Shown one piece after another: positions 1-64,000 of a DNA stretch of 64,000 bases. How positions within the stretch are numbered: the stretch's first letter is position 1; every line of letters begins with the position of its first letter. The notes under the pieces are model-generated. The model did no database searches, was not told the origin of the DNA, and worked only from the letters and a program-made list of their open reading frames with translations. A program made the translations under genes and the position numbers. Source of the DNA: Formosimonas limnophila (GTDB lineage: Bacteria > Pseudomonadota > Gammaproteobacteria > Burkholderiales > Burkholderiaceae); assembly GCF_014652675.1 (NCBI RefSeq), contig NZ_BMZG01000005.1, positions 1 through 64,000 on the forward strand, read 5' to 3'.

Positions 1-124
1 CGCCGAACTTCTTCGTCAATACAGTCGTAATCGCTGCTGTCAATGTCGTTTTACCGTGATCAACGTGACCAATCGTGCCGACGTTGACGTGCGGTTTGGT
101 CCGTTCAAACTTACCTTTTGCCAT
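1..124 (-). CDS. tuf: Elongation factor Tu, N-terminal part (cut by window edge)
   Basis: EF-Tu is the GTPase that delivers aminoacyl-tRNA to the ribosome. The reverse complement from 124 reads [20 protein letters not shown] and continues with the P-loop residues [11 protein letters not shown], the hallmark EF-Tu N-terminus. Only about 41 codons lie inside the window, and the gene continues past base 1. It is the last visible gene of the str operon, 63 bp downstream of fusA. The short length is only a window effect. Confidence 0.95.
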
Positions 125-187
125 GATATATTTCCTATCGTGTAATTGTGGGCGATTCAATTGGACCGCCCGTTTTATTTAAAAAAT

Positions 188-2290
188 TTATTTTGCGCGT
201 GCGCTCATAACAGCTTCAACCACATTACGCGGTGCTTCTGCGTAGTGTTTGAATTCCATTGAGTAAGTCGCACGACCTTGAGTCGCTGAACGCAAGTCGG
301 TTGAGTAACCAAACATTTCTGACAATGGTACTTCGGCTTTAATTTCTTTACCGCCGCCGATCATGTCGTCCATACCTTGAACCATACCACGGCGTGATGA
401 CAAATCGCCCATCACTGTACCCGTGTATTCTTCAGGCGTCTCAACAACCACGTGCATCATTGGTTCGAGCAATACAGGTTTACCTTTACGCATACCTTCT
501 TTAAACGCCATAGAGCCTGCCATGCGGAACGCATTTTCATTCGAGTCAACATCATGGTATGAACCGAAGTGAACAGTGACTTTCACGTCAACCACTGGGT
601 AACCAGCGATGACGCCTGATTTCAATGTTTCTTCAACACCTTTAGCAACCGCAGGGATGAATTCACGAGGAATCACACCACCTTTGATTTCGTCTACGAA
701 TTCAAAACCTTTACCCGCTTCTTGTGGCTCAAGTTTCAATACGCAGTGACCATATTGACCGCGACCACCTGATTGCTTGACGAATTTCGCTTCAGCATTT
801 TCAACCGTTTCACGAATGGTTTCACGGTACGCCACTTGTGGCTTACCCACGTTCGCTTCGACGTTGAATTCACGTTTCATGCGGTCAACGATAATCTCTA
901 AGTGCAACTCACCCATACCGCCGATAATCGTTTGACCTGATTCTTCATCAGTCGATACACGGAATGATGGATCTTCTTGCGCCAAGCGGTTTAAAGCCAA
1001 GCCCATTTTTTCTTGGTCGGCTTTGGTTTTGGGCTCAACCGCTTGTGAAATCACAGGTTCTGGGAATACCATGCGCTCCAAGATAATTGGCGCAGATGGA
1101 TCACACAAAGTTTCACCAGTTGTCACATCTTTCAAGCCGATACAAGCAGCGATGTCGCCTGCCAAAACTTCCTCAACTGGCTCACGAGTATTCGCATGCA
1201 TTTGTACGATACGACCCACACGTTCTTTACGATCTTTGACTGCATTCAATACAGTTTCGCCCGCTTTCAACACGCCTGAGTAAACGCGCACGAACGTCAA
1301 TTGACCAACGAACGGATCCGTCATCAATTTGAACGCCAGCGCAGAGAACTTCTCTTTGTCATCTGCTTTACGTGTCACAGGATTGCCGTCTTCGTCTTCA
1401 CCAGTAATCGCTTTAACGTCTGTTGGTGATGGCATGAAGTCGAGAACCGCGTCCAACATCGCTTGTACGCCTTTGTTTTTGAAAGCAGAACCGCACAACA
1501 TCGGCTGGATTTCACAAGCCAATGTGCGTGTACGCAAAGCTTGTTTGATTTCGTCTTCTGACAAATCGCCCTCTTCGAGGTATTTGTTCATCAAATCTTC
1601 AGAGGCTTCTGCCGCTGACTCAACCATTTTTTCGCGCCATTCTTGCGCAGTTGCTTGCAAGTCAGCAGGAATGTCACCGTATTCAAACTTAGTACCTTGA
1701 GATTTTTCATCCCAAATAATGGCTTTCATTTTGATCAAGTCAACTACGCCTTGGAAATTTTCTTCCGCACCAATTGGAATTTGAATCGGTACTGGATTCG
1801 CGCGCAAACGCAACTTCATGCCTTCAACGACTTTGAAGAAGTTTGCACCTGTACGATCCATTTTGTTCACAAACGCCAAGCGAGGTACTTGGTATTTGTT
1901 GGCTTGACGCCAAACCGTTTCAGATTGTGGTTGAACGCCACCGACTGCACAGTAAACCATGCACGCGCCATCCAAAACACGCATAGAACGTTCCACTTCA
2001 ATCGTGAAGTCAACGTGACCTGGGGTGTCAATGATATTGATGCGGTGCTCTGGGTAGTTACCAGCCATACCTTTCCAGAACGTGGTGGTCGCAGCAGAGG
2101 TAATCGTGATACCACGCTCTTGCTCTTGCTCCATCCAGTCCATCGTTGCTGCGCCGTCATGAACTTCACCAATCTTGTGGTTCACACCGGTGTAAAACAA
2201 TACGCGCTCAGTCGTTGTGGTTTTACCTGCGTCAATGTGTGCAGAAATACCAATATTACGATAGCGCTCAATAGGGGTCTTGCGAGCCAT
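188..2290 (-). CDS. fusA: Elongation factor G
   Basis: This is the GTPase that drives ribosomal translocation and, with RRF, ribosome recycling in the cytoplasm. It has 700 residues, the usual bacterial length. The N-terminal G domain shows the P-loop [13 protein letters not shown], switch [10 protein letters not shown] and the NKMD guanine-specificity motif. Domains II to V follow, with the conserved GGRGQYGH segment near residue 500. The start is supported by AAAAGGAAAT just upstream of the ATG. It is the third gene of the str operon. The 111-nt spacer upstream of it carries two strong hairpins (described separately) that may set its expression relative to rpsG. Confidence 0.98.
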
Positions 2291-2304
2291 TTGATTTCCT
2301 TTTA

Positions 2305-2328
2305 AGAAAAGTAAAAACCTACTTTTCT
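2305..2328 (-). promoter_or_regulatory. Hairpin just upstream of the fusA ribosome binding site
   Basis: Perfect 9-bp inverted repeat AGAAAAGTA / TACTTTTCT with a 6-nt loop. In the fusA transcript it ends a few bases before the AAAAGGAAAT ribosome binding site. It could affect ribosome access or mark an mRNA processing site; neither is shown by sequence alone. Confidence 0.5.
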
Positions 2329-2343
2329 CAAGTTATAAGTTAG

Positions 2344-2374
2344 AAAATTTTCACGGGAAACCCGTGAAAATTTT
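2344..2374 (-). promoter_or_regulatory. Perfect 14-bp hairpin between rpsG and fusA
   Basis: Arms AAAATTTTCACGGG and CCCGTGAAAATTTT are perfectly complementary around a 3-nt loop. It lies 27 bp after the rpsG stop codon inside the operon spacer. It resembles a terminator stem but lacks a long U-run, so a partial terminator, RNase-processing or 3'-end-stabilising element is more plausible than a full stop. Confidence 0.6.
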
Positions 2375-2401
2375 GAAGTAAATACTATAAAAGCAGCGCG
2401 T

Positions 2402-2872
2402 TTAGAAACGGAAGTGGCTAAACGCTTTATTCGCTTCAGCCATGCGGTGAACTTCATCACGCTTTTTCATCGCACCGCCACGGCCTTCAGCCGCATCGAT
2501 CAACTCACCTGCCAAACGCAAAGCCATGGTTTTTTCTCCACGTTTCTTTGCTGCTTCACGCAACCAACGCATTGACAATGCCATGCGACGCGATGGGCGC
2601 ACTTCGACAGGAACTTGATAGTTCGCACCACCGACACGGCGACTTTTCACTTCAACCAATGGCTTTGCATTATTCAAAGCAGTGGTGAATACTTCTAATG
2701 GGTCTTTACCCGTTTTGGTAGCAATTTGCTCCAATGCACCGTAGGCAATGCCTTCGGCTACAGCTTTTTTGCCAGATAACATGATAACGTTCATGAATTT
2801 GGCTAAATCAACACTTCCGAATTTTGGATCCGGCAAAATATCACGCTTGGGGACTTCACGACGACGAGGCAT
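2402..2872 (-). CDS. rpsG: 30S ribosomal protein S7
   Basis: S7 is the primary assembly protein of the 30S head and contacts the E-site tRNA. The product is 156 residues, a normal length, beginning [20 protein letters not shown] and containing the conserved [14 protein letters not shown] segment. The start has AAAGGAAG upstream. The spacer to rpsL is 142 nt, long for a ribosomal operon, and holds a 6-bp GC hairpin (2892-2906) just upstream of the ribosome binding site. In E. coli the S7 autoregulatory site lies in this same spacer, so a similar control is possible but unproven here. Confidence 0.98.
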
Positions 2873-3014
2873 CTCATCTTCCTTTCTTCAGTTGGGCTAT
2901 GCCCAAACTTACTCGGTCTCTATTTGACAACACTTAGATGACCGTGCTATTAAAAAATAAATTCTTTTTTGTAACGAGTCACAAATGACCGTAACGAATA
3001 ACGCTAAAAACGAA

Positions 3015-3392
3015 TTACTTCGCTTTAGGACGTTTCGCACCATATTTAGAACGCGATTGCTTACGGTCTTTAACACCTTGCAAGTCAAGTGAACCACGGA
3101 CGATATGGTAACGAACACCCGGTAAATCCTTTACACGACCACCGCGAATCAAAACAACGCTGTGCTCCTGCAAGTTATGACCTTCACCGCCGATGTACGA
3201 AATCACTTCGAAGCCGTTCGTCAAACGAACTTTGGCCACTTTACGCATCGCAGAGTTAGGTTTTTTAGGTGTTGTCGTGTAAACACGAGTACACACGCCA
3301 CGTTTTTGTGGGCAGTTTTCCAACGCTGGGCTTTTTGAAGCTTCGCGCAAGACGGTACGTGGTTTGCGTACCAATTGATTGATAGTTGGCAT
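3015..3392 (-). CDS. rpsL: 30S ribosomal protein S12
   Basis: S12 is part of the decoding centre and is the classic site of streptomycin resistance. The 125-residue product starts [12 protein letters not shown] and contains [18 protein letters not shown] around Lys43 and [13 protein letters not shown] around Lys88. Both lysines are present, so the sequence is wild type at the commonly mutated positions. It is the first gene of the str operon, transcribed from a promoter about 180 bp upstream. Confidence 0.98.
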
Positions 3393-3770
3393 TGTTATTA
3401 TCCAAAAATATAAACTTCATTCATTTAATCACGGCAGTTTTGAAACCAAAACCACACTTTTCACCCACAACACGCCAACGAGACATGTCGTTAAGTTACT
3501 GATTAAACACGATTTTTCAGCAAAGTGTATTAATGACAAACGCAACAACCCACTCCGATGAACTCGCTATCATACGCCACATATGACAAGGGGTCAACGA
3601 CCGCGTGCGCCAACCCCGTGATAAACCATTGATTTTGTGTCATTTTTAACAATAATCTCATCGCATACATTTCAAAGCCGCTGCAACCCTAACAATACAT
3701 TCACCCCCAATCTGCACGGTGATGCAGCCTCGACCATCTTGGTCTCGGCGATACAGGAATCAATTAACTA
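3393..3770. other. Intergenic region between rpsL and waaA
   Basis: No credible gene in these 378 bp. The rpsL-proximal half is the str operon leader and promoter (annotated separately). The waaA-proximal half has only a small 5-bp inverted repeat at 3732-3744 and no T-tract, so no convincing terminator for the str side or leader gene is seen. Confidence 0.6.
3569..3597 (-). promoter_or_regulatory. Sigma-70 promoter of the str operon
   Basis: On the minus strand, TTGACC (3597-3592) is followed after 17 nt by TATGAT (3574-3569). This is near consensus with ideal spacing. It predicts a start near 3562 and a leader of about 170 nt before the rpsL ATG. No other equally good promoter is visible in the gap. 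Confidence 0.75.
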
Positions 3771-5123
3771 CTAACGAGTGTTTGGCTGGCATAAAACTCG
3801 ATTCAATGTCCGAGCCACGGCACCTTGATGTTGTACCACAAATGCTTGTGCATTAGCACCATACCGCTCTCGCTCATCATCTTGAGCCAACAGACGCTGA
3901 GCCTCATGCAAGGCATCAGAAATATCTGTCACCTGAATCAATGCACTCGCCGCGACCGCGTCCTGAGCTGCTTGCACGAAATTATAAGTATGCGGGCCGA
4001 TGATGGTGGGCTTGCCGATGGACAGCGGCTCTAAGAAATTTTGCCCGCCGAGTGGCTGCCATGCACCGCCCATCAGCACCACATCAGCAGCGGCGTAGTA
4101 GGCAAACATTTCGCCCATGGTGTCACCAAGCACCACCTTAACCTGGCTCAATGATTCGCCGAGCCGCGTTTCAGCCAACGAGTCCAGCATCGTTTTTCGC
4201 ACCAACGCCTCATGGGCAAAACCCGATTCGCGCAACAAGTTTTCAACCTCACTGAATCTCTGGGGATGACGAGGCACAAGCCACCACTGCACATCATCAA
4301 ACACGCCATCAAATGCCTTAGAGTGCAAAGCATCAACCCACAGCTGCTCCTCGCCCTCGCGTGTACTCGCCAATAACACGATGCGACGAGCATCAGACAG
4401 CGAAGCGCGCCAACGCAGACCCGCCACCACTTGCTCATGCGGCGTACTCATGTCAAATTTCAAATTGCCCGTCAATGTCAAACGCGCCTGTGACACGCCC
4501 AGCTGCTCGTACCGATCGCCATCAGCCACCGACTGAGCACACACGTTCGACAGTTGGCCATAAGCCTGCTTGAACAATTTCGCAAAAAATCCGTTTTTTA
4601 ACGTCTTTTGCAATGTTTTATCAGACAATCGACCATTCAACAAAGAAACTGAAATACCACGTTTAACACACGCGGCAATCGTATTTGGCCAAATCTCTGT
4701 TTCCATCAACCAACAATCCGTCGGCGCAAACCGTCGCAAAAACCGCGCCACCACATCGGGCAAGTCGTACGGCACATAGACCTGCGTCATGCGACCGCTA
4801 GCGAGATATGATGCAAATAGCTCTTGACCTGCAGCACGCCCCGTCGGCGTGGTATGCGTCAAAGTCACATGCACCACCTCATCACACGCAAACAACGCAT
4901 CAATCAACGGCTTGGCCGCCCGCGTCTCACCGAGCGACACCGCATGCAGCCAAACACGTCGCGTCGCCGTTGACCGTTTAGAACAGCCATAGCGCCACGC
5001 AAACCGTTCGCCCCAACCACGTGCATACTCAGGCTGACGACGCGCCCGCCAAAGCAGATACAGCGGCACAAGTGGTGACACGATGTACAGCAGCACCGAG
5101 TAAAGTGCACGGCGCCAGCTCAT
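3771..5123 (-). CDS. waaA: 3-deoxy-D-manno-octulosonic acid (Kdo) transferase
   Basis: This enzyme transfers Kdo from CMP-Kdo to lipid IVA at the inner membrane, the first core step of LPS synthesis. It has about 450 residues. An N-terminal hydrophobic anchor (around residues 8-22) is followed by the conserved VWLHAVSLGE and a PTGRAAGQELF segment, then METEIWPN. The C-terminal half has the GT-B donor region VLMGGAWQPLGGQNFLEP. I chose the ATG at 5123 because its ATGA overlaps the stop of the upstream waaC, which implies translational coupling; an in-frame start at 5135 is also open. Confidence 0.93.
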   Translation of the reverse strand: MSWRRALYSVLLYIVSPLVPLYLLWRARRQPEYARGWGERFAWRYGCSKRSTATRRVWLHAVSLGETRAAKPLIDALFACDEVVHVTLTHTTPTGRAAGQELFASYLASGRMTQVYVPYDLPDVVARFLRRFAPTDCWLMETEIWPNTIAACVKRGISVSLLNGRLSDKTLQKTLKNGFFAKLFKQAYGQLSNVCAQSVADGDRYEQLGVSQARLTLTGNLKFDMSTPHEQVVAGLRWRASLSDARRIVLLASTREGEEQLWVDALHSKAFDGVFDDVQWWLVPRHPQRFSEVENLLRESGFAHEALVRKTMLDSLAETRLGESLSQVKVVLGDTMGEMFAYYAAADVVLMGGAWQPLGGQNFLEPLSIGKPTIIGPHTYNFVQAAQDAVAASALIQVTDISDALHEAQRLLAQDDERERYGANAQAFVVQHQGAVARTLNRVLCQPNTR

Positions 5124-6136
5124 TCGGACAACCACCGTGCGAGAACGGCTTGCACAGACTCAAGCGACGGCGGCTGCCCCACGCCACCCAAACTAGCGAC
5201 AAAATCGGCTCCCTGCGTGTGCGCCGTCATCGGCGCCAGCGCGGCGTCGTGGTCACAATAAATCCCCAACGTCGGTCGTCCAAGTGCTGCCGACAAATGT
5301 GTCAAGCCGCTGTCCAAACCAATCACACAGCGCGCGCTTTGCATACACTGCGCCGCCTGAGGAATCGTCAGAAAAGGCGGTAGCAGCGCGAACGCACGCT
5401 CAGCTTCAGGCAAACCAGCCAACAAATGCTCTGTATAAACACATTCGTCCGCTCCGCCCCAGAACCACAATGTGTGCAAACCCACCGCATGGCACTGCGC
5501 AGCGACAGCACGCCAATGAGCATCTGCCCAGCGTTTTTCAACACGAGAGGCATTGGGTACCAGCACGGCATAAGGAGTATCGGGATTTTGCCAATCATCG
5601 CGCGCAGCCAGGTATTGTGCCAGCGTTGGAAACTCAACCCTTGGCACACAACCATCCAACGAATAACCCAAGGCCCGCGAGACCAAAGTCCGATTACGCA
5701 GCACAGCGGGCAATTCAAGTGAGACTGCACATTTGTCCTGATAAAACCAACTCGCGATCGACTCGCGAATACTGCGTGTGTCATAACCGACACGACGACC
5801 ATTGGGCATCAGTCGCGCCAGGCGCGCCACCACCGCGCTTTTAAACAACCCCTGACAATCAATCACCACATCATAAGCCTCTGACTGCAATGCACTTTTA
5901 AACGCACGCCACTCTTTCCTCGTCTGCGCCTCACGCCATGTTTTCCGCCAGGCTCGCAAGCGAATCGGGATGACACGGCGCACCAGTGGTGCATTCGCCC
6001 GCACCAAGTCTGCAAAACTCTGCTCCACCACCCAATCAATTTGCGCATTGGGGTAATGCTGCAGAATATCGCTTAACACAGGCAACGCGTGAATCACGTC
6101 GCCCATCGACGACATTTTGATGATGAGTATTTTCAT
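5120..6136 (-). CDS. waaC: LPS heptosyltransferase I
   Basis: This adds the first L-glycero-D-manno-heptose to Kdo of the LPS inner core. The protein is about 338 residues from MKILIIKMSSMGDVIHALPV, the typical heptosyltransferase I N-terminus. The C-terminal GT9 signature GLDSGLTHLSAALGRPTLGIY is present. A GT9 protein starting with this motif beside waaA is best read as WaaC rather than WaaF. The start at 6136 is preferred over the longer frame from 6163, because the extra nine residues precede the conserved start. It overlaps waaA by 4 nt. Confidence 0.93.
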   Translation of the reverse strand: MKILIIKMSSMGDVIHALPVLSDILQHYPNAQIDWVVEQSFADLVRANAPLVRRVIPIRLRAWRKTWREAQTRKEWRAFKSALQSEAYDVVIDCQGLFKSAVVARLARLMPNGRRVGYDTRSIRESIASWFYQDKCAVSLELPAVLRNRTLVSRALGYSLDGCVPRVEFPTLAQYLAARDDWQNPDTPYAVLVPNASRVEKRWADAHWRAVAAQCHAVGLHTLWFWGGADECVYTEHLLAGLPEAERAFALLPPFLTIPQAAQCMQSARCVIGLDSGLTHLSAALGRPTLGIYCDHDAALAPMTAHTQGADFVASLGGVGQPPSLESVQAVLARWLSE

Positions 6137-6226
6137 GTGAGACTCTAAATAACAATAAGGCACGCGAAATGCTGTGCCTTATTTTGTCATGTGATTTTTG
6201 ATAACGTAGTGTGTGAAACGAGCCAA

Positions 6227-6685
6227 TTAGAACGGGATGTCATCATCCAAATCATCCATCGCAGCAGGGGCAGGTTTGCGTGCAGCAGGTGCCGAAGCAG
6301 GGCGTGATGCGGCAGGCGCATCATAAGGCTCACTACCGCCACCCACTGAAGCACGACCACCGAGCATCTGCATGCTGTCGGCTTTGATTTCGGTGGTGTA
6401 ACGCTCGATGCCGTCTTTGTCTGTCCATTTACGTGTCGCCAAACGACCTTCGACGTACACTGCTGAGCCTTTTTTGAGGTACTCACCAGCCACTTCAGCC
6501 AAGCGGTTGAAAAACACGATGCGATGCCACTCAGTGATTTCTTTTTGTTCGCCAGACTGCTTGTCTTTGTATCGCTCAGTGGTCGCCACAGCGATATTGG
6601 TCACAGCGTCACCGCTGGGCATGTAACGCACTTCAGGGTCACGGCCAAGATTGCCGACGATAATGACTTTATTGACTGATGCCAT
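6227..6685 (-). CDS. ssb: Single-stranded DNA-binding protein
   Basis: SSB coats ssDNA in replication, repair and recombination and recruits partners through its acidic tail. The 152-residue product starts [20 protein letters not shown], has the OB-fold with the [12 protein letters not shown] segment (about residues 53-64), a low-complexity Ala/Pro-rich linker, and ends DDDIPF, the partner-binding tip. It lies 44 bp downstream of the MFS gene on the same strand and across from uvrA. This ssb/MFS/uvrA cluster is common in Burkholderiales. Confidence 0.97.
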
Positions 6686-6729
6686 AATGAATCCTCTTAA
6701 TTAAATATTTTTTGAACACAAATTGGGGG

Positions 6730-7938
6730 TTATTGTACTGTTTTTTCAATAACGACATGACCATTTTTGGCTCTATTCAATTGGTGATTGAGCAACCAGA
6801 AACCTACCAATACAGCACAAGCACCAAATAGCACAACAGAACTAGAGCGAGCATTCAACCACGCACCAACGATAGCACCCACAAATAAGCCAAGCGCCTG
6901 AACCGTATTGTACACCCCCGCTGCAGCACCCTTTGCTTGTGGCGCGCTGATTTTTGAGAGCAGTGATGGCTGTGTGGCTTCAAGTACATTAAATCCAACA
7001 AAAAACAGTAACAATGCCACACACACAACCCAAACACCACCGAAATGCGCCGCAAGAACCAGCTGCGCCACACCAATCAGCACAATTGATGCACGCATCA
7101 CTTCAAACATTCGCCCGCACTTTTCTGCACGGATGATGAGCGGCACCATGGCGGCCATCGACAACACAATGACCGTCAGATACACCAATGCGCTGTCACC
7201 ATGACTCAAACCACTATCAATCAAACGCGACGGTACGACAACCCACATCGCCATCTGTACAGCATGCAGGACGAACACACCGATATTCAACTGCCATTGT
7301 TTTTTATCGCGCAAGACATCCAACAACAAACCCATCGTCTGCCTATGAGTCACTACATTTGGCAAACGGACCAATGGAATAGACCACACAATCCCTATGG
7401 CCAAAAGAGCCAGTGCAGTAATCAAATAAAAAACACCACCCATGCCAATATAGTCGTACAACAACGGCGCAGTGACAAGTGAGACAGCAAATGTCAGCGC
7501 AATACTCATCCCGACCATCGCCATCGCTCGCGTTCGGACTTGCTCACGCGTCACGTCAGACACCATCGCGACCACCACGCTACTCACAGCACCTGCGCCC
7601 TGCAACGCACGCGCCCAAACCAGTTCATGTACTGTCGTCGCGTGTGCCGCCCAAAAAGCGCCCGCTGCAAAAATCAGCAAACCGATGGTAATCAGAGGCT
7701 TACGCCCCAGTCTATCAGACAATAAGCCATAAGGAATGTAGAGCAAAGCCTGCGTCAATCCATACGCCCCCATCGCCAACCCAACCAATGTCACATCACC
7801 TCCGTCAGGCAATGTGTGGGCAAACGGCACGAAAATCGGCAACACAATAAACAAACCAAACATGCGCAAGGCAAAAATCAGCGCAAGACGCATGCTGGCC
7901 GAACGCTCGGCGGGGAAAAAATTTACTTGAGAACTCAT
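6730..7938 (-). CDS. MFS transporter (YajR-like)
   Basis: An inner-membrane major facilitator transporter of about 402 residues with 12 predicted hydrophobic segments. The DRLGRKP loop motif follows TM2, and TM4 has RALQGAGAVSSVVVAM, typical of drug-efflux type MFS proteins. The sequence resembles the YajR group, but the C-terminal soluble domain of E. coli YajR is absent. The start at 7938 (MSSQVNFFPAERSASMRLAL) fits better than the longer frame from 7983. The substrate is unknown. It is divergent from uvrA and precedes ssb. Confidence 0.85.
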   Translation of the reverse strand: MSSQVNFFPAERSASMRLALIFALRMFGLFIVLPIFVPFAHTLPDGGDVTLVGLAMGAYGLTQALLYIPYGLLSDRLGRKPLITIGLLIFAAGAFWAAHATTVHELVWARALQGAGAVSSVVVAMVSDVTREQVRTRAMAMVGMSIALTFAVSLVTAPLLYDYIGMGGVFYLITALALLAIGIVWSIPLVRLPNVVTHRQTMGLLLDVLRDKKQWQLNIGVFVLHAVQMAMWVVVPSRLIDSGLSHGDSALVYLTVIVLSMAAMVPLIIRAEKCGRMFEVMRASIVLIGVAQLVLAAHFGGVWVVCVALLLFFVGFNVLEATQPSLLSKISAPQAKGAAAGVYNTVQALGLFVGAIVGAWLNARSSSVVLFGACAVLVGFWLLNHQLNRAKNGHVVIEKTVQ

Positions 7939-8111
7939 ACAATCCAAGACAGTGTGCGCCCACAGGCAAAAACAAGCATTCAATCAAGCGCACCGAAAAC
8001 AAGCACACATCAGCGTGGCACAGTTTAAGGAAAACCATTATAGTAACAGGTTTGGTGCATCCAAAGCGGTAGCACAGCGACGCACCTGCACTTCACTTAT
8101 CAGAAAACACC

Positions 8112-10991
8112 ATGAACAACAGCGAAATCAAAATCCGCGGCGCACGAACGCACAACCTTAAAAACATCTCAATTGATTTACCCCGCCAAAAACTCGTGGT
8201 CATCACGGGTTTGTCAGGCTCAGGCAAATCAAGTTTGGCATTTGACACGCTGTACGCAGAAGGTCAGCGTCGTTATGTTGAAAGCTTATCGGCGTATGCC
8301 CGTCAGTTCTTACAACTCATGGAAAAGCCCGATGTCGATTTAATCGAAGGGTTGTCACCTGCCATTTCGATTGAGCAAAAAGCCACTAGCCACAACCCGC
8401 GCTCAACCGTGGGGACGGTCACCGAAATTCACGATTACCTTCGTTTATTGTTTGCCCGCGTCGGCACTCCGTATTGTCCACACCACGAAGTCCCATTGGC
8501 ATCACAGACTGTCTCACAGATGGTTGACGCGGTTTTAGCATTACCCGAAGACACTAAACTCATGATACTCGCGCCTGTGGTGGCGAATCGCAAAGGCACG
8601 CATGAAGAGTTATTCGCACAGATGCAAGCACAGGGCTTCGTGCGTTTTCGCATTCGTTCAGGCGGCGGCACAACCAATACAAATGCTGCACAGATTTTTG
8701 ACATCGACAGCATTCCGACGTTGAAAAAAACCGAAAAGCACACGATTGAGGTGGTTGTGGATCGTATCAAGGTCAAAGCAGACCTGAAACAACGCTTGGC
8801 CGAGAGCTTTGAGACCGCGCTGCGATTGGCCGATGGTCGCGCGTTGACGGTGGATATGGACACGAATGCAGAACAACTGTTTAGTGCAAAATTCGCTTGC
8901 CCAGTGAATGGTTGCGATTACGCGATTGCCGAACTTGAGCCACGCTTGTTTTCGTTCAACAATCCGATGGGCGCATGCCCGAATTGTGATGGTTTGGGTG
9001 TAGAGACGTTTTTTGACCCTAAGCGCGTGGTCGCATTTCCCAACCTATCCATCAGCAGCGGCGCGATTAAAAGCTGGGATAAACGCAACACCTATCTGTT
9101 TTCGATGATGCAAAGCCTCGCGTCGTTTTACAACTTCGACGTGGACACACCATTTGACGAGTTATCTGAGGACGCTCGCCAAAAAGTGCTATACGGCTCA
9201 GGCCGCCAAGTGTTGCCATTTACCTACCTGTCAGACAAAGGCCGTGCGATTGTTCGCGAACACACCTTTGAAGGCGTTATCCCGAACCTTGAACGTCGCT
9301 ACAAAGAAACCGACTCGATGACCGTGCGTGAAGAGTTGGCCAAACTCCAAAACGTGCAATCCTGCCCCTCATGCCACGGTACACGTCTGCGTGAATCTGC
9401 TCGCAACGTACGTATTGGTGATGGAAAAAGTGCACGTACACTCCATGAGGTCTCTCATCTATCGCTCGGTCACGCGTTGCAGTATTTCTCCGACATCAAA
9501 TTCAAAGGAGCAAAAAAGGAAATCGCCGACCGTGTTATTAAGGAAATCGTCGCGCGTTTGTCGTTCCTCAACAATGTGGGACTGGATTACTTATCTTTGG
9601 AGCGCAGTGCAGACACGCTGTCTGGTGGCGAGTCTCAACGCATTCGACTCGCCTCACAAATTGGTTCCGGCTTAACAGGGGTGATGTATGTATTGGATGA
9701 ACCATCCATCGGCTTGCATCAACGCGACAATGATCGTTTGATCGACACACTCAAACACTTACGCGACTTGGACAATTCCGTCATCGTAGTGGAACACGAC
9801 GAAGACATGATTCGTGCGTCTGATTACGTCGTGGATATGGGCCCTGGTGCGGGCGAACACGGTGGCACCATCGTCGCCCATGGCACACCTTATGAAATTG
9901 AAAATCATAAGACCTCCGCGACAGGTCACTTCTTATCAGGCAAACGCCGCATCGAAGTCCCTGCCAAACGCCGCGAAAAAACCGACAAAGAACTCGTGAT
10001 CCACGGTGCAACAGGAAATAACCTCAAAGGGGTTGACCTGCATTTACCCGTCGGTTTGATGACTTGCGTCACAGGTGTATCAGGTTCAGGCAAATCAACC
10101 CTGATTAACGAAACGCTTTATCTTGCCGCTGCGCAAAAAATCAACCGCGCCTCCGAAGAGCCTGCTGCCCACGAAAAAATCACAGGTTTGGAGCACTTTG
10201 ACAAAGTCGTTAATGTGGACCAAGCACCGATTGGCCGCACACCGCGCTCGAACCCCGCCACATACACAGGTCTATTCACACCTGTGCGTGAGTTATTTGC
10301 CGAAGTGCCAACGGCCAAAGAACGCGGCTATCAACCTGGTCGATTCTCATTCAACGTCAAAGGCGGTCGCTGCGAAGCCTGCCAAGGCGACGGCATGATT
10401 AAAGTTGAAATGCACTTTTTGCCCGACGTCTATGTGCCGTGCGACGTCTGCCACGGCAAACGCTACAACCGCGAAACCCTTGATGTGCAATACAAAGGCA
10501 AAAATATCAACGAAGTCCTCGCTATGACGGTTGAGGTCGCCCACGAATTTTTCAATGCCGTACCAACGATTGCGCGCAAACTCAAAACGCTGCTCGATGT
10601 CGGATTGGGCTACATCACCCTCGGCCAATCAGCCACCACACTATCAGGCGGCGAAGCACAGCGCGTCAAGCTTGCACTCGAACTATCCAAACGCGATACG
10701 GGGCGGACGCTGTACATCCTCGACGAGCCGACCACGGGTTTACACTTTGCCGACATTGAATTACTGTTGGGCGTGATTAATAAACTGTCTGAACACGGCA
10801 ACACCATCGTCATCATCGAACACAATTTAGACGTCATCAAAACTGCTGACTGGATTATTGACATGGGCCCCGAAGGCGGCGCAGGCGGCGGTCAAATCAT
10901 CGCCGAAGGCACGCCCGAAGCCGTGGCAAAAAATAAAGCGAGTGTAACGGGGCAGTATTTGGGGCCACTGCTGAAAGCGAAAAAACAATAG
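8112..10991 (+). CDS. uvrA: Excinuclease ABC subunit A
   Basis: UvrA is the damage-recognition ATPase of nucleotide excision repair and works with UvrB. It has 959 residues, normal for the family. The first Walker [16 protein letters not shown], is near residue 32; an ABC signature [12 protein letters not shown] lies near 507 and a second Walker [11 protein letters not shown], near 655. The second signature is [14 protein letters not shown]. Zinc-finger cysteines are seen in the CPVNGC, CPSC and CEACQGDG segments. No LexA-type palindrome was found in the 173-bp divergent spacer, so SOS control is not evident here. Confidence 0.98.
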
Positions 10992-11133
10992 CATGCAACG
11001 CAAAATAAAAACCGCGTCATTCCCAATTAGACGAGAAAATGAGGTAGTTGTTGAACTCAATAAGTAGTTTGTGCTAAAACAGTCAACCCATAAAATTTTA
11101 GAAAAATTGATTAATTTATAACCAAGACAAACC

Positions 11134-11784
11134 ATGTGGATTTCTTACCTTCTCCAACTCATCGTTCGCCTGCTCATCGGCGCGTATCCACGCTGGATAG
11201 GTTGTAAACCCAGCACCAAACAGCGTATTTATTTTGCCAATCACACCAGTCACATTGATACCGTGGCGATTTGGGCAGCACTACCGCCTGATTTACAAAA
11301 AACCACGCACCCTGTGGCAGCGTTTGATTATTGGGGTAAATCCAAGTGGAAGCACTACATCGTCACGCGCGGACTCAACGCGATTTTTATCAAACGCGCC
11401 AAAGAAGACCGCACGGAGGACGATCCACTCCAGCCTTTGTACGACACACTGACGGCAGGCGACTCTCTAATTATTTTCCCAGAAGGCACACGCAATAAAG
11501 AAGACTTGCCGTTGCCTTTCAAATCAGGGATTTATCACCTCGCACTACGTCACCCAGATGTCGAACTCATTCCCGTTTACCTCGAAAATCTCAACCGCAT
11601 CATGCCAAAAGGTGAGTTTTGGCCTGTGCCATTGGTCTGCACCGCCCGCTTTGGCAAACCCATACAGCTACTTGAGAATGAAGGCAAAGACGCCTTTCTC
11701 GCACGCGCACGACAAGCTGTGATTGACAGCCGTGCGAACTATCAACAAGACACGAAACCCACACAAACAAAGGCGGCAGTATGA
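11134..11784 (+). CDS. PlsC-type lysophospholipid acyltransferase
   Basis: A 216-residue membrane-associated acyltransferase, predicted to acylate lysophosphatidic acid or a related lysolipid. It has the HX4D catalytic motif in NHTSHIDT (about residues 33-40) and the FPEGTRNKED motif (about 114-123), both standard for the PlsC family. An N-terminal hydrophobic stretch likely anchors it. The stop overlaps the start of the next gene (ATGA), a CdsA-like protein. The pair looks like an accessory phospholipid module rather than the main plsC/cdsA genes, which usually sit elsewhere. Confidence 0.85.
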   Translation: MWISYLLQLIVRLLIGAYPRWIGCKPSTKQRIYFANHTSHIDTVAIWAALPPDLQKTTHPVAAFDYWGKSKWKHYIVTRGLNAIFIKRAKEDRTEDDPLQPLYDTLTAGDSLIIFPEGTRNKEDLPLPFKSGIYHLALRHPDVELIPVYLENLNRIMPKGEFWPVPLVCTARFGKPIQLLENEGKDAFLARARQAVIDSRANYQQDTKPTQTKAAV

Positions 11785-12761
11785 ACTGGATGGATTGGGA
11801 TGATTATGAGCGTTTTTGGATTGCACTCATTGGTATGGTGCTGCTGGTCGGTATAGCGCACATTGTGGTTTATGTATTGCTGAACAAAGCCACGGCCAAT
11901 TCACTCAAAGTGCGTCGTGCGTTTTTGTTGCGCTGTCAGCGTCATCTGAGTGCATTTTGGTGGGTGTTTTTGGTATCGGCGCTGGTCAGTGTGTTTGGCA
12001 TCACGGGCGCTCTGATTGTCTGTGCTGTGATTTCGTTTCTGGGATTGCGCGAATTCGTCACACTCTCGCCTGTGAAAATCGGTGACCACCGTGCGTTGTC
12101 ATTCGCCTTTTTTGTCTTTTTGCCGTTACAGTACGTGCTGATTGCTTTTTCGGAGTTCGGCTTTTTCACGGTGCTGATTCCCGTGTATGCGTTTTTGCTC
12201 TTACCGATTTTTTCAATCGTTCGCCAAGACACCGAAAAATTTCTTTCGCGCAAAGCATCATTACAATGGGGCTTAATGATTGCTGTGTATTGTTTGAGCC
12301 ATACTGTCGCGATTTTGCAAATCGCGGCGCTGGACAAATATTCGCCTCATGAAAAAACACTATTTCTGCTGTTTTTCCTCGTCTTAGTCCGCTGTGCCAT
12401 GCTTTGGCAACACATCGCCGACTACCTCATGCGCAACCGCGTGAACCGAATTGCCCACGAAATCCACAGCCGTATGACGTGGAATGGACTACTCATCAGC
12501 GCCATCGCCAACGCCCTCATTGCGGCTGCGTTTGTCTGGATTACACCATTTACGGTTTGGCAAGCAGCGATTGCTGGCAGCTTGATTTCTGTTTCATCGG
12601 TTTTTGGTCGTTTGGTAATGAGGGGCATCACACGCAGTTTGGGCGTGCGTGACTGGGCTGACTTAACAGGTGGACAACAGGGTGTATTAGACCGACTCGA
12701 TGCTATTTTATACGCAGCACCTGTGCTCTTTCACTATACGTTGTTTGTCACAACGCGTTGA
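11781..12761 (+). CDS. CdsA-like phosphatidate cytidylyltransferase family membrane protein
   Basis: A 326-residue polytopic membrane protein with about eight hydrophobic segments. The C-terminal block GVRDWADLTGGQQGVLDRLD corresponds to the CdsA signature. Canonical CdsA enzymes have KD and HGG before the DRxD aspartates; here RD and QQG take their place while DRLD is kept. This suggests a diverged paralogue in the YnbB-like group, which is usually found with a PlsC-like partner as here. It overlaps that partner by 4 nt. Activity on CTP and phosphatidate is inferred from family only. Confidence 0.75.
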   Translation: MNWMDWDDYERFWIALIGMVLLVGIAHIVVYVLLNKATANSLKVRRAFLLRCQRHLSAFWWVFLVSALVSVFGITGALIVCAVISFLGLREFVTLSPVKIGDHRALSFAFFVFLPLQYVLIAFSEFGFFTVLIPVYAFLLLPIFSIVRQDTEKFLSRKASLQWGLMIAVYCLSHTVAILQIAALDKYSPHEKTLFLLFFLVLVRCAMLWQHIADYLMRNRVNRIAHEIHSRMTWNGLLISAIANALIAAAFVWITPFTVWQAAIAGSLISVSSVFGRLVMRGITRSLGVRDWADLTGGQQGVLDRLDAILYAAPVLFHYTLFVTTR

Positions 12762-12774
12762 GTGTTATCACCAC

Positions 12775-12806
12775 AAAAAAAGCCGCTCATCTCGAGCGGC
12801 TTTTTT
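12775..12806 (+). terminator. Bidirectional intrinsic terminator between the cdsA-like gene and recN
   Basis: GCCGCTC, 5-nt loop, GAGCGGC, flanked by A6 on the left and T6 on the right. The symmetric design can end the plus-strand lipid genes and the minus-strand recN transcript, which converge here. Confidence 0.9.
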
Positions 12807-12828
12807 AGGCACGGAGCCCATGAATGGA

Positions 12829-14475
12829 CTAAATCGCCAACATCTCACGTGCATGTGCTCGCGTGGTATCCGTCAATTCGACACCGCCGAGCATACGGGC
12901 AATTTCGTCGACACGCTCATCCGATTCAAGCACATCGATGTGAGAGGTCGTATGGCCTTTTTCACTGAGTTTTTTGACGCGCCAGTGGTGCTCACCCTGT
13001 GCGGCCACTTGGGGCAAATGGGTCACACACAAAACTTGGCGATTATGACCAAGTTGGCGCAGGAGCTGACCGACCACCTGCGCAACCGACCCACCAATGC
13101 CACTATCAACCTCATCAAAAATCAATGTTTGCACAGGATTGGCATGGCTGGTAATGACTGCAATGGCGAGCGAGATACGCGCCAACTCACCACCTGAAGC
13201 AACTTTAGCAAGCGGCTGCAGCGGCACACCCACATGAGCAGCCACCATGAACTCCACAGCGTCATTACCAGAGCTTGATGGCGTGACTGGTTTGATGTCC
13301 ACCGCGAATTGACCACCGGTCATATTGAGCGTTTGCATACTCTCGCTGACAAGCTGAGCGAGTTTTTTGGCAGCACGGGTTCTGGTGTCGGTGAGCTTTT
13401 TGGCCACAGTTTTGTACTGCTGCTCTGCGATTTTGCACTGCGCCTCAAGTACCTCTAAATCCATGCCATTTTGTAATCGCTCAAACTCAGCCTGTAGGGC
13501 TTGCCAATGGGCGGGCAATTCGTCTGAGGCGACTCGCAATTTTCGAGATAGGTTGTGCCACAATGTGACACGCTCATCAAGACTGGCGAAATCGTGCTCA
13601 TCATCAGAAGCACGTTGCACGTAATTGTTCAGGCCATGACCTGCTTCCTGCACATGAATGACCGCTGACTCAAGCAGCTCAATATACTCATTGATTCGTT
13701 CGTCAAAACCAACAATGTTGGTGAGCGTCTGAATCTGCTCACGCAACATGCTGGCAATGTCATGGTCATCGCCATCAAGCCTCTGGGCAACCTGACCACA
13801 ACCTTGGATAAGCTCTGCTGCGTTGGCCAGTCGCGCGTGCTGCGCGGATAACTCGTCCCACTCGTTTTCACGAGGGGATAATGCGTTGATGTCATCCAAT
13901 TGCCATGTGAGCTCTTCTAGTCGCTCGGTCATTTTGGCATTGTCGGTTTTGGCTAGTTCCAGTTGTGCTTTTGCGGTGTGCCATGTTTGATAGGCCTGTT
14001 TGACGGCGGCACGCTCGTTGGATAACTGCGCGTACTCATCGAGCAAATCGCGTTGCAAATTGGTTTTGAGGAGTTGTTGATGCGCGTGTTGGCCATGAAT
14101 GTGAATCAGGTATTCGCTCAACTCGCGCAATTGTGTGAGCGTGGCGGCGCTGCCATTGATAAAAGCACGACTTTTCCCCTCTTTATCGATGACCCGACGC
14201 AGCAGCAAGACGTCATCTTCTGTCTCAAAGGCTTGCTCGGCCAACCATGCTTTTATCGCAGGATTGAGGCCAAACTGGCCGCTGATTTCCGCTTTGTCCA
14301 TGCCTTGTGCGACCATGCCCGCATCCGCTCTATCACCGAGCAACAGACCAAGCGCATCAAGCAAAATCGACTTGCCAGCGCCTGTTTCACCGGTCAAAAC
14401 GGTAAAACCTTGACGGATGTCAAGGTCAAGGCGTTGCACAATAATGAAATGGCGTAGAGATAAATGTTGCAGCAT
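12829..14475 (-). CDS. recN: DNA repair protein RecN
   Basis: An SMC-like ATPase used in double-strand break repair. The product is about 548 residues from MLQHLSLRHFIIVQRLDLD. The Walker A GETGAGKSILLDALGLLLGD is near residue 29; long coiled-coil segments follow, and the C-terminal ABC signature and Walker B read VASGGELARISLA and LIFDEVDSGIGG. I chose the ATG at 14475; the longer frame to 14550 adds residues that overlap nadK. It starts 7 bp after the nadK stop, so the two are probably cotranscribed. Confidence 0.96.
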   Translation of the reverse strand: MLQHLSLRHFIIVQRLDLDIRQGFTVLTGETGAGKSILLDALGLLLGDRADAGMVAQGMDKAEISGQFGLNPAIKAWLAEQAFETEDDVLLLRRVIDKEGKSRAFINGSAATLTQLRELSEYLIHIHGQHAHQQLLKTNLQRDLLDEYAQLSNERAAVKQAYQTWHTAKAQLELAKTDNAKMTERLEELTWQLDDINALSPRENEWDELSAQHARLANAAELIQGCGQVAQRLDGDDHDIASMLREQIQTLTNIVGFDERINEYIELLESAVIHVQEAGHGLNNYVQRASDDEHDFASLDERVTLWHNLSRKLRVASDELPAHWQALQAEFERLQNGMDLEVLEAQCKIAEQQYKTVAKKLTDTRTRAAKKLAQLVSESMQTLNMTGGQFAVDIKPVTPSSSGNDAVEFMVAAHVGVPLQPLAKVASGGELARISLAIAVITSHANPVQTLIFDEVDSGIGGSVAQVVGQLLRQLGHNRQVLCVTHLPQVAAQGEHHWRVKKLSEKGHTTSHIDVLESDERVDEIARMLGGVELTDTTRAHAREMLAI

Positions 14476-14482
14476 AGTGACT

Positions 14483-15424
14483 TCAGACAGATTCGGTTGA
14501 GGGGCGCGCTGGGTTAAGGTTCCAGTTGAGTTTTTGGCGCAGCGTTGCATAGTAGTTATAAGACTTGGGGTGCCAAAACACGCTTTTATAAGGTGCTTGT
14601 GAAATACGAATCACGTCGCCCTGACGAACCTCTGCATACGAATGAACATCAAAATGCACAACGGCTCCGCGATTAGAAATCAGTTCAATATCAATCACTG
14701 AGTCGCTCGGCAAGACAATCGGGCGATTGGACAATGACTGTGGCGCGACAGGTACCAGTGTCACACCCGCTAACTGAGGATGCAAAATCGGCCCATTTGC
14801 CGCCAACGCGTAAGCTGTCGAGCCAGTCGGTGTGGCAATAATCAGCGCGTCGGCGCGTTGTGCATACATGAATTGTTCATTGACCGCGACATTTAACTCC
14901 AACATGCCATCTAAGCCGCTGCGCCCAACCACCACATCGTTGAGTGCGGTGCCTTCGTGAATCACTTCACCATGACGCAAAACTTGTGCATGCAGCAAAT
15001 CACGCTCTTCCACATCATAGGATTGATCGAGCAAAATTTCGCGCAATGCCGATGGCGCATGTTCCAAAGCAATGTCAGTGATAAAACCCAAATGCCCCTG
15101 ATTCACACCAATCAATGGCACATGATACGGCGCCACACGGCGAGCCACACCCAGCATGGTGCCATCGCCACCCACAGCAATCATGACATCGGCAGAGTTA
15201 CCAATGTCACGCAAAGAAACACTTGGGAATTGGGTCAATCCAAAATGTGCCGAGGTTTTTTCCTCAATCAACACCGCCTTACCCAGACCCAGCACCGACT
15301 GCACAATTTGCAACAGTGGCTCAGGTGAGGTGTCATTTTGCACACGGCCAGCCAACGCCACCGTGCGAATATCCATAGGCGCACGGCGCAAATCTTTAAC
15401 AGAAGTCGTGAGAAAATCATTCAT
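14483..15424 (-). CDS. nadK: NAD kinase
   Basis: It phosphorylates NAD+ to NADP+ in the cytoplasm. The protein has up to 313 residues. VGGDGTMLGVARR holds the GGDG catalytic motif, and GVNQGHLGFITD and ATPTGSTAYALAANGPI follow, all diagnostic of the family. Two starts are possible: 15424, with an AGG 9 nt upstream, or 15376 (MDIRTVALAG), which better matches the usual length of about 297. The gene leads a probable nadK-recN operon. A near-perfect hairpin (15520-15548) lies about 100 bp upstream. Confidence 0.95.
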   Translation of the reverse strand: MNDFLTTSVKDLRRAPMDIRTVALAGRVQNDTSPEPLLQIVQSVLGLGKAVLIEEKTSAHFGLTQFPSVSLRDIGNSADVMIAVGGDGTMLGVARRVAPYHVPLIGVNQGHLGFITDIALEHAPSALREILLDQSYDVEERDLLHAQVLRHGEVIHEGTALNDVVVGRSGLDGMLELNVAVNEQFMYAQRADALIIATPTGSTAYALAANGPILHPQLAGVTLVPVAPQSLSNRPIVLPSDSVIDIELISNRGAVVHFDVHSYAEVRQGDVIRISQAPYKSVFWHPKSYNYYATLRQKLNWNLNPARPSTESV

Positions 15425-15893
15425 GGTCAGTCGCCTAATGCTTTATTAATGTGGATTAAAACCCAGATTCACGCAGGGCTTCATGAATCCACCAATACGA
15501 GCGCATTGTACGCCAATGCAAAACGACGTGCCAGCGACACGTCGTTTTGGTGTTTTTCACAGCATTTTTTCAGCTGTCTGTTTTTTAAGCTTGCAGGCAA
15601 ATATGAAGCGAGTGAACACCAGAGGCATAAAAATGGCGAACAAACACGTATTAATGGCAAGTTTAACCTAAAACTTGAATATGCCGCTTGAAGTTTCTAA
15701 CTTAAACTGAATACACTTGCGGGAGGACGTCAAAGTGGCGGATTTTGAAGCACTTACTTTCATTTTAGTATTAAACTTCATTTGAAAATCAAATGTTCAA
15801 TTTAGCACTGAGCCCGCCATTCTACCAAACGGCTGTTGGCTGTGGTTTTTTGTTTCACGTTCATTGTCATTGTTAGACTGTGGCAATACTTCA
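15425..15893. other. 469-bp gene-poor region between nadK and pgmB
   Basis: No convincing protein gene. It contains one perfect 11-bp hairpin (15520-15548), a 6-bp ATTTGA/TCAAAT palindrome near 15780, and a 16-codon GTG frame at 15735-15785 preceded by GGGAGGA. It is AT-rich in its pgmB-proximal half. It could hold an RNA gene or a decayed gene; I cannot identify one. Confidence 0.5.
15520..15548. terminator. Perfect 11-bp hairpin, probable intrinsic terminator
   Basis: AAAACGACGTG, 7-nt loop, CACGTCGTTTT. The flanking A4/T4 allow it to act on either strand. On the minus strand it would terminate transcripts coming from pgmB, 345 bp upstream, before nadK begins. Confidence 0.65.
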
Positions 15894-16547
15894 TCAATCT
15901 TTGACAATAAACCGATTCACATCGAATTGATGCAAACCATCAATGACCGCGTCTGCGCGTGTGAGGACGCGCGCATCACCGATACCGATGGCATACATAC
16001 CAGCATTTTTGATTGATTGCACACCCGCCACAGCATCTTCCACACCGATGCACGCATTCGGCGATACACCAAGTTGTGCGGCGGCTTTGAGGAAAATCTC
16101 GGGGTCTGGCTTGCCATTGACGACAAGATTCGCGTCAACGACGGTGTCAAATAAATCACTGATGCCCAAACGCGCCAAAATAGCAGGGGCATTTTTACTG
16201 GCTGAAGCCAGCGCTGTCTTTAAACCCGCACCGCGCACAGATTCTAATGCTTCGCGTGCGCCCGGCAGCAAGTCAGCAGCACTCATGTCAGCGATGAGCT
16301 CAACGTACTCATCATTTTTTTGCGCGGCTTCTTTGTCTTTTTGCTCGTCCGTCAGTATCACGCCACCGTGCTGAAGAATCAAATTGAGTGAATCCATGCG
16401 GCCAACGCCTTTAAGTCGTTCGTTAAACTCATGATCAATATCGAAGCCCAAACGCTGGGCAAGCTTTTGCCATGCGATAAAGTGAAACTTCGCAGTGTCC
16501 GTGATGACACCGTCAAGGTCAAAAACAAATGCTTGAATTTGGCTCAT
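15894..16547 (-). CDS. pgmB: Beta-phosphoglucomutase
   Basis: A HAD-superfamily mutase that converts beta-glucose 1-phosphate to glucose 6-phosphate. The protein is 217 residues from MSQIQAFVFDLDGVITDTAK, with the nucleophile pair Asp10 and Asp12 in FDLDG. The ASASKNAPAIL segment and GVEDAVAGVQSIKNAGM are the later HAD motifs and match the beta-PGM group. The start at 16547 has AGAGAGAAG upstream. It lies 50 bp downstream of the GH65 phosphorylase, whose product (beta-glucose 1-phosphate) is its substrate. Confidence 0.93.
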   Translation of the reverse strand: MSQIQAFVFDLDGVITDTAKFHFIAWQKLAQRLGFDIDHEFNERLKGVGRMDSLNLILQHGGVILTDEQKDKEAAQKNDEYVELIADMSAADLLPGAREALESVRGAGLKTALASASKNAPAILARLGISDLFDTVVDANLVVNGKPDPEIFLKAAAQLGVSPNACIGVEDAVAGVQSIKNAGMYAIGIGDARVLTRADAVIDGLHQFDVNRFIVKD

Positions 16548-16597
16548 AGTCTTCTCTCTGTCTTTTAAATATGAATTGGTTGAGCAGATACTCAAAA

Positions 16598-18916
16598 TCA
16601 AATGGTGATGCTGCTAACTTGGCCTGCCACAATCGTCAAACTTTGCCCACGGTGACGCACCTCAAGTCTCGTACCGTCGAGCAAACTGTAATGTACTTGT
16701 TCTGATTCAACACGCACTTGCAGCAAGGCCTGTCCAATCCGTACGACAAATTGATAGTGCGTCCATTGTTTGGGTAAAAACGGGGCAAATTGAATCACAC
16801 CGCCGAAGCTGCGCAAACCCGCAAGACCGTAAACCACCGACATCCACGAACCTGCGAGGGCTGCGGCGTGTACGCCATGCTCTGTGTTGTGGTGCAAGTT
16901 GTCGATGTCCAAACGCGCTGTTTGCATGAAATAATCATAGGCTTTTTCGGTGTAACCCACATCAGCAGCCATGATGGAAAAAATGCACGAGGACAACGAT
17001 GAGTCATGGGTAGTGATGGCTTCGTAGTAATCGTAATTGCGTTTTTTTTCTTCGGCAGTAAACTCATGACCAAGCAACAGCAAAGCCAACACGACGTCAG
17101 GCTGCTTACAAACTTGATGACGGTAAATCACCAGTGGGTGATAGTGCAGCAACAACGGGTATTTATCACGTGGGGCGTTGGCGAAATCCCAAACGGGCTT
17201 ATCGAGGAAGGTGTCATCCTGTGCATGAATACCGCGTGTCTTATCGTAGGGCAAAATCATGTGATCTGCAGCGCGCTGCCATGTGGCGATTTCATCAGTG
17301 GTTAAGCCGATTTTCGTCGCAAGCTCAGCGTAAGCAGCGGGGTGCTCACTTTGTAACCACGTAGCTGTTTTCGCCGCGAACCGCAGGTGATGGCGCGCCA
17401 TGACGTTGGTGAATAAATTATTGTTGACGATGGCAGTGTATTCATCAGGCCCCGTGACCGTATAAATACCGAAGCGGCCATTCGCGTCAAACTGTCCCAA
17501 ATCTGGCCAAATGCGTGCGGTTTCAAAAACCACTTCCGCGCCCTGCTCCAATAAAAAGCTCTTGTCTCCCGTCACATCCGTGTACTGCGCGATTGAGTAA
17601 GCAATGTCCGCATTGATGTGATACTGCGCTGTACCTGCGGGAAAATACGATGAGCACTCAGGCCCAGTGATGGTGCGCCATGGATACAATGCGCCTTTTG
17701 GGTGCGCCATCTCCAGCGCACGTGTGCGCGCTGCGGGCAGCATGCTGGCTCGCGATTCGAGGAGCTTTCGAGCGATTTCGGGACGCGTGTGTAAGAAAAA
17801 TGGTAGCACGTAAATTTCGGTGTCCCAGAAGTAATGCCCATCATAGCCAGCACCCGTCACACCTTTGGCGGCAATATTGGTTTTGCCATCTCGCCCTGCG
17901 GATTGCAGTAAATGAAACTCTGAAAAGCGCATACCTTGTTGCAACGACTCGTCACCGCCAATTTCAACCGTCGCATTTCGCCAAAACTCGGCGAGATAAT
18001 CCGTTTGTTCGGCAAGTAAACCATCAAAGCCCAATGTTTGCGCGGTCATCAACGCACTTTTTGCACTGCTGAGGAGCCGGCTTTGCGCCGTGGTTTGCGT
18101 GCTGATGTAAGCGGCAAATTTGGTCACGGTGAACGCCTCACCTTGTACAACGTTTTGTGTGAAAGTATGCGTCGCCTGTTGCTCGCAGTGTTTCACCGTC
18201 GCCGCAACAGGCGCCTCATGCGCGACACTGCTGACCACAAACAAACCGCTGTGGTGTGTAGAGTGCGTATAAGCAGAGAAGTTTTCTGTCGTCTCAAATA
18301 CCACATAGTTCAGCCGCCCACCGAGCGATGCGCCAACACGCGGATCGTCCCCCGCTTTGAGCGTGCGTTCTTTGTTGCTGATGGTTGAGGTGATGGCAAT
18401 GACACCTGAAAAATTCAGCGGCGTCACGCTGTAACGCACTGCTAAAACGGCTTGATGGGTTTGACTGACCAACCGCTCAGAGCGCACGCGCACTTGCTGA
18501 CCTGTGGGCGAAGTCCATGTGAACTCACGCGTGAGCACGCCTGTCACAAAATCCAAGCGGCGCTGGTAATCCGACAGTTGGCCAGAGTTTGGATCAAACG
18601 CGACGCCATCGACCAAAAAACTCATGCCCGTAACATTAGGCACGCGGACAATGAACTGATTGGTCTTAGCAAACGCATAGGCCGACTCAGGGTAGACAAT
18701 CGGCTCGGATTCATAAAATCCGTTCAGAAATACATCGTTTTGCATCGTGCCTGCCCACACATCACCCTCGTCATGTGCGCCGCGCACGCCAATGTTGCCA
18801 TTGCCCAGTGTGAACAAGGTTTCATGCAAAGCGCCCATGGCGGAGTCAAACAGCGGCTCGGCAATTCCCCATGGCTCTACGGTAAGATGTTGTTCTTGTT
18901 TATGCTCTTGGGTCAT
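16598..18916 (-). CDS. GH65 family disaccharide phosphorylase, probably maltose phosphorylase
   Basis: An inverting phosphorylase that splits an alpha-glucosidic disaccharide with phosphate into glucose and beta-glucose 1-phosphate. It has 772 residues, the normal GH65 length. The central segment AGYDGHYFWDTEIYVLPFF lies in the (alpha/alpha)6 barrel. TGPDEYTAIVNNN holds the general-acid glutamate (about Glu492). GH65 also includes trehalose and kojibiose phosphorylases, so maltose is the likeliest but not the only possible substrate. It pairs with pgmB downstream. No sugar transporter or LacI-type regulator is nearby. Confidence 0.88.
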   Translation of the reverse strand: MTQEHKQEQHLTVEPWGIAEPLFDSAMGALHETLFTLGNGNIGVRGAHDEGDVWAGTMQNDVFLNGFYESEPIVYPESAYAFAKTNQFIVRVPNVTGMSFLVDGVAFDPNSGQLSDYQRRLDFVTGVLTREFTWTSPTGQQVRVRSERLVSQTHQAVLAVRYSVTPLNFSGVIAITSTISNKERTLKAGDDPRVGASLGGRLNYVVFETTENFSAYTHSTHHSGLFVVSSVAHEAPVAATVKHCEQQATHTFTQNVVQGEAFTVTKFAAYISTQTTAQSRLLSSAKSALMTAQTLGFDGLLAEQTDYLAEFWRNATVEIGGDESLQQGMRFSEFHLLQSAGRDGKTNIAAKGVTGAGYDGHYFWDTEIYVLPFFLHTRPEIARKLLESRASMLPAARTRALEMAHPKGALYPWRTITGPECSSYFPAGTAQYHINADIAYSIAQYTDVTGDKSFLLEQGAEVVFETARIWPDLGQFDANGRFGIYTVTGPDEYTAIVNNNLFTNVMARHHLRFAAKTATWLQSEHPAAYAELATKIGLTTDEIATWQRAADHMILPYDKTRGIHAQDDTFLDKPVWDFANAPRDKYPLLLHYHPLVIYRHQVCKQPDVVLALLLLGHEFTAEEKKRNYDYYEAITTHDSSLSSCIFSIMAADVGYTEKAYDYFMQTARLDIDNLHHNTEHGVHAAALAGSWMSVVYGLAGLRSFGGVIQFAPFLPKQWTHYQFVVRIGQALLQVRVESEQVHYSLLDGTRLEVRHRGQSLTIVAGQVSSITI

Positions 18917-19100
18917 ACCAGCTCTCTTAAAATATTGTTGTGATGGTTGTGGAGACGTACCGCGAGAACGGCGTGATAATTTTACAAAATTTGGCGATTT
19001 TACAATAATTATTTTTAAGCCGTAAGGCTATTATAGGGTTGAGTGAGCGCCATTTAGCGCACAGTCGTTTGTAAAATGCGCGATAAGAAGCCGCTATTTT

Positions 19101-20296
19101 TCAGCCCGAAAGCAATGCGCGAAACGCAGGCTCGGCTTGTGCGAAGTCATATCGCGCCAAAACATCAGCTCGCGCTTGGGCACGCAACTCGCTCATCGGC
19201 TCTCGCAAGCACAACACGACTTTTTCAGCAATATCCTGTGGATCAAAAAAATCCGCCAACAAGCCGTTTTCCCCATCTCGAATCACCTCCTCGACGGGCG
19301 ATGTGCGTGAACCGACGACCAAGCAACCCATCGCCATCGCTTCGAGCATAGACCACGACAAAACAAACGGATAGGTCAAATACGTGTGAACTCGTGAGAC
19401 TTGCAACACTTTTCGATACATGTCATAAGGGACCTGACCTAAGAAATGCGTGCGTGATGCATCAATACGAACCTCTTTGAGCATCTTCTCTCGAAAGTTG
19501 GCCGCATCACGGGGTTTACTTCCATAACTCACATCATCGCCACCAATGATGATGGTGTGGCAGTCAGGCAGTACTTTCTGAATGATCGACAATGCGCGCA
19601 TAAAGCTGTGAAAACCACGGTATGGCTCTAACTGCCGCGCCACATAAGTGATGATGGGCATACCTGCCCTCGCATGAAAACCATCTGGCAGAGTCAATTC
19701 AGCTTGAGCATCAGGATACAAAACACTCATATCGACTCCCTCGTGAATCACTTTGATTTTTGAATGAAAAATCTCAGGGTGTTGTTTCAACTGCCATTGC
19801 GTTGGCGTCACTGCGGCGTCGCAGTTTACAAGATTGAGGGCATGTAACGCATTCCATGTCTCTACCCGTGCACCCGCATTAAAGTCATCAGGGAACTCCG
19901 CATCAAAGTTCATATCAGCGCCCTGTGAGCGGTAATACCACTCACAAAAGTGTATCAAGCGTGCTTTAGGAAACACATTTTTCACATACAACGTCTCGCC
20001 CCAACCCGGGTGTGCAAAAATCACATCAGGCTCATAACCTTTTTGCTTGAGTTGTAACAATACACGGGAACGGCCTGCCCCCGCAGAACCGCTCGCTCCA
20101 TTTGAACCAAATAAGGGTGCGTATGTTCAACTTTAGCATCTCGGTGCAAGTCATAACGAATCCATTTGACTCCGTCAAGCCCTAATGCATTGCGATGCCC
20201 TACTCCAAAAACGTCCATATTAGAATCAGCCGCCCATTGTTTGGCGATTCGTCGAAATTGACCTGGGAAATTTTGATGAATGAGTAAGACGCGCAT
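19101..20296 (-). pseudogene. GT4-type glycosyltransferase, frameshifted
   Basis: Two overlapping frames together make one glycosyltransferase of about 398 residues. The first part, from 20296, reads MRVLLIHQNFPGQFRRIAK and ends in a wrong frame after RGQAVPVYCYNSS. The second continues LLQLKQKGYEPDVIFAHPGWGE through the donor-binding region PFVLSWSMLEAMAMGC. Adding one base near 20068-20073 (between GTT and CCCGTG on the minus strand) gives RGQAVARVLLQLKQK, which matches the family pattern. Either a real loss-of-function deletion or a sequencing error explains this. Family members act in polysaccharide or LPS synthesis; the acceptor here is unknown. Confidence 0.8.
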
Positions 20297-20500
20297 GTGG
20301 TAATCACAAAACAACAAAAGTTAATCAAAAATGATGCGCCATCATACACGAGCGACCTTTGATTGTCGCCAAACAAACTACAGCGATTTTCACCAAAAAA
20401 TCCTGTTTTCAGCCAAAAAACCGTGTATTCATCAATCAACTTTTGTTTTATGATGAGCCATAGATAATCAATATGGCCTACAGCCATCAGGAGACCAATC

Positions 20501-21892
20501 ATGGCAGTATCGGTATTTGATTTATTCAAAATCGGCATCGGCCCATCAAGCTCACACACCGTTGGCCCCATGCGCGCGTCCAAGATGTTTGCCGAGCTTC
20601 TCGACAAAGACGATATGCTGCCACAAACACACCGCATCTGCGCGCAAATGTATGGCTCTCTGGGTCTGACAGGCGTGGGCCACGGCACAGACAAAGGTGT
20701 GTTGCTTGGCCTACTGGGTTACGCTCCCGATTCAGTGCCGATTGAGCAAGTACAAGACGAGCTGGACACCATCGCCCTTGACCAAAAAATCAGTCTGCTG
20801 CACAAACACCCCGTCGAATTTCGCATCAAAAATGACCTCATCATGCACCGCCGTCAAGCCTTGGCCGAACACCCAAACGGCATGAAATTCTCAGCATACG
20901 ATGAGGTGGGCAACTTGTTGATTGAAAAAAAATACCTCTCCGTCGGCGGTGGCTTTGTCGTCTCAGTCGGCATGGACGCCTCACCTGTGTTGGAGGCATT
21001 CAACGACGTCCAATACCCATTTCACAGTGCCAAAGAACTCATTGAGTTGTGCAAAACCCACAACCTAACCATCGCCCAACTCATGATGGCCAACGAACGC
21101 ACTTGGCGCACGGAGACAGAAGTCAGAACACAACTTCTGAGTATTTGGCAAATCATGCAAAGTTGTGTCTCACGGGGTTGCGGTATTGACAACCCCGACG
21201 CGACAGGCTATCTACCAGGCGGGCTGAATGTCAAACGCCGCGCCGCTGAGCTATACCGCCAGTTAACCCAAAACGCCGAACGTTCACTCGCCGACCCGCT
21301 CACCGTCATAGACTGGGTCAGCCTATACGCAATTGCCACTAACGAAGAAAACGCCGCAGGCGGGCGCGTCGTCACTGCCCCAACCAACGGCGCAGCGGGT
21401 GTCGTCCCCGCCGTCATGCACTACTACGACCGATTCGTCCCAAACGCTTCATATGAGGGCATCATCACATTCCTCCTGACCGCAGGCGCCATCGGCATCC
21501 TCTATAAGCTAAACGCCTCGATCTCAGGTGCAGAGGTTGGCTGCCAAGGCGAAGTCGGCGTCGCCTGCTCCATGGCTGCAGGCGGTCTCGCCGCAGCACT
21601 CGGCGCGAGTAATGCCCAAATCGAGAATGCCGCTGAAATCGGTATGGAACACAACTTAGGGTTGACGTGTGACCCTGTCGGCGGCCTCGTGCAAATTCCC
21701 TGTATCGAACGCAACGCCATGGGCGCCATCAAAGCCGTCAACGCCACCCGCATGGCCATGCGCGGCGACGGCACACACCACGTCTCACTCGACATGGTCA
21801 TCAAAACCATGCGCGACACAGGGGCAGACATGAAAAATAAATACAAAGAAACCGCCAAGGGCGGATTGGCGGTGAACATGGTGGAGTGCTAA
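20501..21892 (+). CDS. sdaA: L-serine ammonia-lyase (iron-sulfur type)
   Basis: It deaminates L-serine to pyruvate and ammonia using an oxygen-labile [4Fe-4S] cluster. The protein has 463 residues, single-chain type with the beta domain first ([13 protein letters not shown] near residue 12) and the catalytic alpha domain after. Candidate cluster cysteines are seen in [18 protein letters not shown] and [10 protein letters not shown]. The start has AGGAG 8 nt upstream. The gene stands alone, ends in a clear terminator, and is divergent from the broken glycosyltransferase. Confidence 0.95.
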
Positions 21893-21911
21893 TCTAAAGT
21901 GATGGGGTTTT

Positions 21912-21936
21912 AAGGTGAGCATCACTCACCTTTTTT
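21912..21936 (+). terminator. Intrinsic terminator of sdaA
   Basis: GGTGAG, 5-nt loop, CTCACC, then T6, 20 bp after the sdaA stop codon. Confidence 0.85.
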
Positions 21937-22069
21937 CATTTAGACCATTATGGCATGGTTGGTTCAGTCATTATAGTAGGTAGTAGGACATGAAATCACC
22001 CAAAGTGATTGCGGCTCAAGTCCGCAATTACTGACGCATCTTTGCACATTAAAAAACTACTTGATTGGC

Positions 22070-23593
22070 TCAATTCAAAAACAACCGATAAGCCGCATTG
22101 TCTGTCTCATCCCAAAACCGATAACCCAGCGTCGGGATGAATTTTTTAAATTTTGCTCGCTCATCAGATGGCACTTGAATCCCCACCAATATGCTCGAAA
22201 AATCACCGCCTTGGTTGCGGTATTGAAACAGCGAGATATTCCAGTGTGGCGAAACAGAATTTAAGAAGCTAAACAAAACCCCAGCCCGCTCAGGGAACTC
22301 GAAACGATAGAGCAACTCATCCCGCGCAGAAACTGCGCCACCAATCATGTTGCGCACGTGTTGCTTGGCCAAATCATTGTGGGTCATGTCAACGTGCTGA
22401 AAACCTTTTTTGGTCAACTTATCAGAAATCTTAATCGAATCACCATGATTGCTGATGGCAATCCCCACCATGATATGAGCAGCATTCGTGCTGTTCATTC
22501 GATAGTTGAACTCAGTGATACTGCGATGCTCACCCAGTAAATCACAAAGCTTTTTGAAAGAACCACGCGCCTCTGGAATGGTGATGGCAAACAACGCCTC
22601 GCGCGCCTCGCCCATTTCCGCACGATCGGCAACAAAGCGCAGGCGATTAAAGTTGGTATTCGCACCTGAAGCAATGGTGACAAGGTGCTCGTTTTTCGCA
22701 CCTGTTTTTTCAATATAGGCTTTCAAACCTGCCAAACCGAGCGCACCCGACGGCTCGAGAATGTCGCGCGTGTCTTGAAACACATCGCGAATCGCGGTGC
22801 AAATCGCGTCGGTATCAACAAGGATGATGCCATCGACGTACTGCTGTACCAGTCTGAATGTTTCTTTACCTGGTTGTTTGACTGCTGTGCCATCAGCAAA
22901 AATCCCGACATCTTTGAGCGTAACGCGCTTGCCTGCTTTGACAGACTGCGCCATCGCGTCCGAGTCCACTGACTGCACACCGTATACTTTGATCTCAGGA
23001 TGAATCGCTTTGATATACGATGCAATCCCTGCAATCGCACCACCGCCGCCAATCGGAACAAATACAGCATCAAGCCGCTCGCTGTGCTGGCGCAAAATCT
23101 CCATCGCCATCGTGCCCTGTCCTGCAATGACATCGGGGTCATCGTAAGGATGCACAAAGGTGAGTTTATTTTGTTTTTGTAACGTCATCGCATGATCATA
23201 GGCATCAGTGTACGAACCGCCGTGCAGCACAATGCTAATGTACTCACCACCAAAGCGCTTAATGGCGTCAATTTTGACCGCAGGTGTGGTTTCTGGCACG
23301 ACGATAATCGCTTTACATTTGAGGTGAGAGGCGCAAAACGCCACACCTTGTGCATGGTTGCCCGCTGAAGCTGTAATCACACCCTGCTTGATTTGCTCAT
23401 GGGTTAACTGTGCCATTTTATTGTACGCGCCACGGATTTTGTATGAAAATACTTCGTGGTAATCTTCGCGCTTCAAGTAAATGTGGTTACCCATGCGACG
23501 CGACAATTGAGGGGCTTTTTCTAAAGGGGTTTCCTGTACGATGTCATAGACACGGGCAGTCAATATTTTTTTTAAATAATCAGTTTGTGGCAT
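22070..23593 (-). CDS. ilvA: Threonine ammonia-lyase, biosynthetic
   Basis: A PLP enzyme that makes 2-oxobutanoate from threonine, the first step of isoleucine synthesis. The protein is 507 residues from MPQTDYLKKIL, the long biosynthetic form. The PLP lysine lies in EVFSYKIRGAYNKM and the phosphate-binding glycines in VPIGGGGAIAGIA. The C-terminal 170 or so residues form two ACT-like domains, consistent with isoleucine feedback control. I prefer 23593 over 23602: GAGA is properly spaced only for the inner ATG. Confidence 0.95.
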   Translation of the reverse strand: MPQTDYLKKILTARVYDIVQETPLEKAPQLSRRMGNHIYLKREDYHEVFSYKIRGAYNKMAQLTHEQIKQGVITASAGNHAQGVAFCASHLKCKAIIVVPETTPAVKIDAIKRFGGEYISIVLHGGSYTDAYDHAMTLQKQNKLTFVHPYDDPDVIAGQGTMAMEILRQHSERLDAVFVPIGGGGAIAGIASYIKAIHPEIKVYGVQSVDSDAMAQSVKAGKRVTLKDVGIFADGTAVKQPGKETFRLVQQYVDGIILVDTDAICTAIRDVFQDTRDILEPSGALGLAGLKAYIEKTGAKNEHLVTIASGANTNFNRLRFVADRAEMGEAREALFAITIPEARGSFKKLCDLLGEHRSITEFNYRMNSTNAAHIMVGIAISNHGDSIKISDKLTKKGFQHVDMTHNDLAKQHVRNMIGGAVSARDELLYRFEFPERAGVLFSFLNSVSPHWNISLFQYRNQGGDFSSILVGIQVPSDERAKFKKFIPTLGYRFWDETDNAAYRLFLN

Positions 23594-23704
23594 GATTCGC
23601 ATTCTCTACAAATAGTAGGGTACATTTAACTCGTTTTGACCGAACCCGTAGAGTAACAGGTTCAAGCCACGCGCTCAAGCGCCCGCACAATACAAGGATC
23701 TCAC

Positions 23705-24184
23705 ATGCCCGAATGGCTCGCCACCACACTCACCTATTTTTCTCTACCACAAGTGGGCTTGCCTGCGATTTTTGCCGTTTCATTTTTATCAGCGACCGTT
23801 TTACCCATGGTGACAGAGCCTGTGCTGTTTGGCTTCGTCAAACTCAACCCAGATCAATTTTGGCTGGCCATTCTTGTGGCTACGACGGGTAACACCATGG
23901 GTGGCATGGTCACCTATTTCATGGGCTACGGTGCCAAAAAAGCCTTCGCCAAGGAAAAGCCCGTGATTCATTTGCGCTGGTTGCAACGATTGGGTGCCCC
24001 CGTTCTGCTGCTGTCATGGGTGCCTTTGATTGGCGATGCACTGTGCGCCATGGCAGGCTGGCTCAAGCTACCTTGGCGCGGTGTTTTGCTTTGGATGAGC
24101 GTGGGCAAGTTCATTCGTTTCGTGGTCATGACCGCTGCACTGCTGTGGATACCCGATGGATTTTGGCAATCATTTATGCACTAA
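23705..24184 (+). CDS. YqaA/DedA-family membrane protein
   Basis: A 159-residue inner-membrane protein with about four hydrophobic segments. It has the SFLSATVLPMVTEPVLFG and GNTMGGMVTYFMGYG stretches typical of the YqaA branch of the DedA (SNARE-associated) family. DedA proteins are linked to lipid carrier recycling and membrane homeostasis, but the role of the YqaA branch is not established. It stands alone between the divergent ilvA and the convergent gltD. Confidence 0.85.
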   Translation: MPEWLATTLTYFSLPQVGLPAIFAVSFLSATVLPMVTEPVLFGFVKLNPDQFWLAILVATTGNTMGGMVTYFMGYGAKKAFAKEKPVIHLRWLQRLGAPVLLLSWVPLIGDALCAMAGWLKLPWRGVLLWMSVGKFIRFVVMTAALLWIPDGFWQSFMH

Positions 24185-24211
24185 AGTGTGGCTTTTCGCT
24201 TAAAGCACATC

Positions 24212-24238
24212 AAAAAAAGGGTCACCCGAAGGCGACCC
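24212..24238 (-). terminator. Intrinsic terminator of gltD
   Basis: On the minus strand GGGTCGCC, a short loop, and GGGTGACCC are followed by T7. It lies about 50 bp after the gltD stop codon and just past the converging yqaA-like gene. Confidence 0.8.
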
Positions 24239-24288
24239 GAATCACACAAAGTAACTGTTTTAAAACCCTCCAAACCAACCTTCTTGGC

Positions 24289-25758
24289 CTACCAAGGTAA
24301 GTTGCTGCTACCCATCAACGTTTTATCCACTTCATACGCGGCTTGGCGACCCTCTTTAATCGCCCAAACAACCAAAGACTGCCCACGACGCACATCACCC
24401 GCAACAAATACTTTATCAACATTAGAGTGGTAAGCGGTGTCACCGACGGTTAGTGCGTTAGCATTGTTACGCGCGTCTTTATCCACGCCAAACGCGTCTA
24501 ACACAGCTTGTGCAGGATGCACAAAGCCCATCGCCAACAAAACCAAGTCTGCTTTGACGTCAAACTCGGAGCCTTCAGCTTCAACCATCTTTCCACCGAC
24601 AAACTCAATGCGAACGCACTGGAGTTTCTCGATTTTGCCATTTTTGCCGATGAAGGCTTTGGTGTTGACTGACCAATCACGTTCTACGCCTTCGTCGTGT
24701 GACGATGAGGTGCGCATTTTCATCGGCCAATATGGCCAAACCGATGTGACTGACTTGTCCTCCACATCGCGCGGACGCGGCATGACTTCAAACTGCGTGA
24801 TGGATTTCGCACCATGACGATTAGCAGTACCGACGCAGTCTGAGCCTGTATCACCGCCGCCGATGACGACAACGTGTTTGCCTGCGGCGTTAATCGGGTT
24901 GTCTCCGTCGCCTGCGTTGGTTTTGTTTTGTGGAATGAGCCATTCGAGGGCGAAGTGAATGCCTTTGAGATCGCGTCCTGGTGCGGGCAAGTCACGCGGC
25001 GTTTCAGAACCGATAGCGAGCACCACTGCATCGTATTTTTTTTTCAATTCATCGGCTGTGACAACGGTTTTGGCGTCGTTGGCGCAGCCTTGTGGATAGT
25101 CACCTGTGGCGATGGCGACGCCTGTTTTGAATGTCACGCCTTCGGCCTGCATTTGCCCCATACGGCGGTCAATGAGCCATTTTTCGAGTTTAAAATCAGG
25201 GATGCCGTAGCGCAGCAAACCACCAATGCGCGAATTTTTCTCATAAACCGTGACGTCGTGGCCTGCACGTGCAAGCTGCTGTGCACAGGCTAAACCTGCG
25301 GGGCCTGAGCCGACGACAGCAACTTTTTTGCCTGTTTTTTTCGCGGGGATTTCCGGGGTAATCCAGCCGTTCGCCCAGCCCTTATCAATGATGGCGTGTT
25401 CAATGGATTTGATGCCGACAGGATCGTTGTTGATATTGAGTGTGCAGGCGGCCTCACATGGTGCAGGGCAAATACGTCCAGTGAACTCGGGGAAGTTGTT
25501 GGTCAGTGACAATACAGCGAGCGCTGCTTGCCAGTCCTGCTGATACACGAGGTCATTAAAGTCAGGGATGATGTTGTTAATCGGACAACCATTATGACAA
25601 AACGGGATCCCACAATCCATACAACGCGACCCTTGCTTGGCGGCATCGCTGTCCGACAGCGCGTAGAGAAACTCTTTGTAGTGTTTAACGCGCGACTCCG
25701 GTGCTTCATAGGTGGGGGTTAAACGCTCTTGCTCTAAGAACCCAGTGATTTTACCCAT
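24289..25758 (-). CDS. gltD: Glutamate synthase, small subunit
   Basis: The beta subunit of NADPH-dependent GOGAT passes electrons from NADPH through FAD to the large subunit. It is 489 residues from [13 protein letters not shown]. The N-terminal cysteine clusters [14 protein letters not shown] and CPAPCEAAC bind [4Fe-4S] centres. [21 protein letters not shown] binds FAD and [12 protein letters not shown] binds NADPH. AAGGAG is spaced 6 nt before the second ATG, favouring 25758 over 25761. It follows gltB after 93 bp, with a terminator-like hairpin in between. Confidence 0.97.
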
Positions 25759-25771
25759 CATTTACTCCTTA

Positions 25772-25805
25772 AAAACCCAAATGTGACGTGGTGTATTTGG
25801 GTTTT
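25772..25805 (-). promoter_or_regulatory. Terminator-like hairpin between gltB and gltD
   Basis: Perfect 11-bp arms AAAACCCAAAT / ATTTGGGTTTT with a 12-nt loop. In the gltBD transcript the right arm ends in T5 directly before the gltD AAGGAG. It may terminate some transcripts and lower gltD relative to gltB, or be melted by ribosomes starting gltD. Confidence 0.6.
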
Positions 25806-25851
25806 CCATTGTTATTTGAAACTTCAGCATTGCGACAGACTAGTTAGTTTT

Positions 25852-28800
25852 TTACGCTGCTTGTGTCGCGCTCAATCGTTCTTCCAAGACTTTCCGATAA
25901 TCTGTCGGCATGACTTTAACAAACAATTTGAGTGACACATTCCAGTTATCCAAAATTTCACGGGCACGCTCTGAACCTGTGAATTTAAAATGCTGTTCAA
26001 TCAATGATTTCAGATTGGCTTCATCCGAAGCAGGCTGGACATCAAAGTTCACGGCGTGCCAGACAGCGTCTGTTTGCTCTTTTTCGCTCGTCACATGAGA
26101 CAAGGCCACCATGCTGGTGTTGCAACGTGGCTCGAACTGACCTGCGGGGTCGTACACGTAAGCGACACCACCGCTCATGCCCGCCGCGAAGTTGCGACCT
26201 GTCGCGCCGAGCACGACGACGGTGCCGCCAGTCATGTATTCGCAACCATGGTCACCGGTGCCTTCGACGACGCATGCGGCACCTGAGTTGCGCACCGCGA
26301 AGCGTTCACCCGCAACGCCACTGAAAAATGCCGAGCCAGCAATCGCGCCGTACAAGACCGTGTTGCCCACAATGATGTTCTCATGTGACGCACCACGGAA
26401 TGAATTATTGGGGCGAACAATAATACGACCACCGGACAAGCCTTTACCCACATAGTCATTCGCCTCGCCGACCAAGTCAAATGTCACGCCATGGGCAAGA
26501 AACGCGCCGAAGCTTTGTCCCGCCGTGCCATTCATCTGAATGTGAATCGTGTCATCGGACAAACCTGCGTGACCGTAGCGACGAGCCACTTGACCCGAGA
26601 GCATGGCGCCAATGGAGCGGTTTAAGTTGCGCACGTTTTGAATGAATGAAACGGGTTTGCCTTCTGTCAGTGCAGGTTCGCACTGAGCAATGAGTTGTTT
26701 GTCGAGCGCATGATCCAAACCATGGTCTTGCGTGAGCGTTTGGAATGATGTGTCACCTGCTGCATTCGGTACTAGGTAGAAAACTTTAGAAAAATCCAAA
26801 CCTTGGGCTTTCCAGTGGGTAATACCTTGGCGCATATCGAGTAAATCAGCACGGCCAATTAATTCCTCAAACGTGCGCACGCCCATCTGTGCCATGAGTT
26901 CGCGCACTTCCTCTGCGATGAAGAAGAAGTAGTTCACAACGTGCTCAGGCTGACCTGTGAATTTTTTGCGCAGCACTGGGTCTTGTGTCGCCACACCGAC
27001 GGGGCAAGTATTTAAGTGACATTTGCGCATCATGATGCAGCCCTGCACCACAAGCGGTGCAGTGGCAAAACCAAATTCCTCCGCACCGAGCAATGCACCG
27101 ATGACGACATCACGGCCCGTTTTGATCTGGCCATCGACCTGCACACGCACGCGAGAACGCAAGCGATTTAATACCAATGTTTGCTGGGTTTCAGCAAGGC
27201 CTAGCTCCCACGGCGCACCTGCGTGTTTAATCGATGAGACGGGCGATGCACCCGTGCCGCCGTCATGACCCGCGATGACGATGTGGTCAGCTTTGGCTTT
27301 CGCCACGCCTGCGGCGACTGTACCAACGCCATTTTCAGCGACGAGTTTCACCGAAATAGACGACGACGGGTTGACGTTTTTCAAATCGTGAATCAACTGT
27401 GCCAAATCCTCAATCGAATAAATATCATGGTGTGGCGGTGGCGAAATCAAGCCCACGCCCGGCACAGAGTAACGCAATGCGCCGATGTATTCGGAAACTT
27501 TACCACCAGGAAGTTGGCCACCTTCACCAGGTTTTGCGCCCTGTGCCATTTTGATTTGAATCTGGTCAGCAGATGACAGATATTCAGCACTGACACCAAA
27601 ACGACCCGAAGCCACTTGCTTGATTCTTGAGCGCAGCGAATCGCCTTTTTTCAGAGGAATCGTCGCAACGACTCGGTCATGACCGATGATGTCGCCGATG
27701 GTTTGACCATCTGTGATGCCAGCATCGCCATTTTGCATTTCTGCACGATAACGCAGAGGATCCTCTCCACCCTCACCCGTATTAGACTTACCGCCAATGC
27801 GGTTCATGGCCACAGCGAGTGTGGCGTGTGCTTCGGATGAAATCGAGCCAAGACTCATGGCACCCGTAGCAAAACGTTTGACAATTTCTGTGGCAGGCTC
27901 TACCTCATCAATCGAAATGGCTTTTTTGGGATCGATTTTGAACTCAAACAAACCACGGAACGTCATGTGACGTTTCGATTGATCATTGATGATCTGGGCG
28001 TATTCTTTATAGGTTTGGTAATTGTTTTGACGCGTTGAGTGTTGTAATTTCGCAATCGCATCAGGTGTCCACATGTGCTCTTCACCACGGACACGCCATG
28101 CATATTCACCACCTGTAGCCAACTTGTCTTGCAAGGCATGTTTCGCGCCGAATGCATGTTTATGCATCATATAAGCTTCTTGGGCGACTTCAAATAAACC
28201 CATGCCTTCAATAGCGGTCGGCGTGCCCCTAAAATATTTATCAACCAGTTCTTTTTTCAGACCCACCGCTTCAAAAATCTGAGAGCCCGTGTAAGACATA
28301 TAAGTCGAAATGCCCATCTTCGACATGACTTTATTTAAGCCTTTACCAATCGCTTTGATGAAATACGCAATCGCTTCTGAGGGACGCTTGTTTGGAATCA
28401 AACCATGCTGAACCATGTCCGTCAATGTCGCAAAAGCAAGATACGGATGTACCGCTTCAGCTCCAAAACCGCCAAGCAAAGCAAAATGATGGACTTCACG
28501 CGCACTGCCTGTCTCGACCACCAAACCTGTGGATGTGCGCAAACCCGCTTCCACCAGATGTTGATGAATGGCAGATGTCGCGAGCAATGCAGGAATCGGT
28601 AATAAATTTTTGTCCACGCCTCGGTCTGACAGCACCAAAATGTTGTGCCCAGACTTCACCGCATCGACGGCTTGCGCGCACAACGACGCGAGTTGCGCCT
28701 CGATGCCATCTGGCCCCCAAGCAGCGGGGTATTTGATGTCCAATATGTGGCTCTTGAACTTGCCATTGGTGTATTTCTCGATGTAGCGAATTTTCGCCAT

Positions 28801-30564
28801 TTCATCGTAATTCAATACAGGTTGCGAGACTTCCAAACGCATCGGCGGGTTGGTGTTGTTGATGTCGAGCAAGTTTGGTTTTGGACCGATGAATGAGACG
28901 AGCGACATGACCATTTGCTCACGAATCGGGTCAATCGGCGGGTTGGTTACTTGCGCGAACAACTGACGGAAATACTGGTAAAACGATTTGTTCTTTTTTG
29001 ACAACACGGCCATCGGCGTGTCATTGCCCATAGATCCTATGGCTTCTTCGGCGCTTTGCCCCATGGCTTGCAGAATGAACTTGATGTCTTCTTGCGTGTA
29101 GCCGAAGGCTTGTTGACGGTCAAGCAGCTCAGATTTTGGCACAGGACGCTCTTCAATCGGCGTCAAAACATGTTCGAGCTTGAGCGAGAGGCGAGCGTTC
29201 CATTCTTTGTAAGGACGCGCGTTGGCAAGGCTGTTTTTGATTTCTTCATCAGAAATGATACGACCTTGCTCAGTGTCGATGAGCAGCATTTTGCCCGGCT
29301 GCAAACGCCATTTTTGCTTAATCTTAGAATCAGGAATCGGCAATACGCCAGATTCAGACGCGAGCACCACGAGGTCATCGTCGGTGACGACAAAGCGCGC
29401 TGGACGCAAACCATTGCGATCAAGTGTCGCACCGATTTGACGGCCATCGGTGAAGCACAACGCCGCAGGGCCATCCCATGGTTCCATCAAGGCTGCGTGG
29501 TATTCGTAAAACGCACGGCGCGTTTGATCCATTTGTTCATGCTGCTCCCACGCTTCAGGCACCATCATCATCATGGCATGCGAGAGTGGGTAACCAGCCA
29601 TCACGAGCAGTTCGAGACAGTTGTCAAATGAGGCCGTATCAGACTGACCGGGATAAATCAGCGGCCAAAGTTTGTGTAAATCATCACCGAGCACTGCACT
29701 GGAGATGGCTTTTTGACGGGCTTTAATCCAGTTCACATTGCCTTTGACGGTGTTGATTTCGCCATTGTGCGCAATGAATCGGTAAGGATGTGCCAGCTCC
29801 CATGCAGGGAATGTGTTGGTCGAAAAGCGTTGATGCACAAGCGCAATCGCTGAAATCGTGCGATTGTCAGCCAAGTCTTTGAAGTAACGACCCACTTGGT
29901 CGCAGAGCAATAAACCTTTATAGACCACTGTGCGTGCGCTCATCGAGGGCACAAAGTATTCCTTGCCATGTTGTAATTTTAACGACTGAATGCGGTGCGA
30001 TGCGGTTTTACGAATCACATACAGTTTACGCTCCAACGCATCCGTCACCATCACATCAGGACCACGCCCGATGAAAATTTGGCGAATCACAGGCTCAGTC
30101 GCACGCACCACAGGCGACATCTCCATCTGACTGTCAATCGGCACATCACGCCAGCCGAGCACCACTTGGCCTTCGGCTTTGACGGTGCGCTCTAATTCTT
30201 GTTGGCAGGCCAGACGCGAGGCTTCTTCTTTCGGCAAAAATATCATACCCACGCCGTACTCACCCGCTGGCGGTAACATCACACCTTGCTTGGCCATTTC
30301 TTCGCGATACAGCGCATCTGGAATCTGAATCAAGATTCCCGCACCATCGCCCATCAGCGCATCGGCACCCACCGCACCACGATGGTCAAGGTTATACAAA
30401 ATCAGCAAACCCTGTTGGACAATCGCGTGGCTGCGCTGCCCTTTGATGTGAGTAACAAAGCCAACACCGCACGCATCGCGCTCATTGGTCGCGCTATATA
30501 AACCGTTTTTGGTGGCGTCAGCGCGCAAGTCTAATGCAATTTCGGGTTGTAAATACTCGGTCAT
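25852..30564 (-). CDS. gltB: Glutamate synthase, large subunit
   Basis: The alpha subunit of NADPH-GOGAT makes two glutamates from glutamine and 2-oxoglutarate. It has 1570 residues. The class II glutaminase nucleophile is Cys32 in ERDACGVGF, so a 31-residue propeptide should be cleaved off. The central and FMN domains contain [12 protein letters not shown] and [18 protein letters not shown], and the [3Fe-4S] cysteines lie in [15 protein letters not shown]. The C-terminal beta-helix ends the protein. It is the first gene of gltBD. No regulator was found beside it. Confidence 0.97.
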
Positions 30565-30988
30565 GGTGAGATTCCAGTGGTGTTTCGGTGTGTATCTAAT
30601 CGCCTGAGGCGCAATAAACAGTTTTTTAGTAAGTCTTGCTGTTTTGTGCAGCGACTATAAGGCTTTTTACTGCGGAGCACAATAAGTTTTAATTGGGGTC
30701 AGCTTTTATTTAAACCACTCATAAACCACAGGCGCTATTTAATTGGTGACAGAATATTATTTACCAAGTCTACAACCAACCACGTCCCTCTCTGCACGTC
30801 TAACCATCATCAACCACTGGTGCAGCACAAAAACACGAGAACTCATCAAACCCTCAACCGACAATTTACACAAGCCTACAGGACAGACTTTATTTATCAG
30901 AGTTTTGCGTTTACAATACCACTTGAATTTATTTATTAATAGCGTGTTTTGATGCGGCTCGTCCGCAAGCCTCACCACAGGAATCCAA
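30565..30988. other. 424-bp divergent intergenic region between gltB and a cytochrome c gene
   Basis: No credible gene. It should hold the promoters of gltB (minus) and the cytochrome gene (plus); a TACAAT at 30914-30919 is a candidate -10 for the latter but has no good -35. A single AATTGGGGTCAG (30691-30702) resembles a motif seen near REP-type repeats, but only one copy is present. I see no clear regulatory palindrome. Confidence 0.45.
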
Positions 30989-31525
30989 ATGACCGACACA
31001 AACACCACCCCTATCAATGACGAAACAGAGCAGCTAACACAAAAAAGTGCCTTAACCATGCTTGGCGTGGCGTTGGGTTTGGCTGCAGGCCCGTTGATTT
31101 TGCTAATTTTGCTGGCAAAATCAATGGCAGACAGCAACCCAGGCCCCGATGACCCAATGAATCCCGAAAACATCGCCCAGCGCTTACAGGCAGTCGGCGG
31201 CTTTGTACTCGTGCCCAAACCCAAAGGCCCACAAACAGGTCAACAAGTCTATGAAAGTCTGTGCACCAGCTGCCACGCAACAGGAACCAGTGGCGCACCA
31301 AAAGTTGGATCTGCCGACTGGGCACCACGCATAGGCAAAGGTTTTGATACCTTATTCAAGCATGCGACCGAAGGCTTTAACCAAATGCCCGCTCGCGGTG
31401 GCAACCCCAACCTATCTGACTTAGAAATCAAACGTGCCATCGTTTACATGGCCAACAAATCTGGCGGCAGCTTCGAAGAACCAAAGGATGAAACGGCCAC
31501 AGACAGCACCAGCGCCGCACAGTAA
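30989..31525 (+). CDS. Membrane-anchored class I cytochrome c (c5-like)
   Basis: A 178-residue haem protein, probably an electron carrier facing the periplasm. A single hydrophobic segment (about residues 24-44) anchors it. The haem site is Cys92-X2-Cys95-His96 (CTSCH), and Met133 in FNQMPARGG is the likely sixth ligand, a spacing typical of cytochrome c5. The tail is Asp/Glu/Thr-rich. Its partner, for example a terminal oxidase, cannot be told from the neighbours. Confidence 0.88.
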   Translation: MTDTNTTPINDETEQLTQKSALTMLGVALGLAAGPLILLILLAKSMADSNPGPDDPMNPENIAQRLQAVGGFVLVPKPKGPQTGQQVYESLCTSCHATGTSGAPKVGSADWAPRIGKGFDTLFKHATEGFNQMPARGGNPNLSDLEIKRAIVYMANKSGGSFEEPKDETATDSTSAAQ

Positions 31526-31627
31526 ACGATCGTTTGGAACAATGGGCTTGGTGTGCACACAGGCATATTCGGCTAAGTCTAAAAAAGCTTGATTAATTGA
31601 CAATACTTAAGTAATTACCACTAAATG

Positions 31628-31655
31628 TTGACATTAAAACCAAAACGCGTATAAT
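31628..31655 (+). promoter_or_regulatory. Consensus sigma-70 promoter of a small RNA gene
   Basis: TTGACA (31628-31633), 16-nt spacer, TATAAT (31650-31655). Both hexamers match consensus exactly. It lies 100 bp beyond the cytochrome gene and is followed not by a gene start but by a set of hairpins and a terminator, so it should drive an untranslated RNA starting near 31662. Confidence 0.85.
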
Positions 31656-31661
31656 ACAAGT

Positions 31662-31755
31662 CAGGCGTATCGCCTCCCCTGCTTTTCCTCCCTAAGCAGG
31701 GTGGTCATTCATAATGACGTTATTCCCCAAGTCCTTGGACTTGGGGCTTTTTTTT
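31662..31755 (+). ncRNA. Predicted small regulatory RNA with anti-Shine-Dalgarno loop
   Basis: About 93 nt from a perfect promoter to an intrinsic terminator, with no plausible reading frame. Four hairpins follow one another: AGGCG/CGCCT (31663-31675, 3-nt loop); CCCTGCTT/AAGCAGGG (31677-31701, loop TTCCTCCCT); GTCAT/ATGAC (31704-31718); and the terminator CCCCAAGTC/GACTTGGGG (31725-31746) with T8. The second loop is complementary to AGGGAGGAA, so it could pair with ribosome binding sites. Alphaproteobacterial cuckoo RNAs expose a comparable CCUCC-rich loop; whether this is homologous or convergent is unknown. I do not recognise it as 4.5S, 6S, tmRNA or RNase P RNA. Confidence 0.78.
31725..31755 (+). 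terminator. Intrinsic terminator of the small RNA
   Basis: 9-bp perfect stem CCCCAAGTC / GACTTGGGG with a CTTG loop, followed one base later by T8. A long terminal U-run is also typical of Hfq-bound small RNAs. Confidence 0.92.
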
Positions 31756-31844
31756 GTCACAAGCATCCGCCAATCACGAACCATACGCCAAGCTTCTATA
31801 TTTCTATATAATGGGCGCTATTCCCAAACAGCCTAAAAGCCGCC

Positions 31845-33182
31845 ATGAGAAAAACCTTAAAAATCACCCCGAGCACCGGCCAAACCACTCGCCAACCCCT
31901 GCGCGGCAAAAACAGAAACAACCAAGCTGCCGCCAACGCACGCATCAGCCCAACAGAACCACACAAAAAAAGCAACCGCCATACAAGCAACAAGCCTCCG
32001 AGACGCGACGGTGATAAACCACGTAACTTCTCAGACCGTCCACGCCGCAGCTTCGACGACAAGCCAAAGCGAGATTTTGGCGACAAGCCACCTCGGCGCG
32101 ATGGTGACAAGCCGCGTGACTTCTCAGAACGTCCGCGCCGCAGCTTTGATGACAAACCAAAACGTAACTTTAGCGACAAACCACCTCGACGCGATGGTGG
32201 CAAACCGCATGACTTCTCAGACCGTCCGCGCCGCAGCTTTGATGACAAACCAAAACGTGACTTTGGCGAGAAATCGCAGCAAAGCAATGCCAACGACACT
32301 ACCCCTTGGGGCACACCTTTGACACGCACTACCACCAGCCGTAGCAGCACCCCAAACCCGAGTAAAAGCTTTCAAGAACCACGTCGACACGGCAAAATGC
32401 GTGATGAACAAGGTCGTCCGATTCGGAAAGTTGCGCCGCGCTTGGCTCCCGCCGACGCTGGCATCCGCCTGTCCAAACACCTCTCAGACCAAGGCCTTTG
32501 CTCACGCAGAGAAGCTGACGAGTTTATTGAAAAAGGCTGGGTTACAGTGAATGGTCAACGCGCCACTCTCGGCCAGCGCATCACACCAACAGACAAAATC
32601 CAAGTTGCCAAACAAGCACAACGCGCCCAAGAATCACGCGTGACCATTCTCATCAACAAACCCGTCGGGCTTGTCTCAGGCCAAGCTGAAGACGGCTACG
32701 CACCTGCCGCTTCACTCATCACGCCCGAGAATCATTGGGCAGGTGACAGCAGCGGATTGTTGTTTGAACCCAAACACCTACGTGGCTTAGCGCCCGCTGG
32801 ACGCCTGGATATTGATTCTGTTGGTCTGCTCGTCCTCACCCAAGACGGTCGCGTCGCCAAAACCCTGATCGGCGACAAAAGCGATGTGGACAAAGAGTAC
32901 CTTGTGCGCGTCGAAGGCTCATTATCAGACGAAGGGCTGCGCTTACTCAATCACGGCCTCTTGCTCGACGGTGTGCCACTGCGCCCAGCCAAAGTCAGCT
33001 GGCAAAACGAAGATCAACTGCGCTTCGTTCTCACCGAAGGTAAAAAACGCCAAATCCGCCGCATGTGCGAACTCGTCGGATTACACGTCGTTGGCCTCAA
33101 ACGCATCCGCATCGGTCAAGTCTTGCTCGGTGATTTACCAACGGGGCAGTGGCGCTATTTGGGTGATAATGAGGGGTTTTAA
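31845..33182 (+). CDS. RsuA/RluB/RluF-family 23S rRNA pseudouridine synthase with repeat-rich N-terminus
   Basis: A predicted rRNA pseudouridine synthase of 445 residues. The catalytic half begins with an S4 RNA-binding domain (SKHLSDQGLCSRREADEFI, about residue 209) and has the catalytic aspartate in APAGRLDIDSVGLLVLT (about Asp325), then LTEGKKRQIRRMCE. The first 190 or so residues are basic and disordered, with three 31-residue tandem repeats rich in Arg, Lys, Asp and Pro. Such tails are seen on some betaproteobacterial homologues. The exact uridine modified is not predictable. The ATG at 31845 follows a TATAAT at 31807 with a poor -35. Confidence 0.87.
   Translation: MRKTLKITPSTGQTTRQPLRGKNRNNQAAANARISPTEPHKKSNRHTSNKPPRRDGDKPRNFSDRPRRSFDDKPKRDFGDKPPRRDGDKPRDFSERPRRSFDDKPKRNFSDKPPRRDGGKPHDFSDRPRRSFDDKPKRDFGEKSQQSNANDTTPWGTPLTRTTTSRSSTPNPSKSFQEPRRHGKMRDEQGRPIRKVAPRLAPADAGIRLSKHLSDQGLCSRREADEFIEKGWVTVNGQRATLGQRITPTDKIQVAKQAQRAQESRVTILINKPVGLVSGQAEDGYAPAASLITPENHWAGDSSGLLFEPKHLRGLAPAGRLDIDSVGLLVLTQDGRVAKTLIGDKSDVDKEYLVRVEGSLSDEGLRLLNHGLLLDGVPLRPAKVSWQNEDQLRFVLTEGKKRQIRRMCELVGLHVVGLKRIRIGQVLLGDLPTGQWRYLGDNEGF
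31995..32273 (+). repeat. Three 93-bp tandem repeats inside the pseudouridine synthase gene
   Basis: Units start at 31995, 32088 and 32181, each encoding PPRRDG-(D/G)-KP then a FS-(D/E)-RPRRSFDDKPKR core and F-(G/S)-(D/E)-K. The copies differ mainly by silent and a few conservative changes, so they are in-frame duplications kept at protein level. Copy number may vary between strains. Confidence 0.9.
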
Positions 33183-33218
33183 GCAGTATCAAACCAAATT
33201 GTCTTATTGTTCTTTAAT

Positions 33219-33250
33219 AAAACGCCCACCTTAATTGAGGTGGGCGTTTT
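33219..33250 (+). terminator. Intrinsic terminator after the pseudouridine synthase gene
   Basis: AAAACGCCCACCT, 6-nt loop, AGGTGGGCGTTTT: a perfect 13-bp stem. It is symmetric and could also end priA transcripts arriving from the other side, 134 bp away. Confidence 0.88.
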
Positions 33251-33383
33251 GTTGGGGAAACATCAGCTTGTTGGCCTTGTATGGGTATGCAGAGACTGAA
33301 ACTCAGTAACCGCAATCACTGACGCACGACGGGACACTAGCTTATATGGAAAAAGCCTCCCTTTTGATTGGAATGGATGGATT

Positions 33384-35495
33384 TTAAATTTCAGCGGGGT
33401 CAACCTCAACAAACCATGTTAATCGGCTTTTGAGCTGTGTCAACGCAGCCTGCCAATGCGGCAAAAAAGCCTGCAGTTTGCTGCGTTGCGGGGATTCAAT
33501 GAGGAGTTGGGCGCGTTCTTGGGCATTTTTTCGCATCATTTGCATGGGGACGGCAGCGTTGATGGTGAGGGTGTCGAACCCATGCTCATCGATGATGTTA
33601 AGAGCAGCGGTGCGAGCAGCGTTGGCGAACTCTAACGCATCCTTGATACGAGGAGCGGCCACTTGTAAGAGAGCATGGGCCGCGAATGGGGGCAAACCAA
33701 GCTGGGCGCGCACAGCGAGCTCGTCAGCAGCAAAAGATTCATAATCGTGGGCCAAAATGTGTCGCCAAAGTGGGTGCTCAGGGAAGGTGGTTTGGATGAT
33801 GACGTGGCCTGCGTGTTGGCCACGGCCTGCACGACCGATGACTTGCTGCAGCTGGGCGAAAAGTCGCTCAGGCGCGCGGTAGTCTTGGGCAAATAGGCCG
33901 CCATCGACGTCGAGGACACCGACCGTGGTGAGGTTTGGCCAGTCGTGCCCCTTGGCAAGCATTTGCGTACCGATGATGATGTCCACTTCACCTGCTGCGA
34001 TGTCGGCAAGCTGGGTTTCTAATTGTCCCTTTTTGCGGGTGATGTCGGCGTCGATGCGACGCACGCGAGCGGCTTTCCAGTGATTTTGTACAGTTTCTTC
34101 GAGACGCTGCGTGCCTTGACCTACGGGAAGTAAATCTGCATTGCCGCAACTGGCGCAGGCTTTCGGTACACGCTTTTGTGTGCCACAGTGGTGGCAGTGC
34201 AGGAGACGCGTGGTTTGATGATAGACCATGTGCGCGGAGCAGGCGGTGCAATCATTGACCGCACCGCAATGGCCGCAGTAAAGCACAGGCGCGTAACCAC
34301 GTCGATTTTGGAACAACAGAGAGGTTTTTCCTGCGGCAAGGGTTTTGTCAATCACGCTTCTCAGCGCTGTGGATAAACCGTCCATCATGATGGTTTTGTT
34401 GGTATCCACCAATTGCACCGCAGGTGGTTTCGCACCGCTGATGGCGCGCTGACGTAGGATATGCAAGCCGTATTTGCCTGTTTGTGCGGCATGCCATGTT
34501 TCAAGAGAGGGCGTCGCGCTGCCAAGAATGATGGGGATGTTGAGCTGATGCGCACGATAGATGGCAACATCACGCGCAGAATAACGCACCCCTTCTTGCT
34601 GACGATAGGAGCTGTCGTGCTCTTCGTCCACAACGATGGCCGCCAAATTCGGTAATTGGGTCAAAATCGACAGTCGTGTGCCCAAGATCACCCGTGCATG
34701 CCCGCTACTGGCACGCCAGAAATTAACCAGCCTCGTCGATTCGTTGAGTTTGCTGTGTAGACTCACCACCGCATCATCACCAAAACGAGCCGTCAATCGA
34801 GCATAAAACTGTGGCGTGAGGTTAATCTCAGGGACGAGCACAAGGACTTGTGCGTCAGGATGATTGGCAAGAACCCCCGCAAGGTATTGCAAATAAATCT
34901 CAGTTTTACCACTGCCCGTAATGCCAAATAAAAGTTGCGGCGATTGGCGTGGTGCTTGGGCCGCTTGAGTCAATTGCGCCAAAACACGCTCTTGCTCCTC
35001 AGAGAGCAACAACCCTGCGGACAAACTCAATGGCGCAGGCGCAACAGACATCGCTTGCCATTTTTTCCATGCTTGCTTACCCACACCAAGGCTCAATCTA
35101 CCGTCAACCTCCTGAAATTGACTCGCTGTGCGCAGTGCTGTCGGCAGCGCAGGCAGGGCAACCTCACCCAAGCCACGCTGATAATACCGCGCCATAAACC
35201 GTATCAACTGCAGCCACATACCATCCGCACGTGGCACGAATGCCAAAACAGCACTAATGGCTTTGAGTTTGTCAGCAGGCACATCCGTCTGTGCGGCATG
35301 ACCAACCACCCAACCAACCACCTGTTGACGGCCAAAAGAAACCAAAACGGCACGGCCAAGCCAATCATCGGGAGATGACCACTCGACTTCGCAAGGGGCG
35401 TAATCAAACACGCCCGTATTTGATACAGAGACAGGGACATCAAGGGCGACTTGCAGCACCCATTGGGATGAGGTGGATTTTAAGATGGGTGACAT
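33384..35495 (-). CDS. priA: Primosomal helicase PriA
   Basis: PriA is a 3'-5' superfamily 2 helicase that reloads the replisome at stalled forks. The protein is 703 residues from MSPILKSTSSQWVLQV. The Walker A LLFGITGSGKTEIYLQYL and the DEEH box VDEEHDSSYRQQEG are present. The zinc-binding region has paired cysteines in CGHCGAVNDCTAC, CHHCG and CASCGN. The frame is open to a TTG at 35519, but the ATG at 35495 is the better start. Upstream, toward hemE, is a cluster of DnaA boxes. Confidence 0.95.
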   Translation of the reverse strand: MSPILKSTSSQWVLQVALDVPVSVSNTGVFDYAPCEVEWSSPDDWLGRAVLVSFGRQQVVGWVVGHAAQTDVPADKLKAISAVLAFVPRADGMWLQLIRFMARYYQRGLGEVALPALPTALRTASQFQEVDGRLSLGVGKQAWKKWQAMSVAPAPLSLSAGLLLSEEQERVLAQLTQAAQAPRQSPQLLFGITGSGKTEIYLQYLAGVLANHPDAQVLVLVPEINLTPQFYARLTARFGDDAVVSLHSKLNESTRLVNFWRASSGHARVILGTRLSILTQLPNLAAIVVDEEHDSSYRQQEGVRYSARDVAIYRAHQLNIPIILGSATPSLETWHAAQTGKYGLHILRQRAISGAKPPAVQLVDTNKTIMMDGLSTALRSVIDKTLAAGKTSLLFQNRRGYAPVLYCGHCGAVNDCTACSAHMVYHQTTRLLHCHHCGTQKRVPKACASCGNADLLPVGQGTQRLEETVQNHWKAARVRRIDADITRKKGQLETQLADIAAGEVDIIIGTQMLAKGHDWPNLTTVGVLDVDGGLFAQDYRAPERLFAQLQQVIGRAGRGQHAGHVIIQTTFPEHPLWRHILAHDYESFAADELAVRAQLGLPPFAAHALLQVAAPRIKDALEFANAARTAALNIIDEHGFDTLTINAAVPMQMMRKNAQERAQLLIESPQRSKLQAFLPHWQAALTQLKSRLTWFVEVDPAEI

Positions 35496-35589
35496 TTCGT
35501 GGTGGACAACCGCAGCCAAGTTAGCCTGACTTGTTGAATCTCAATTTAACTAATTCACTTAAGTACCCGTTTTATAAGGACTTTTTGCG

Positions 35590-35862
35590 TTACCCACAAA
35601 ACCTGTGGATAACTGTGTGCATAAGCCGTGAAAAAGTGGGGTAAACCGCGTCAAATCAGGCATTTTCTTAGAGTGCTCAAATTTTACACAATTACGAAAA
35701 AGCTTATTTATCAATAACTTACAATCTAAAACGGCCATCAAGGAGGCTCATCACTCGCCAAAGCCCACCGTTGCGCTGCCTGCGGGAAACTGTGGGTAAG
35801 TCAAGCATTCTTTTATGAATTTTATGATGTATTTTTCATAAAATCATAAAAAATCTCACAGC
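35590..35862. other. DnaA-box cluster with adjoining AT-rich stretch (origin-like)
   Basis: Two sites match TTATNCACA exactly: TGTGGATAA (35604-35612) and TGTGCATAA (35616-35624), both on the minus strand. Three differ by one base: TTACCCACA (35590-35598), TTTTACACA (35682-35690) and TGTGGGTAA (35791-35799). From 35810 to 35862 the DNA is very AT-rich with repeated TTTTATGA and its complement, like a duplex-unwinding element. The region is free of genes, between hemE and priA. It could be the replication origin, a secondary DnaA-binding site, or a DnaA-controlled promoter region. dnaA itself is not in the window. Confidence 0.5.
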
Positions 35863-35875
35863 AAAGCATCATGGC

Positions 35876-36961
35876 TTATAGGGGAGTCGCCACACGCGAG
35901 CTTCGGCTGTAAGTGTGCACTTCGTCCACCAAAATTTTCACTGCCTCAGGATCGGTGAATTGGGAAATACCATGACCTAAATTAAACACATGCCCCACAT
36001 GCGGTCCGAAACCATCGAGCACACGCTGCACCTCTGCACGAAGATTTTTCTCTGAACCAAACAAAACAGATGGGTCTAAATTGCCCTGTAAAGCCACTTT
36101 GTGCCCGACCCGTGCCCTCGCTTGGGCAATATCGGTTGCCCAATCCAGCCCCAAAGCATCCGCACCACTGTCAGCCATCTGCTCGAGCCACTGACCGCCA
36201 CCTTTGGTGAACACAATCACTGGAATCTGTTCACCATTGTGCTCGCGGTTTAACCCCGCCATCACCTGACGCATATACGCCAGCGAAAATGCCTCATAAC
36301 TGCTGCCAGACAGCGAACCACCCCATGTATCAAAAATCATCACGGCTTGCGCCCCAGCAGCGATTTGGGCATTCAGATACGCCGTGGTTGCACGCGCATT
36401 GACCATCAAAATATGATGCAATAAGTCAGGGCGGCGATACATCATGGTCTTAATCGTGCGAAACTCCTTCGACGAGCCCCCCTCAACCATATAACAGGCA
36501 ATCGTGTAAGGACTGCCCGCAAAACCAATCAACGGCACGCGCCCTTGCAACGACGTACGAATCTTAGCCACCGCATCAAACACATACTGGAGCTTGCCCA
36601 TGTCGGGCACTTCCAGACGCTGTACCGCCATCTCGTCTTGCAATGGACGGTCAAACACAGGACCTTCGCCCTCAACAAAGCGCAAACCGAGCCCCATCGC
36701 ATCAGGCACGGTCAAGATATCGCTGAATAAAATCGCCGCATCCAGCCCATAACGGTCAATCGGCTGCAACGTCACCTCCGTGGCCATCGCAGGACTCATC
36801 GCTAACTGCATAAAACTGCCGGCCCGCGCCCGCGTCGCGCGATACTCAGGCAAATACCGTCCTGCTTGGCGCATCAACCAAACAGGCGTGTGCGTCGTGC
36901 TCTGGCGACGCAAGGCGCGTAAAAAAGTGTCGTTTTGTAACGGGGCGAAAGAAGACATCAT
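35876..36961 (-). CDS. hemE: Uroporphyrinogen decarboxylase
   Basis: It removes four carboxyl groups from uroporphyrinogen III to give coproporphyrinogen III in haem synthesis. The protein is about 361 residues from [19 protein letters not shown]. The signature [17 protein letters not shown] lies near residue 25, with [12 protein letters not shown] and [17 protein letters not shown] following. I use 36961 (36958 is equally possible); the open frame to 37021 adds a non-conserved leader. No strong ribosome binding site is visible. It reads toward the DnaA-box region and priA. Confidence 0.95.
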
Positions 36962-37088
36962 AAAAACCAGCTTAAAAGGTTGAAAACACCATTGTATCAA
37001 GTTATCCCATGCCTGCGACACCGAACACGTGCCGCTATCGGTATAATGCCTCTACTTAGCCATCCTCAGACATCAAAGGAAACCCCAC

Positions 37089-37328
37089 ATGACTGAACTC
37101 TACACCGTCGCAGGTATGACCTGCCAGCACTGCGTCGCTCGCGTGCAAACCGCGTTATCCTCTGTGCCTGGCGTCACTTCTGCTGTGGTGTCACTGTTAC
37201 CACCGCGTGTGGTCGTTGAGGGAGATGATGTTGATTTAGCGGCATTAAATGCCGCACTGGCGGAAACGTCTTTCTCACTCACACCATCACCTGTGGTCAA
37301 TATTGGTGGCGTGAAACCGAAACGTTGA
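37089..37328 (+). CDS. CopZ-like heavy-metal-binding protein
   Basis: A 79-residue cytoplasmic protein with a single HMA fold. It has the Cu(I)-binding motif GMTCQHC (about residues 9-15) and the usual pattern of VPGVTSAVVSLLPPRVVVEG. Such proteins carry copper to P-type ATPases or sequester it. No CopA ATPase or CueR regulator is in the window, so its partner is elsewhere. AAGGAAA lies upstream. The next 9 bp lead straight into a truncated DUF3999 remnant. Confidence 0.88.
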   Translation: MTELYTVAGMTCQHCVARVQTALSSVPGVTSAVVSLLPPRVVVEGDDVDLAALNAALAETSFSLTPSPVVNIGGVKPKR

Positions 37329-37336
37329 TGTGCTGA

Positions 37337-38226
37337 TGCGTTACGCCACACACCATCGAGCGCAGCACGGATTTAAATCAATGGCAGCCCCTCGCTGAAA
37401 CTGCCGTTGTGCAATTACCCGACACCCCACCCACGACGCGTATCGACCTCCCCGCGACCGATGTACACGGACAATACCTACGCATTAGTTGGACTGAGTC
37501 AAACGCTGTCACGCTCACCAATGCCACGCTCATCAACCAAACCACACAACAAGCCACAACGCAAAAAATTGATTTACATCTAACCTCCGCAGATTCAGGT
37601 GCACTCGCGGCCTACCTGCCTGCTGTATTGCAACATCACCCCTCCAAACTCACACTACGCACCGAAACCAACAACATCAATGTGCCTGTGAACATCGGCT
37701 TCAGATACAAATATCAAGAAACCTATGGTGTCACAGTCGAAACCGCCGCACAAACCGTCTTATTTCGTTTAACACAGAACGGTCAAACATTCACCAACAG
37801 CGGAATCAACCTCTCTGTACCCAAAAACAAAAACATCCTCCCCCCCCCAAAGACCAACAACTTCCCTCTGACCTCAAAGCCAGCATCGAGCTGCCCATCC
37901 ACCGCATCGGCTTCATCGCTAGCGGCAGCACACCTTACACATTGCGCTATAAAAATGACACCAATCCAACTGCTCGCCCTATCGCCAGCTTACTGCCGAG
38001 CTACCAAACAGGCGACGCCAACCAACTCCCACTGGCCAGTATCTCTGCTGAATCCGTGACCACTACATTCAACACACAGCCTGAACTAATCAACGCAGCA
38101 CAGCACTCAGACCAACCCACCAGCCGCAAGAACTACTCACTCTGGGGCATCCTCATCAGCGGCGTGCTGCTGCTCACGGGCATGGTGCTTGTCATCATGA
38201 AGCAATTAAATAAAAAACAGAATTAA
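37337..38226 (+). pseudogene. DUF3999 family protein, N-terminally truncated and frameshifted
   Basis: The readable part begins with TPHTIERSTDLNQWQPLAET, which in DUF3999 proteins lies well inside the chain, so the signal peptide and first 150 or so residues are missing. The frame then runs to a nine-C tract at 37840-37848 and shifts. The correct continuation (KDQQLPSDLKASIELPIHRI, then FIASGSTPYTLRYKN and ARPIASLLPSYQTGD) lies in another frame and ends with a C-terminal membrane helix. Seven or ten Cs would restore the frame. Family assignment is from memory of conserved segments. Function of DUF3999 is unknown. Confidence 0.7.
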
Positions 38227-38236
38227 TCCACCAAAC

Positions 38237-38266
38237 AAAAAACGTGGGCATTGCCCACGTTTTTTT
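38237..38266 (+). terminator. Intrinsic terminator after the DUF3999 remnant
   Basis: AAACGTGGGC, ATT loop, GCCCACGTTT, followed by more Ts. It is symmetric and may also end ahpD transcripts from the minus strand. Confidence 0.85.
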
Positions 38267-38281
38267 GTATTTAAATCCATC

Positions 38282-38803
38282 TCACGCTTCATTCGCCAAC
38301 ACTTGCGAGACCGCGTTAATCGTCGCGGCAATGCGGCCGACGTCACGCAGTTGCAGGGTACTCATACCTTCAGCTTTGAGCAGTGCATAATGGCTTTTGA
38401 TGCAAAAATGGCATTTACCAACGACAGAGGCGGCGAGTGCGTACATCTCGAAACGGCGTTTGTCTAAACCACCGTGATTCGCGTAGGCATTCATACGCAG
38501 TTCAGCGCGTTGGGTGGCGAGGTCTGGGTCATTGGCCATTTCGACGTAGGGATACCATGCGTTGTTCATGCCCATGAGTGAAGCGGCGGTGAGTGCGGCG
38601 GTTTCTTCCTCCGGTGTGAGCGCACGAGCTTGGCTGATGGCATGCACGATTTTGGTCGCTTTCGCGGCGAATGCAGAGGCGAGCGCAACGCCAACAGCGT
38701 CATTGCCTTCTAAGCTGGAGCGTGAGACAGTCGCATCAAGATTGAGACGAATGTCTTTGGCATAGTCGGGGATTGCATTTTTGATGTCTGTTAGCCATTC
38801 CAT
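38282..38803 (-). CDS. ahpD: Alkyl hydroperoxide reductase AhpD
   Basis: A 173-residue carboxymuconolactone-decarboxylase-fold disulfide reductase that recycles the peroxiredoxin AhpC. The redox and proton-relay residues lie in KCHFCIKSHYALL, giving the expected CxxC with a nearby His (about residues 131-138). It lies 155 bp after ahpC on the same strand, with a terminator between, so it may be expressed by read-through at a lower level. Confidence 0.92.
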   Translation of the reverse strand: MEWLTDIKNAIPDYAKDIRLNLDATVSRSSLEGNDAVGVALASAFAAKATKIVHAISQARALTPEEETAALTAASLMGMNNAWYPYVEMANDPDLATQRAELRMNAYANHGGLDKRRFEMYALAASVVGKCHFCIKSHYALLKAEGMSTLQLRDVGRIAATINAVSQVLANEA

Positions 38804-38895
38804 AATTGTGACTCCTGTTTTGGTGATGTTTGTTCAGATAGGTGAATAACGAGCATTTAGAGCAGGTGCTGCACACTCTATGTTGGTTGGGCGAT

Positions 38896-38925
38896 AAAAA
38901 ACCCGCGCGAGTGCACGGGCTTTTT
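38896..38925 (-). terminator. Intrinsic terminator between ahpC and ahpD
   Basis: On the minus strand CCCGTGC, ACTC loop, GCGCGGG, then T6. It ends 33 bp after the ahpC stop. It may be leaky, letting some transcription reach ahpD. Confidence 0.7.
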
Positions 38926-38958
38926 ATTTCAAGCCGCCTAAGCTTACGCTCGCAAAAA

Positions 38959-39507
38959 TTATAATGTCGCGCCGCCAACCGTTCGGTTGCAAGGGCACAA
39001 TTCATCGGTTTGCAAACCATCTAAAATACGCAAAACTTCTTGTGGGTTGCGACCAACGTTTAAGTTGTTAACCGACACGTGTTGAATCGTGTTGTCTGGA
39101 TCAACGATGAATGTCGCACGCAAAGCCACGCCAGCAGCCTCATCACGCACGCCGAGCATATCAATCAATGAGCCTTTGGCATCACCGAACTGCCAGTGAC
39201 CCAGTTTGTTCAAGTCTGGGTGCTCACGACGCCATGCGAGTTTACAAAACTCATTATCAGACGAACCACCGAGCAAAATTGCGTCACGGTCTTCGAAGTC
39301 TTTCGCTAATTTATTGAACTCAACGATTTCAGTTGGGCAAACGAAGGTGAAGTCTTTTGGATAAAAATAAATGATTTTCCATTTGCCTGCGAATGACGCT
39401 TCCGTGATGGTTTCAAATGCCGACACGCCGTTTTCTTCGTGGTGGTTAAAGCCTGGCTTGACGCCATCAACGCTGAATGCGTCTAATTTTTGACCGACTG
39501 TTTTCAT
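38959..39507 (-). CDS. ahpC: Peroxiredoxin AhpC
   Basis: A 2-Cys peroxiredoxin that reduces hydrogen peroxide, organic peroxides and peroxynitrite. The protein is 182 residues. The peroxidatic cysteine is in FYPKDFTFVCPTEIVEF (about Cys57) and the resolving cysteine is near the C-terminus in DELCPCN. This AhpD-linked form begins MKTVGQKLDAFSVDG. AAGGAGC precedes the ATG. A minus-strand TTGGGC-18-TACAAT (-10 at 39548-39553) is a possible promoter; no OxyR site was confirmed. Confidence 0.94.
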   Translation of the reverse strand: MKTVGQKLDAFSVDGVKPGFNHHEENGVSAFETITEASFAGKWKIIYFYPKDFTFVCPTEIVEFNKLAKDFEDRDAILLGGSSDNEFCKLAWRREHPDLNKLGHWQFGDAKGSLIDMLGVRDEAAGVALRATFIVDPDNTIQHVSVNNLNVGRNPQEVLRILDGLQTDELCPCNRTVGGATL

Positions 39508-39611
39508 GTATTGCTCCTTGTTGTTGGGTTAAAAAATTTGACGAGAGATTGTACCGTGAATAATAAACATAGCCCAATTGTATTATTTGATTGCCGCAAT
39601 AGTTTTTTAAA

Positions 39612-41324
39612 TCACTTTTTCTGCCAAACGTCTTTCAAACCGACAATGCGATTAAACACCAACGCACCCGATTTTGAATCCACACGATCGGTGACAAAGT
39701 AGCCGAGACGCTCGAACTGAAAATGCGTTTCAGCGGCGACATTGGCGATGCCTGATTCGACGTAGCCTTGCGAGATGTGTTTGGAGTCTGCGTTGAGCGC
39801 GTCGAGGAAGTCTTTATCGCCCGCATCGGGATGAGCGTCACTGAACAGTCGGTCATAAACACGAATTTCTGCAGAAACGGCAGATTCGTTAGAAAGCCAA
39901 TGGATGTTGCCTTTGACTTTGTAGTTATTTGAGCCTTCGGTGCCGCTTTTTGAATCTGCGTAGTAATTGGCGTGCACAGCGGTGACATTACCATGCTCAT
40001 CGCTATCATAGCTGGTGCATTCGATGACGAAGCCATGACGCAGGCGAACTTTATTGCCGACGAACAGTCGAAAGAAACCTTTCATCGGCTCAACCATAAA
40101 GTCGTCATGCTCAATCCATAACTCTTTGGAAAACACGAAGTGACGCTCGCCCATCTCAGGATGGTGCGGATGCACAGGGGCTTTGCATGGTTCGGTTTGG
40201 CCGTCTGGATAATTATCAATGATGAGTTTGAGCGGTTTTAATACAGCGACAGCGCGCGGCGCTTTTTCATCCAAATCATCGCGAACAGCTTGTTCAAGCG
40301 TGCTCATGTCAATCCATGAGTCGGCTTTTGAGACACCAATGCGCTCACAAAACAAACGAATAGATTCGGGAGTGAAGCCACGACGACGAATGCCGACAAG
40401 GGTCATCATGCGCGGATCGTCCCAGCCATCAACTTTGTTTTCTTCGACCAGTTTAAGCAGTTTTCTCTTGCTGGTGATGGCGTAGGTCAAGTTTAAACGA
40501 GCGAACTCAGTTTGCTCAGGCAGCGGTTGCGCGAGCGCGCCGACTTCCACGAGGCGTGCGAGCACCCAGTTGTACAGTGGGCGGTTGTTTTCAAACTCCA
40601 GCGTGCACAGCGAGTGTGTCACTTGCTCTATGGCATCCGAAATACAGTGCGTGAAATCATAGAGTGGATAAATACACCACGCGTCGCCCGTGCGGTGGTG
40701 ATGCGCGTAACGAATACGATAAATCACAGGGTCGCGCATGGCCATGAAGCTCGATGCCATGTCAATTTTTGCGCGCAATACATGCGTGCCTTCGGCAAAT
40801 TCGCCCGCGCGCATGCGATGGAAGATATCCAGCGACTCATCAACTGGGCGGTCACGAAATGGCGAATTCATACCTGGGCTATTGAGCTGACCACGTTGGA
40901 ATCGAATCGTATCGCCATCCTGGGAGTCAATGTAGGCGTGACCCGCTTGAATCAATCGCTCAGCGAATTGGTACAGTTGCTCAAAATAGTCAGAGGCATA
41001 GTGCAAATGCTCGACACCATTGCTGTGCCAATCAAAACCCAGCCATTGGACAGTGTCTTTGATTGAGTTCACGTATTCGACAGATTCTTTTTCGGGATTT
41101 GTGTCGTCAAAACGCAGATGGCAACGACCACCGTAATCACGCGCCATGCCAAAATTAAGGCAAATACTTTTGGCGTGACCAATGTGTAGGTAACCATTCG
41201 GCTCAGGTGGAAAACGTGTGATGACGCTGGGCAAACCAGCTCGTTTGAATTTGGCAGCTGCTGTGTCTGCGTCGATTTTTTGGCGGATAAAGTTAGAAGC
41301 TTGTTCGATGTGTGTGTCTGTCAT
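39612..41324 (-). CDS. glnS: Glutaminyl-tRNA synthetase
   Basis: It charges tRNA-Gln with glutamine. The protein has 570 residues, typical of the bacterial enzyme. The class I HIGH motif is in FPPEPNGYLHIGHAKSICLN and the KMSKS equivalent is ITSKRKLLKLV. The presence of GlnRS suggests direct rather than Gat-mediated Gln-tRNA synthesis. The gene stands alone, 104 bp from ahpC and 122 bp from ptsI. No T-box or other leader structure is seen. Confidence 0.97.
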   Translation of the reverse strand: MTDTHIEQASNFIRQKIDADTAAAKFKRAGLPSVITRFPPEPNGYLHIGHAKSICLNFGMARDYGGRCHLRFDDTNPEKESVEYVNSIKDTVQWLGFDWHSNGVEHLHYASDYFEQLYQFAERLIQAGHAYIDSQDGDTIRFQRGQLNSPGMNSPFRDRPVDESLDIFHRMRAGEFAEGTHVLRAKIDMASSFMAMRDPVIYRIRYAHHHRTGDAWCIYPLYDFTHCISDAIEQVTHSLCTLEFENNRPLYNWVLARLVEVGALAQPLPEQTEFARLNLTYAITSKRKLLKLVEENKVDGWDDPRMMTLVGIRRRGFTPESIRLFCERIGVSKADSWIDMSTLEQAVRDDLDEKAPRAVAVLKPLKLIIDNYPDGQTEPCKAPVHPHHPEMGERHFVFSKELWIEHDDFMVEPMKGFFRLFVGNKVRLRHGFVIECTSYDSDEHGNVTAVHANYYADSKSGTEGSNNYKVKGNIHWLSNESAVSAEIRVYDRLFSDAHPDAGDKDFLDALNADSKHISQGYVESGIANVAAETHFQFERLGYFVTDRVDSKSGALVFNRIVGLKDVWQKK

Positions 41325-41446
41325 GTCGTGATTTTTAAACTAGATATTGGAATGGTTATAAAAAAATATAAAGTGAAAGGGGCTACTGTAAAAAACGGCA
41401 CTCATCGCGAACAATAGTCGTTTTGTGACTCGTCAATATTGACCGC

Positions 41447-43192
41447 TCACATATTTAGCGCATTGATTTGTTTCAGGCACGCTCGGATCTCGGCTTGCTC
41501 TGAGCACTCAAGCACTGCATCCGCTAGCTTACGCATCTTTTTCGCAGAAGAATTCATGACCCGCGATTTAACAGCGAGAATCTGAGCTGGCTGCATCGAG
41601 AATTCACGCAAACCAAAGCCCAACAACAAACGCGTCAACTTTGTATCACCGGCCATCTCGCCACAAACAGAAACAGATTTTTTGGCTTTACGCGCGGTGA
41701 TGATCGTGCGGGCAATCAGCTCTAATACCGCAGGATGCGTCTCGTTATACAAATGCGCCACATCCGCATCAGCCCTGTCCACTGCAAGCGTGTACTGTGT
41801 CAAATCATTCGTACCGATTGAGACGAAATCAATCAGAGGCAACAATGATGACAACACCAACACCGCCGATGGAATCTCAACCATGACACCAATCGCCATG
41901 CGTGTATCAAACGGGATATTCGCCTCGCGCAGTTGCTCGCGCGCTTGCTCAATCAAAACCAGTGCTGCGCGCAATTGCTCGACACCACTGATCATCGGCA
42001 GCAATAATTTGATTTGCCCATACGCAGATGCCCGCAAAATCGCGCGCAACTGAGTGAGGAACATATCAGGACGCGCTAAACTGTAGCGAACAGCTCTCAA
42101 ACCGAGCGCAGGATTGGGCGACACCACGTAATCATCCGTGGACAAACTTTTGTCTGCGCCAATATCAAGTGTTCGAATGGTCACAGGTTTGCCTTTGAGC
42201 GCAAAAGCAACAGATTTATAAGCTTCAAACTGCTCGTTTTCATCGGGTAAATGCGTGCGGTTCAAAAATAAGAACTCGCTGCGAAACAAGCCAATACCAT
42301 CTGCATCAACGTCGCGCACTTTGTCTACATCACTGGGCAACTCAATGTTGGCATACAGTTTAATCTCTCTGCCATCTTTGGTTAAGGTGTTTTGTCCGAC
42401 GAGATTGGCCAATCCTGCTTGCTGAGTTTGTTGTTCTACTTGCAGTAAGCGATAATGATTCATCAATAAATCATCAGGATTGACCAAAACCACGCCGTTT
42501 TCACCATCAATGATAAGCCACTCATCCTCGCGAATCAAATCGCGCGCTTGCCCTGTCGCCACCACGGCGGGCACGCCCAAACCACGCGCCACAATGGCTG
42601 TGTGGCTTGTGGTGCCGCCCAAATCGGTGATGAAACCCGCCAATGCGCGGTCTTTGAACTGCAGCATATCAGCGGGCGCGATGTCGTGAGCAACCAGAAT
42701 CGTGTCATGCTCAAATACTTGTGGCTTGGCTTGATCAGACACACGGGTATGCTTTTCGCGCAATGCACGCATGATTCGCGTACCGACCTGCATCACATCT
42801 TGTTTGCGCTCACGCAGGTAGTCGTCCTCAAACGCCTCAAACTGCTCGACCAGCTCATTAACCTGCTCAGACAACGCCCACTCAGCGTTGTAGCGATATT
42901 GACTGATTAAATCGCGAGATGCTTGAACGAGCATTTCATCATGAGCAATCATGCTGTGCACATCCAGCATGGCGCTCATCTCGTGTGGCGCATCGGAGTC
43001 CAATCCTGCACGAAGCTCTGTGAACTCATTCTGAACTTTTTTCACTGCGGCATCAAATCGAGCGGTTTCTGACACAATCGCATCGACACCGACGAGGTAA
43101 TGCTGCGCCTCCAAGCTCACATGCGCGAGCAAGTGGGCTTTGCCGATGGCGATTTTGTCACTAACGCCGATGCCGTGCAGTGAAAACGTCAC
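41447..43192 (-). CDS. ptsI: PTS enzyme I
   Basis: It takes phosphate from PEP and passes it to HPr. The protein has 581 residues if started at the GTG at 43192 (VTFSLHGIGVS), which has GGGAG 9 nt before it; an in-frame GTG at 43210 lies inside ptsH. The active histidine is in GGTTSHTAIVARGLG, and the PEP-binding domain contains RTLDIGADK, LFRSEFLFL and SIGTNDLTQYTLAVDR. It is last in EIIA-ptsH-ptsI, with no sugar permease gene, so the system is probably a regulatory relay. Confidence 0.95.
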   Translation of the reverse strand: MTFSLHGIGVSDKIAIGKAHLLAHVSLEAQHYLVGVDAIVSETARFDAAVKKVQNEFTELRAGLDSDAPHEMSAMLDVHSMIAHDEMLVQASRDLISQYRYNAEWALSEQVNELVEQFEAFEDDYLRERKQDVMQVGTRIMRALREKHTRVSDQAKPQVFEHDTILVAHDIAPADMLQFKDRALAGFITDLGGTTSHTAIVARGLGVPAVVATGQARDLIREDEWLIIDGENGVVLVNPDDLLMNHYRLLQVEQQTQQAGLANLVGQNTLTKDGREIKLYANIELPSDVDKVRDVDADGIGLFRSEFLFLNRTHLPDENEQFEAYKSVAFALKGKPVTIRTLDIGADKSLSTDDYVVSPNPALGLRAVRYSLARPDMFLTQLRAILRASAYGQIKLLLPMISGVEQLRAALVLIEQAREQLREANIPFDTRMAIGVMVEIPSAVLVLSSLLPLIDFVSIGTNDLTQYTLAVDRADADVAHLYNETHPAVLELIARTIITARKAKKSVSVCGEMAGDTKLTRLLLGFGLREFSMQPAQILAVKSRVMNSSAKKMRKLADAVLECSEQAEIRACLKQINALNM

Positions 43193-43196
43193 GCGA

Positions 43197-43466
43197 CTAT
43201 TCTCCCTCACCGAAATAAGTAGCGATCAGTGCCAACACAGCATCTAATGCTGCCTGTTCATCCTCACCATCTGCCTCAACCATGACAACAGAACCTTTGC
43301 CCGCAGCCAGCATCATGACGCCCATAATCGACTTGGCGTTGACGCGGCGACCATTTTTGGTCACCCAGATTTCGGATTTGAACTTGCTCGCCGTCTGTGT
43401 GAGTACACCGGAAGCACGTGCGTGTAAACCCAATTTATTAATAATAGTGGTTTCTGCTTGAACCAT
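43197..43466 (-). CDS. ptsH: Phosphocarrier protein HPr
   Basis: An 89-residue phosphocarrier between enzyme I and EIIA proteins. The active residue is His15 in NKLGLHARAS. Ser46 is present in NAKSIMGVMMLAA, the site that HPr kinase phosphorylates in many betaproteobacteria; hprK is not in this window. It lies 54 bp after the EIIA gene and its stop is 4 bp before the proposed ptsI GTG. Confidence 0.96.
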   Translation of the reverse strand: MVQAETTIINKLGLHARASGVLTQTASKFKSEIWVTKNGRRVNAKSIMGVMMLAAGKGSVVMVEADGEDEQAALDAVLALIATYFGEGE

Positions 43467-43520
43467 GAGCGACTTTCTTTAATGATTGAACGAGGTGCTT
43501 GGAGTATAGCGATGAGGTGA

Positions 43521-43940
43521 CTACGCCCCGATACTGCTGTTGTCTGTGGGTGAATTAGAAAAGGTTTCAATGCAATTCTTACCACCGTCTGCCGCCTTCT
43601 GCGCGACCTGACTCAGAGACATGTCTCGATAATTAATCGCACGCAACAGCATGGGCAAATTCAGACCAAACAGCAAACGGGCATTTGGATAGTCGCGAAC
43701 CACACGCTGACCACAGTTTGCAGGGGTTGCGCCGCATACATCAGCCAATACCAAAACGCCGTCGCCGGAGTCTAAATCTCGTACCGCCGTCATTGCACGC
43801 CCATACAAATCATCCACATCCTCATCAGCCAAAACATCTATGAACACCACCGCAGGTGGTGTGCTTTTATAGACGTGCTTGACCGCTTCCAAAAACGCAC
43901 CCGCTAAAGGCGTGTGCGCCAACAATAGTATACCAACCAT
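43521..43940 (-). CDS. PTS EIIA, mannose family
   Basis: A 139-residue single-domain EIIA of the mannose type. The phosphorylated histidine is His9 in MVGILLLAHTPLAGAF, and FIDVLADEDVDDLYGRA and DVCGATPANCGQRV follow the family pattern. I chose the ATG at 43940 because the longer frame (to 44015) only adds a non-conserved hydrophobic leader. With ptsH and ptsI it forms the incomplete PTS common in betaproteobacteria, thought to be regulatory rather than for sugar uptake. Confidence 0.92.
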   Translation of the reverse strand: MVGILLLAHTPLAGAFLEAVKHVYKSTPPAVVFIDVLADEDVDDLYGRAMTAVRDLDSGDGVLVLADVCGATPANCGQRVVRDYPNARLLFGLNLPMLLRAINYRDMSLSQVAQKAADGGKNCIETFSNSPTDNSSIGA

Positions 43941-44132
43941 AGTCACCCCAAAGGCGTGCCAAAAAAATACCATTTTAGCCGAAAACGCCCCACATAGGCG
44001 CAAAAGCCAACGCACTAAGCCAGAGCGTGCACCAATATGGATGATGACGTATCACGCCCACCCCAATACCACCCAAAACTCTGTAAAGCACTCCACAACG
44101 CAAAACACGCCAATAATCCCGTAAAATACGGT

Positions 44133-45044
44133 ATGCCTCCTCCCATCTCCCCCCTTCCGCTCAAAAATGGCGTTTCGGCCAGCCACATCTGGCTGCCCGC
44201 TGAACCGTGGCCATCATTACTGGCTTTTTTGTGTCATCGTTTCAATCAAGTCAGCGAGCAAGAATGGCGTCAACGCCTAACAGCAGGCGAAGTTCGCGAC
44301 CAGTTTGGCCGAGTGTATGGCGTTCACGCAGATTATCCAGCCAATGTGTGTCTGTTTTATTACCGAGTGATTGATGATGAGCCTGCGATTCCCTTTAATG
44401 AGCGAATCATTTATGAAAGCGAGCACTTACTGGTGGTGGACAAACCGCATTTTTTGCCTGTCACCCCAAGTGGACGCTTTTTGCACGAAACCGTGCTCAC
44501 GCGTTTGCGACACCGATTCAACAATCCATCCATCACCCCACTGCATCGACTCGATCGCGAAACAGCGGGCTTGGTGCTGTTTTCCAAACAGCCTGAAACC
44601 CGAAGCATTTATCACCGCTTATTCAGCGAGCGACGCATCCACAAAACCTACGAAGCCATCGCCGCTACACGCCTCGATTTAAGCTATCCACTCACCCACC
44701 GCTCACGCCTGAGCGAGCATCCTGAGTATTTCTTTATGACGCATGAGCATGATGGCAAAGCGAACAGCGAAACTACCATCACGTTGATCAAATCAGCAGG
44801 AGCACTCAGTCGCTATCGACTCGAACCTGTGACAGGTCAAAAACACCAATTGCGCGTTCACATGGCCAGTTTGGGTATGCCGATACTGAACGATACGCTT
44901 TACCCAGAGCCTCTGCCTCAGGGCCGCACAGAAAACATGAGCCAACCCTTGCAATTATTGGCAAGCTCTTTAGCCTTTTTTGATCCAGTGGATGAAAAAG
45001 AGCATTGCTTCCACAGTGATTTGCGGCTCATGGATTTGGCATAA
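44133..45044 (+). CDS. RluA-family pseudouridine synthase
   Basis: A predicted RNA pseudouridine synthase of about 304 residues from MPPPISPLP. The catalytic aspartate lies in PLHRLDRETAGLVLFS, followed by HKTYEAIA and RLEPVTGQKHQLRVHMASLG. The N-terminal 70 residues (LLAFLCHRFNQVSEQEWRQR) look S4-like and are typical of a betaproteobacterial subgroup. The target RNA site is not known. It is divergent from the EIIA gene. I reject the longer frame from 44037. Confidence 0.88.
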   Translation: MPPPISPLPLKNGVSASHIWLPAEPWPSLLAFLCHRFNQVSEQEWRQRLTAGEVRDQFGRVYGVHADYPANVCLFYYRVIDDEPAIPFNERIIYESEHLLVVDKPHFLPVTPSGRFLHETVLTRLRHRFNNPSITPLHRLDRETAGLVLFSKQPETRSIYHRLFSERRIHKTYEAIAATRLDLSYPLTHRSRLSEHPEYFFMTHEHDGKANSETTITLIKSAGALSRYRLEPVTGQKHQLRVHMASLGMPILNDTLYPEPLPQGRTENMSQPLQLLASSLAFFDPVDEKEHCFHSDLRLMDLA

Positions 45045-45073
45045 ACAAAAAAAGCGAGGATGACTCCTCGCTT
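45045..45073 (-). terminator. Intrinsic terminator of the nucleoside ABC operon
   Basis: On the minus strand AAGCGAGGA, GTCA loop, TCCTCGCTT, then a T-tract. It follows the substrate-binding protein gene and sits against the stop of the converging pseudouridine synthase gene, so it likely serves both. Confidence 0.85.
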
Positions 45074-45103
45074 GTTGTTGTGCTGTTGAAAATCAACAAC
45101 TCA

Positions 45104-46243
45104 TTATTTCAACTTCGCTTCAACGCCCTCAACCAACCACGACATTTTGAGCAACTCTTCATCCGTCATGGCCGCGTCTTTAGCGACGATTTCTTTGCCT
45201 GTTTGGTCTTTCAAGGGACCGACAAACACTTTACCACCTTTGGTCAATTCTGCTTTTTTGGTTTCAACCAAAGTTTTCACATCTGCAGGTACCATACCGC
45301 CAATGGCTGTCAAATCAATCCATTTATCAGCAACGCCATTCCATTTATTGGTATTGTCAAATTTGTCTGACAAAGCATTTTTGACCGCCCAAGTGTAGTA
45401 ATCACCCCAGTTGATGATGGATGAACCCAAGTGGGCTTTCGGGCCGTAAGCGCTCATATCTGAGTTCCAACCAAATGCAAACTTGCCTTTTTCTTCTGCT
45501 GTTTTCAATACCGCTGGTGAATCAGTGTTTTGCATCAGCACATCTGCGCCTTGGCCAATCAAGCTTTCTGCCGCTTGTTTTTCTTTGGTCATGTCAAACC
45601 ATGAACCAGTGAATACCACTTTGGTTTTGATCGCTGGGTTCACGCTTTTCGCACCGAGTGTGAACGCATTGATGTTGCGGATGACTTCTGGAATTTGAAT
45701 AGAACCGACAAAGCCCAGTGTATTGCTTTTGGTCATTTTGCCCGCGACAACACCTGCGAGATAAGCGCCTTCATAAGTGCGTGCTTCGTAAGTACCCATG
45801 TTTGGGGCATTTTTATAGCCCGTTGCGTGGTAGAACTTGACGTTCGGCATGCTTTGCGCCACTTTGAGGGTCGGATCCATGTAACCAAAAGAAGTGGTGA
45901 AAATGATTTGATTGCCTTTGGTGGCCAAATCACGAATCACACGTTCAGCGTCAGCGCCTTCTTTGACTGACTCAACTTGGGTTGTGGTGACTTTAATGCC
46001 TTCTTTTTCGAGATTGGCAATCATGGCTTTACGGCCATTGTCATGTGCAAAAGTCCAGCCACCGTCACCAACAGGGCCAACGTACACAAAACCAACTTTG
46101 ACTTCTTTGGCTGCAGATGTCGCCGCAGTAGGGTGAGTGTCAGCGGGTTTAGCTTCCTCCTTCTTCGCGCCACCACCGCAAGCGGCGAGCGTCAAAGCAG
46201 TGGCCAATGCTGCTGTCCATCCGAATGATTTTTTCAGAAACAT
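45104..46243 (-). CDS. BMP-family ABC transporter substrate-binding lipoprotein
   Basis: A 379-residue periplasmic binding protein of the Bmp/PnrA family, which usually captures purine nucleosides. A lipoprotein signal ends in TLAACGGGAKK (Cys near residue 22). The VGFVYVGPVGDGGWTFAHDNG and TTSFGYMDPTLKVAQ segments are typical of the family. It is the last gene of a four-gene ABC operon, after both permeases and the ATPase. Nucleoside specificity is inferred from family. Confidence 0.92.
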   Translation of the reverse strand: MFLKKSFGWTAALATALTLAACGGGAKKEEAKPADTHPTAATSAAKEVKVGFVYVGPVGDGGWTFAHDNGRKAMIANLEKEGIKVTTTQVESVKEGADAERVIRDLATKGNQIIFTTSFGYMDPTLKVAQSMPNVKFYHATGYKNAPNMGTYEARTYEGAYLAGVVAGKMTKSNTLGFVGSIQIPEVIRNINAFTLGAKSVNPAIKTKVVFTGSWFDMTKEKQAAESLIGQGADVLMQNTDSPAVLKTAEEKGKFAFGWNSDMSAYGPKAHLGSSIINWGDYYTWAVKNALSDKFDNTNKWNGVADKWIDLTAIGGMVPADVKTLVETKKAELTKGGKVFVGPLKDQTGKEIVAKDAAMTDEELLKMSWLVEGVEAKLK

Positions 46244-46330
46244 GATGTGTCCTCTTGGTTAAAAATACCGCTTGTGCGGCGCAACAAAAAACAATATTGT
46301 ACGTTTTTTTAAAAGAATTTTTGCACCATT

Positions 46331-47302
46331 TTAAGGCAAAAATGGCTGTGACAATGACGCTGGTGCATTGAGCTTGATTTTGCGCCAATCGCGGGAAATC
46401 CAGCACAACACCACAATCGTCGCAATATACGGCAACGCATTAAGCAGCTGGGTATTTGTCAGCACCAGCACCACACTTTTCACCCAATCGGCTTGGTTGA
46501 CCAACCAATCCTGAATCGACTGACTCGCCGCTTGCGCCGCGAACCCCAATGAGCGCATCAAACCAAACAACAATGCCCCAAGAAACAAACGCGATGGCCG
46601 CCAAGTCGCAAACACTACCAGCGCGACCGCAATCCAGCCCACACCGCCCGTGATGCCTTCTTGCCACGCTTTAAATTGCACCAACACCGTGAATGCGCCC
46701 GCCAAACCCGACATCGCCCCACCGACAATCGTCGCGCCATAACGCACCGTCACCACATCATAACCAATGCTGTGCGCCACCGAAGGCGACTCACCGACCG
46801 AGCGCACGACAAGACCGAGCTTACTGCGATACAACAACAAAGATAAGACAACCGCCAAAACAATGCTCAAATACGCAGGCAAACTTTGGCTAAACAAAGC
46901 CCCGACCACAGGCATGTCAGAAAGCAGCGGAATCGCCACCACCTCAAAACCCGCCAAAGGCTGTCCCACATATTTAACACCCAACAACGCCGATAAGCCC
47001 ATACCCAAAATCGTCAGAGCCAATCCCGTTGCCACCTGATTGGTCAACAAACGCACCACCAAAAAGGCAAACACACTCGCTGCAACCGCACCGACCAGCA
47101 CACCGACCAACAACCCAAGCCATAAATTGCCACTCTCAAAGGACACCATAAAAGTCGCCACCGCACCGAGCAGCATCATGCCCTCAACGCCGAGGTTGAG
47201 CACACCCGCTTTCTCTGTGATTAACTCCCCCAAGCCAGCCAAAATCAGCGGAATCGCTGCCAGAATCACGCTGGCAATCAAACTGCTTAAAAACGCATCC
47301 AT
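46331..47302 (-). CDS. ABC transporter permease (nucleoside type, second permease)
   Basis: A 323-residue inner-membrane protein with about eight to nine hydrophobic segments. The N-terminal LGELITEKAGVLNLGVEGMMLLGAV stretch is characteristic of the YufQ/NupC-like permeases in the branched-chain-amino-acid/ribose permease superfamily. The interior GESPSVAHSIGYDV resembles the EAA-like coupling loop. It follows the other permease after 29 bp. Confidence 0.92.
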   Translation of the reverse strand: MDAFLSSLIASVILAAIPLILAGLGELITEKAGVLNLGVEGMMLLGAVATFMVSFESGNLWLGLLVGVLVGAVAASVFAFLVVRLLTNQVATGLALTILGMGLSALLGVKYVGQPLAGFEVVAIPLLSDMPVVGALFSQSLPAYLSIVLAVVLSLLLYRSKLGLVVRSVGESPSVAHSIGYDVVTVRYGATIVGGAMSGLAGAFTVLVQFKAWQEGITGGVGWIAVALVVFATWRPSRLFLGALLFGLMRSLGFAAQAASQSIQDWLVNQADWVKSVVLVLTNTQLLNALPYIATIVVLCWISRDWRKIKLNAPASLSQPFLP

Positions 47303-47331
47303 GCTTTATCCTGTAAAAAATCAATTCATCG

Positions 47332-48432
47332 TTATTTTCGCAGCACGACGCGATAATTCACCAACACGTCAGCACTCAATAAAAACGTCAGCAACAGCCC
47401 CTGAAACAAACCACTCACTGACTGCGGCAAAGACATCGCCAATTGCAACGCCTCACCACCCAGCGTCAACAGCGCCATAAGCAACGCACCGAGCAAAATC
47501 CCTACAGGATGCAAACGCCCCAAAAACGCGACAATAATCGCGGTGAAGCCATAACCTGGCCGCCACGAGTCTTGCAACTGGCCGACTGGCCCCGCCACTT
47601 CCAGAGCCCCAGCCAGTCCAGCCAGCGCACCACTGACCAGCAAAGCCAGCCAAATCAAACGATTCGTTTTAAAGCCCGCATAATTCGCCGCCAAAGGCGC
47701 CAAACCTGCAACTTTCATCTGAAAGCCCGTGAACGAGCGAGACACAAACAACCACGCCAAAGGTACCGCAATCAACAACAGAAAAATCCCCACGTGCAAA
47801 CGCGTGCCGACAAACACATCAAAAAACTGATTCATTTGCAGCATCAAAGCGTTTTCAGGGAACTGCTGTGACTGAGGAAAGCCTGTGCCTTGTGGATCTT
47901 GCAATAACGCAGGTGTATTCACCGTACCCACGAGTAAGTATTGCAATAAACTCTGAGCAATGTAAACCAACATCAGCGTGGTCAAAATCTCGTTTGCGTT
48001 AAAGCGCGTGCGCATCCAAGCAGCCAAGCTCGCCCACAACGCACCACCAACCACCCCTGCCAATAGCATTAACGGGACTAAGGCGTCTGTGATTGAGTCA
48101 TGGTAAGTCGCCATCACCCACGTCGCGGCAATCCCGCCGATGATGAGTTGACCTTCTGCGCCGATGTTCCAAACATTCGCACGGTAAGCAATCCCCAAAC
48201 CCAGCCCGATTAAGCACAGCGGCAGCGCTTTGAGCAACAGCTCCGAAATGCCATTTAAACTCGACAGAGGCTCAATGAAATACGCCTTAAAGGCATCAGC
48301 CGCATTCACGCCAAGCACCATGAAAATCATCAAACCCGCCAACAAGGTCAATACCGTCACCACGACGGGCGCGAGCAATTGCATACGGCGAGAAGGTTCA
48401 CTTCTAGGGATTAATTGAAAAGGTAATCGCAT
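47332..48432 (-). CDS. ABC transporter permease (nucleoside type, first permease)
   Basis: A 366-residue polytopic membrane protein with about nine hydrophobic segments, of the YufP/NupB-like group. LGLGIAYRANVWNIGAEGQ marks the family, and the coupling region is FQMKVAGLAPLAANYAGF. It lies 52 bp after the ATPase gene and 29 bp before the second permease, forming the heterodimeric channel with it. Confidence 0.92.
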   Translation of the reverse strand: MRLPFQLIPRSEPSRRMQLLAPVVVTVLTLLAGLMIFMVLGVNAADAFKAYFIEPLSSLNGISELLLKALPLCLIGLGLGIAYRANVWNIGAEGQLIIGGIAATWVMATYHDSITDALVPLMLLAGVVGGALWASLAAWMRTRFNANEILTTLMLVYIAQSLLQYLLVGTVNTPALLQDPQGTGFPQSQQFPENALMLQMNQFFDVFVGTRLHVGIFLLLIAVPLAWLFVSRSFTGFQMKVAGLAPLAANYAGFKTNRLIWLALLVSGALAGLAGALEVAGPVGQLQDSWRPGYGFTAIIVAFLGRLHPVGILLGALLMALLTLGGEALQLAMSLPQSVSGLFQGLLLTFLLSADVLVNYRVVLRK

Positions 48433-48484
48433 AGATTCTCAATAAATTGATTTAAAAGCCACAATCACTCATGGCACAGACAGA

Positions 48485-50014
48485 TTAAACAGTCGCCTCA
48501 GTGAACAAACCCGACATCCACACACCAATTTCTTCGGGTGTGGTGTCATCAACAGACTTAATAGGAGAAAGACGGCCATCGGCAATCACCGCAATGTTGT
48601 CAGCCACCTGAAAAATTTCGTCCAACTCTTCAGAAATCAGCAAAATCGCCACACCTGCACCTGCCAAATCCAATAACTTCTGCCGCAAAAACGCCGCCGC
48701 ACCCACATCCACACCCCACGTCGGCTGCGCCACCACCATCAGCTTGGGTGCGAGCAAAATTTCACGCCCCATGATGAACTTTTGCAGATTGCCGCCAGAC
48801 AAGCTACTGGCCATCGCGTCTGGACCATCGCATTTCACATTAAACTCAGTGATGCAGCGATTGGCGAAGTCGCGCATCGCGTCTTTTTGCTTCAAACCAT
48901 TTTTGACCAATTTAAGCTCAGGCGAGCCATACGCTGTAAGCAAGGCATTTTGCGCCAAAGTCATTGACGGTACAGCACCCTTGCCCAAGCGCTCCTCTGG
49001 CACAAAGCACAAACCCATGCCCAACTGGCGACGTGCCGCAGCAGGCAACTGTCCCGCTTGTACGCCAGAAATGTTGATCATGCTGGCTTGAACCGTTCTT
49101 TCACCAGACAATGCCGCCAAAAGCTCGGCCTGACCATTGCCCGACACACCCGCGATGCCCAAAATTTCACCCGCTCGCACCGACAACGAGACATCTTTAA
49201 TATCAACGCCAAACGGATCATCGGTCGCCAGAGACAAATGATTGACAGACAAGCATGTTTCACCCAACACCGCATCGGGATGCTCATAATGCGGCAAAGA
49301 TCGCCCAATCATCATCTGCGCCAACGACTCAACCGTTTGTTCACGCGGATTGCACTCACCTGAAACTTTGCCATGACGCAGCACGGTCGCGCCGTCACAC
49401 AGGGATTGAATCTCATCAAGTTTGTGGCTGATGTATAAAATGCTGCAACCCTCTGAAGCCAGTTGACGCAAGGTCACAAACAGCTTCTCAACCGCTTGTG
49501 GTGTCAAAACTGAGGTCGGCTCATCCATAATCAGCAACTGAGGTTTTTGCAATAATGCACGGACGATTTCAACCCGCTGACGCTCACCAACCGACAAATG
49601 ATGCACCAGACGATGGGGTGCAATCGGTAAACCATAGTGCTCGGATACTTCCTCAATGCGCCGACTCAGCGCATCCATCGCGCATTTCTCGTCCATGGAC
49701 AGCGCAATGTTCTCCGCCACGGTCAGTGTTTCAAACAACGAGAAATGCTGAAACACCATCCCGATGCCCAACGCACGTGCAGCGGCTGGGCTTTTGATCT
49801 GCACAGGCTGACCATTCCACGACACTTGCCCAGCATCTGGCATCACGACACCATAAATCATTTTCATTAATGTCGATTTACCAGCGCCGTTCTCGCCCAG
49901 GACCGCATGAATTTCGCCTGGCGCAACAGATAAGTAAATATCCTCATTTGCACGCATCGTGCCATAAGCCTTCGTCATTCCTTCGAGAGTCAGGCGAGAA
50001 GCAACAGTATTCAT
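48485..50014 (-). CDS. ABC transporter ATP-binding protein (nucleoside type)
   Basis: A 509-residue tandem ATPase like YufO/NupA. The first half has Walker A GENGAGKSTLMKMIYG, signature LSVGERQRVEIVRALL and Walker B LLIMDEPTSVLTP. The second half has a changed Walker A (GVSGNGQAELLAAL, lacking the lysine), the usual asymmetry in this family, and signature LSGGNLQKFIMGRE. It is the first gene of the operon, next to the LtrA gene but separated from it by a terminator. Confidence 0.94.
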   Translation of the reverse strand: MNTVASRLTLEGMTKAYGTMRANEDIYLSVAPGEIHAVLGENGAGKSTLMKMIYGVVMPDAGQVSWNGQPVQIKSPAAARALGIGMVFQHFSLFETLTVAENIALSMDEKCAMDALSRRIEEVSEHYGLPIAPHRLVHHLSVGERQRVEIVRALLQKPQLLIMDEPTSVLTPQAVEKLFVTLRQLASEGCSILYISHKLDEIQSLCDGATVLRHGKVSGECNPREQTVESLAQMMIGRSLPHYEHPDAVLGETCLSVNHLSLATDDPFGVDIKDVSLSVRAGEILGIAGVSGNGQAELLAALSGERTVQASMINISGVQAGQLPAAARRQLGMGLCFVPEERLGKGAVPSMTLAQNALLTAYGSPELKLVKNGLKQKDAMRDFANRCITEFNVKCDGPDAMASSLSGGNLQKFIMGREILLAPKLMVVAQPTWGVDVGAAAFLRQKLLDLAGAGVAILLISEELDEIFQVADNIAVIADGRLSPIKSVDDTTPEEIGVWMSGLFTEATV

Positions 50015-50045
50015 GCTATATCAATCAAAAAATCAAAAAAGCCAC

Positions 50046-50083
50046 AAAAAAAGAAAAACGCTCAAGGCAGCACCTCAAGCGTT
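50046..50083 (-). terminator. Intrinsic terminator between the LtrA gene and the ABC operon
   Basis: On the minus strand AACGCTTGAGG and CCTTGAGCGTT pair in 9 of 11 positions around a 5-nt loop and are followed by T5-C-T7. It separates ltrA-like transcription from the nucleoside transporter genes. Confidence 0.8.
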
Positions 50084-50096
50084 GAGTTGTTGGTCG

Positions 50097-51266
50097 CTAA
50101 ACGGTAATTGATCGGTTTACCGCCAGCTTAAATCCTAGATAAGTTGCCATCGAAACACCAATCCAGAAAACAGCAGAATCGAGCCAAATCGTCGATACAA
50201 TAGCGAGCATCATCAAGCAAAAAGCCTTCCTCACAGGCCCAGCCTGACGCAAGCGACCGTGAACCAAACCCAAGCTCAAAGAAAAAATGGCCGCAGGCAA
50301 TGCGATTGCTGCATTAGTCACTTGTTGGCTAGCCTGAGTCAAGCCCAAAGCCGCATCCACTGAGGCCGCTATACCAGCACCAACAGCCGCCGCCGAAGCA
50401 AAAATAAAGAAGTGCCCGTACCCCCAAAAGAACAGGTTGCGCATAGACTCAGTGATTTTATGTTCAACTTGCTGAAAATACGACCACCACATACTAAAAA
50501 CAATCAACACACCACCAGCAATCAAATACAGCATTTTGGCATCTAATGCACCAGCCTTCATTGCAGCCTGAATCGCCATAGAAGCGGATAAAATAGACTC
50601 GCCCAGCACAATGATCGTAAAAAGGCCATAGCGCTCGACGATGTGCTCAGGGTGCCATGGTGTCGATTGTCCCGCCGACTCGGCCCAGTAAGGGATGAAC
50701 AACTCCAACGTAGCAAGAGTAATGAAGCCAATCATTTTGATTGAGGGCGGCAAAACCAGCAGTGCCAACCAGCCTGACTGAGCAAGAATCAAGCCAATGA
50801 TATAACGCGCAATAACTTTGCGACGAGGGGGGTCTGCTCGCCATGCCCGAGACCACTGTAGCACCAACGCAATACGCATTAGTACATAACCAAGGGTAGA
50901 CACGAGAAAATCTTGGGTCTCAAAAGCTGAAGGCACACCAGCTGCTAGTGTCAAAGCCCCTGCTAGTTGCAACATCGTTAAAAGTCGATACGGTACATCA
51001 TCCGTGTCATAAGCAGATGCAAACCACGAAAAATTCATCCACGCCCACCAGATGGGGAAAAACACCATCACAAAGGAGACAATCGCATGACCGACATGAT
51101 TTTCAACAATACCATGGTGCAATCGCGCAGAGGCCAGTGCCACCGCCACCACAAAAACCAAATCAAATAAAAGCTCCAGCGGCGTCGAAGCCCGATGAAC
51201 TTCAACGGGTGAGCGTGGCTGCATGGGCACCATCAAGGGTGTCCGTTTGGGATGATGATTACTCAT
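50097..51266 (-). CDS. Low temperature requirement A (LtrA) family membrane protein
   Basis: A 389-residue polytopic membrane protein with about ten hydrophobic segments. STPLELLFDLVFVVAVA near the N-terminus and ERYGLFTIIVLGESIL in the middle are the family's landmark motifs. LtrA was named for growth of Listeria at low temperature; its biochemical function is not known. The gene is monocistronic by the look of its terminator and divergent start. Confidence 0.88.
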   Translation of the reverse strand: MSNHHPKRTPLMVPMQPRSPVEVHRASTPLELLFDLVFVVAVALASARLHHGIVENHVGHAIVSFVMVFFPIWWAWMNFSWFASAYDTDDVPYRLLTMLQLAGALTLAAGVPSAFETQDFLVSTLGYVLMRIALVLQWSRAWRADPPRRKVIARYIIGLILAQSGWLALLVLPPSIKMIGFITLATLELFIPYWAESAGQSTPWHPEHIVERYGLFTIIVLGESILSASMAIQAAMKAGALDAKMLYLIAGGVLIVFSMWWSYFQQVEHKITESMRNLFFWGYGHFFIFASAAAVGAGIAASVDAALGLTQASQQVTNAAIALPAAIFSLSLGLVHGRLRQAGPVRKAFCLMMLAIVSTIWLDSAVFWIGVSMATYLGFKLAVNRSITV

Positions 51267-51491
51267 AATAATTTATACTCAATCAGACAAAAAACGAATT
51301 TTAGCACAGGGTAGTGGTATTTTTTGTCCACATCAGGACGACAAAACCACCGAGACACTCATAAGGGATAAGAAACACACAAAGTTTCGACAAAATCAGC
51401 CATCTTGTCACAAAAAAGTTTAAAATATAGACAACCAAACGCAGATGCAACGCGTTAAGGACAACACAGGGCAGTTACTTTGGAGCACACC

Positions 51492-51716
51492 ATGAACGCA
51501 TTACATAAAATTCGCATCAGCCTCATCGTTTTGGCTTTGGCCAGTGCTGGGGCGCACGCAGCCACGTTTACAGAAGCTGATAAAGACGGCGACGGCGCGT
51601 TGACACTTGCCGAAGCCCAAGCGGCTGGCTTGTCTGACATTGCGGATAATTTCAAACAATTAGACACGGACAAAGATGGCAAACTGTCTAAAGCCGAGTT
51701 AAAAGCCAATCGCTAA
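51492..51716 (+). CDS. Small secreted EF-hand protein
   Basis: A 74-residue exported protein with a signal peptide (residues 1-23, cleavage likely after AHA) and two EF-hand loops: residues 30-41 (DKDGDGALTLAE) and 58-69 (DTDKDGKLSKAE). Both keep the acidic ligands at positions 1, 3, 5 and 12, so calcium binding is likely. I chose 51492 because GGAG lies 7 nt upstream. Its role is unknown; it stands alone, ended by a terminator. Confidence 0.88.
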   Translation: MNALHKIRISLIVLALASAGAHAATFTEADKDGDGALTLAEAQAAGLSDIADNFKQLDTDKDGKLSKAELKANR

Positions 51717-51740
51717 ACTCAGGCTTGTATTAAGCTTTGC

Positions 51741-51766
51741 AAAACCCGACACTTTTGTCGGGTTTT
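51741..51766 (+). terminator. Intrinsic terminator of the EF-hand gene
   Basis: AAAACCCGACA, CTTT loop, TGTCGGGTTTT, an 11-bp perfect stem. Confidence 0.88.
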
Positions 51767-51789
51767 CTGTTGTTTTTGCTACAAGAAAA

Positions 51790-51829
51790 ATAATTCGATA
51801 ATTTTATAATTTGACAACTATCGAATTAT
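51790..51829. promoter_or_regulatory. Operator: perfect 11-bp inverted repeat at the arsR promoter
   Basis: ATAATTCGATA (51790-51800) and its exact complement TATCGAATTAT (51819-51829), 18 bp apart. The right arm lies between the -35 and -10 elements. ArsR-family repressors bind inverted repeats of this size at their own promoters, so this is the likely site for the adjacent regulator. Confidence 0.75.
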
Positions 51830-51840
51830 GATCATACAAT
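51811..51840 (+). promoter_or_regulatory. Sigma-70 promoter of arsR and the efflux genes
   Basis: TTGACA (51811-51816), 18-nt spacer, TACAAT (51835-51840), giving a start near 51847, before the ATG at 51870. It overlaps the inverted-repeat operator. Confidence 0.8.
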
Positions 51841-51869
51841 CTCTGCAAACCACAGAAGAAACAAAACCC

Positions 51870-52178
51870 ATGACCCCTCATAATTTCAAGCAACTGGCTC
51901 GCCAACTCAAGGCTCTGTCAAATGAAAATCGACTGGCTCTGTATTTAGAGATTATTGAACACGACCGTTTATCCGTCCCACCCCAGAAATGCCTGTGCCT
52001 CATCAGTGACATCGCTGCAAAACTCAAAATCGGCGCACCCACTGTATCGCACCACGTCAAAGTACTGGAACAAGCTGGGCTGATTCATGTTCAAAAACAT
52101 GGCAAATTCATCACGGCAGCCATTAATCATGACGCTCGCGAAGCAGCCATGCGAGCATTCAAAGTCACCCAACTTTAA
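51870..52178 (+). CDS. ArsR-family winged-helix transcriptional regulator
   Basis: A 102-residue repressor-type protein. ArsR fold: helix 1 QLARQLKALSNENRLALYL, recognition region AAKLKIGAPTVSHHVKVLEQAGLI, then the wing. Cys41 and Cys43 in KCLCLISDIAA sit where E. coli ArsR has Cys32 and Cys34 of its arsenite site; the third cysteine position is Ser46. It may sense a thiol-reactive ligand or metalloid, or use the cysteines as a redox switch. I chose the ATG at 51870 because an earlier frame start (51828) lies inside the promoter. It leads the efflux cassette. Confidence 0.88.
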   Translation: MTPHNFKQLARQLKALSNENRLALYLEIIEHDRLSVPPQKCLCLISDIAAKLKIGAPTVSHHVKVLEQAGLIHVQKHGKFITAAINHDAREAAMRAFKVTQL

Positions 52179-52181
52179 ACC

Positions 52182-53630
52182 ATGCGAGTACACATGAGTT
52201 CCAACCATTTTCAAAAAGCACGTCGCCTCACCGCAGCGGCCATTGCCGTGATGGCCTTATCGAGCTGCGCGAGCGTCACCAGCCGACACCAACCATTACC
52301 CCAAGTGACTTTAGAGCAGCTTGAATTGCCAACATTATCAACAACTGAATTGGCACGCTGGCCACAAGAGGGCTGGTGGCGCAATTACAGCGATGAGACA
52401 CTCAACCAATTGATTGAGCAAGCCTTCACTGGCTCTCCCAATTTACAAGTGCTTGGCACGCGCGTCGCCAGTGCGGATGCCATTGCGGACGGCACCAAAA
52501 AACTTCAATACCCAACTGGTGGTGTCAAACTGTCTCTGAACGGTCAACAATACACCGAAAACTACATTTACCCACCGACCCTCGGTGGCACATGGCAGGA
52601 GTTAGGTTTACTGGCCGCGAATTTTTCGTGGGATTTGGACTTATGGGGCAAAAAGCGGGCTCAGTACAAAGCCACTTTGGGACAAGCCGCCGCGGCTCGC
52701 TTTGAGTACGAGGCGGCGCGTTTGGCCATTGCGTCAAACATCGTCGCACTGCATGCGCAGTTATCCAGCTTAGAAACCAGAGGTAGCACATTAAGTGAAC
52801 AAATCGCTCTGCAGAACCAGCTCAAACAACGCTGGCTTGAACGCGAACAAGCAGGACTACAAGCAACACAAAACAGTCTACAAATCGACATCGTGATTGG
52901 CCAACTATTGCAACTGCAAGCAACACTCAACGCCCAACGCGAGATTGGCCGTGCACAGCTCGCCGCACTGATTGGCCTCACACCTGCGCAGTTACCCAAC
53001 ATTTCGGCCAGCAGTGACTGGCGCACGCTGACATTGCCCAGCACCATTCCTGTGGATTTATTGGGGAAGCGCGCCGACATCGCCGCCCAACGTCATCTGA
53101 TAGAAGCATCTGTACAAAACGTCAAAGCGGCCAAAGCTGAGTTTTATCCCAACATCAATTTAAACGTCAATGTCGGCTTTCAAGCCTTAGGCTTGGACAG
53201 ACTATTCAAATCAAGCAGCCAATTCGCAGCGGTTGAACCAGCGATCAGCCTACCGATTTTCAGTGGCGCAGCGCTCAACAGCAACTTGCTCATGAAGCAG
53301 GCCACATTGGACAGCACCATCGCACAATACAACCAAACGGTCTACCAAGCCATTTCTGACGCACATCAACAGTTGGCCAGCCATCGCGAAAGCGGTGCAC
53401 GGTTAAGTCAGCAACAACGTATTCTGGCCAGCCAAAGCAAGTTGAGCCAACTGGCCAATGAACGTTATCGCCAAGGCATTTCACCGCAAATGGAATATTT
53501 AATGATGCAAAGTGCACAACTGCGTGAACGCGACAGCCTTGAAGCTGCCTATGCGGCACGCCGAGTTCAAGAGGCTAAATTGGCCACCAGTTTAGGCACA
53601 GGATTTGACGAATTATGGAATAAGCCGTAA
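52182..53630 (+). CDS. NodT-family outer-membrane efflux lipoprotein
   Basis: The TolC-like outer-membrane channel of a tripartite pump. Up to 482 residues; an alternative ATG at 52194 gives 478. A lipobox MALSSCASV near the N-terminus predicts lipid anchoring. The WWRNYSDETLNQLIEQAF segment and GKRADIAAQRHLIEAS repeat are typical of the family, with long helical regions and beta strands between. It starts 3 bp after arsR, so they are cotranscribed. Confidence 0.92.
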   Translation: MRVHMSSNHFQKARRLTAAAIAVMALSSCASVTSRHQPLPQVTLEQLELPTLSTTELARWPQEGWWRNYSDETLNQLIEQAFTGSPNLQVLGTRVASADAIADGTKKLQYPTGGVKLSLNGQQYTENYIYPPTLGGTWQELGLLAANFSWDLDLWGKKRAQYKATLGQAAAARFEYEAARLAIASNIVALHAQLSSLETRGSTLSEQIALQNQLKQRWLEREQAGLQATQNSLQIDIVIGQLLQLQATLNAQREIGRAQLAALIGLTPAQLPNISASSDWRTLTLPSTIPVDLLGKRADIAAQRHLIEASVQNVKAAKAEFYPNINLNVNVGFQALGLDRLFKSSSQFAAVEPAISLPIFSGAALNSNLLMKQATLDSTIAQYNQTVYQAISDAHQQLASHRESGARLSQQQRILASQSKLSQLANERYRQGISPQMEYLMMQSAQLRERDSLEAAYAARRVQEAKLATSLGTGFDELWNKP

Positions 53631-53697
53631 ACCGCCTCCACCATACCACACGGTGGCACAGCCACCCCATGAGACCATCGACGAAATAAAGATTACC

Positions 53698-54888
53698 ATG
53701 ACCGCTCAAACAGAAACCTCAGTCATCACCGAGATCGAAACCGAAAAAGATGCAGCCAATGCAAGCAACAAACGCAAAAAAATGCTGATCGCCGCCAGTG
53801 TATTTTTGATTTTAGGCATCGCTTGGGTGCTGTACTATTTCTTCATCGCGCGTTTCGAAGAAAAAACCGATAACGCCTATGTCGGCGGTAGCATTGTGGC
53901 CGTCAACGCACAAACCAGCGGTACTGTCGAAGCCGTTCTCGCTGAAGAAAACCAAGAAGTCAAAGCAGGTCAAGAACTCGTTAAACTGACCCCAACCGAC
54001 GCGGATGTGGCATTAGCCCAAGCCTCAGCACAGCTCGCTGATGCGGCACGCCAAATCAAACTGGCATTCAACAACACCAGCATCACCAGCGCCCAGCTCA
54101 AGCAAGCACAAATCGCCGTCAAAACAGCACAAGATGCCGTTAACCGCCGCGCACCACTGGTCGCTACGGGTGCTGTGAGTAAAGAAGAATTGGCCACCGC
54201 CAAAGACAACTTGGCTCGCGCCCAAGCCGCCTTGCAAGTGGCCAAATCACAGAACAACACCGCAGCCGCACAAGTGAGCGGTACGGATGTGGCTAACCAT
54301 CCCACGGTTGAGCGCGCCAAAGCGGCGTTTCGTGAAGCTTATATCAACCACAAACGTTTGGCCGTGGTCGCCCCGATGGACGGCATTGTCGCCAAACGTT
54401 TTGTCCAAGTCGGTCAATCAGTTGCGCCAAACCTGCCCCTCATGAATTTGGTGGCAGCCAACCAAGTTTGGGTAGATGCGAACTTCAAAGAAACTCAATT
54501 AGCCAATCTACGTGTCGGCCAAGATGTCGAACTCAAAGCCGATATGTATGGCAATGCCGTGACCTACAAAGGCAAAGTTCAAGGCATTGCCATCGGTACT
54601 GGCTCGGCGTTTTCGGTATTGCCGGCCCAAAACGCAACGGGCAACTGGATCAAAATCGTCCAACGTGTACCCGTACGCATTTTGATTGACGCGGAGCAAC
54701 TCAAGCAATTTCCTTTGCGTGTTGGCATGTCAATTGAGGCGGTGGTCGATACCCACAACCGAGACGGCGCAGTACTTGGCTCAGTGAATGGCTCAGCAGC
54801 CCCAGCCAACTTGCAAACGACTGTCTACACACAAGACGACGCCGCTGCCGAAGAAGCCGCTATGGCCATCATCAATGCGAATCAATAA
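53698..54888 (+). CDS. EmrA/HlyD-type membrane fusion protein
   Basis: The periplasmic adaptor of the pump, 396 residues from MTAQTETSVITEIE. A single transmembrane helix (about residues 29-49) is followed by KTDNAYVGGSIVAVNAQTSG, the EmrA lipoyl-like motif, then a coiled-coil hairpin (about 100-190) and PMDGIVAKRFVQVGQSV. The longer frame from 53605 overlaps the previous gene and is not conserved. It matches the downstream EmrB-type transporter, with one gene between. Confidence 0.92.
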   Translation: MTAQTETSVITEIETEKDAANASNKRKKMLIAASVFLILGIAWVLYYFFIARFEEKTDNAYVGGSIVAVNAQTSGTVEAVLAEENQEVKAGQELVKLTPTDADVALAQASAQLADAARQIKLAFNNTSITSAQLKQAQIAVKTAQDAVNRRAPLVATGAVSKEELATAKDNLARAQAALQVAKSQNNTAAAQVSGTDVANHPTVERAKAAFREAYINHKRLAVVAPMDGIVAKRFVQVGQSVAPNLPLMNLVAANQVWVDANFKETQLANLRVGQDVELKADMYGNAVTYKGKVQGIAIGTGSAFSVLPAQNATGNWIKIVQRVPVRILIDAEQLKQFPLRVGMSIEAVVDTHNRDGAVLGSVNGSAAPANLQTTVYTQDDAAAEEAAMAIINANQ

Positions 54889-54900
54889 GCAGGATCAATC

Positions 54901-55551
54901 ATGGCACATAAAACTGCTGTACTCGTTGGTGCAACAGGACTCGTGGGAAAAATGCTGCTCTCCCAACTTCTTGAATCAGCACACTATGCATCGGTGATTG
55001 TGTTGACTCGCCGTGCGACTGGACACACGCACGAGAAACTCACAGAACTTCTGGTCGATTTCAATCATTTACCCGGTGTGTCCGTGCAGGTTCATGATGT
55101 TTTTTGTGCTTTGGGCACAACGATTAAAGCAGCAGGTTCTCAAGCAGCCTTTCGCGAAGTGGATTGTGTTTATCCACTCAATGTCGCACAGTGGGCACAA
55201 CGGCTTGGTGCGCAGCAGTTTTTGATGGTCAGCGCCATGGGTGCTAACGCAGAATCACGCGTGTTTTACAACCGTGTCAAAGGTGAAGCAGAGCAGCTCA
55301 TCGCCGCATTGGGTTTGGCTACGACGGTGTTTGCCCGGCCTTCGTTGCTGTTGAGCGAACGAGCAGAACATCGCCCATTAGAACGACTCGGCGTGCGACT
55401 GACGCCGTTATTCAATGCTCTATTCATTGGGCCACTCAAAAAATACCGCCCCATCGCCGCACGCCAAGTCGCACAAGCCCTGTACACAAAAGCACAAACG
55501 GGTTTATCTGGCTTGCATATCTTTGAATCAGACGCGCTGCAAAATACCTAA
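54901..55551 (+). CDS. NAD(P)-binding oxidoreductase, atypical SDR (HTATIP2-like)
   Basis: A 216-residue protein with the Rossmann nucleotide-binding motif VLVGATGLVGKMLL at its N-terminus and FYNRVKGEAEQLI as the catalytic Tyr/Lys-like region. FARPSLLLSERAEHRPLERLG resembles the HTATIP2/CC3 group. It lies 12 bp after emrA-like and 135 bp before emrB-like. The substrate is unknown; its place suggests it modifies or responds to the exported compound, or is simply cotranscribed. Confidence 0.8.
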   Translation: MAHKTAVLVGATGLVGKMLLSQLLESAHYASVIVLTRRATGHTHEKLTELLVDFNHLPGVSVQVHDVFCALGTTIKAAGSQAAFREVDCVYPLNVAQWAQRLGAQQFLMVSAMGANAESRVFYNRVKGEAEQLIAALGLATTVFARPSLLLSERAEHRPLERLGVRLTPLFNALFIGPLKKYRPIAARQVAQALYTKAQTGLSGLHIFESDALQNT

Positions 55552-55625
55552 GGAAATACGGAAAGAAAGCTTTTATAAAACGAAGTTTCTCTAAAAAGTA
55601 AACCCGACTTTTCCCGTATTTTCTT
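55550..55625 (+). repeat. Inverted repeat upstream of the emrB-like gene
   Basis: AAGGAAATACGG (55550-55561) and CCGTATTTTCTT (55614-55625) pair at 11 of 12 positions with about 52 nt between. It begins at the stop of the oxidoreductase gene and could form a structure in the transcript leading to the emrB-like gene. Confidence 0.4.
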
Positions 55626-55686
55626 AAGTATCGTCACTGTGACAGTTTGGCCATCTGCTCCCTTTTGCTATTTATGAACGAATAAT

Positions 55687-57270
55687 ATGACCACAGCAAC
55701 CACCGCTGATCTACCCAGCCAACCAGCCGCCGAATCAACGACTACACTCGCACCACTCAAAGGCGGTGCGTTGGTCATGCTCACCGTGGCAACCGCTTTA
55801 GCCACGTTTATGGAAGTGCTCGACACCACGATTGCCAATGTCGCCGTACCAACGATCTCAGGCACGATGGGCGTGTCAGCGCGCGAAGGTACCTCCATCA
55901 TTAGCTCCTATTCATTGGCGGCGGCGATTGCTGTGCCGCTCACCGGCTGGTTGGCTCGACGCATTGGCGAAGTGCGATTGCTGACATTCTCAGTCATTTT
56001 GTTTACTCTTTTTTCAGTGTTGTGCGGCTTGGCAACCGACTTTAACACCTTGGTGTTTTTTCGCTTGATGCAAGGCTTGGTGTCAGGGCCAATGGTTCCG
56101 CTCGGACAAGCCATCATGATGAACAATTACCCACCAGAGAAACGAGGTGTCGCCATGGCATTTTGGGCAATGACTGTGGTCATTGCACCTGTGATGGGGC
56201 CTGTGTTGGGTGGTTACATCACTGAGAATTACTCATGGCCTTGGATTTTTTATATCAACATTCCCATTGGTATATTTTGCGTGGTGGCACTGCGTTCATT
56301 GCTCAAAGGCCGCGAAAGCGCGATTTCAAGCAAAGCGCCGATTGACGTGGTCGGCTTGGTACTACTCGTCATTGGTGTAGGCTCACTTCAGTACATGCTC
56401 GAACACGGCAATGACTGGGGCTGGTTTGAGTCATCAACCGTCGTCCGTTTGGCGATTGCGGCAGTGGTGGGCTTAACTTTCTTGGCGATTTGGGAGTGGT
56501 ATGACAAGCACCCTGTGGTGGACTTGAAGCTCGTTAAAGTCCGTAATTTCACGGTCGGCACGATTTTGCAAACCGTCGGTTTCACCATTTTCTTTGGCAA
56601 TGTGGTGGTGATTCCGCTATGGTTACAAACCGTCATGGGCTACGACGCGTTCCACTCTGGCTTGGCGACAGCACCTGTGGCATTGTTTGCGATTTTCTTC
56701 TCTCCCGTCATTGGGATGAATATGCACCGCGTTGATTTGCGTTGGTTGATTTTTATCGGTTTTGGTCTGTTTGCCTATGGTGCTTGGCACAGTAGTTTAC
56801 TCACACCCGATTCAACCATCACTGACGTGATGTTGGGACGCTTCCTGTTTGGTTTGGGCATTCCATTCTTCTTCATCCCGTTATCGAGTTTGATGATGCA
56901 AGGCATGGAAGGCGACGATCTGGTCAATGCTGCTGGCCTATCAAACTTCCTTCGCACATTGGGTGGCGCGATGGGTACAGCAATTTTTGTCACACTGTGG
57001 TCACGCCGCACCTCGTTTCACCATGCCCGACTGACCGAAGAGCTTCACCCTGGCAACCCAATGTACGATCAATTAATGGCCAATGCCAAAGCAAGCGGAA
57101 GCAGTCTTGAAGCCAGCTATCAAATGCTCGAAGGGCTGGTGAGTCAACAAGCAGCAACCAAAGGCACTCTGGATGTTCTGTATTTATCAGCAGGGTTATT
57201 TATCATCATGATGTTCTGTGTATTCATCGCCAAACCTGTCAAAGGTGCCGTGGCTCAAGCAGGACACTAA
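55687..57270 (+). CDS. EmrB-type DHA2 drug exporter (MFS, 14 TMS)
   Basis: The inner-membrane proton-driven component of the tripartite pump, 527 residues with about 14 hydrophobic segments. FMEVLDTTIANVAVPTISG is the DHA2 TM1 motif, with GWLARRIGEVR in the first loop and FFRLMQGLVSGPMVPLGQA in TM4. The order regulator, NodT, EmrA, oxidoreductase, EmrB suggests one operon. EmrAB pumps export hydrophobic drugs, uncouplers and some thiol-reactive agents; the substrate here is unknown. Confidence 0.93.
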   Translation: MTTATTADLPSQPAAESTTTLAPLKGGALVMLTVATALATFMEVLDTTIANVAVPTISGTMGVSAREGTSIISSYSLAAAIAVPLTGWLARRIGEVRLLTFSVILFTLFSVLCGLATDFNTLVFFRLMQGLVSGPMVPLGQAIMMNNYPPEKRGVAMAFWAMTVVIAPVMGPVLGGYITENYSWPWIFYINIPIGIFCVVALRSLLKGRESAISSKAPIDVVGLVLLVIGVGSLQYMLEHGNDWGWFESSTVVRLAIAAVVGLTFLAIWEWYDKHPVVDLKLVKVRNFTVGTILQTVGFTIFFGNVVVIPLWLQTVMGYDAFHSGLATAPVALFAIFFSPVIGMNMHRVDLRWLIFIGFGLFAYGAWHSSLLTPDSTITDVMLGRFLFGLGIPFFFIPLSSLMMQGMEGDDLVNAAGLSNFLRTLGGAMGTAIFVTLWSRRTSFHHARLTEELHPGNPMYDQLMANAKASGSSLEASYQMLEGLVSQQAATKGTLDVLYLSAGLFIIMMFCVFIAKPVKGAVAQAGH

Positions 57271-57285
57271 ACCACTCATTATTTT

Positions 57286-57317
57286 GAGAGACGTGGTGAT
57301 TCGCGTCTCTCTTGTTT
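57286..57317 (+). terminator. Intrinsic terminator of the efflux operon
   Basis: GAGAGACG, 10-nt loop, CGTCTCTC, then TTGTTT, 15 bp after the emrB-like stop. The T-tract is interrupted, so efficiency is uncertain. Confidence 0.65.
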
Positions 57318-57334
57318 AACCACACAAAATAAAA

Positions 57335-59116
57335 ATGACCAACACCACCCACCGCTCAGACTGGCAAACCATCAAAAGCCTTTGGCCCTACATTTGGCAA
57401 AGCAAATACCGCGTGATGCTCGCATTCGTGGCGCTCACATTAGCGAAAGTCGCCAACTTAGGCATTCCTGTTGTGCTCAAACAAATCGTTGATGGCATGA
57501 CACCCAATCCAACACTGCAGGTGGCACTGCTTGCGCCCATCATGTTGCTGCTGGCTTATGGGGCGTTGCGTGTGTCGATGACACTGTTTAATGAATTGCG
57601 CGAGATTGTATTTTTCCGTGTCTCAGAAAATGCCGCACGGGCGGTGTCATTGCAAGTCTTCAACCGCCTACACAGCTTGTCATTGCGCTTTCACCTCGGA
57701 CGTCAAACCGGTGGTTTAACTCGCGACATTGAGCGCGGCACACGTGGCGTGCGCACCTTGATTGGCTTTTCATTCATGACCATTGTGCCCACTCTGATTG
57801 AGATGGGCATGGTGTTGGGCTTTTTGTGGGCAAAGTATGACTTGGTTTTTGTGGGCATCACAGCAGCAGCGCTGGTTGGCTATATTGGCTACACGGTTGG
57901 TATCACCGAATGGCGCACGCAGTACCGCAAACACATGAACGAGTTGGACTCGCGCGCCAATCAAAAAGCGATTGATTCATTGCTCAATTTTGAAACGGTG
58001 AAGTACTTTAATAACGAGCAGTTTGAAGCCAACCGCTATGATCAAGGCTTAGGACAATTCCGCAAAGCAGCCATTCGTTCACAAAGCTCACTCTCCTTGC
58101 TCAACTTTGGCCAACAGCTCATCATTTCCCTCGCGCTGATTGTGATTCTTTGGTACACCACTCAAGGTGTGGTCAACAAAAAGCTCAGCGTCGGCGATCT
58201 CGTCCTCATCAACACACTCATGCTGCAGTTATATGTTCCGCTTAACTTCCTCGGCGTCATGTACCGCGAGCTCAAACAGTCGCTCGTGGACGTGGATAAA
58301 ATGTTCACCTTACTGCACAGCGAACCCGACATCGCCGATGCCGATGATGCACGTGAGCTTGTGGTGAAAGATGGTCGCATTGAATTCAAACATGTGGACT
58401 TCAGCTACATGGAAAACCGACAAATCCTCCATGATGTGTCGTTCACCGTTGAGCCAAACACGACCACTGCGATTGTCGGCAAAAGCGGTGCAGGCAAATC
58501 GACTTTATCTCGCTTGTTGTTTCGTTTTTACGACATTCAAAGTGGCGAAATTTTGATTGACGGACAATCGGTCAAAGACGTCACGCAACTGTCCCTACGC
58601 AAAGCCATAGGCATCGTGCCGCAAGACACTGTGCTGTTCAATGACTCACTCGGATACAACATCGCCTACGGTCGTCCTGATGCGACACCCGACGACATCA
58701 TGGCTGCTGCCCAAGCCGCACATTTGGGCGACTTTCTCAAACGCTTGCCCGAAGGGCTGGAAACACCCGTTGGCGAGCGCGGCTTAAAAATTTCTGGCGG
58801 CGAGAAGCAACGTGTCGCCATCGCCCGAACCTTACTTAAAAACACACCGATTTTAATCTTTGACGAAGCAACATCAGCGCTGGACTCACACGCCGAAAAA
58901 GCCATTCAGTCCGCCTTTGATGACGCGGCTAAAAACCGCACCACGCTCATCGTTGCACATCGCCTATCCACCATTGTCTACGCAGACCAGATTCTTGTGC
59001 TCAACGATGGCCGCATCGTCGAACGAGGCACACATGCTGAATTACTTGCCAAGAATGGCGAATACACTGCGATGTGGGCAGCGCAACAAGATGAGCAGGG
59101 TTCAATTGGCGTTTGA
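57335..59116 (+). CDS. Atm1-like ABC exporter (half-transporter)
   Basis: A 593-residue ABC half-transporter with N-terminal membrane domain (six hydrophobic segments, about residues 25-320) and C-terminal ATPase. It has Walker A GKSGAGKSTLSRLLF, signature LKISGGEKQRVAIA and Walker B LIFDEATSALD. Membrane segments FFRVSENAARAVSLQVFNRLHSL and FNNEQFEANRYDQ match the Atm1/HMT1 group, which exports glutathione-linked metal or sulfur compounds. It follows the efflux operon terminator by 18 bp and may be partly cotranscribed. Confidence 0.9.
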   Translation: MTNTTHRSDWQTIKSLWPYIWQSKYRVMLAFVALTLAKVANLGIPVVLKQIVDGMTPNPTLQVALLAPIMLLLAYGALRVSMTLFNELREIVFFRVSENAARAVSLQVFNRLHSLSLRFHLGRQTGGLTRDIERGTRGVRTLIGFSFMTIVPTLIEMGMVLGFLWAKYDLVFVGITAAALVGYIGYTVGITEWRTQYRKHMNELDSRANQKAIDSLLNFETVKYFNNEQFEANRYDQGLGQFRKAAIRSQSSLSLLNFGQQLIISLALIVILWYTTQGVVNKKLSVGDLVLINTLMLQLYVPLNFLGVMYRELKQSLVDVDKMFTLLHSEPDIADADDARELVVKDGRIEFKHVDFSYMENRQILHDVSFTVEPNTTTAIVGKSGAGKSTLSRLLFRFYDIQSGEILIDGQSVKDVTQLSLRKAIGIVPQDTVLFNDSLGYNIAYGRPDATPDDIMAAAQAAHLGDFLKRLPEGLETPVGERGLKISGGEKQRVAIARTLLKNTPILIFDEATSALDSHAEKAIQSAFDDAAKNRTTLIVAHRLSTIVYADQILVLNDGRIVERGTHAELLAKNGEYTAMWAAQQDEQGSIGV

Positions 59117-59193
59117 CCAGTCACTCAGGGCGATGACAGCAGTTACCCTGAGTTTTCTGATAGACTGCATCAAACAACCAGCCACGACACCTT

Positions 59194-60495
59194 ATGACCA
59201 TACTGAACAACCCCACCACAACGCGCGCTTGGGCTTTTTATGATTGGGCAAACTCTGCTTACGCATTGGTGATTAACTCAACCATTTTCCCCATCTATTA
59301 CGCGGCAGTGACCAAAGGACAAGAAGTCACAATCGCAGGCATGAGCTTAGAGCCCAAGGCTGTCTTCGGCTACTCGCTCACTTTATCATTTTTGATACTC
59401 GTGCTGATGAGTCCTGTCTTGTCTGCCATAGCGGACAATCGCGGCAACAAACGCTCTTTCATGAAGTTTTTTTGTACTGTCGGCTCTCTCGCTTGTATGG
59501 GGCTGTTCTTTTTTACCGATGCGTCTAACATTGGCTTGTGTCTTCTACTCAATATCATAGCGAGCATTGGGTTTTACGGCAGTTTGGTTTTTTACAACGC
59601 TTACTTGCCCGAAATTGCGAGTAAGGACAAACAGGACGCTTTATCAGCCCGTGGTTTCTCCCTCGGTTATGCAGGATCTATGCTGATTCTGATTTTGAGT
59701 TTGGTCTTGATTCAATTCGTCGCCAATGATGAGAACCGCTCGTTCTACACACGCTTATGCTTTTTGCTCACAGGGATTTGGTGGCTCGGCTTTGCACAAT
59801 ACAGCTTCGCCAAATTACCACGCGGCACAGCCAAAGCTGATGGAGTTGGATCATTCAAAGGGCTATTGGTCAGTGCCTTTGGCGGCATTCGCCACACCGC
59901 GCATGAACTATTTGGCACGCCGAATCTGAATATTTTTCTCGGTGCTTTTTTCTTTTACAGCGTTGGCATGCAAACCATTTTTCTCATGGCGACGTTCATT
60001 GGCGACGAAATCGGTTTAACTTCTGGTCAACTCATTACCACTATTTTATTTTTGCAAATCGAAGCCATCATCGGCGCACAGCTGTTGTCACGTTTGTCCG
60101 TCAAAATCGGCAACCGCAGCGTACTGATGATCGCCGTTGGTTTTTGGATAATCGCCTGTGTGGCGATATTTTTCCTCGATAAAGATAACCCCAATGTGCG
60201 TTATCAGTTCTATGCCATTGCAGCCTTAGTTGGTTTGGTCATGGGCGGTCTGCAATCCATGTCACGCTCCACCTACAGTAAACTCCTACCCGCCACAGAT
60301 GAAAACACCACATTTTTTAGTTTTTATGATGTGTTAGAGAAGCTTGCCATCGTCGTCGGCACACTCACCTACAGCCTCATCATCGAACGCACAGGCCAAG
60401 TCAAACCATCCGCATTGGCCATGGCAGGCTTCTTTGTCATCGGGTTGCTATTTTTGTTCAGACTACGTCGCTTACAGCAGGTTTCTGCAGCATGA
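59194..60495 (+). CDS. UMF1 (Atg22-like) MFS transporter
   Basis: A 433-residue membrane protein with about 12 hydrophobic segments. AWAFYDWANSAYALVINSTIFP is the diagnostic start of the UMF1 family (related to the fungal vacuole effluxer Atg22). The substrate in bacteria is not known. It lies 77 bp after the Atm1-like gene on the same strand. Confidence 0.88.
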   Translation: MTILNNPTTTRAWAFYDWANSAYALVINSTIFPIYYAAVTKGQEVTIAGMSLEPKAVFGYSLTLSFLILVLMSPVLSAIADNRGNKRSFMKFFCTVGSLACMGLFFFTDASNIGLCLLLNIIASIGFYGSLVFYNAYLPEIASKDKQDALSARGFSLGYAGSMLILILSLVLIQFVANDENRSFYTRLCFLLTGIWWLGFAQYSFAKLPRGTAKADGVGSFKGLLVSAFGGIRHTAHELFGTPNLNIFLGAFFFYSVGMQTIFLMATFIGDEIGLTSGQLITTILFLQIEAIIGAQLLSRLSVKIGNRSVLMIAVGFWIIACVAIFFLDKDNPNVRYQFYAIAALVGLVMGGLQSMSRSTYSKLLPATDENTTFFSFYDVLEKLAIVVGTLTYSLIIERTGQVKPSALAMAGFFVIGLLFLFRLRRLQQVSAA

Positions 60496-60641
60496 CCGCA
60501 CTCAGTCGATGAAATAAAACAGACAAAAACCTCTTTGACTCTAAAAGAATCAAAATCGCTCCAAATGCCTAAAAACACAAAGTCTCTCTCTTTGACCACT
60601 CACAAGCTATAATTCATCATCATTTTATTATTGTTATTCAT

Positions 60642-61283
60642 ATGCGCCAATCAACCCAACTCGACCTCCTTGTTGCACAAATTGACCATGGTTTACGCAC
60701 CATTGCCAGCGAAGCTGTACCAAACAGACAAAGTCCTGCAGCGTACACGGAGTCAGCCGTTCTTTCTGAGGCTGAGCGCAAGCACGCCGCTGGCCTAATG
60801 CGCGTGAACCATGTTGGTGAAGTGTGCGCGCAAGCCTTGTACCAAGGGCAAGCGTGGGTGAGTCAAAATCAACACAACCGCGACATGCTTTTGGCCGCGG
60901 CCAAGGAGGAGGTTGACCACTTGGCATGGACGGAGCAGCGATTAAACGAGCTGGGCAGCCGAACCAGTCTGCTCAATCCTTTGTGGTATGCCGGTGCTTT
61001 CACACTCGGCGTTGTGGCGGGCAAAATATCAGAGGCCGTCAGCTTGGGCTTTGTGGTCGAAACGGAAGTGCAGGTCGGTGCTCATTTGGAAAGCCATTTA
61101 CAAGACACTGGCTTGCCCCTACAGGACAGCCCTTCTCGTGCCATTGTCAGCACCATGCGTGATGAAGAGCTGGCGCACGCAGAACACGCACGACAAGCTG
61201 GTGCAATGGAGCTGCCTAATTTGGTCAAGCTGGCCATGCGCGGCATGGCCAAAGTCATGACCACCACAGCTTATAAAATATAA
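60642..61283 (+). CDS. coq7: Demethoxyubiquinone hydroxylase (COQ7 type)
   Basis: A di-iron monooxygenase that hydroxylates 2-polyprenyl-3-methyl-6-methoxy-1,4-benzoquinol, the penultimate step of ubiquinone synthesis. It has 213 residues. The carboxylate ligands are seen in RVNHVGEVCAQ, KEEVDHLAW, ETEVQVGAHLE and RDEELAHAEHA, forming two ExxH pairs. Betaproteobacteria use this enzyme where E. coli uses UbiF. TATAAT (60608-60613) upstream is a possible -10, without a good -35. Confidence 0.95.
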   Translation: MRQSTQLDLLVAQIDHGLRTIASEAVPNRQSPAAYTESAVLSEAERKHAAGLMRVNHVGEVCAQALYQGQAWVSQNQHNRDMLLAAAKEEVDHLAWTEQRLNELGSRTSLLNPLWYAGAFTLGVVAGKISEAVSLGFVVETEVQVGAHLESHLQDTGLPLQDSPSRAIVSTMRDEELAHAEHARQAGAMELPNLVKLAMRGMAKVMTTTAYKI

Positions 61284-61312
61284 TACGGCCTCAAGCACTC
61301 AACCATACGACT

Positions 61313-61340
61313 CTTGAAAAGTCGGCGAACACCCCCATGT
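61313..61340 (+). promoter_or_regulatory. Sigma-32 heat-shock promoter of dnaJ
   Basis: CTTGAAA (61313-61319), 13-nt spacer, CCCCATGT (61333-61340). Both parts match the proteobacterial sigma-32 consensus (CTTGAAA, CCCCATNT). It predicts a start near 61347, 73 bp before the dnaJ ATG. Confidence 0.82.
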
Positions 61341-61419
61341 CTGACTCATTCTGTCGTTTGAGCATTTGAATTTGCGAGTGCTCACCATCAACAAAACCTA
61401 CTTTAATCAAGAACACATC

Positions 61420-62547
61420 ATGGCAAAACAAGATTTTTACGAAATTTTAGACGTCGCACGCAATGCATCGGACGAAGAGATCAAAAAGGCCTATCGCAAA
61501 TTGGCGATGAAATACCACCCCGACCGCAATCAGGACAACCCGAACGCCGAAGAAAAGTTTAAGGAAGTCAAAGAAGCGTACGAAATGCTGTCAGATCCAC
61601 AAAAACGTGCGGCATACGATCAATACGGCCACGCGGGCGTTGACCCCAACGGCATGGGTGGCGGCGGCGGTGGCCATCCATTTGGTGATGCATTTGGCGA
61701 CATTTTCGGTGACATCTTTGGCGGTATGGGTGGTCGTGGTGGTCAACGTGGGCCACAAGTTTATCGCGGCTCAGACCTACGCTACACGATGGAGATTTCC
61801 TTAGAAGACGCCGCCCACGGCAAAATCACCCAGATTCGTGTGCCCACTTGGGACGAATGCGACACTTGCCACGGCTCAGGTGCCGAAGCGGGCAGCACAC
61901 CCGAAACCTGCCCGACCTGCCAAGGTCAAGGGCAAGTTCGCATGTCGCAAGGCTTTTTCTCGGTCCAGCAAACCTGCCCCAAGTGTCACGGCACAGGCAA
62001 ACACATTCCCAAACCATGCAAAACATGCCATGGCCAAGGTAAAGTTAAAAACAATAAAACCCTCGAAGTCAATATCCCTGCGGGCATTGAAGACGGCATG
62101 CGGATCCGCAATGCAGGTAAAGGCGAGCCAGGCGTCAATGGCGGTCCTGCGGGTGATTTATTTGTTGAAATCCACATCAAAAAACACAACGTGTTTGAGC
62201 GAGATGGTACTGACTTGCATTGCTCCGTCCCGATTTCTTTCTCGACTGCAGCACTCGGTGGCGACATCGAAGTCCCGACCTTGCACGGTGGCGCACATAT
62301 GACAATTCCCGAGGGCACTCAAACAGGCCAGCGCTTCCGCCTACGTGGCAAAGGGATGCCTCATGTGCGTTCAGCCTCTACCATTGGTGATTTGTTCATT
62401 CATGTCACATTAGAAACGCCCGTCAAGTTAAGTGGCGAACAGAAGGATCTGTTGCGTCAATTCGACGAATCTCTCAAATCCAATGGCGACAAACACAGCC
62501 CACAAAGCAAGAGCTGGTTCGACAAGGTCAAAGGTTTTTTCGACTGA
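61420..62547 (+). CDS. dnaJ: Chaperone DnaJ (Hsp40)
   Basis: The co-chaperone that delivers substrates to DnaK and stimulates its ATPase. It has 375 residues from [16 protein letters not shown]. The J domain has the HPD tripeptide in KYHPDRN; a Gly/Phe region ([20 protein letters not shown]) follows; the four CxxCxGxG zinc motifs are [24 protein letters not shown] and CKTCHGQG. dnaK and grpE are not beside it, unlike many Burkholderiales. It has its own heat-shock promoter and terminator. Confidence 0.98.
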
Positions 62548-62574
62548 ATGTACAGATAATCATTGCTCCCCCCC

Positions 62575-62600
62575 AATCGCACCATAAGGTGCGATTTTTT
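62575..62600 (+). terminator. Intrinsic terminator of dnaJ
   Basis: AATCGCACC, ATAA loop, GGTGCGATT, then TTTT, 28 bp after the dnaJ stop. Confidence 0.9.
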
Positions 62601-62631
62601 GTGAAAAGCAGCATGTCTCGTATCGCTGCAC

Positions 62632-62733
62632 GGATACTCACCAGTCGCGGGGCATTTAGTTTGATACAAAAATAGTTTTAATTTGAGGGAACCTCTAAAA
62701 ATCCCCCAGCACTCCGCGACTGGCCAAATATCC
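62632..62733. repeat. Inverted-repeat element in the dnaJ-MocR gap
   Basis: CCAGTCGCGG (62641-62650) and its exact complement CCGCGACTGG (62714-62723), with GGATA and TATCC outside them at similar distances, enclose about 63 bp that include GAGGGAACCTC (62685-62695). The architecture is like a small mobile-element remnant or a long transcript hairpin. No transposase and no second copy in this window. Confidence 0.4.
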
Positions 62734-62793
62734 TAAAAATCACAAAAAAACAGCTTAAAAGCGGATTTTAGAGTCAAGTAATATACATTTTGC

Positions 62794-62815
62794 GACTAAT
62801 TCTAACGAATTAGTC
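62794..62815 (-). terminator. Hairpin after the MocR-type gene
   Basis: GACTAATTC, TAAC loop, GAATTAGTC: a perfect 9-bp palindrome 13 bp past the stop of the minus-strand gene. It has no U-tract, so termination is uncertain; a 3'-end stabiliser or protein site is possible. Confidence 0.4.
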
Positions 62816-62828
62816 CCCAAGCATTAAA

Positions 62829-64000
62829 TCACGTCAACACAGCCCCAATCATGTCTCCCAACCGTTTACCACACTCAACCAAGTCATTGGTATCAACATA
62901 AGCAAAGCCAACCACCAAGCCACGCACATCCGTCTCACCAATATAATACCGTGACAGAGGCCTGACCGATAAACCATTCGACTGACACTGAGCGGACAGA
63001 GCCACGTCATCAATGTGCGAGGGTAACTTAATCACCAATAACAACCCCGCATCAACCACCACTTGCTGCACTTTGCCTTTGAGCGCTCGGTCAAGCACAG
63101 CGAGCAACAATGTTCGACGCTGCGCATAGGCTTGGCGCAGGCGGCGGATGTGCGTGGTGAAGTGCCCTTGGTCAATGAACTCTGCAAGTGCTGCTTGCAA
63201 ATGTAATTGACCAGGGCGGTATAAGTCATAAAGAGCTGTTTTGAATGAAGGAATCAAAGCATGCGGCAAAACAACGTAAGCGAGTTTGATACCAGGGTAA
63301 ATAACTTTAGAGAATGTACCCATGTACAACACACGCGGCACCCCCGCTTCAGCCGCCAAGCCTTGCAGTGAAGCCACAGGGCGACCTGCATAGCGGAACT
63401 CACTGTCATAGTCGTCCTCGAGTATCCATGCATTGGCACGCTGGGCGTATTCGATGAGGCTTTTACGACGCGCGAGCGACATAACCGCGCCAGTCGGGTA
63501 TTGATGGGAAGGGGTCACATAAATAAACTTCGGCGGCGGACTGGCCAAGTCCTCTGCGGATGGATTCATACCCTCAAGATCAACCGCAATAGGGCGAATG
63601 TTTAAATCATTGGCGTAAAATGAGCTCCAAGCCCCCCAGTAACAAGGATTCTCAACCCAAGCGATGTCGTTTTGATCCGCGAGCATACGGCTGATGAGGT
63701 CAAGTGACTGCTGCGTGCCGCCCGTGATGAGCACTTGGTCAGCATCGAGTGCGACGCCACGCGATACACGCAGATAGTCTGCCACGGCGCGTTTGAGCTG
63801 CAAATAACCACCCGTGGTGTCATAGTCATACAGGTTGACATCATCGCGACGCCAAACTTGGTTCTGGACGCGCTGCCATGTTTTGATGGGGAAATTGAGC
63901 AAATCCATCTTACCAGACAGTGCCAGAGGCTGAACTTCGTAAGCATCCATACCTTCTTCACGCGTCAGTCGTGCGCCGCGCTTGGATAAACTCACCGCCT
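62829..64000 (-). CDS. MocR/PdxR-family regulator, aminotransferase domain (N-terminus beyond window)
   Basis: The visible 390 residues form a fold type I PLP aminotransferase domain. ITGGTQQSLDLISRML is the cofactor-binding loop, VTPSHQYPTGAVMS the substrate loop, and the PLP lysine is in YMGTFSKVIYPGIKLAYV, preceded by WILEDDYDSEFRY. This pattern is characteristic of MocR regulators, whose GntR-type DNA-binding domain would lie before the visible part; the frame stays open to the window edge. PdxR, GabR, TauR and others share it, so the regulated pathway is unknown. Confidence 0.88.
   Translation of the reverse strand, partial: AVSLSKRGARLTREEGMDAYEVQPLALSGKMDLLNFPIKTWQRVQNQVWRRDDVNLYDYDTTGGYLQLKRAVADYLRVSRGVALDADQVLITGGTQQSLDLISRMLADQNDIAWVENPCYWGAWSSFYANDLNIRPIAVDLEGMNPSAEDLASPPPKFIYVTPSHQYPTGAVMSLARRKSLIEYAQRANAWILEDDYDSEFRYAGRPVASLQGLAAEAGVPRVLYMGTFSKVIYPGIKLAYVVLPHALIPSFKTALYDLYRPGQLHLQAALAEFIDQGHFTTHIRRLRQAYAQRRTLLLAVLDRALKGKVQQVVVDAGLLLVIKLPSHIDDVALSAQCQSNGLSVRPLSRYYIGETDVRGLVVGFAYVDTNDLVECGKRLGDMIGAVLT

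Follow-up and report, generated by a model that had tools for sequence, protein, structure and literature searches.

What is encoded between the c-type cytochrome gene and the rluB-like pseudouridine synthase gene of the window (the whole stretch of 64,000 nucleotides analysed here, to which all positions refer), and what controls its expression? The original prediction, made from the letters alone, placed there an unannotated small RNA (sRNA) gene with a perfect sigma-70 promoter, four hairpins and a T8 terminator within 31628-31755, a loop resembling an anti-Shine-Dalgarno (anti-SD) sequence, and no reading frame. Inspection of the region confirmed these structural elements (Table 1), and open reading frames of at least 80 amino acids overlapped only the last two bases of the RNA. 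The promoter ranked first among the four promoter-like sites in 2.5 kb, a region in which shuffled sequences gave 1.6 such sites. The 94-nt RNA folded at -38.5 kcal/mol, with the MFE structure identical to the centroid, and none of 200 shuffled sequences was equally stable. Transcription running on into rluB was also considered, and is disfavored by the strong terminator and by the change of the downstream neighbor among relatives. There is good support for a stand-alone sRNA gene whose anti-SD-like loop is exposed. Separately, near-identical repeats (DKPPRRDGDKPR-FSDRPRRSFDDKPKR) were found to make up the extension that the rluB-like protein has at its N terminus (window 31960-32280).

Table 1. 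Features of the sRNA locus and its neighbors in the window
Feature	Position	Strand	Basis or remark
sigma-70 promoter, TTGACA (31628-31633)-N16-TATAAT (31650-31655)	31628..31655	+	12/12 consensus match
anti-hemB family sRNA, ~94 nt	31662..31755	+	fold z = -5.5, RF02837 match; start expected at ~31661-31662 from promoter spacing
hairpin 1, AGGCG-UAU-CGCCU	31663..31675	+	fold; family-conserved, outside Rfam model
hairpin 2, perfect 8-bp stem (31677-31684/31694-31701), 9-nt loop UUCCUCCCU (31685-31693)	31677..31701	+	fold; stem covaries within genus
hairpin 3, GUCAUU-CAU-AAUGAC	31704..31718	+	fold and covariation
intrinsic terminator, 9-bp stem (31725-31746), 4-nt loop, then C and T8 (31748-31755)	31725..31755	+	fold
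c-type cytochrome gene (PF13442)	30989..31525	+	upstream neighbor kept in Hydromonas and G026; marks new location
rluB-like pseudouridine synthase gene (S4 and PseudoU_synth_2)	31845..33182	+	downstream neighbor, not conserved in genus

Conservation, family and location of the RNA

The exact pattern of the 24-nt core was found in Hydromonas duriensis DSM 102852, in one more MAG of Hydromonas and in four others assigned to Burkholderiaceae/Burkholderiales, by which the window was taken to be of the Hydromonas type. When eight sequences from Hydromonas and sister genomes were aligned, 97% of the structure cells paired, and two-sided changes were observed in 8 pairs spread over all four helices, a number reached by none of 500 shuffles and compared with 1-3 in slid controls. 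The loop and the segment UUUUCCUCCCUAA were invariant across the eight. Covariation of the stems and an unchanged loop had been proposed in advance as a check, and both were found in these close relatives, the covariation in all four stems. Among 164 homologues of the order, hairpin 1 (at least 5 bp) directly preceded the core stem in 133 (11% in shuffles), with 83 distinct stems, and CTCCCT was retained in 163, a figure that is biased upwards because the pattern used to locate the homologues demanded CTCC.

The proposed Rfam search gave a definite family. In the whole window cmscan returned a single match, anti-hemB (RF02837) at 31675-31755, which covered the full length of the model (positions 1-81 of 81), with E = 6e-11 for the genome and no second such match there; the score, 50.6 bits, barely exceeds the gathering score of 49.5. 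The window RNA also has the trait of the family, a CCUCCCU loop on a GC-rich stem (UUCCUCCCU on 8 bp). The designation "unannotated" was therefore wrong as to the family, which Rfam already contains and which was found in 198 of 300 sampled genomes of the order. A second conserved sRNA-like element of Hydromonas (CACTGAACCCTCTTCTCTTTTAGGAATAAAAGAGAA and a terminator; L038, G004:C1:2175992-2176070; L039, G001:C260:14959-15036) matched RF02837 weakly and may be another small RNA.

Within anti-hemB, an expressed and Hfq-bound transcript is established for the B. cenocepacia member ncS04 alone: a 105-nt RNA was detected, its 3′ end was confirmed by RACE and Hfq binding was reported (PMC5688073). 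Speaking against the RpoE-based explanation favored below, the level of ncS04 did not differ significantly in any of the conditions tabulated, and few sRNAs of B. cenocepacia responded to a 20-min exposure to SDS (PMC5688073). In the literature searched, outside subscription journals, we found neither a function nor a regulator for anti-hemB; no paper dealt with RF02837, with an sRNA at hemB-engB, or with anti-hemB in connection with RpoE. The window RNA shares with anti-hemB/ncS04 the full-length covariance-model match, the CCUCCCU loop, the hairpin order and the terminator, but it lies behind cytochrome c and not between hemB and engB, and it has a sigma-70 promoter instead of an ECF02-type motif.

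The double-hairpin/toxic sRNAs of RF02278 (ncS27, bdhR1; Bordetella S17) are likewise short and have a terminator hairpin, and their unpaired CU-rich segments complement ribosome binding sites (RBS); overexpression of ncS27 retards growth (PMC5688073), and S17S represses its targets via CU-rich RBS-complementary sites (PMC11722255). However, they have only two hairpins and another sequence, and the window RNA reached 20 bits where the cut-off is 50, by which score ncS27 and S17 are to be regarded as a different family. The comparison with cuckoo RNAs made in the original prediction does not extend to kinship: the alphaproteobacterial anti-SD sRNAs (cuckoo-type, NfeR1; PMC10746234) share the exposed anti-SD motif but are another class and serve as an analogy only, and no alphaproteobacterial sRNA family in Rfam matched the window RNA at E <= 1.

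The usual anti-hemB site, which is not part of the Rfam model, has the divergent hemB upstream and engB downstream; both flanks were present in 112 of the 164 loci and one of them in 13 more (125/164 in total). The window copy is flanked by cytochrome c and rluB instead, and a c-type cytochrome gene was found upstream in all seven loci of Hydromonas and the sister genus (G026) and in no others among the 164. Because hemB is not adjacent, the RNA cannot be a cis-antisense RNA of hemB here, and therefore action in trans is supported. The different neighborhood, the RF02837 score near the cut-off and the weak 20-bit similarity to RF02278 would also suit a Hydromonas RNA that is no orthologue of anti-hemB but a separate anti-SD sRNA beside cytochrome c, convergent or paralogous. 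This is very unlikely in our estimation, since the alignment with RF02837 is full length, hairpin 1 stands right before the core stem as elsewhere with the order of the four hairpins unchanged, and these genomes hold no further match above the RF02837 cut-off.

The family promoter and the RpoE system

Most anti-hemB homologues were preceded by GGAACT-N16/17-TCTKA, mostly 35-43 nt before the core/loop. This sequence is the RpoE/ECF02 promoter consensus. The consensus is taken in part from a Bordetella study (PMC3490749), according to which SigE, an RpoE, recognizes promoters of this class and transcribes both that of rpoH (fam) and rpoHP3 of E. coli. The strict pattern GGAAC[TC]-N16..19-TC..A occurred in 88 of the 164 loci; shuffled sequences gave 0.15 on average, the reverse strand none and other regions 0-1. 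A relaxed motif score of at least 8 was reached in 121 of 150 loci of RpoE-positive genomes, compared with 1.5% in shuffles. The -10 positions that were not used in scoring were mostly T followed by T or G, like TCTGA/TCTTA. For the comparison with RpoE-negative genomes, only those at least 95% complete were used; the motif was present in 136 of the 150 RpoE-positive loci, being missing from fourteen, and in 0 of 10 loci of RpoE-negative genomes, a difference for which the Fisher p-value overstates independence and is only indicative because the RpoE-negative lineages are few. Hydromonas/G026 represents one event, G266 another and G192 perhaps a third, and the absence of RpoE in G192 may be an assembly gap.

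The autoregulated rpoE promoter was dropped as a control because few genomes have the motif upstream of rpoE (2 of 30 by the strict pattern), and rpoH was taken instead. The same kind of motif preceded rpoH in most RpoE-positive genomes, and not in Hydromonas, G026 or G006. Genome-wide searches with the strict pattern gave very few matches, often the sRNA alone, and therefore no regulon was drawn. In one small-genome family (f18; L064, L138, L141), in which RpoE is present, another conserved block, TGTCTTGGACATA, was found at the anti-hemB promoter region.

The promoter region of the sRNA sits between the divergent starts of hemB and the sRNA, and therefore its conservation could serve hemB. 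Together with the lack of the motif at rpoE itself in most genomes, this would fit an ordinary anti-hemB RNA, with GGAACT as some other conserved element that belongs to the divergent promoter of hemB or binds a regulator, and with a Hydromonas promoter that arose by simple drift. We consider this unlikely, because the motif points to the sRNA, mostly at the distance given above, with the spacing and -10 sequence of the ECF02 kind and no occurrence on the other strand, and because the same kind of motif is found at rpoH, both being missing where RpoE is missing. From these comparisons we infer that anti-hemB is, in most Betaproteobacteria, an RpoE-dependent sRNA family in vivo, a connection that is apparently undescribed.

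RpoE (TIGR02939) and RseA (RseA_N, PF03872) were absent from the six Hydromonas genomes (G000-G005) and from G026, whereas RpoE is near-universal elsewhere in the order (258/300). Another ECF-type sigma appears to persist in Hydromonas/G026. No GGAACT/ECF02 motif was found at the sRNA in the window, the six Hydromonas genomes and G026, and none at rpoH where this was checked; the other sRNA copies of Hydromonas/G026 had sigma-70-like sites matching at 7-10 of 12 positions, the window copy being the best.

Some further observations concern neighboring lineages and rpoH. The RpoE-negative G266 has five anti-hemB matches, two of them ~100 nt apart, and three of its loci (L113-L115; C10 at ~707 kb and ~721 kb, C1 at ~1.099 Mb) are without the GGAACT motif; relatives of G266 with a divergent RpoE also lack it. 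At rpoH of Hydromonas (G000, G004) and G006, the RpoE-type promoter is replaced by a CIRCE-like AGCACTC...GAGTGCT followed by AAAATA (L298, in G000:C5, ~160 nt upstream of the match to rpoH at 206584; L295; L291). G006 (L030) has the RpoE gene, but RseA was not detected in it, and neither its sRNA nor its rpoH is preceded by the motif; it may represent an intermediate stage in the loss of the RpoE system.

The anti-Shine-Dalgarno loop and the origin of the Hydromonas RNA

The proposal of an anti-SD translation regulator holds as far as the exposed loop is concerned, and the mechanism is plausible, if unproven. The extended loop complement TAGGGAGGA did not occur 2-9 nt before an ATG in the genome of the window and occurred so once in six related genomes; therefore, the simple model of binding to GGGAGG ribosome sites has no strong target here. 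The invariant CCUCCCU loop and the Hfq binding of a relative suggest pairing with Shine-Dalgarno regions, and the RpoE link points towards targets connected with the envelope without demonstrating them.

As a local target ptsI had been named. GAGGGAGAA does lie upstream of its GTG start, and this site gave the best loop duplex of the 47 window genes (-12.9 kcal/mol). Nevertheless, the bases of the site are HPr coding sequence, specifying Gly-Glu-Gly-Glu at the HPr C-terminus, which explains the match and leaves ptsI a weak candidate. ptsI is moreover 11 kb distant, and the invariance of the loop across hosts suggests many targets rather than one, so that a dedicated anti-SD regulator of ptsI is highly improbable.

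The explanation we regard as quite probable is that the RNA is the Hydromonas member of RF02837, a family normally driven by RpoE, and that it was relocated and rewired to sigma-70 after the loss of RpoE. Its basis is computational (family, structure, covariation, motif, joint absence of motif and RpoE, relocation), and from it we infer RpoE dependence in vivo, the order of events, constitutive expression, the block of translation and the targets. The window RNA would be a short, Hfq-type, trans-acting anti-hemB RNA, whose loop most likely pairs with the Shine-Dalgarno regions of mRNAs and blocks their translation. In most Betaproteobacteria the gene, between hemB and engB, would be read from a promoter served by RpoE (sigma-E, ECF02). 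RybB, MicA and MicL are sigma-E-dependent sRNAs of enterobacteria, and anti-hemB would be their betaproteobacterial counterpart by regulation, not by descent; the likeness lies in the RpoE control deduced for most betaproteobacterial members, but no sequence relation is claimed, and the Hydromonas copy would no longer be under RpoE. The ancestor of Hydromonas and its sister genus would have lost RpoE/RseA, and the sRNA would have moved beside the cytochrome c gene and gained sigma-70 promoters, of perfect consensus in the window, thereby becoming independent of envelope-stress sigma control. We also find it fairly likely that anti-hemB is a conserved RpoE-regulon sRNA of Betaproteobacteria, for which Hydromonas provides a natural experiment in which the sigma factor was lost, the sRNA relocated and rewired to sigma-70, the sigma-E promoter of rpoH lost and the anti-SD RNA kept.

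The sRNA family was known, and the relocated, promoter-switched form and the testable link of the family to RpoE are, apparently, undescribed. The conserved ECF02 promoter names the likely regulator of anti-hemB and predicts when the RNA is made, by which the question of its function is reduced to a simple rpoE experiment. The retention of the RNA after the loss of its regulator and away from hemB argues for action in trans on targets that are needed outside envelope stress, and its retention away from hemB in Hydromonas argues that the name anti-hemB is misleading.

Follow-up and report, generated by a model that had tools for sequence, protein, structure and literature searches.

The spacer between hemE and priA in Formosimonas limnophila carries a cluster of five DnaA boxes. 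This cluster is real and far above chance, and it is not the chromosomal origin. Three of the boxes stand in the fixed spacing and orientation of a DARS core, preceded by a perfect match to the IHF consensus and by a distal DnaA box. The same module recurs in related bacteria at a second place, between xseA and exbB. On balance, we favour reading it as a non-origin DnaA-control element of the DARS kind, which would recharge ADP-DnaA to ATP-DnaA with the help of IHF. Such an element probably helps to set the timing of the start of chromosome replication.

Most of what is known about the recharging of DnaA comes from E. coli. The present analysis places a DARS-core element, with an IHF site at a precise position, at two named betaproteobacterial loci, where it is open to deletion or relocation. 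Reviews already mention DARS-like sequences or spacings in other proteobacteria (PMC5742627, PMC10380432), and conservation of the DARS2 core is described for the gammaproteobacterial relatives of E. coli (PMC4245941). Our literature search found no report of the hemE-priA or xseA-exbB loci, nor of the layout with box A, IHF at -97 and the triad; the supplement of Fujimitsu et al. 2009 may list betaproteobacterial loci.

The DnaA box cluster in the hemE-priA spacer

The window, i.e. the whole stretch of 64,000 nucleotides that was analysed, contains the spacer with its two flanking genes on the same strand (Table 1), in agreement with the first-pass annotation of this DNA, which had noted no clear strand switch there. 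A site scan also confirmed the two exact and three one-mismatch DnaA boxes that it had counted in 210 bp. All five sites lie inside 35590-35799, and both exact TTATNCACA sites are on the minus strand. Read on that strand, the triad (35590-35624) consists of box III, 3 nt, box II, 5 nt and an inverted box I. Neither this fixed spacing nor the IHF site had been picked up in the first pass.

Table 1. Features of the hemE-priA region, in window coordinates
Feature	Coordinates	Strand	Remarks
hemE-priA spacer, carrier of the element	35496..35875 (380 bp)	-	Both flanking genes on the - strand
priA (primosomal helicase), downstream neighbour	33384..35495	-	Start codon chosen by us
hemE (uroporphyrinogen decarboxylase), upstream neighbour	35876..36958	-	Start codon chosen by us
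DnaA box I of the DARS-like core	35590..35598	+	TTACCCACA, one mismatch; inverted relative to II and III; +26 from box III
DnaA box II	35604..35612	-	TTATCCACA, exact; +12 from box III
DnaA box III	35616..35624	-	TTATGCACA, exact
Extra DnaA box	35682..35690	+	TTTTACACA, one mismatch; left end -66 from box III
IHF consensus site, perfect	35709..35721	-	TAAGTTATTGATA; start 97 bp 5' of box III
Distal DnaA box A	35791..35799	-	TTACCCACA, one mismatch; start 175 bp 5' of box III
AT-rich run	35807..35856	.	TTTTATGA repeats; imperfect hairpin just after hemE

Isolated DnaA boxes carry little weight, because the total in the window is near background (71 sites at up to one mismatch versus 57.8 expected). 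The Poisson chance of five boxes in 210 bp is about 5e-6 per stretch and about 0.0014 across the window. The spaced triad is found once in the window and in none of 100 shuffles. Another group of five DnaA-like sites, each with one mismatch and spread over about 340 bp (24144-24487), lies mostly in a coding frame and is without the triad spacing; it looks like a chance cluster. The extra box at -66 is present in the spacers of five of the six genomes of the genus and is not general. The 50-bp AT-rich run already pointed out in the first pass is real, with A or T at 43 of its 50 bases, and it is the sole 50-mer of the window that is so AT-rich. It folds as an imperfect hairpin (z -2.4). This run was not seen in the five congeners or the four other loci whose stretches were inspected, and it probably lies outside the conserved element.

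No Rfam family was found at gathering threshold in the spacer of the window or in that of 10 relatives, and a search for plasmid relatives gave no distant match to the spacer among 72,556 plasmid records. Elsewhere in the window, positions 31675-31755 match the anti-hemB sRNA family RF02837, barely above the gathering score. In Mycetohabitans (L072:3129-3349), the sRNA family Bp1_781 (RF02423) is found immediately 5' to hemE and on the other strand.

Conservation of the element and its second locus

A total of 86 HemE loci were considered, 6 from the genus and 80 from public genome contigs. The priA gene is downstream in 64 of them; the 22 loci without a detected priA, some perhaps because the stretch ends, were dropped. 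As to the conservation of the boxes in relatives, which the first pass had proposed to check, the triad is present in 44 of the 64 hemE-priA spacers, as one copy in 26, two in 14 and three in 4, giving 66 units in total, so that 18 of the 44 carry it in tandem. A stricter pattern (two mismatches) was detected in 38 of the 64 spacers, with no hit on the opposite strand and none for the reversed control. One genus alone shows natural variation in the copy number of the element, from one to three. In Herbaspirillum-like genomes the duplication appears to be old, since copies 1 and 2 are no more alike within a genome (identity 0.57, 8 genomes) than between genomes (0.58 and 0.61).

In most of the 20 hemE-priA spacers without a full triad, box A is retained together with a box II at its normal distance. 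Cupriavidus-type spacers have kept the IHF site and lost box I, and Paraburkholderia-type spacers have lost both. The triad is thus not universal, box I being absent from spacers of the Burkholderia and Cupriavidus types although box A and box II remain.

Between box A and the triad, the units share a strongly conserved block, TAAGTCATTGATT, which fits the IHF consensus TAAnnnnTTGATW (PMC4245941). The best IHF match in the 190 bp upstream has at most one mismatch in 53 of the 66 units. Of these matches, 50 share one orientation and begin 96 to 98 bp ahead of box III, and the other 3 lie on the opposite strand at different positions. A perfect site is found in 22 of the 66 units versus 12 of 1320 shuffled segments. 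Box A lies inside 150-192 bp in 63 of the 66 units, which are those used for the alignment. In a comparison across loci that covered cores at least 235 bp from a locus end, box A is located at -162 to -167 or -171 to -176 in most hemE-priA units. The two favoured distances, around -165 and -175, seem to differ by one helical turn. The pooled resultant is 0.37 (125 sites, weighted by locus), or 0.17 for distinct offsets, and we do not claim phasing of box A because this pooled test is weak. In the genus of the window, ihfA is present in all six genomes, and a match to Hda was found in all six, five of them above the cut-off.

The core pattern was found in 126 of 150 Burkholderiales genomes (in the GTDB sense) and in 90 of 114 class-level genomes, with no hit for the reversed pattern in either set; the sequences being related, such counts of recurrence are not independent trials. 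Neighbouring genes in the Burkholderiales set were counted among the matches listed, i.e. 150 places in 82 of the 126 genomes. Among these, 33 cores in 31 genomes are 64 to 1218 bp upstream of a PriA match, all on the priA strand. Forty of the 117 listed cores not near priA were fetched together with their neighbourhood, and at 31 of these 40 loci the core is flanked by a divergent xseA (encoding the large subunit of exonuclease VII); exbB and exbD lie on the opposite side in many of them. The 40 loci comprise 41 cores, of which 18 show an IHF match at -96 to -100 in the expected orientation, none in the other orientation, and 13 a box A at -164 to -167. At class level, where 27 cores were scored with the same 235-bp limit, 12 have the IHF match at -96 to -100, and 16 box-A matches are at -176 to -181.

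The xseA copy is absent from the genus of the window (none in six genomes, at up to 7 mismatches over flanks of about 1.5 kb either way, shorter in one genome), and no second core was found in F. limnophila at up to two mismatches. The IHF-to-box spacing pattern occurs at five places in this genome, four of them besides hemE-priA, and the backward pattern at none. Two near-identical stretches at contig ends that match the IHF-to-box pattern, in G000 (contig 14:50-154 and contig 21:8-112), look like a repeat that breaks the assembly. The congener G002 has a second core with IHF at the usual distance outside hemE-priA (contig 26, 223141-223272). In G068 (contig 1, 249536-250482), six DARS-like cores form an array within 950 bp on one strand, away from priA, and the class-level genome G198 has six cores on its contigs 12 and 13, all on the forward strand of the contig.

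Comparison with the DnaA-control elements of E. coli

In E. coli, the boxes of DARS1 and DARS2 have the same spacing, with box I opposite to II and III (PMC5742627). Their offsets in the MG1655 strain (0, +12 and +26, the last box inverted) are identical to those of the window triad. Like DARS1 (bioD-uvrB) and DARS2 (rppH-mutH), the window element is intergenic and outside oriC. Across the loci analysed, this kind of element differs by its IHF start at -97 instead of the -87 of DARS2, by the direct box A at about -165 or -175, by its neighbours, hemE-priA or xseA-exbB, and by its frequent occurrence in tandem. With DARS2 it shares an IHF site that lies on the side of box III and is oriented alike. 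In E. coli DARS2, a gap of 3 bp separates two IHF-like sequences (2229-2241 and 2245-2257 of L131), in agreement with the published separation of IBS1-2 (PMC4245941); the one oriented as in the window starts at -87 from box III. As the corresponding distance is -96 to -98 in the units analysed here, the element is not filed as DARS2 itself. Fis sites are also required in E. coli DARS2.

The resemblance to E. coli datA (glyVXY-queG) is of another nature. There, a perfect IHF sequence stands at -97 from a box, with further boxes at -162 and -174, in the same orientations as here; these offsets were computed from coordinates, and the identities of the datA boxes were assigned from sequence and text rather than from a figure. 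The geometry of datA box 2, IHF and box 3 is found in the window element. Its tandem distal boxes 7 and 2 and its inverted box 4 at +12 are not: the window has a single box A and a direct box at +12. As judged from the arrangement of its sites, the element combines a DARS triad with datA-like IHF and distal-box distances.

We favour a DARS-like over a datA-like role because the triad is the defining and most specific feature of DARS. By analogy with E. coli, DnaA and IHF would bind at the predicted sites. The IHF and distal-box distances fit datA better than DARS2, so that the direction of the nucleotide switch is inferred from the same organism. In such a scheme, ADP-DnaA would assemble on boxes III, II and inverted I, with a head-to-head contact between the molecules on boxes I and II. 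IHF, 97 bp away, would bend the DNA and bring DnaA on box A against the triad complex. ADP could then be released, and the apo-DnaA would rebind ATP, which is abundant. The resulting rise in initiation-competent ATP-DnaA would precede the next round at oriC.

A datA-like function, in which a loop of box A, IHF and box III would stimulate hydrolysis of DnaA-bound ATP and so switch DnaA off after initiation, seems rather unlikely to us. The position of box A in most units and the Cupriavidus-type spacers, where box A, IHF and box II are kept and box I is lost, are consistent with it. However, datA is devoid of the I-II-III triad, the most specific part of the element, and its inverted +12 box is opposed to a direct one here. 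Speculatively, and with little confidence, box A, IHF and the triad could form a composite and perhaps ancestral DnaA switch of Beta- and Gammaproteobacteria, uniting the datA geometry with the DARS core. E. coli datA might then be a specialised descendant without the triad, and DARS2 another, in which IHF has shifted by one turn, box A has disappeared and Fis has taken over. A single site gated by IHF could, in most of these bacteria, act in both directions, inactivating DnaA as well as recharging it.

We consider improbable that the boxes merely titrate DnaA passively or belong to a DnaA-regulated priA promoter. Their abundance, with up to three tandem units, would suit titration, and a location upstream of priA in the priA orientation, observed for each of the 33 cores of this kind among the matches listed, would suit a promoter. 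Titration, however, needs neither a fixed spacing nor a fixed IHF site. As for the promoter, the module does not follow priA, since it is also present at xseA-exbB and elsewhere, its distance to the PriA match is as variable as indicated above, and a scan confined to sigma-70-like promoters found none in 35380-36000. The first-pass annotation had put forward a titration site or a DnaA-regulated region as its second choice. The idea of a DnaA-binding control site comes close to the DARS-like reading favoured here, whereas the DARS-core spacing and the IHF site at a fixed distance, which recur in Beta- and Gammaproteobacteria, go beyond titration.

Position relative to the replication origin

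Betaproteobacterial origins are normally located beside dnaA and dnaN. In Caulobacter the origin is beside hemE, an analogy cited by the first-pass annotation, which recognised the layout of a bacterial origin in the cluster. The hemE neighbour, and DnaA boxes adjoining the most AT-rich 50-mer of the window, do recall an oriC, but an origin at this place is extremely improbable given a canonical dnaA-dnaN box cluster elsewhere in the same genome, the skew minimum at dnaA in a congener, the long and variable distances to dnaA, and an AT-rich run unseen in the congeners inspected. Neither the skew minimum of the congener, nor adjacency to dnaA/dnaN, nor a conserved AT-rich unwinding element was found at the hemE-priA cluster.

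The F. limnophila genome is a draft of 2.22 Mb in 55 contigs, with dnaA on contig C6 and the window on C5. Four exact boxes are present in 175 bp of the dnaA-dnaN gap, in the order rpmH-dnaA-[boxes]-dnaN-gyrB, with parB nearby; dnaA was named by its Pfam family and its neighbours by inspection of their translations. Within the window, no skew switch was seen at 35.6 kb. The chromosome-wide skew, which the first pass had suggested as a check together with the location of dnaA/dnaN, was followed in the complete congener G004 through 20 sampled stretches covering 310 kb of 2.72 Mb, and both checks speak against an origin at hemE-priA. In these samples, dnaA (412.7 kb) is where the skew switches sign, with mostly negative values to one side and positive values to the other, and the interpolated cumulative skew has its minimum at about 395 kb and its maximum at about 1.72 Mb. 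The hemE-priA element of this genome is at 2653 kb, 483 kb from dnaA, with no lasting sign change of the skew in the surrounding 20 kb. Clusters of DnaA boxes next to hemE call for a skew test before they are named an origin. Among the other genomes in a single contig, the distance between dnaA and the element near priA is about 94 kb (G019), 1.1 Mb (G016) or 1.6 Mb (G066). Because these distances differ so much between genomes, the position of the element tracks the neighbouring genes and not the origin.
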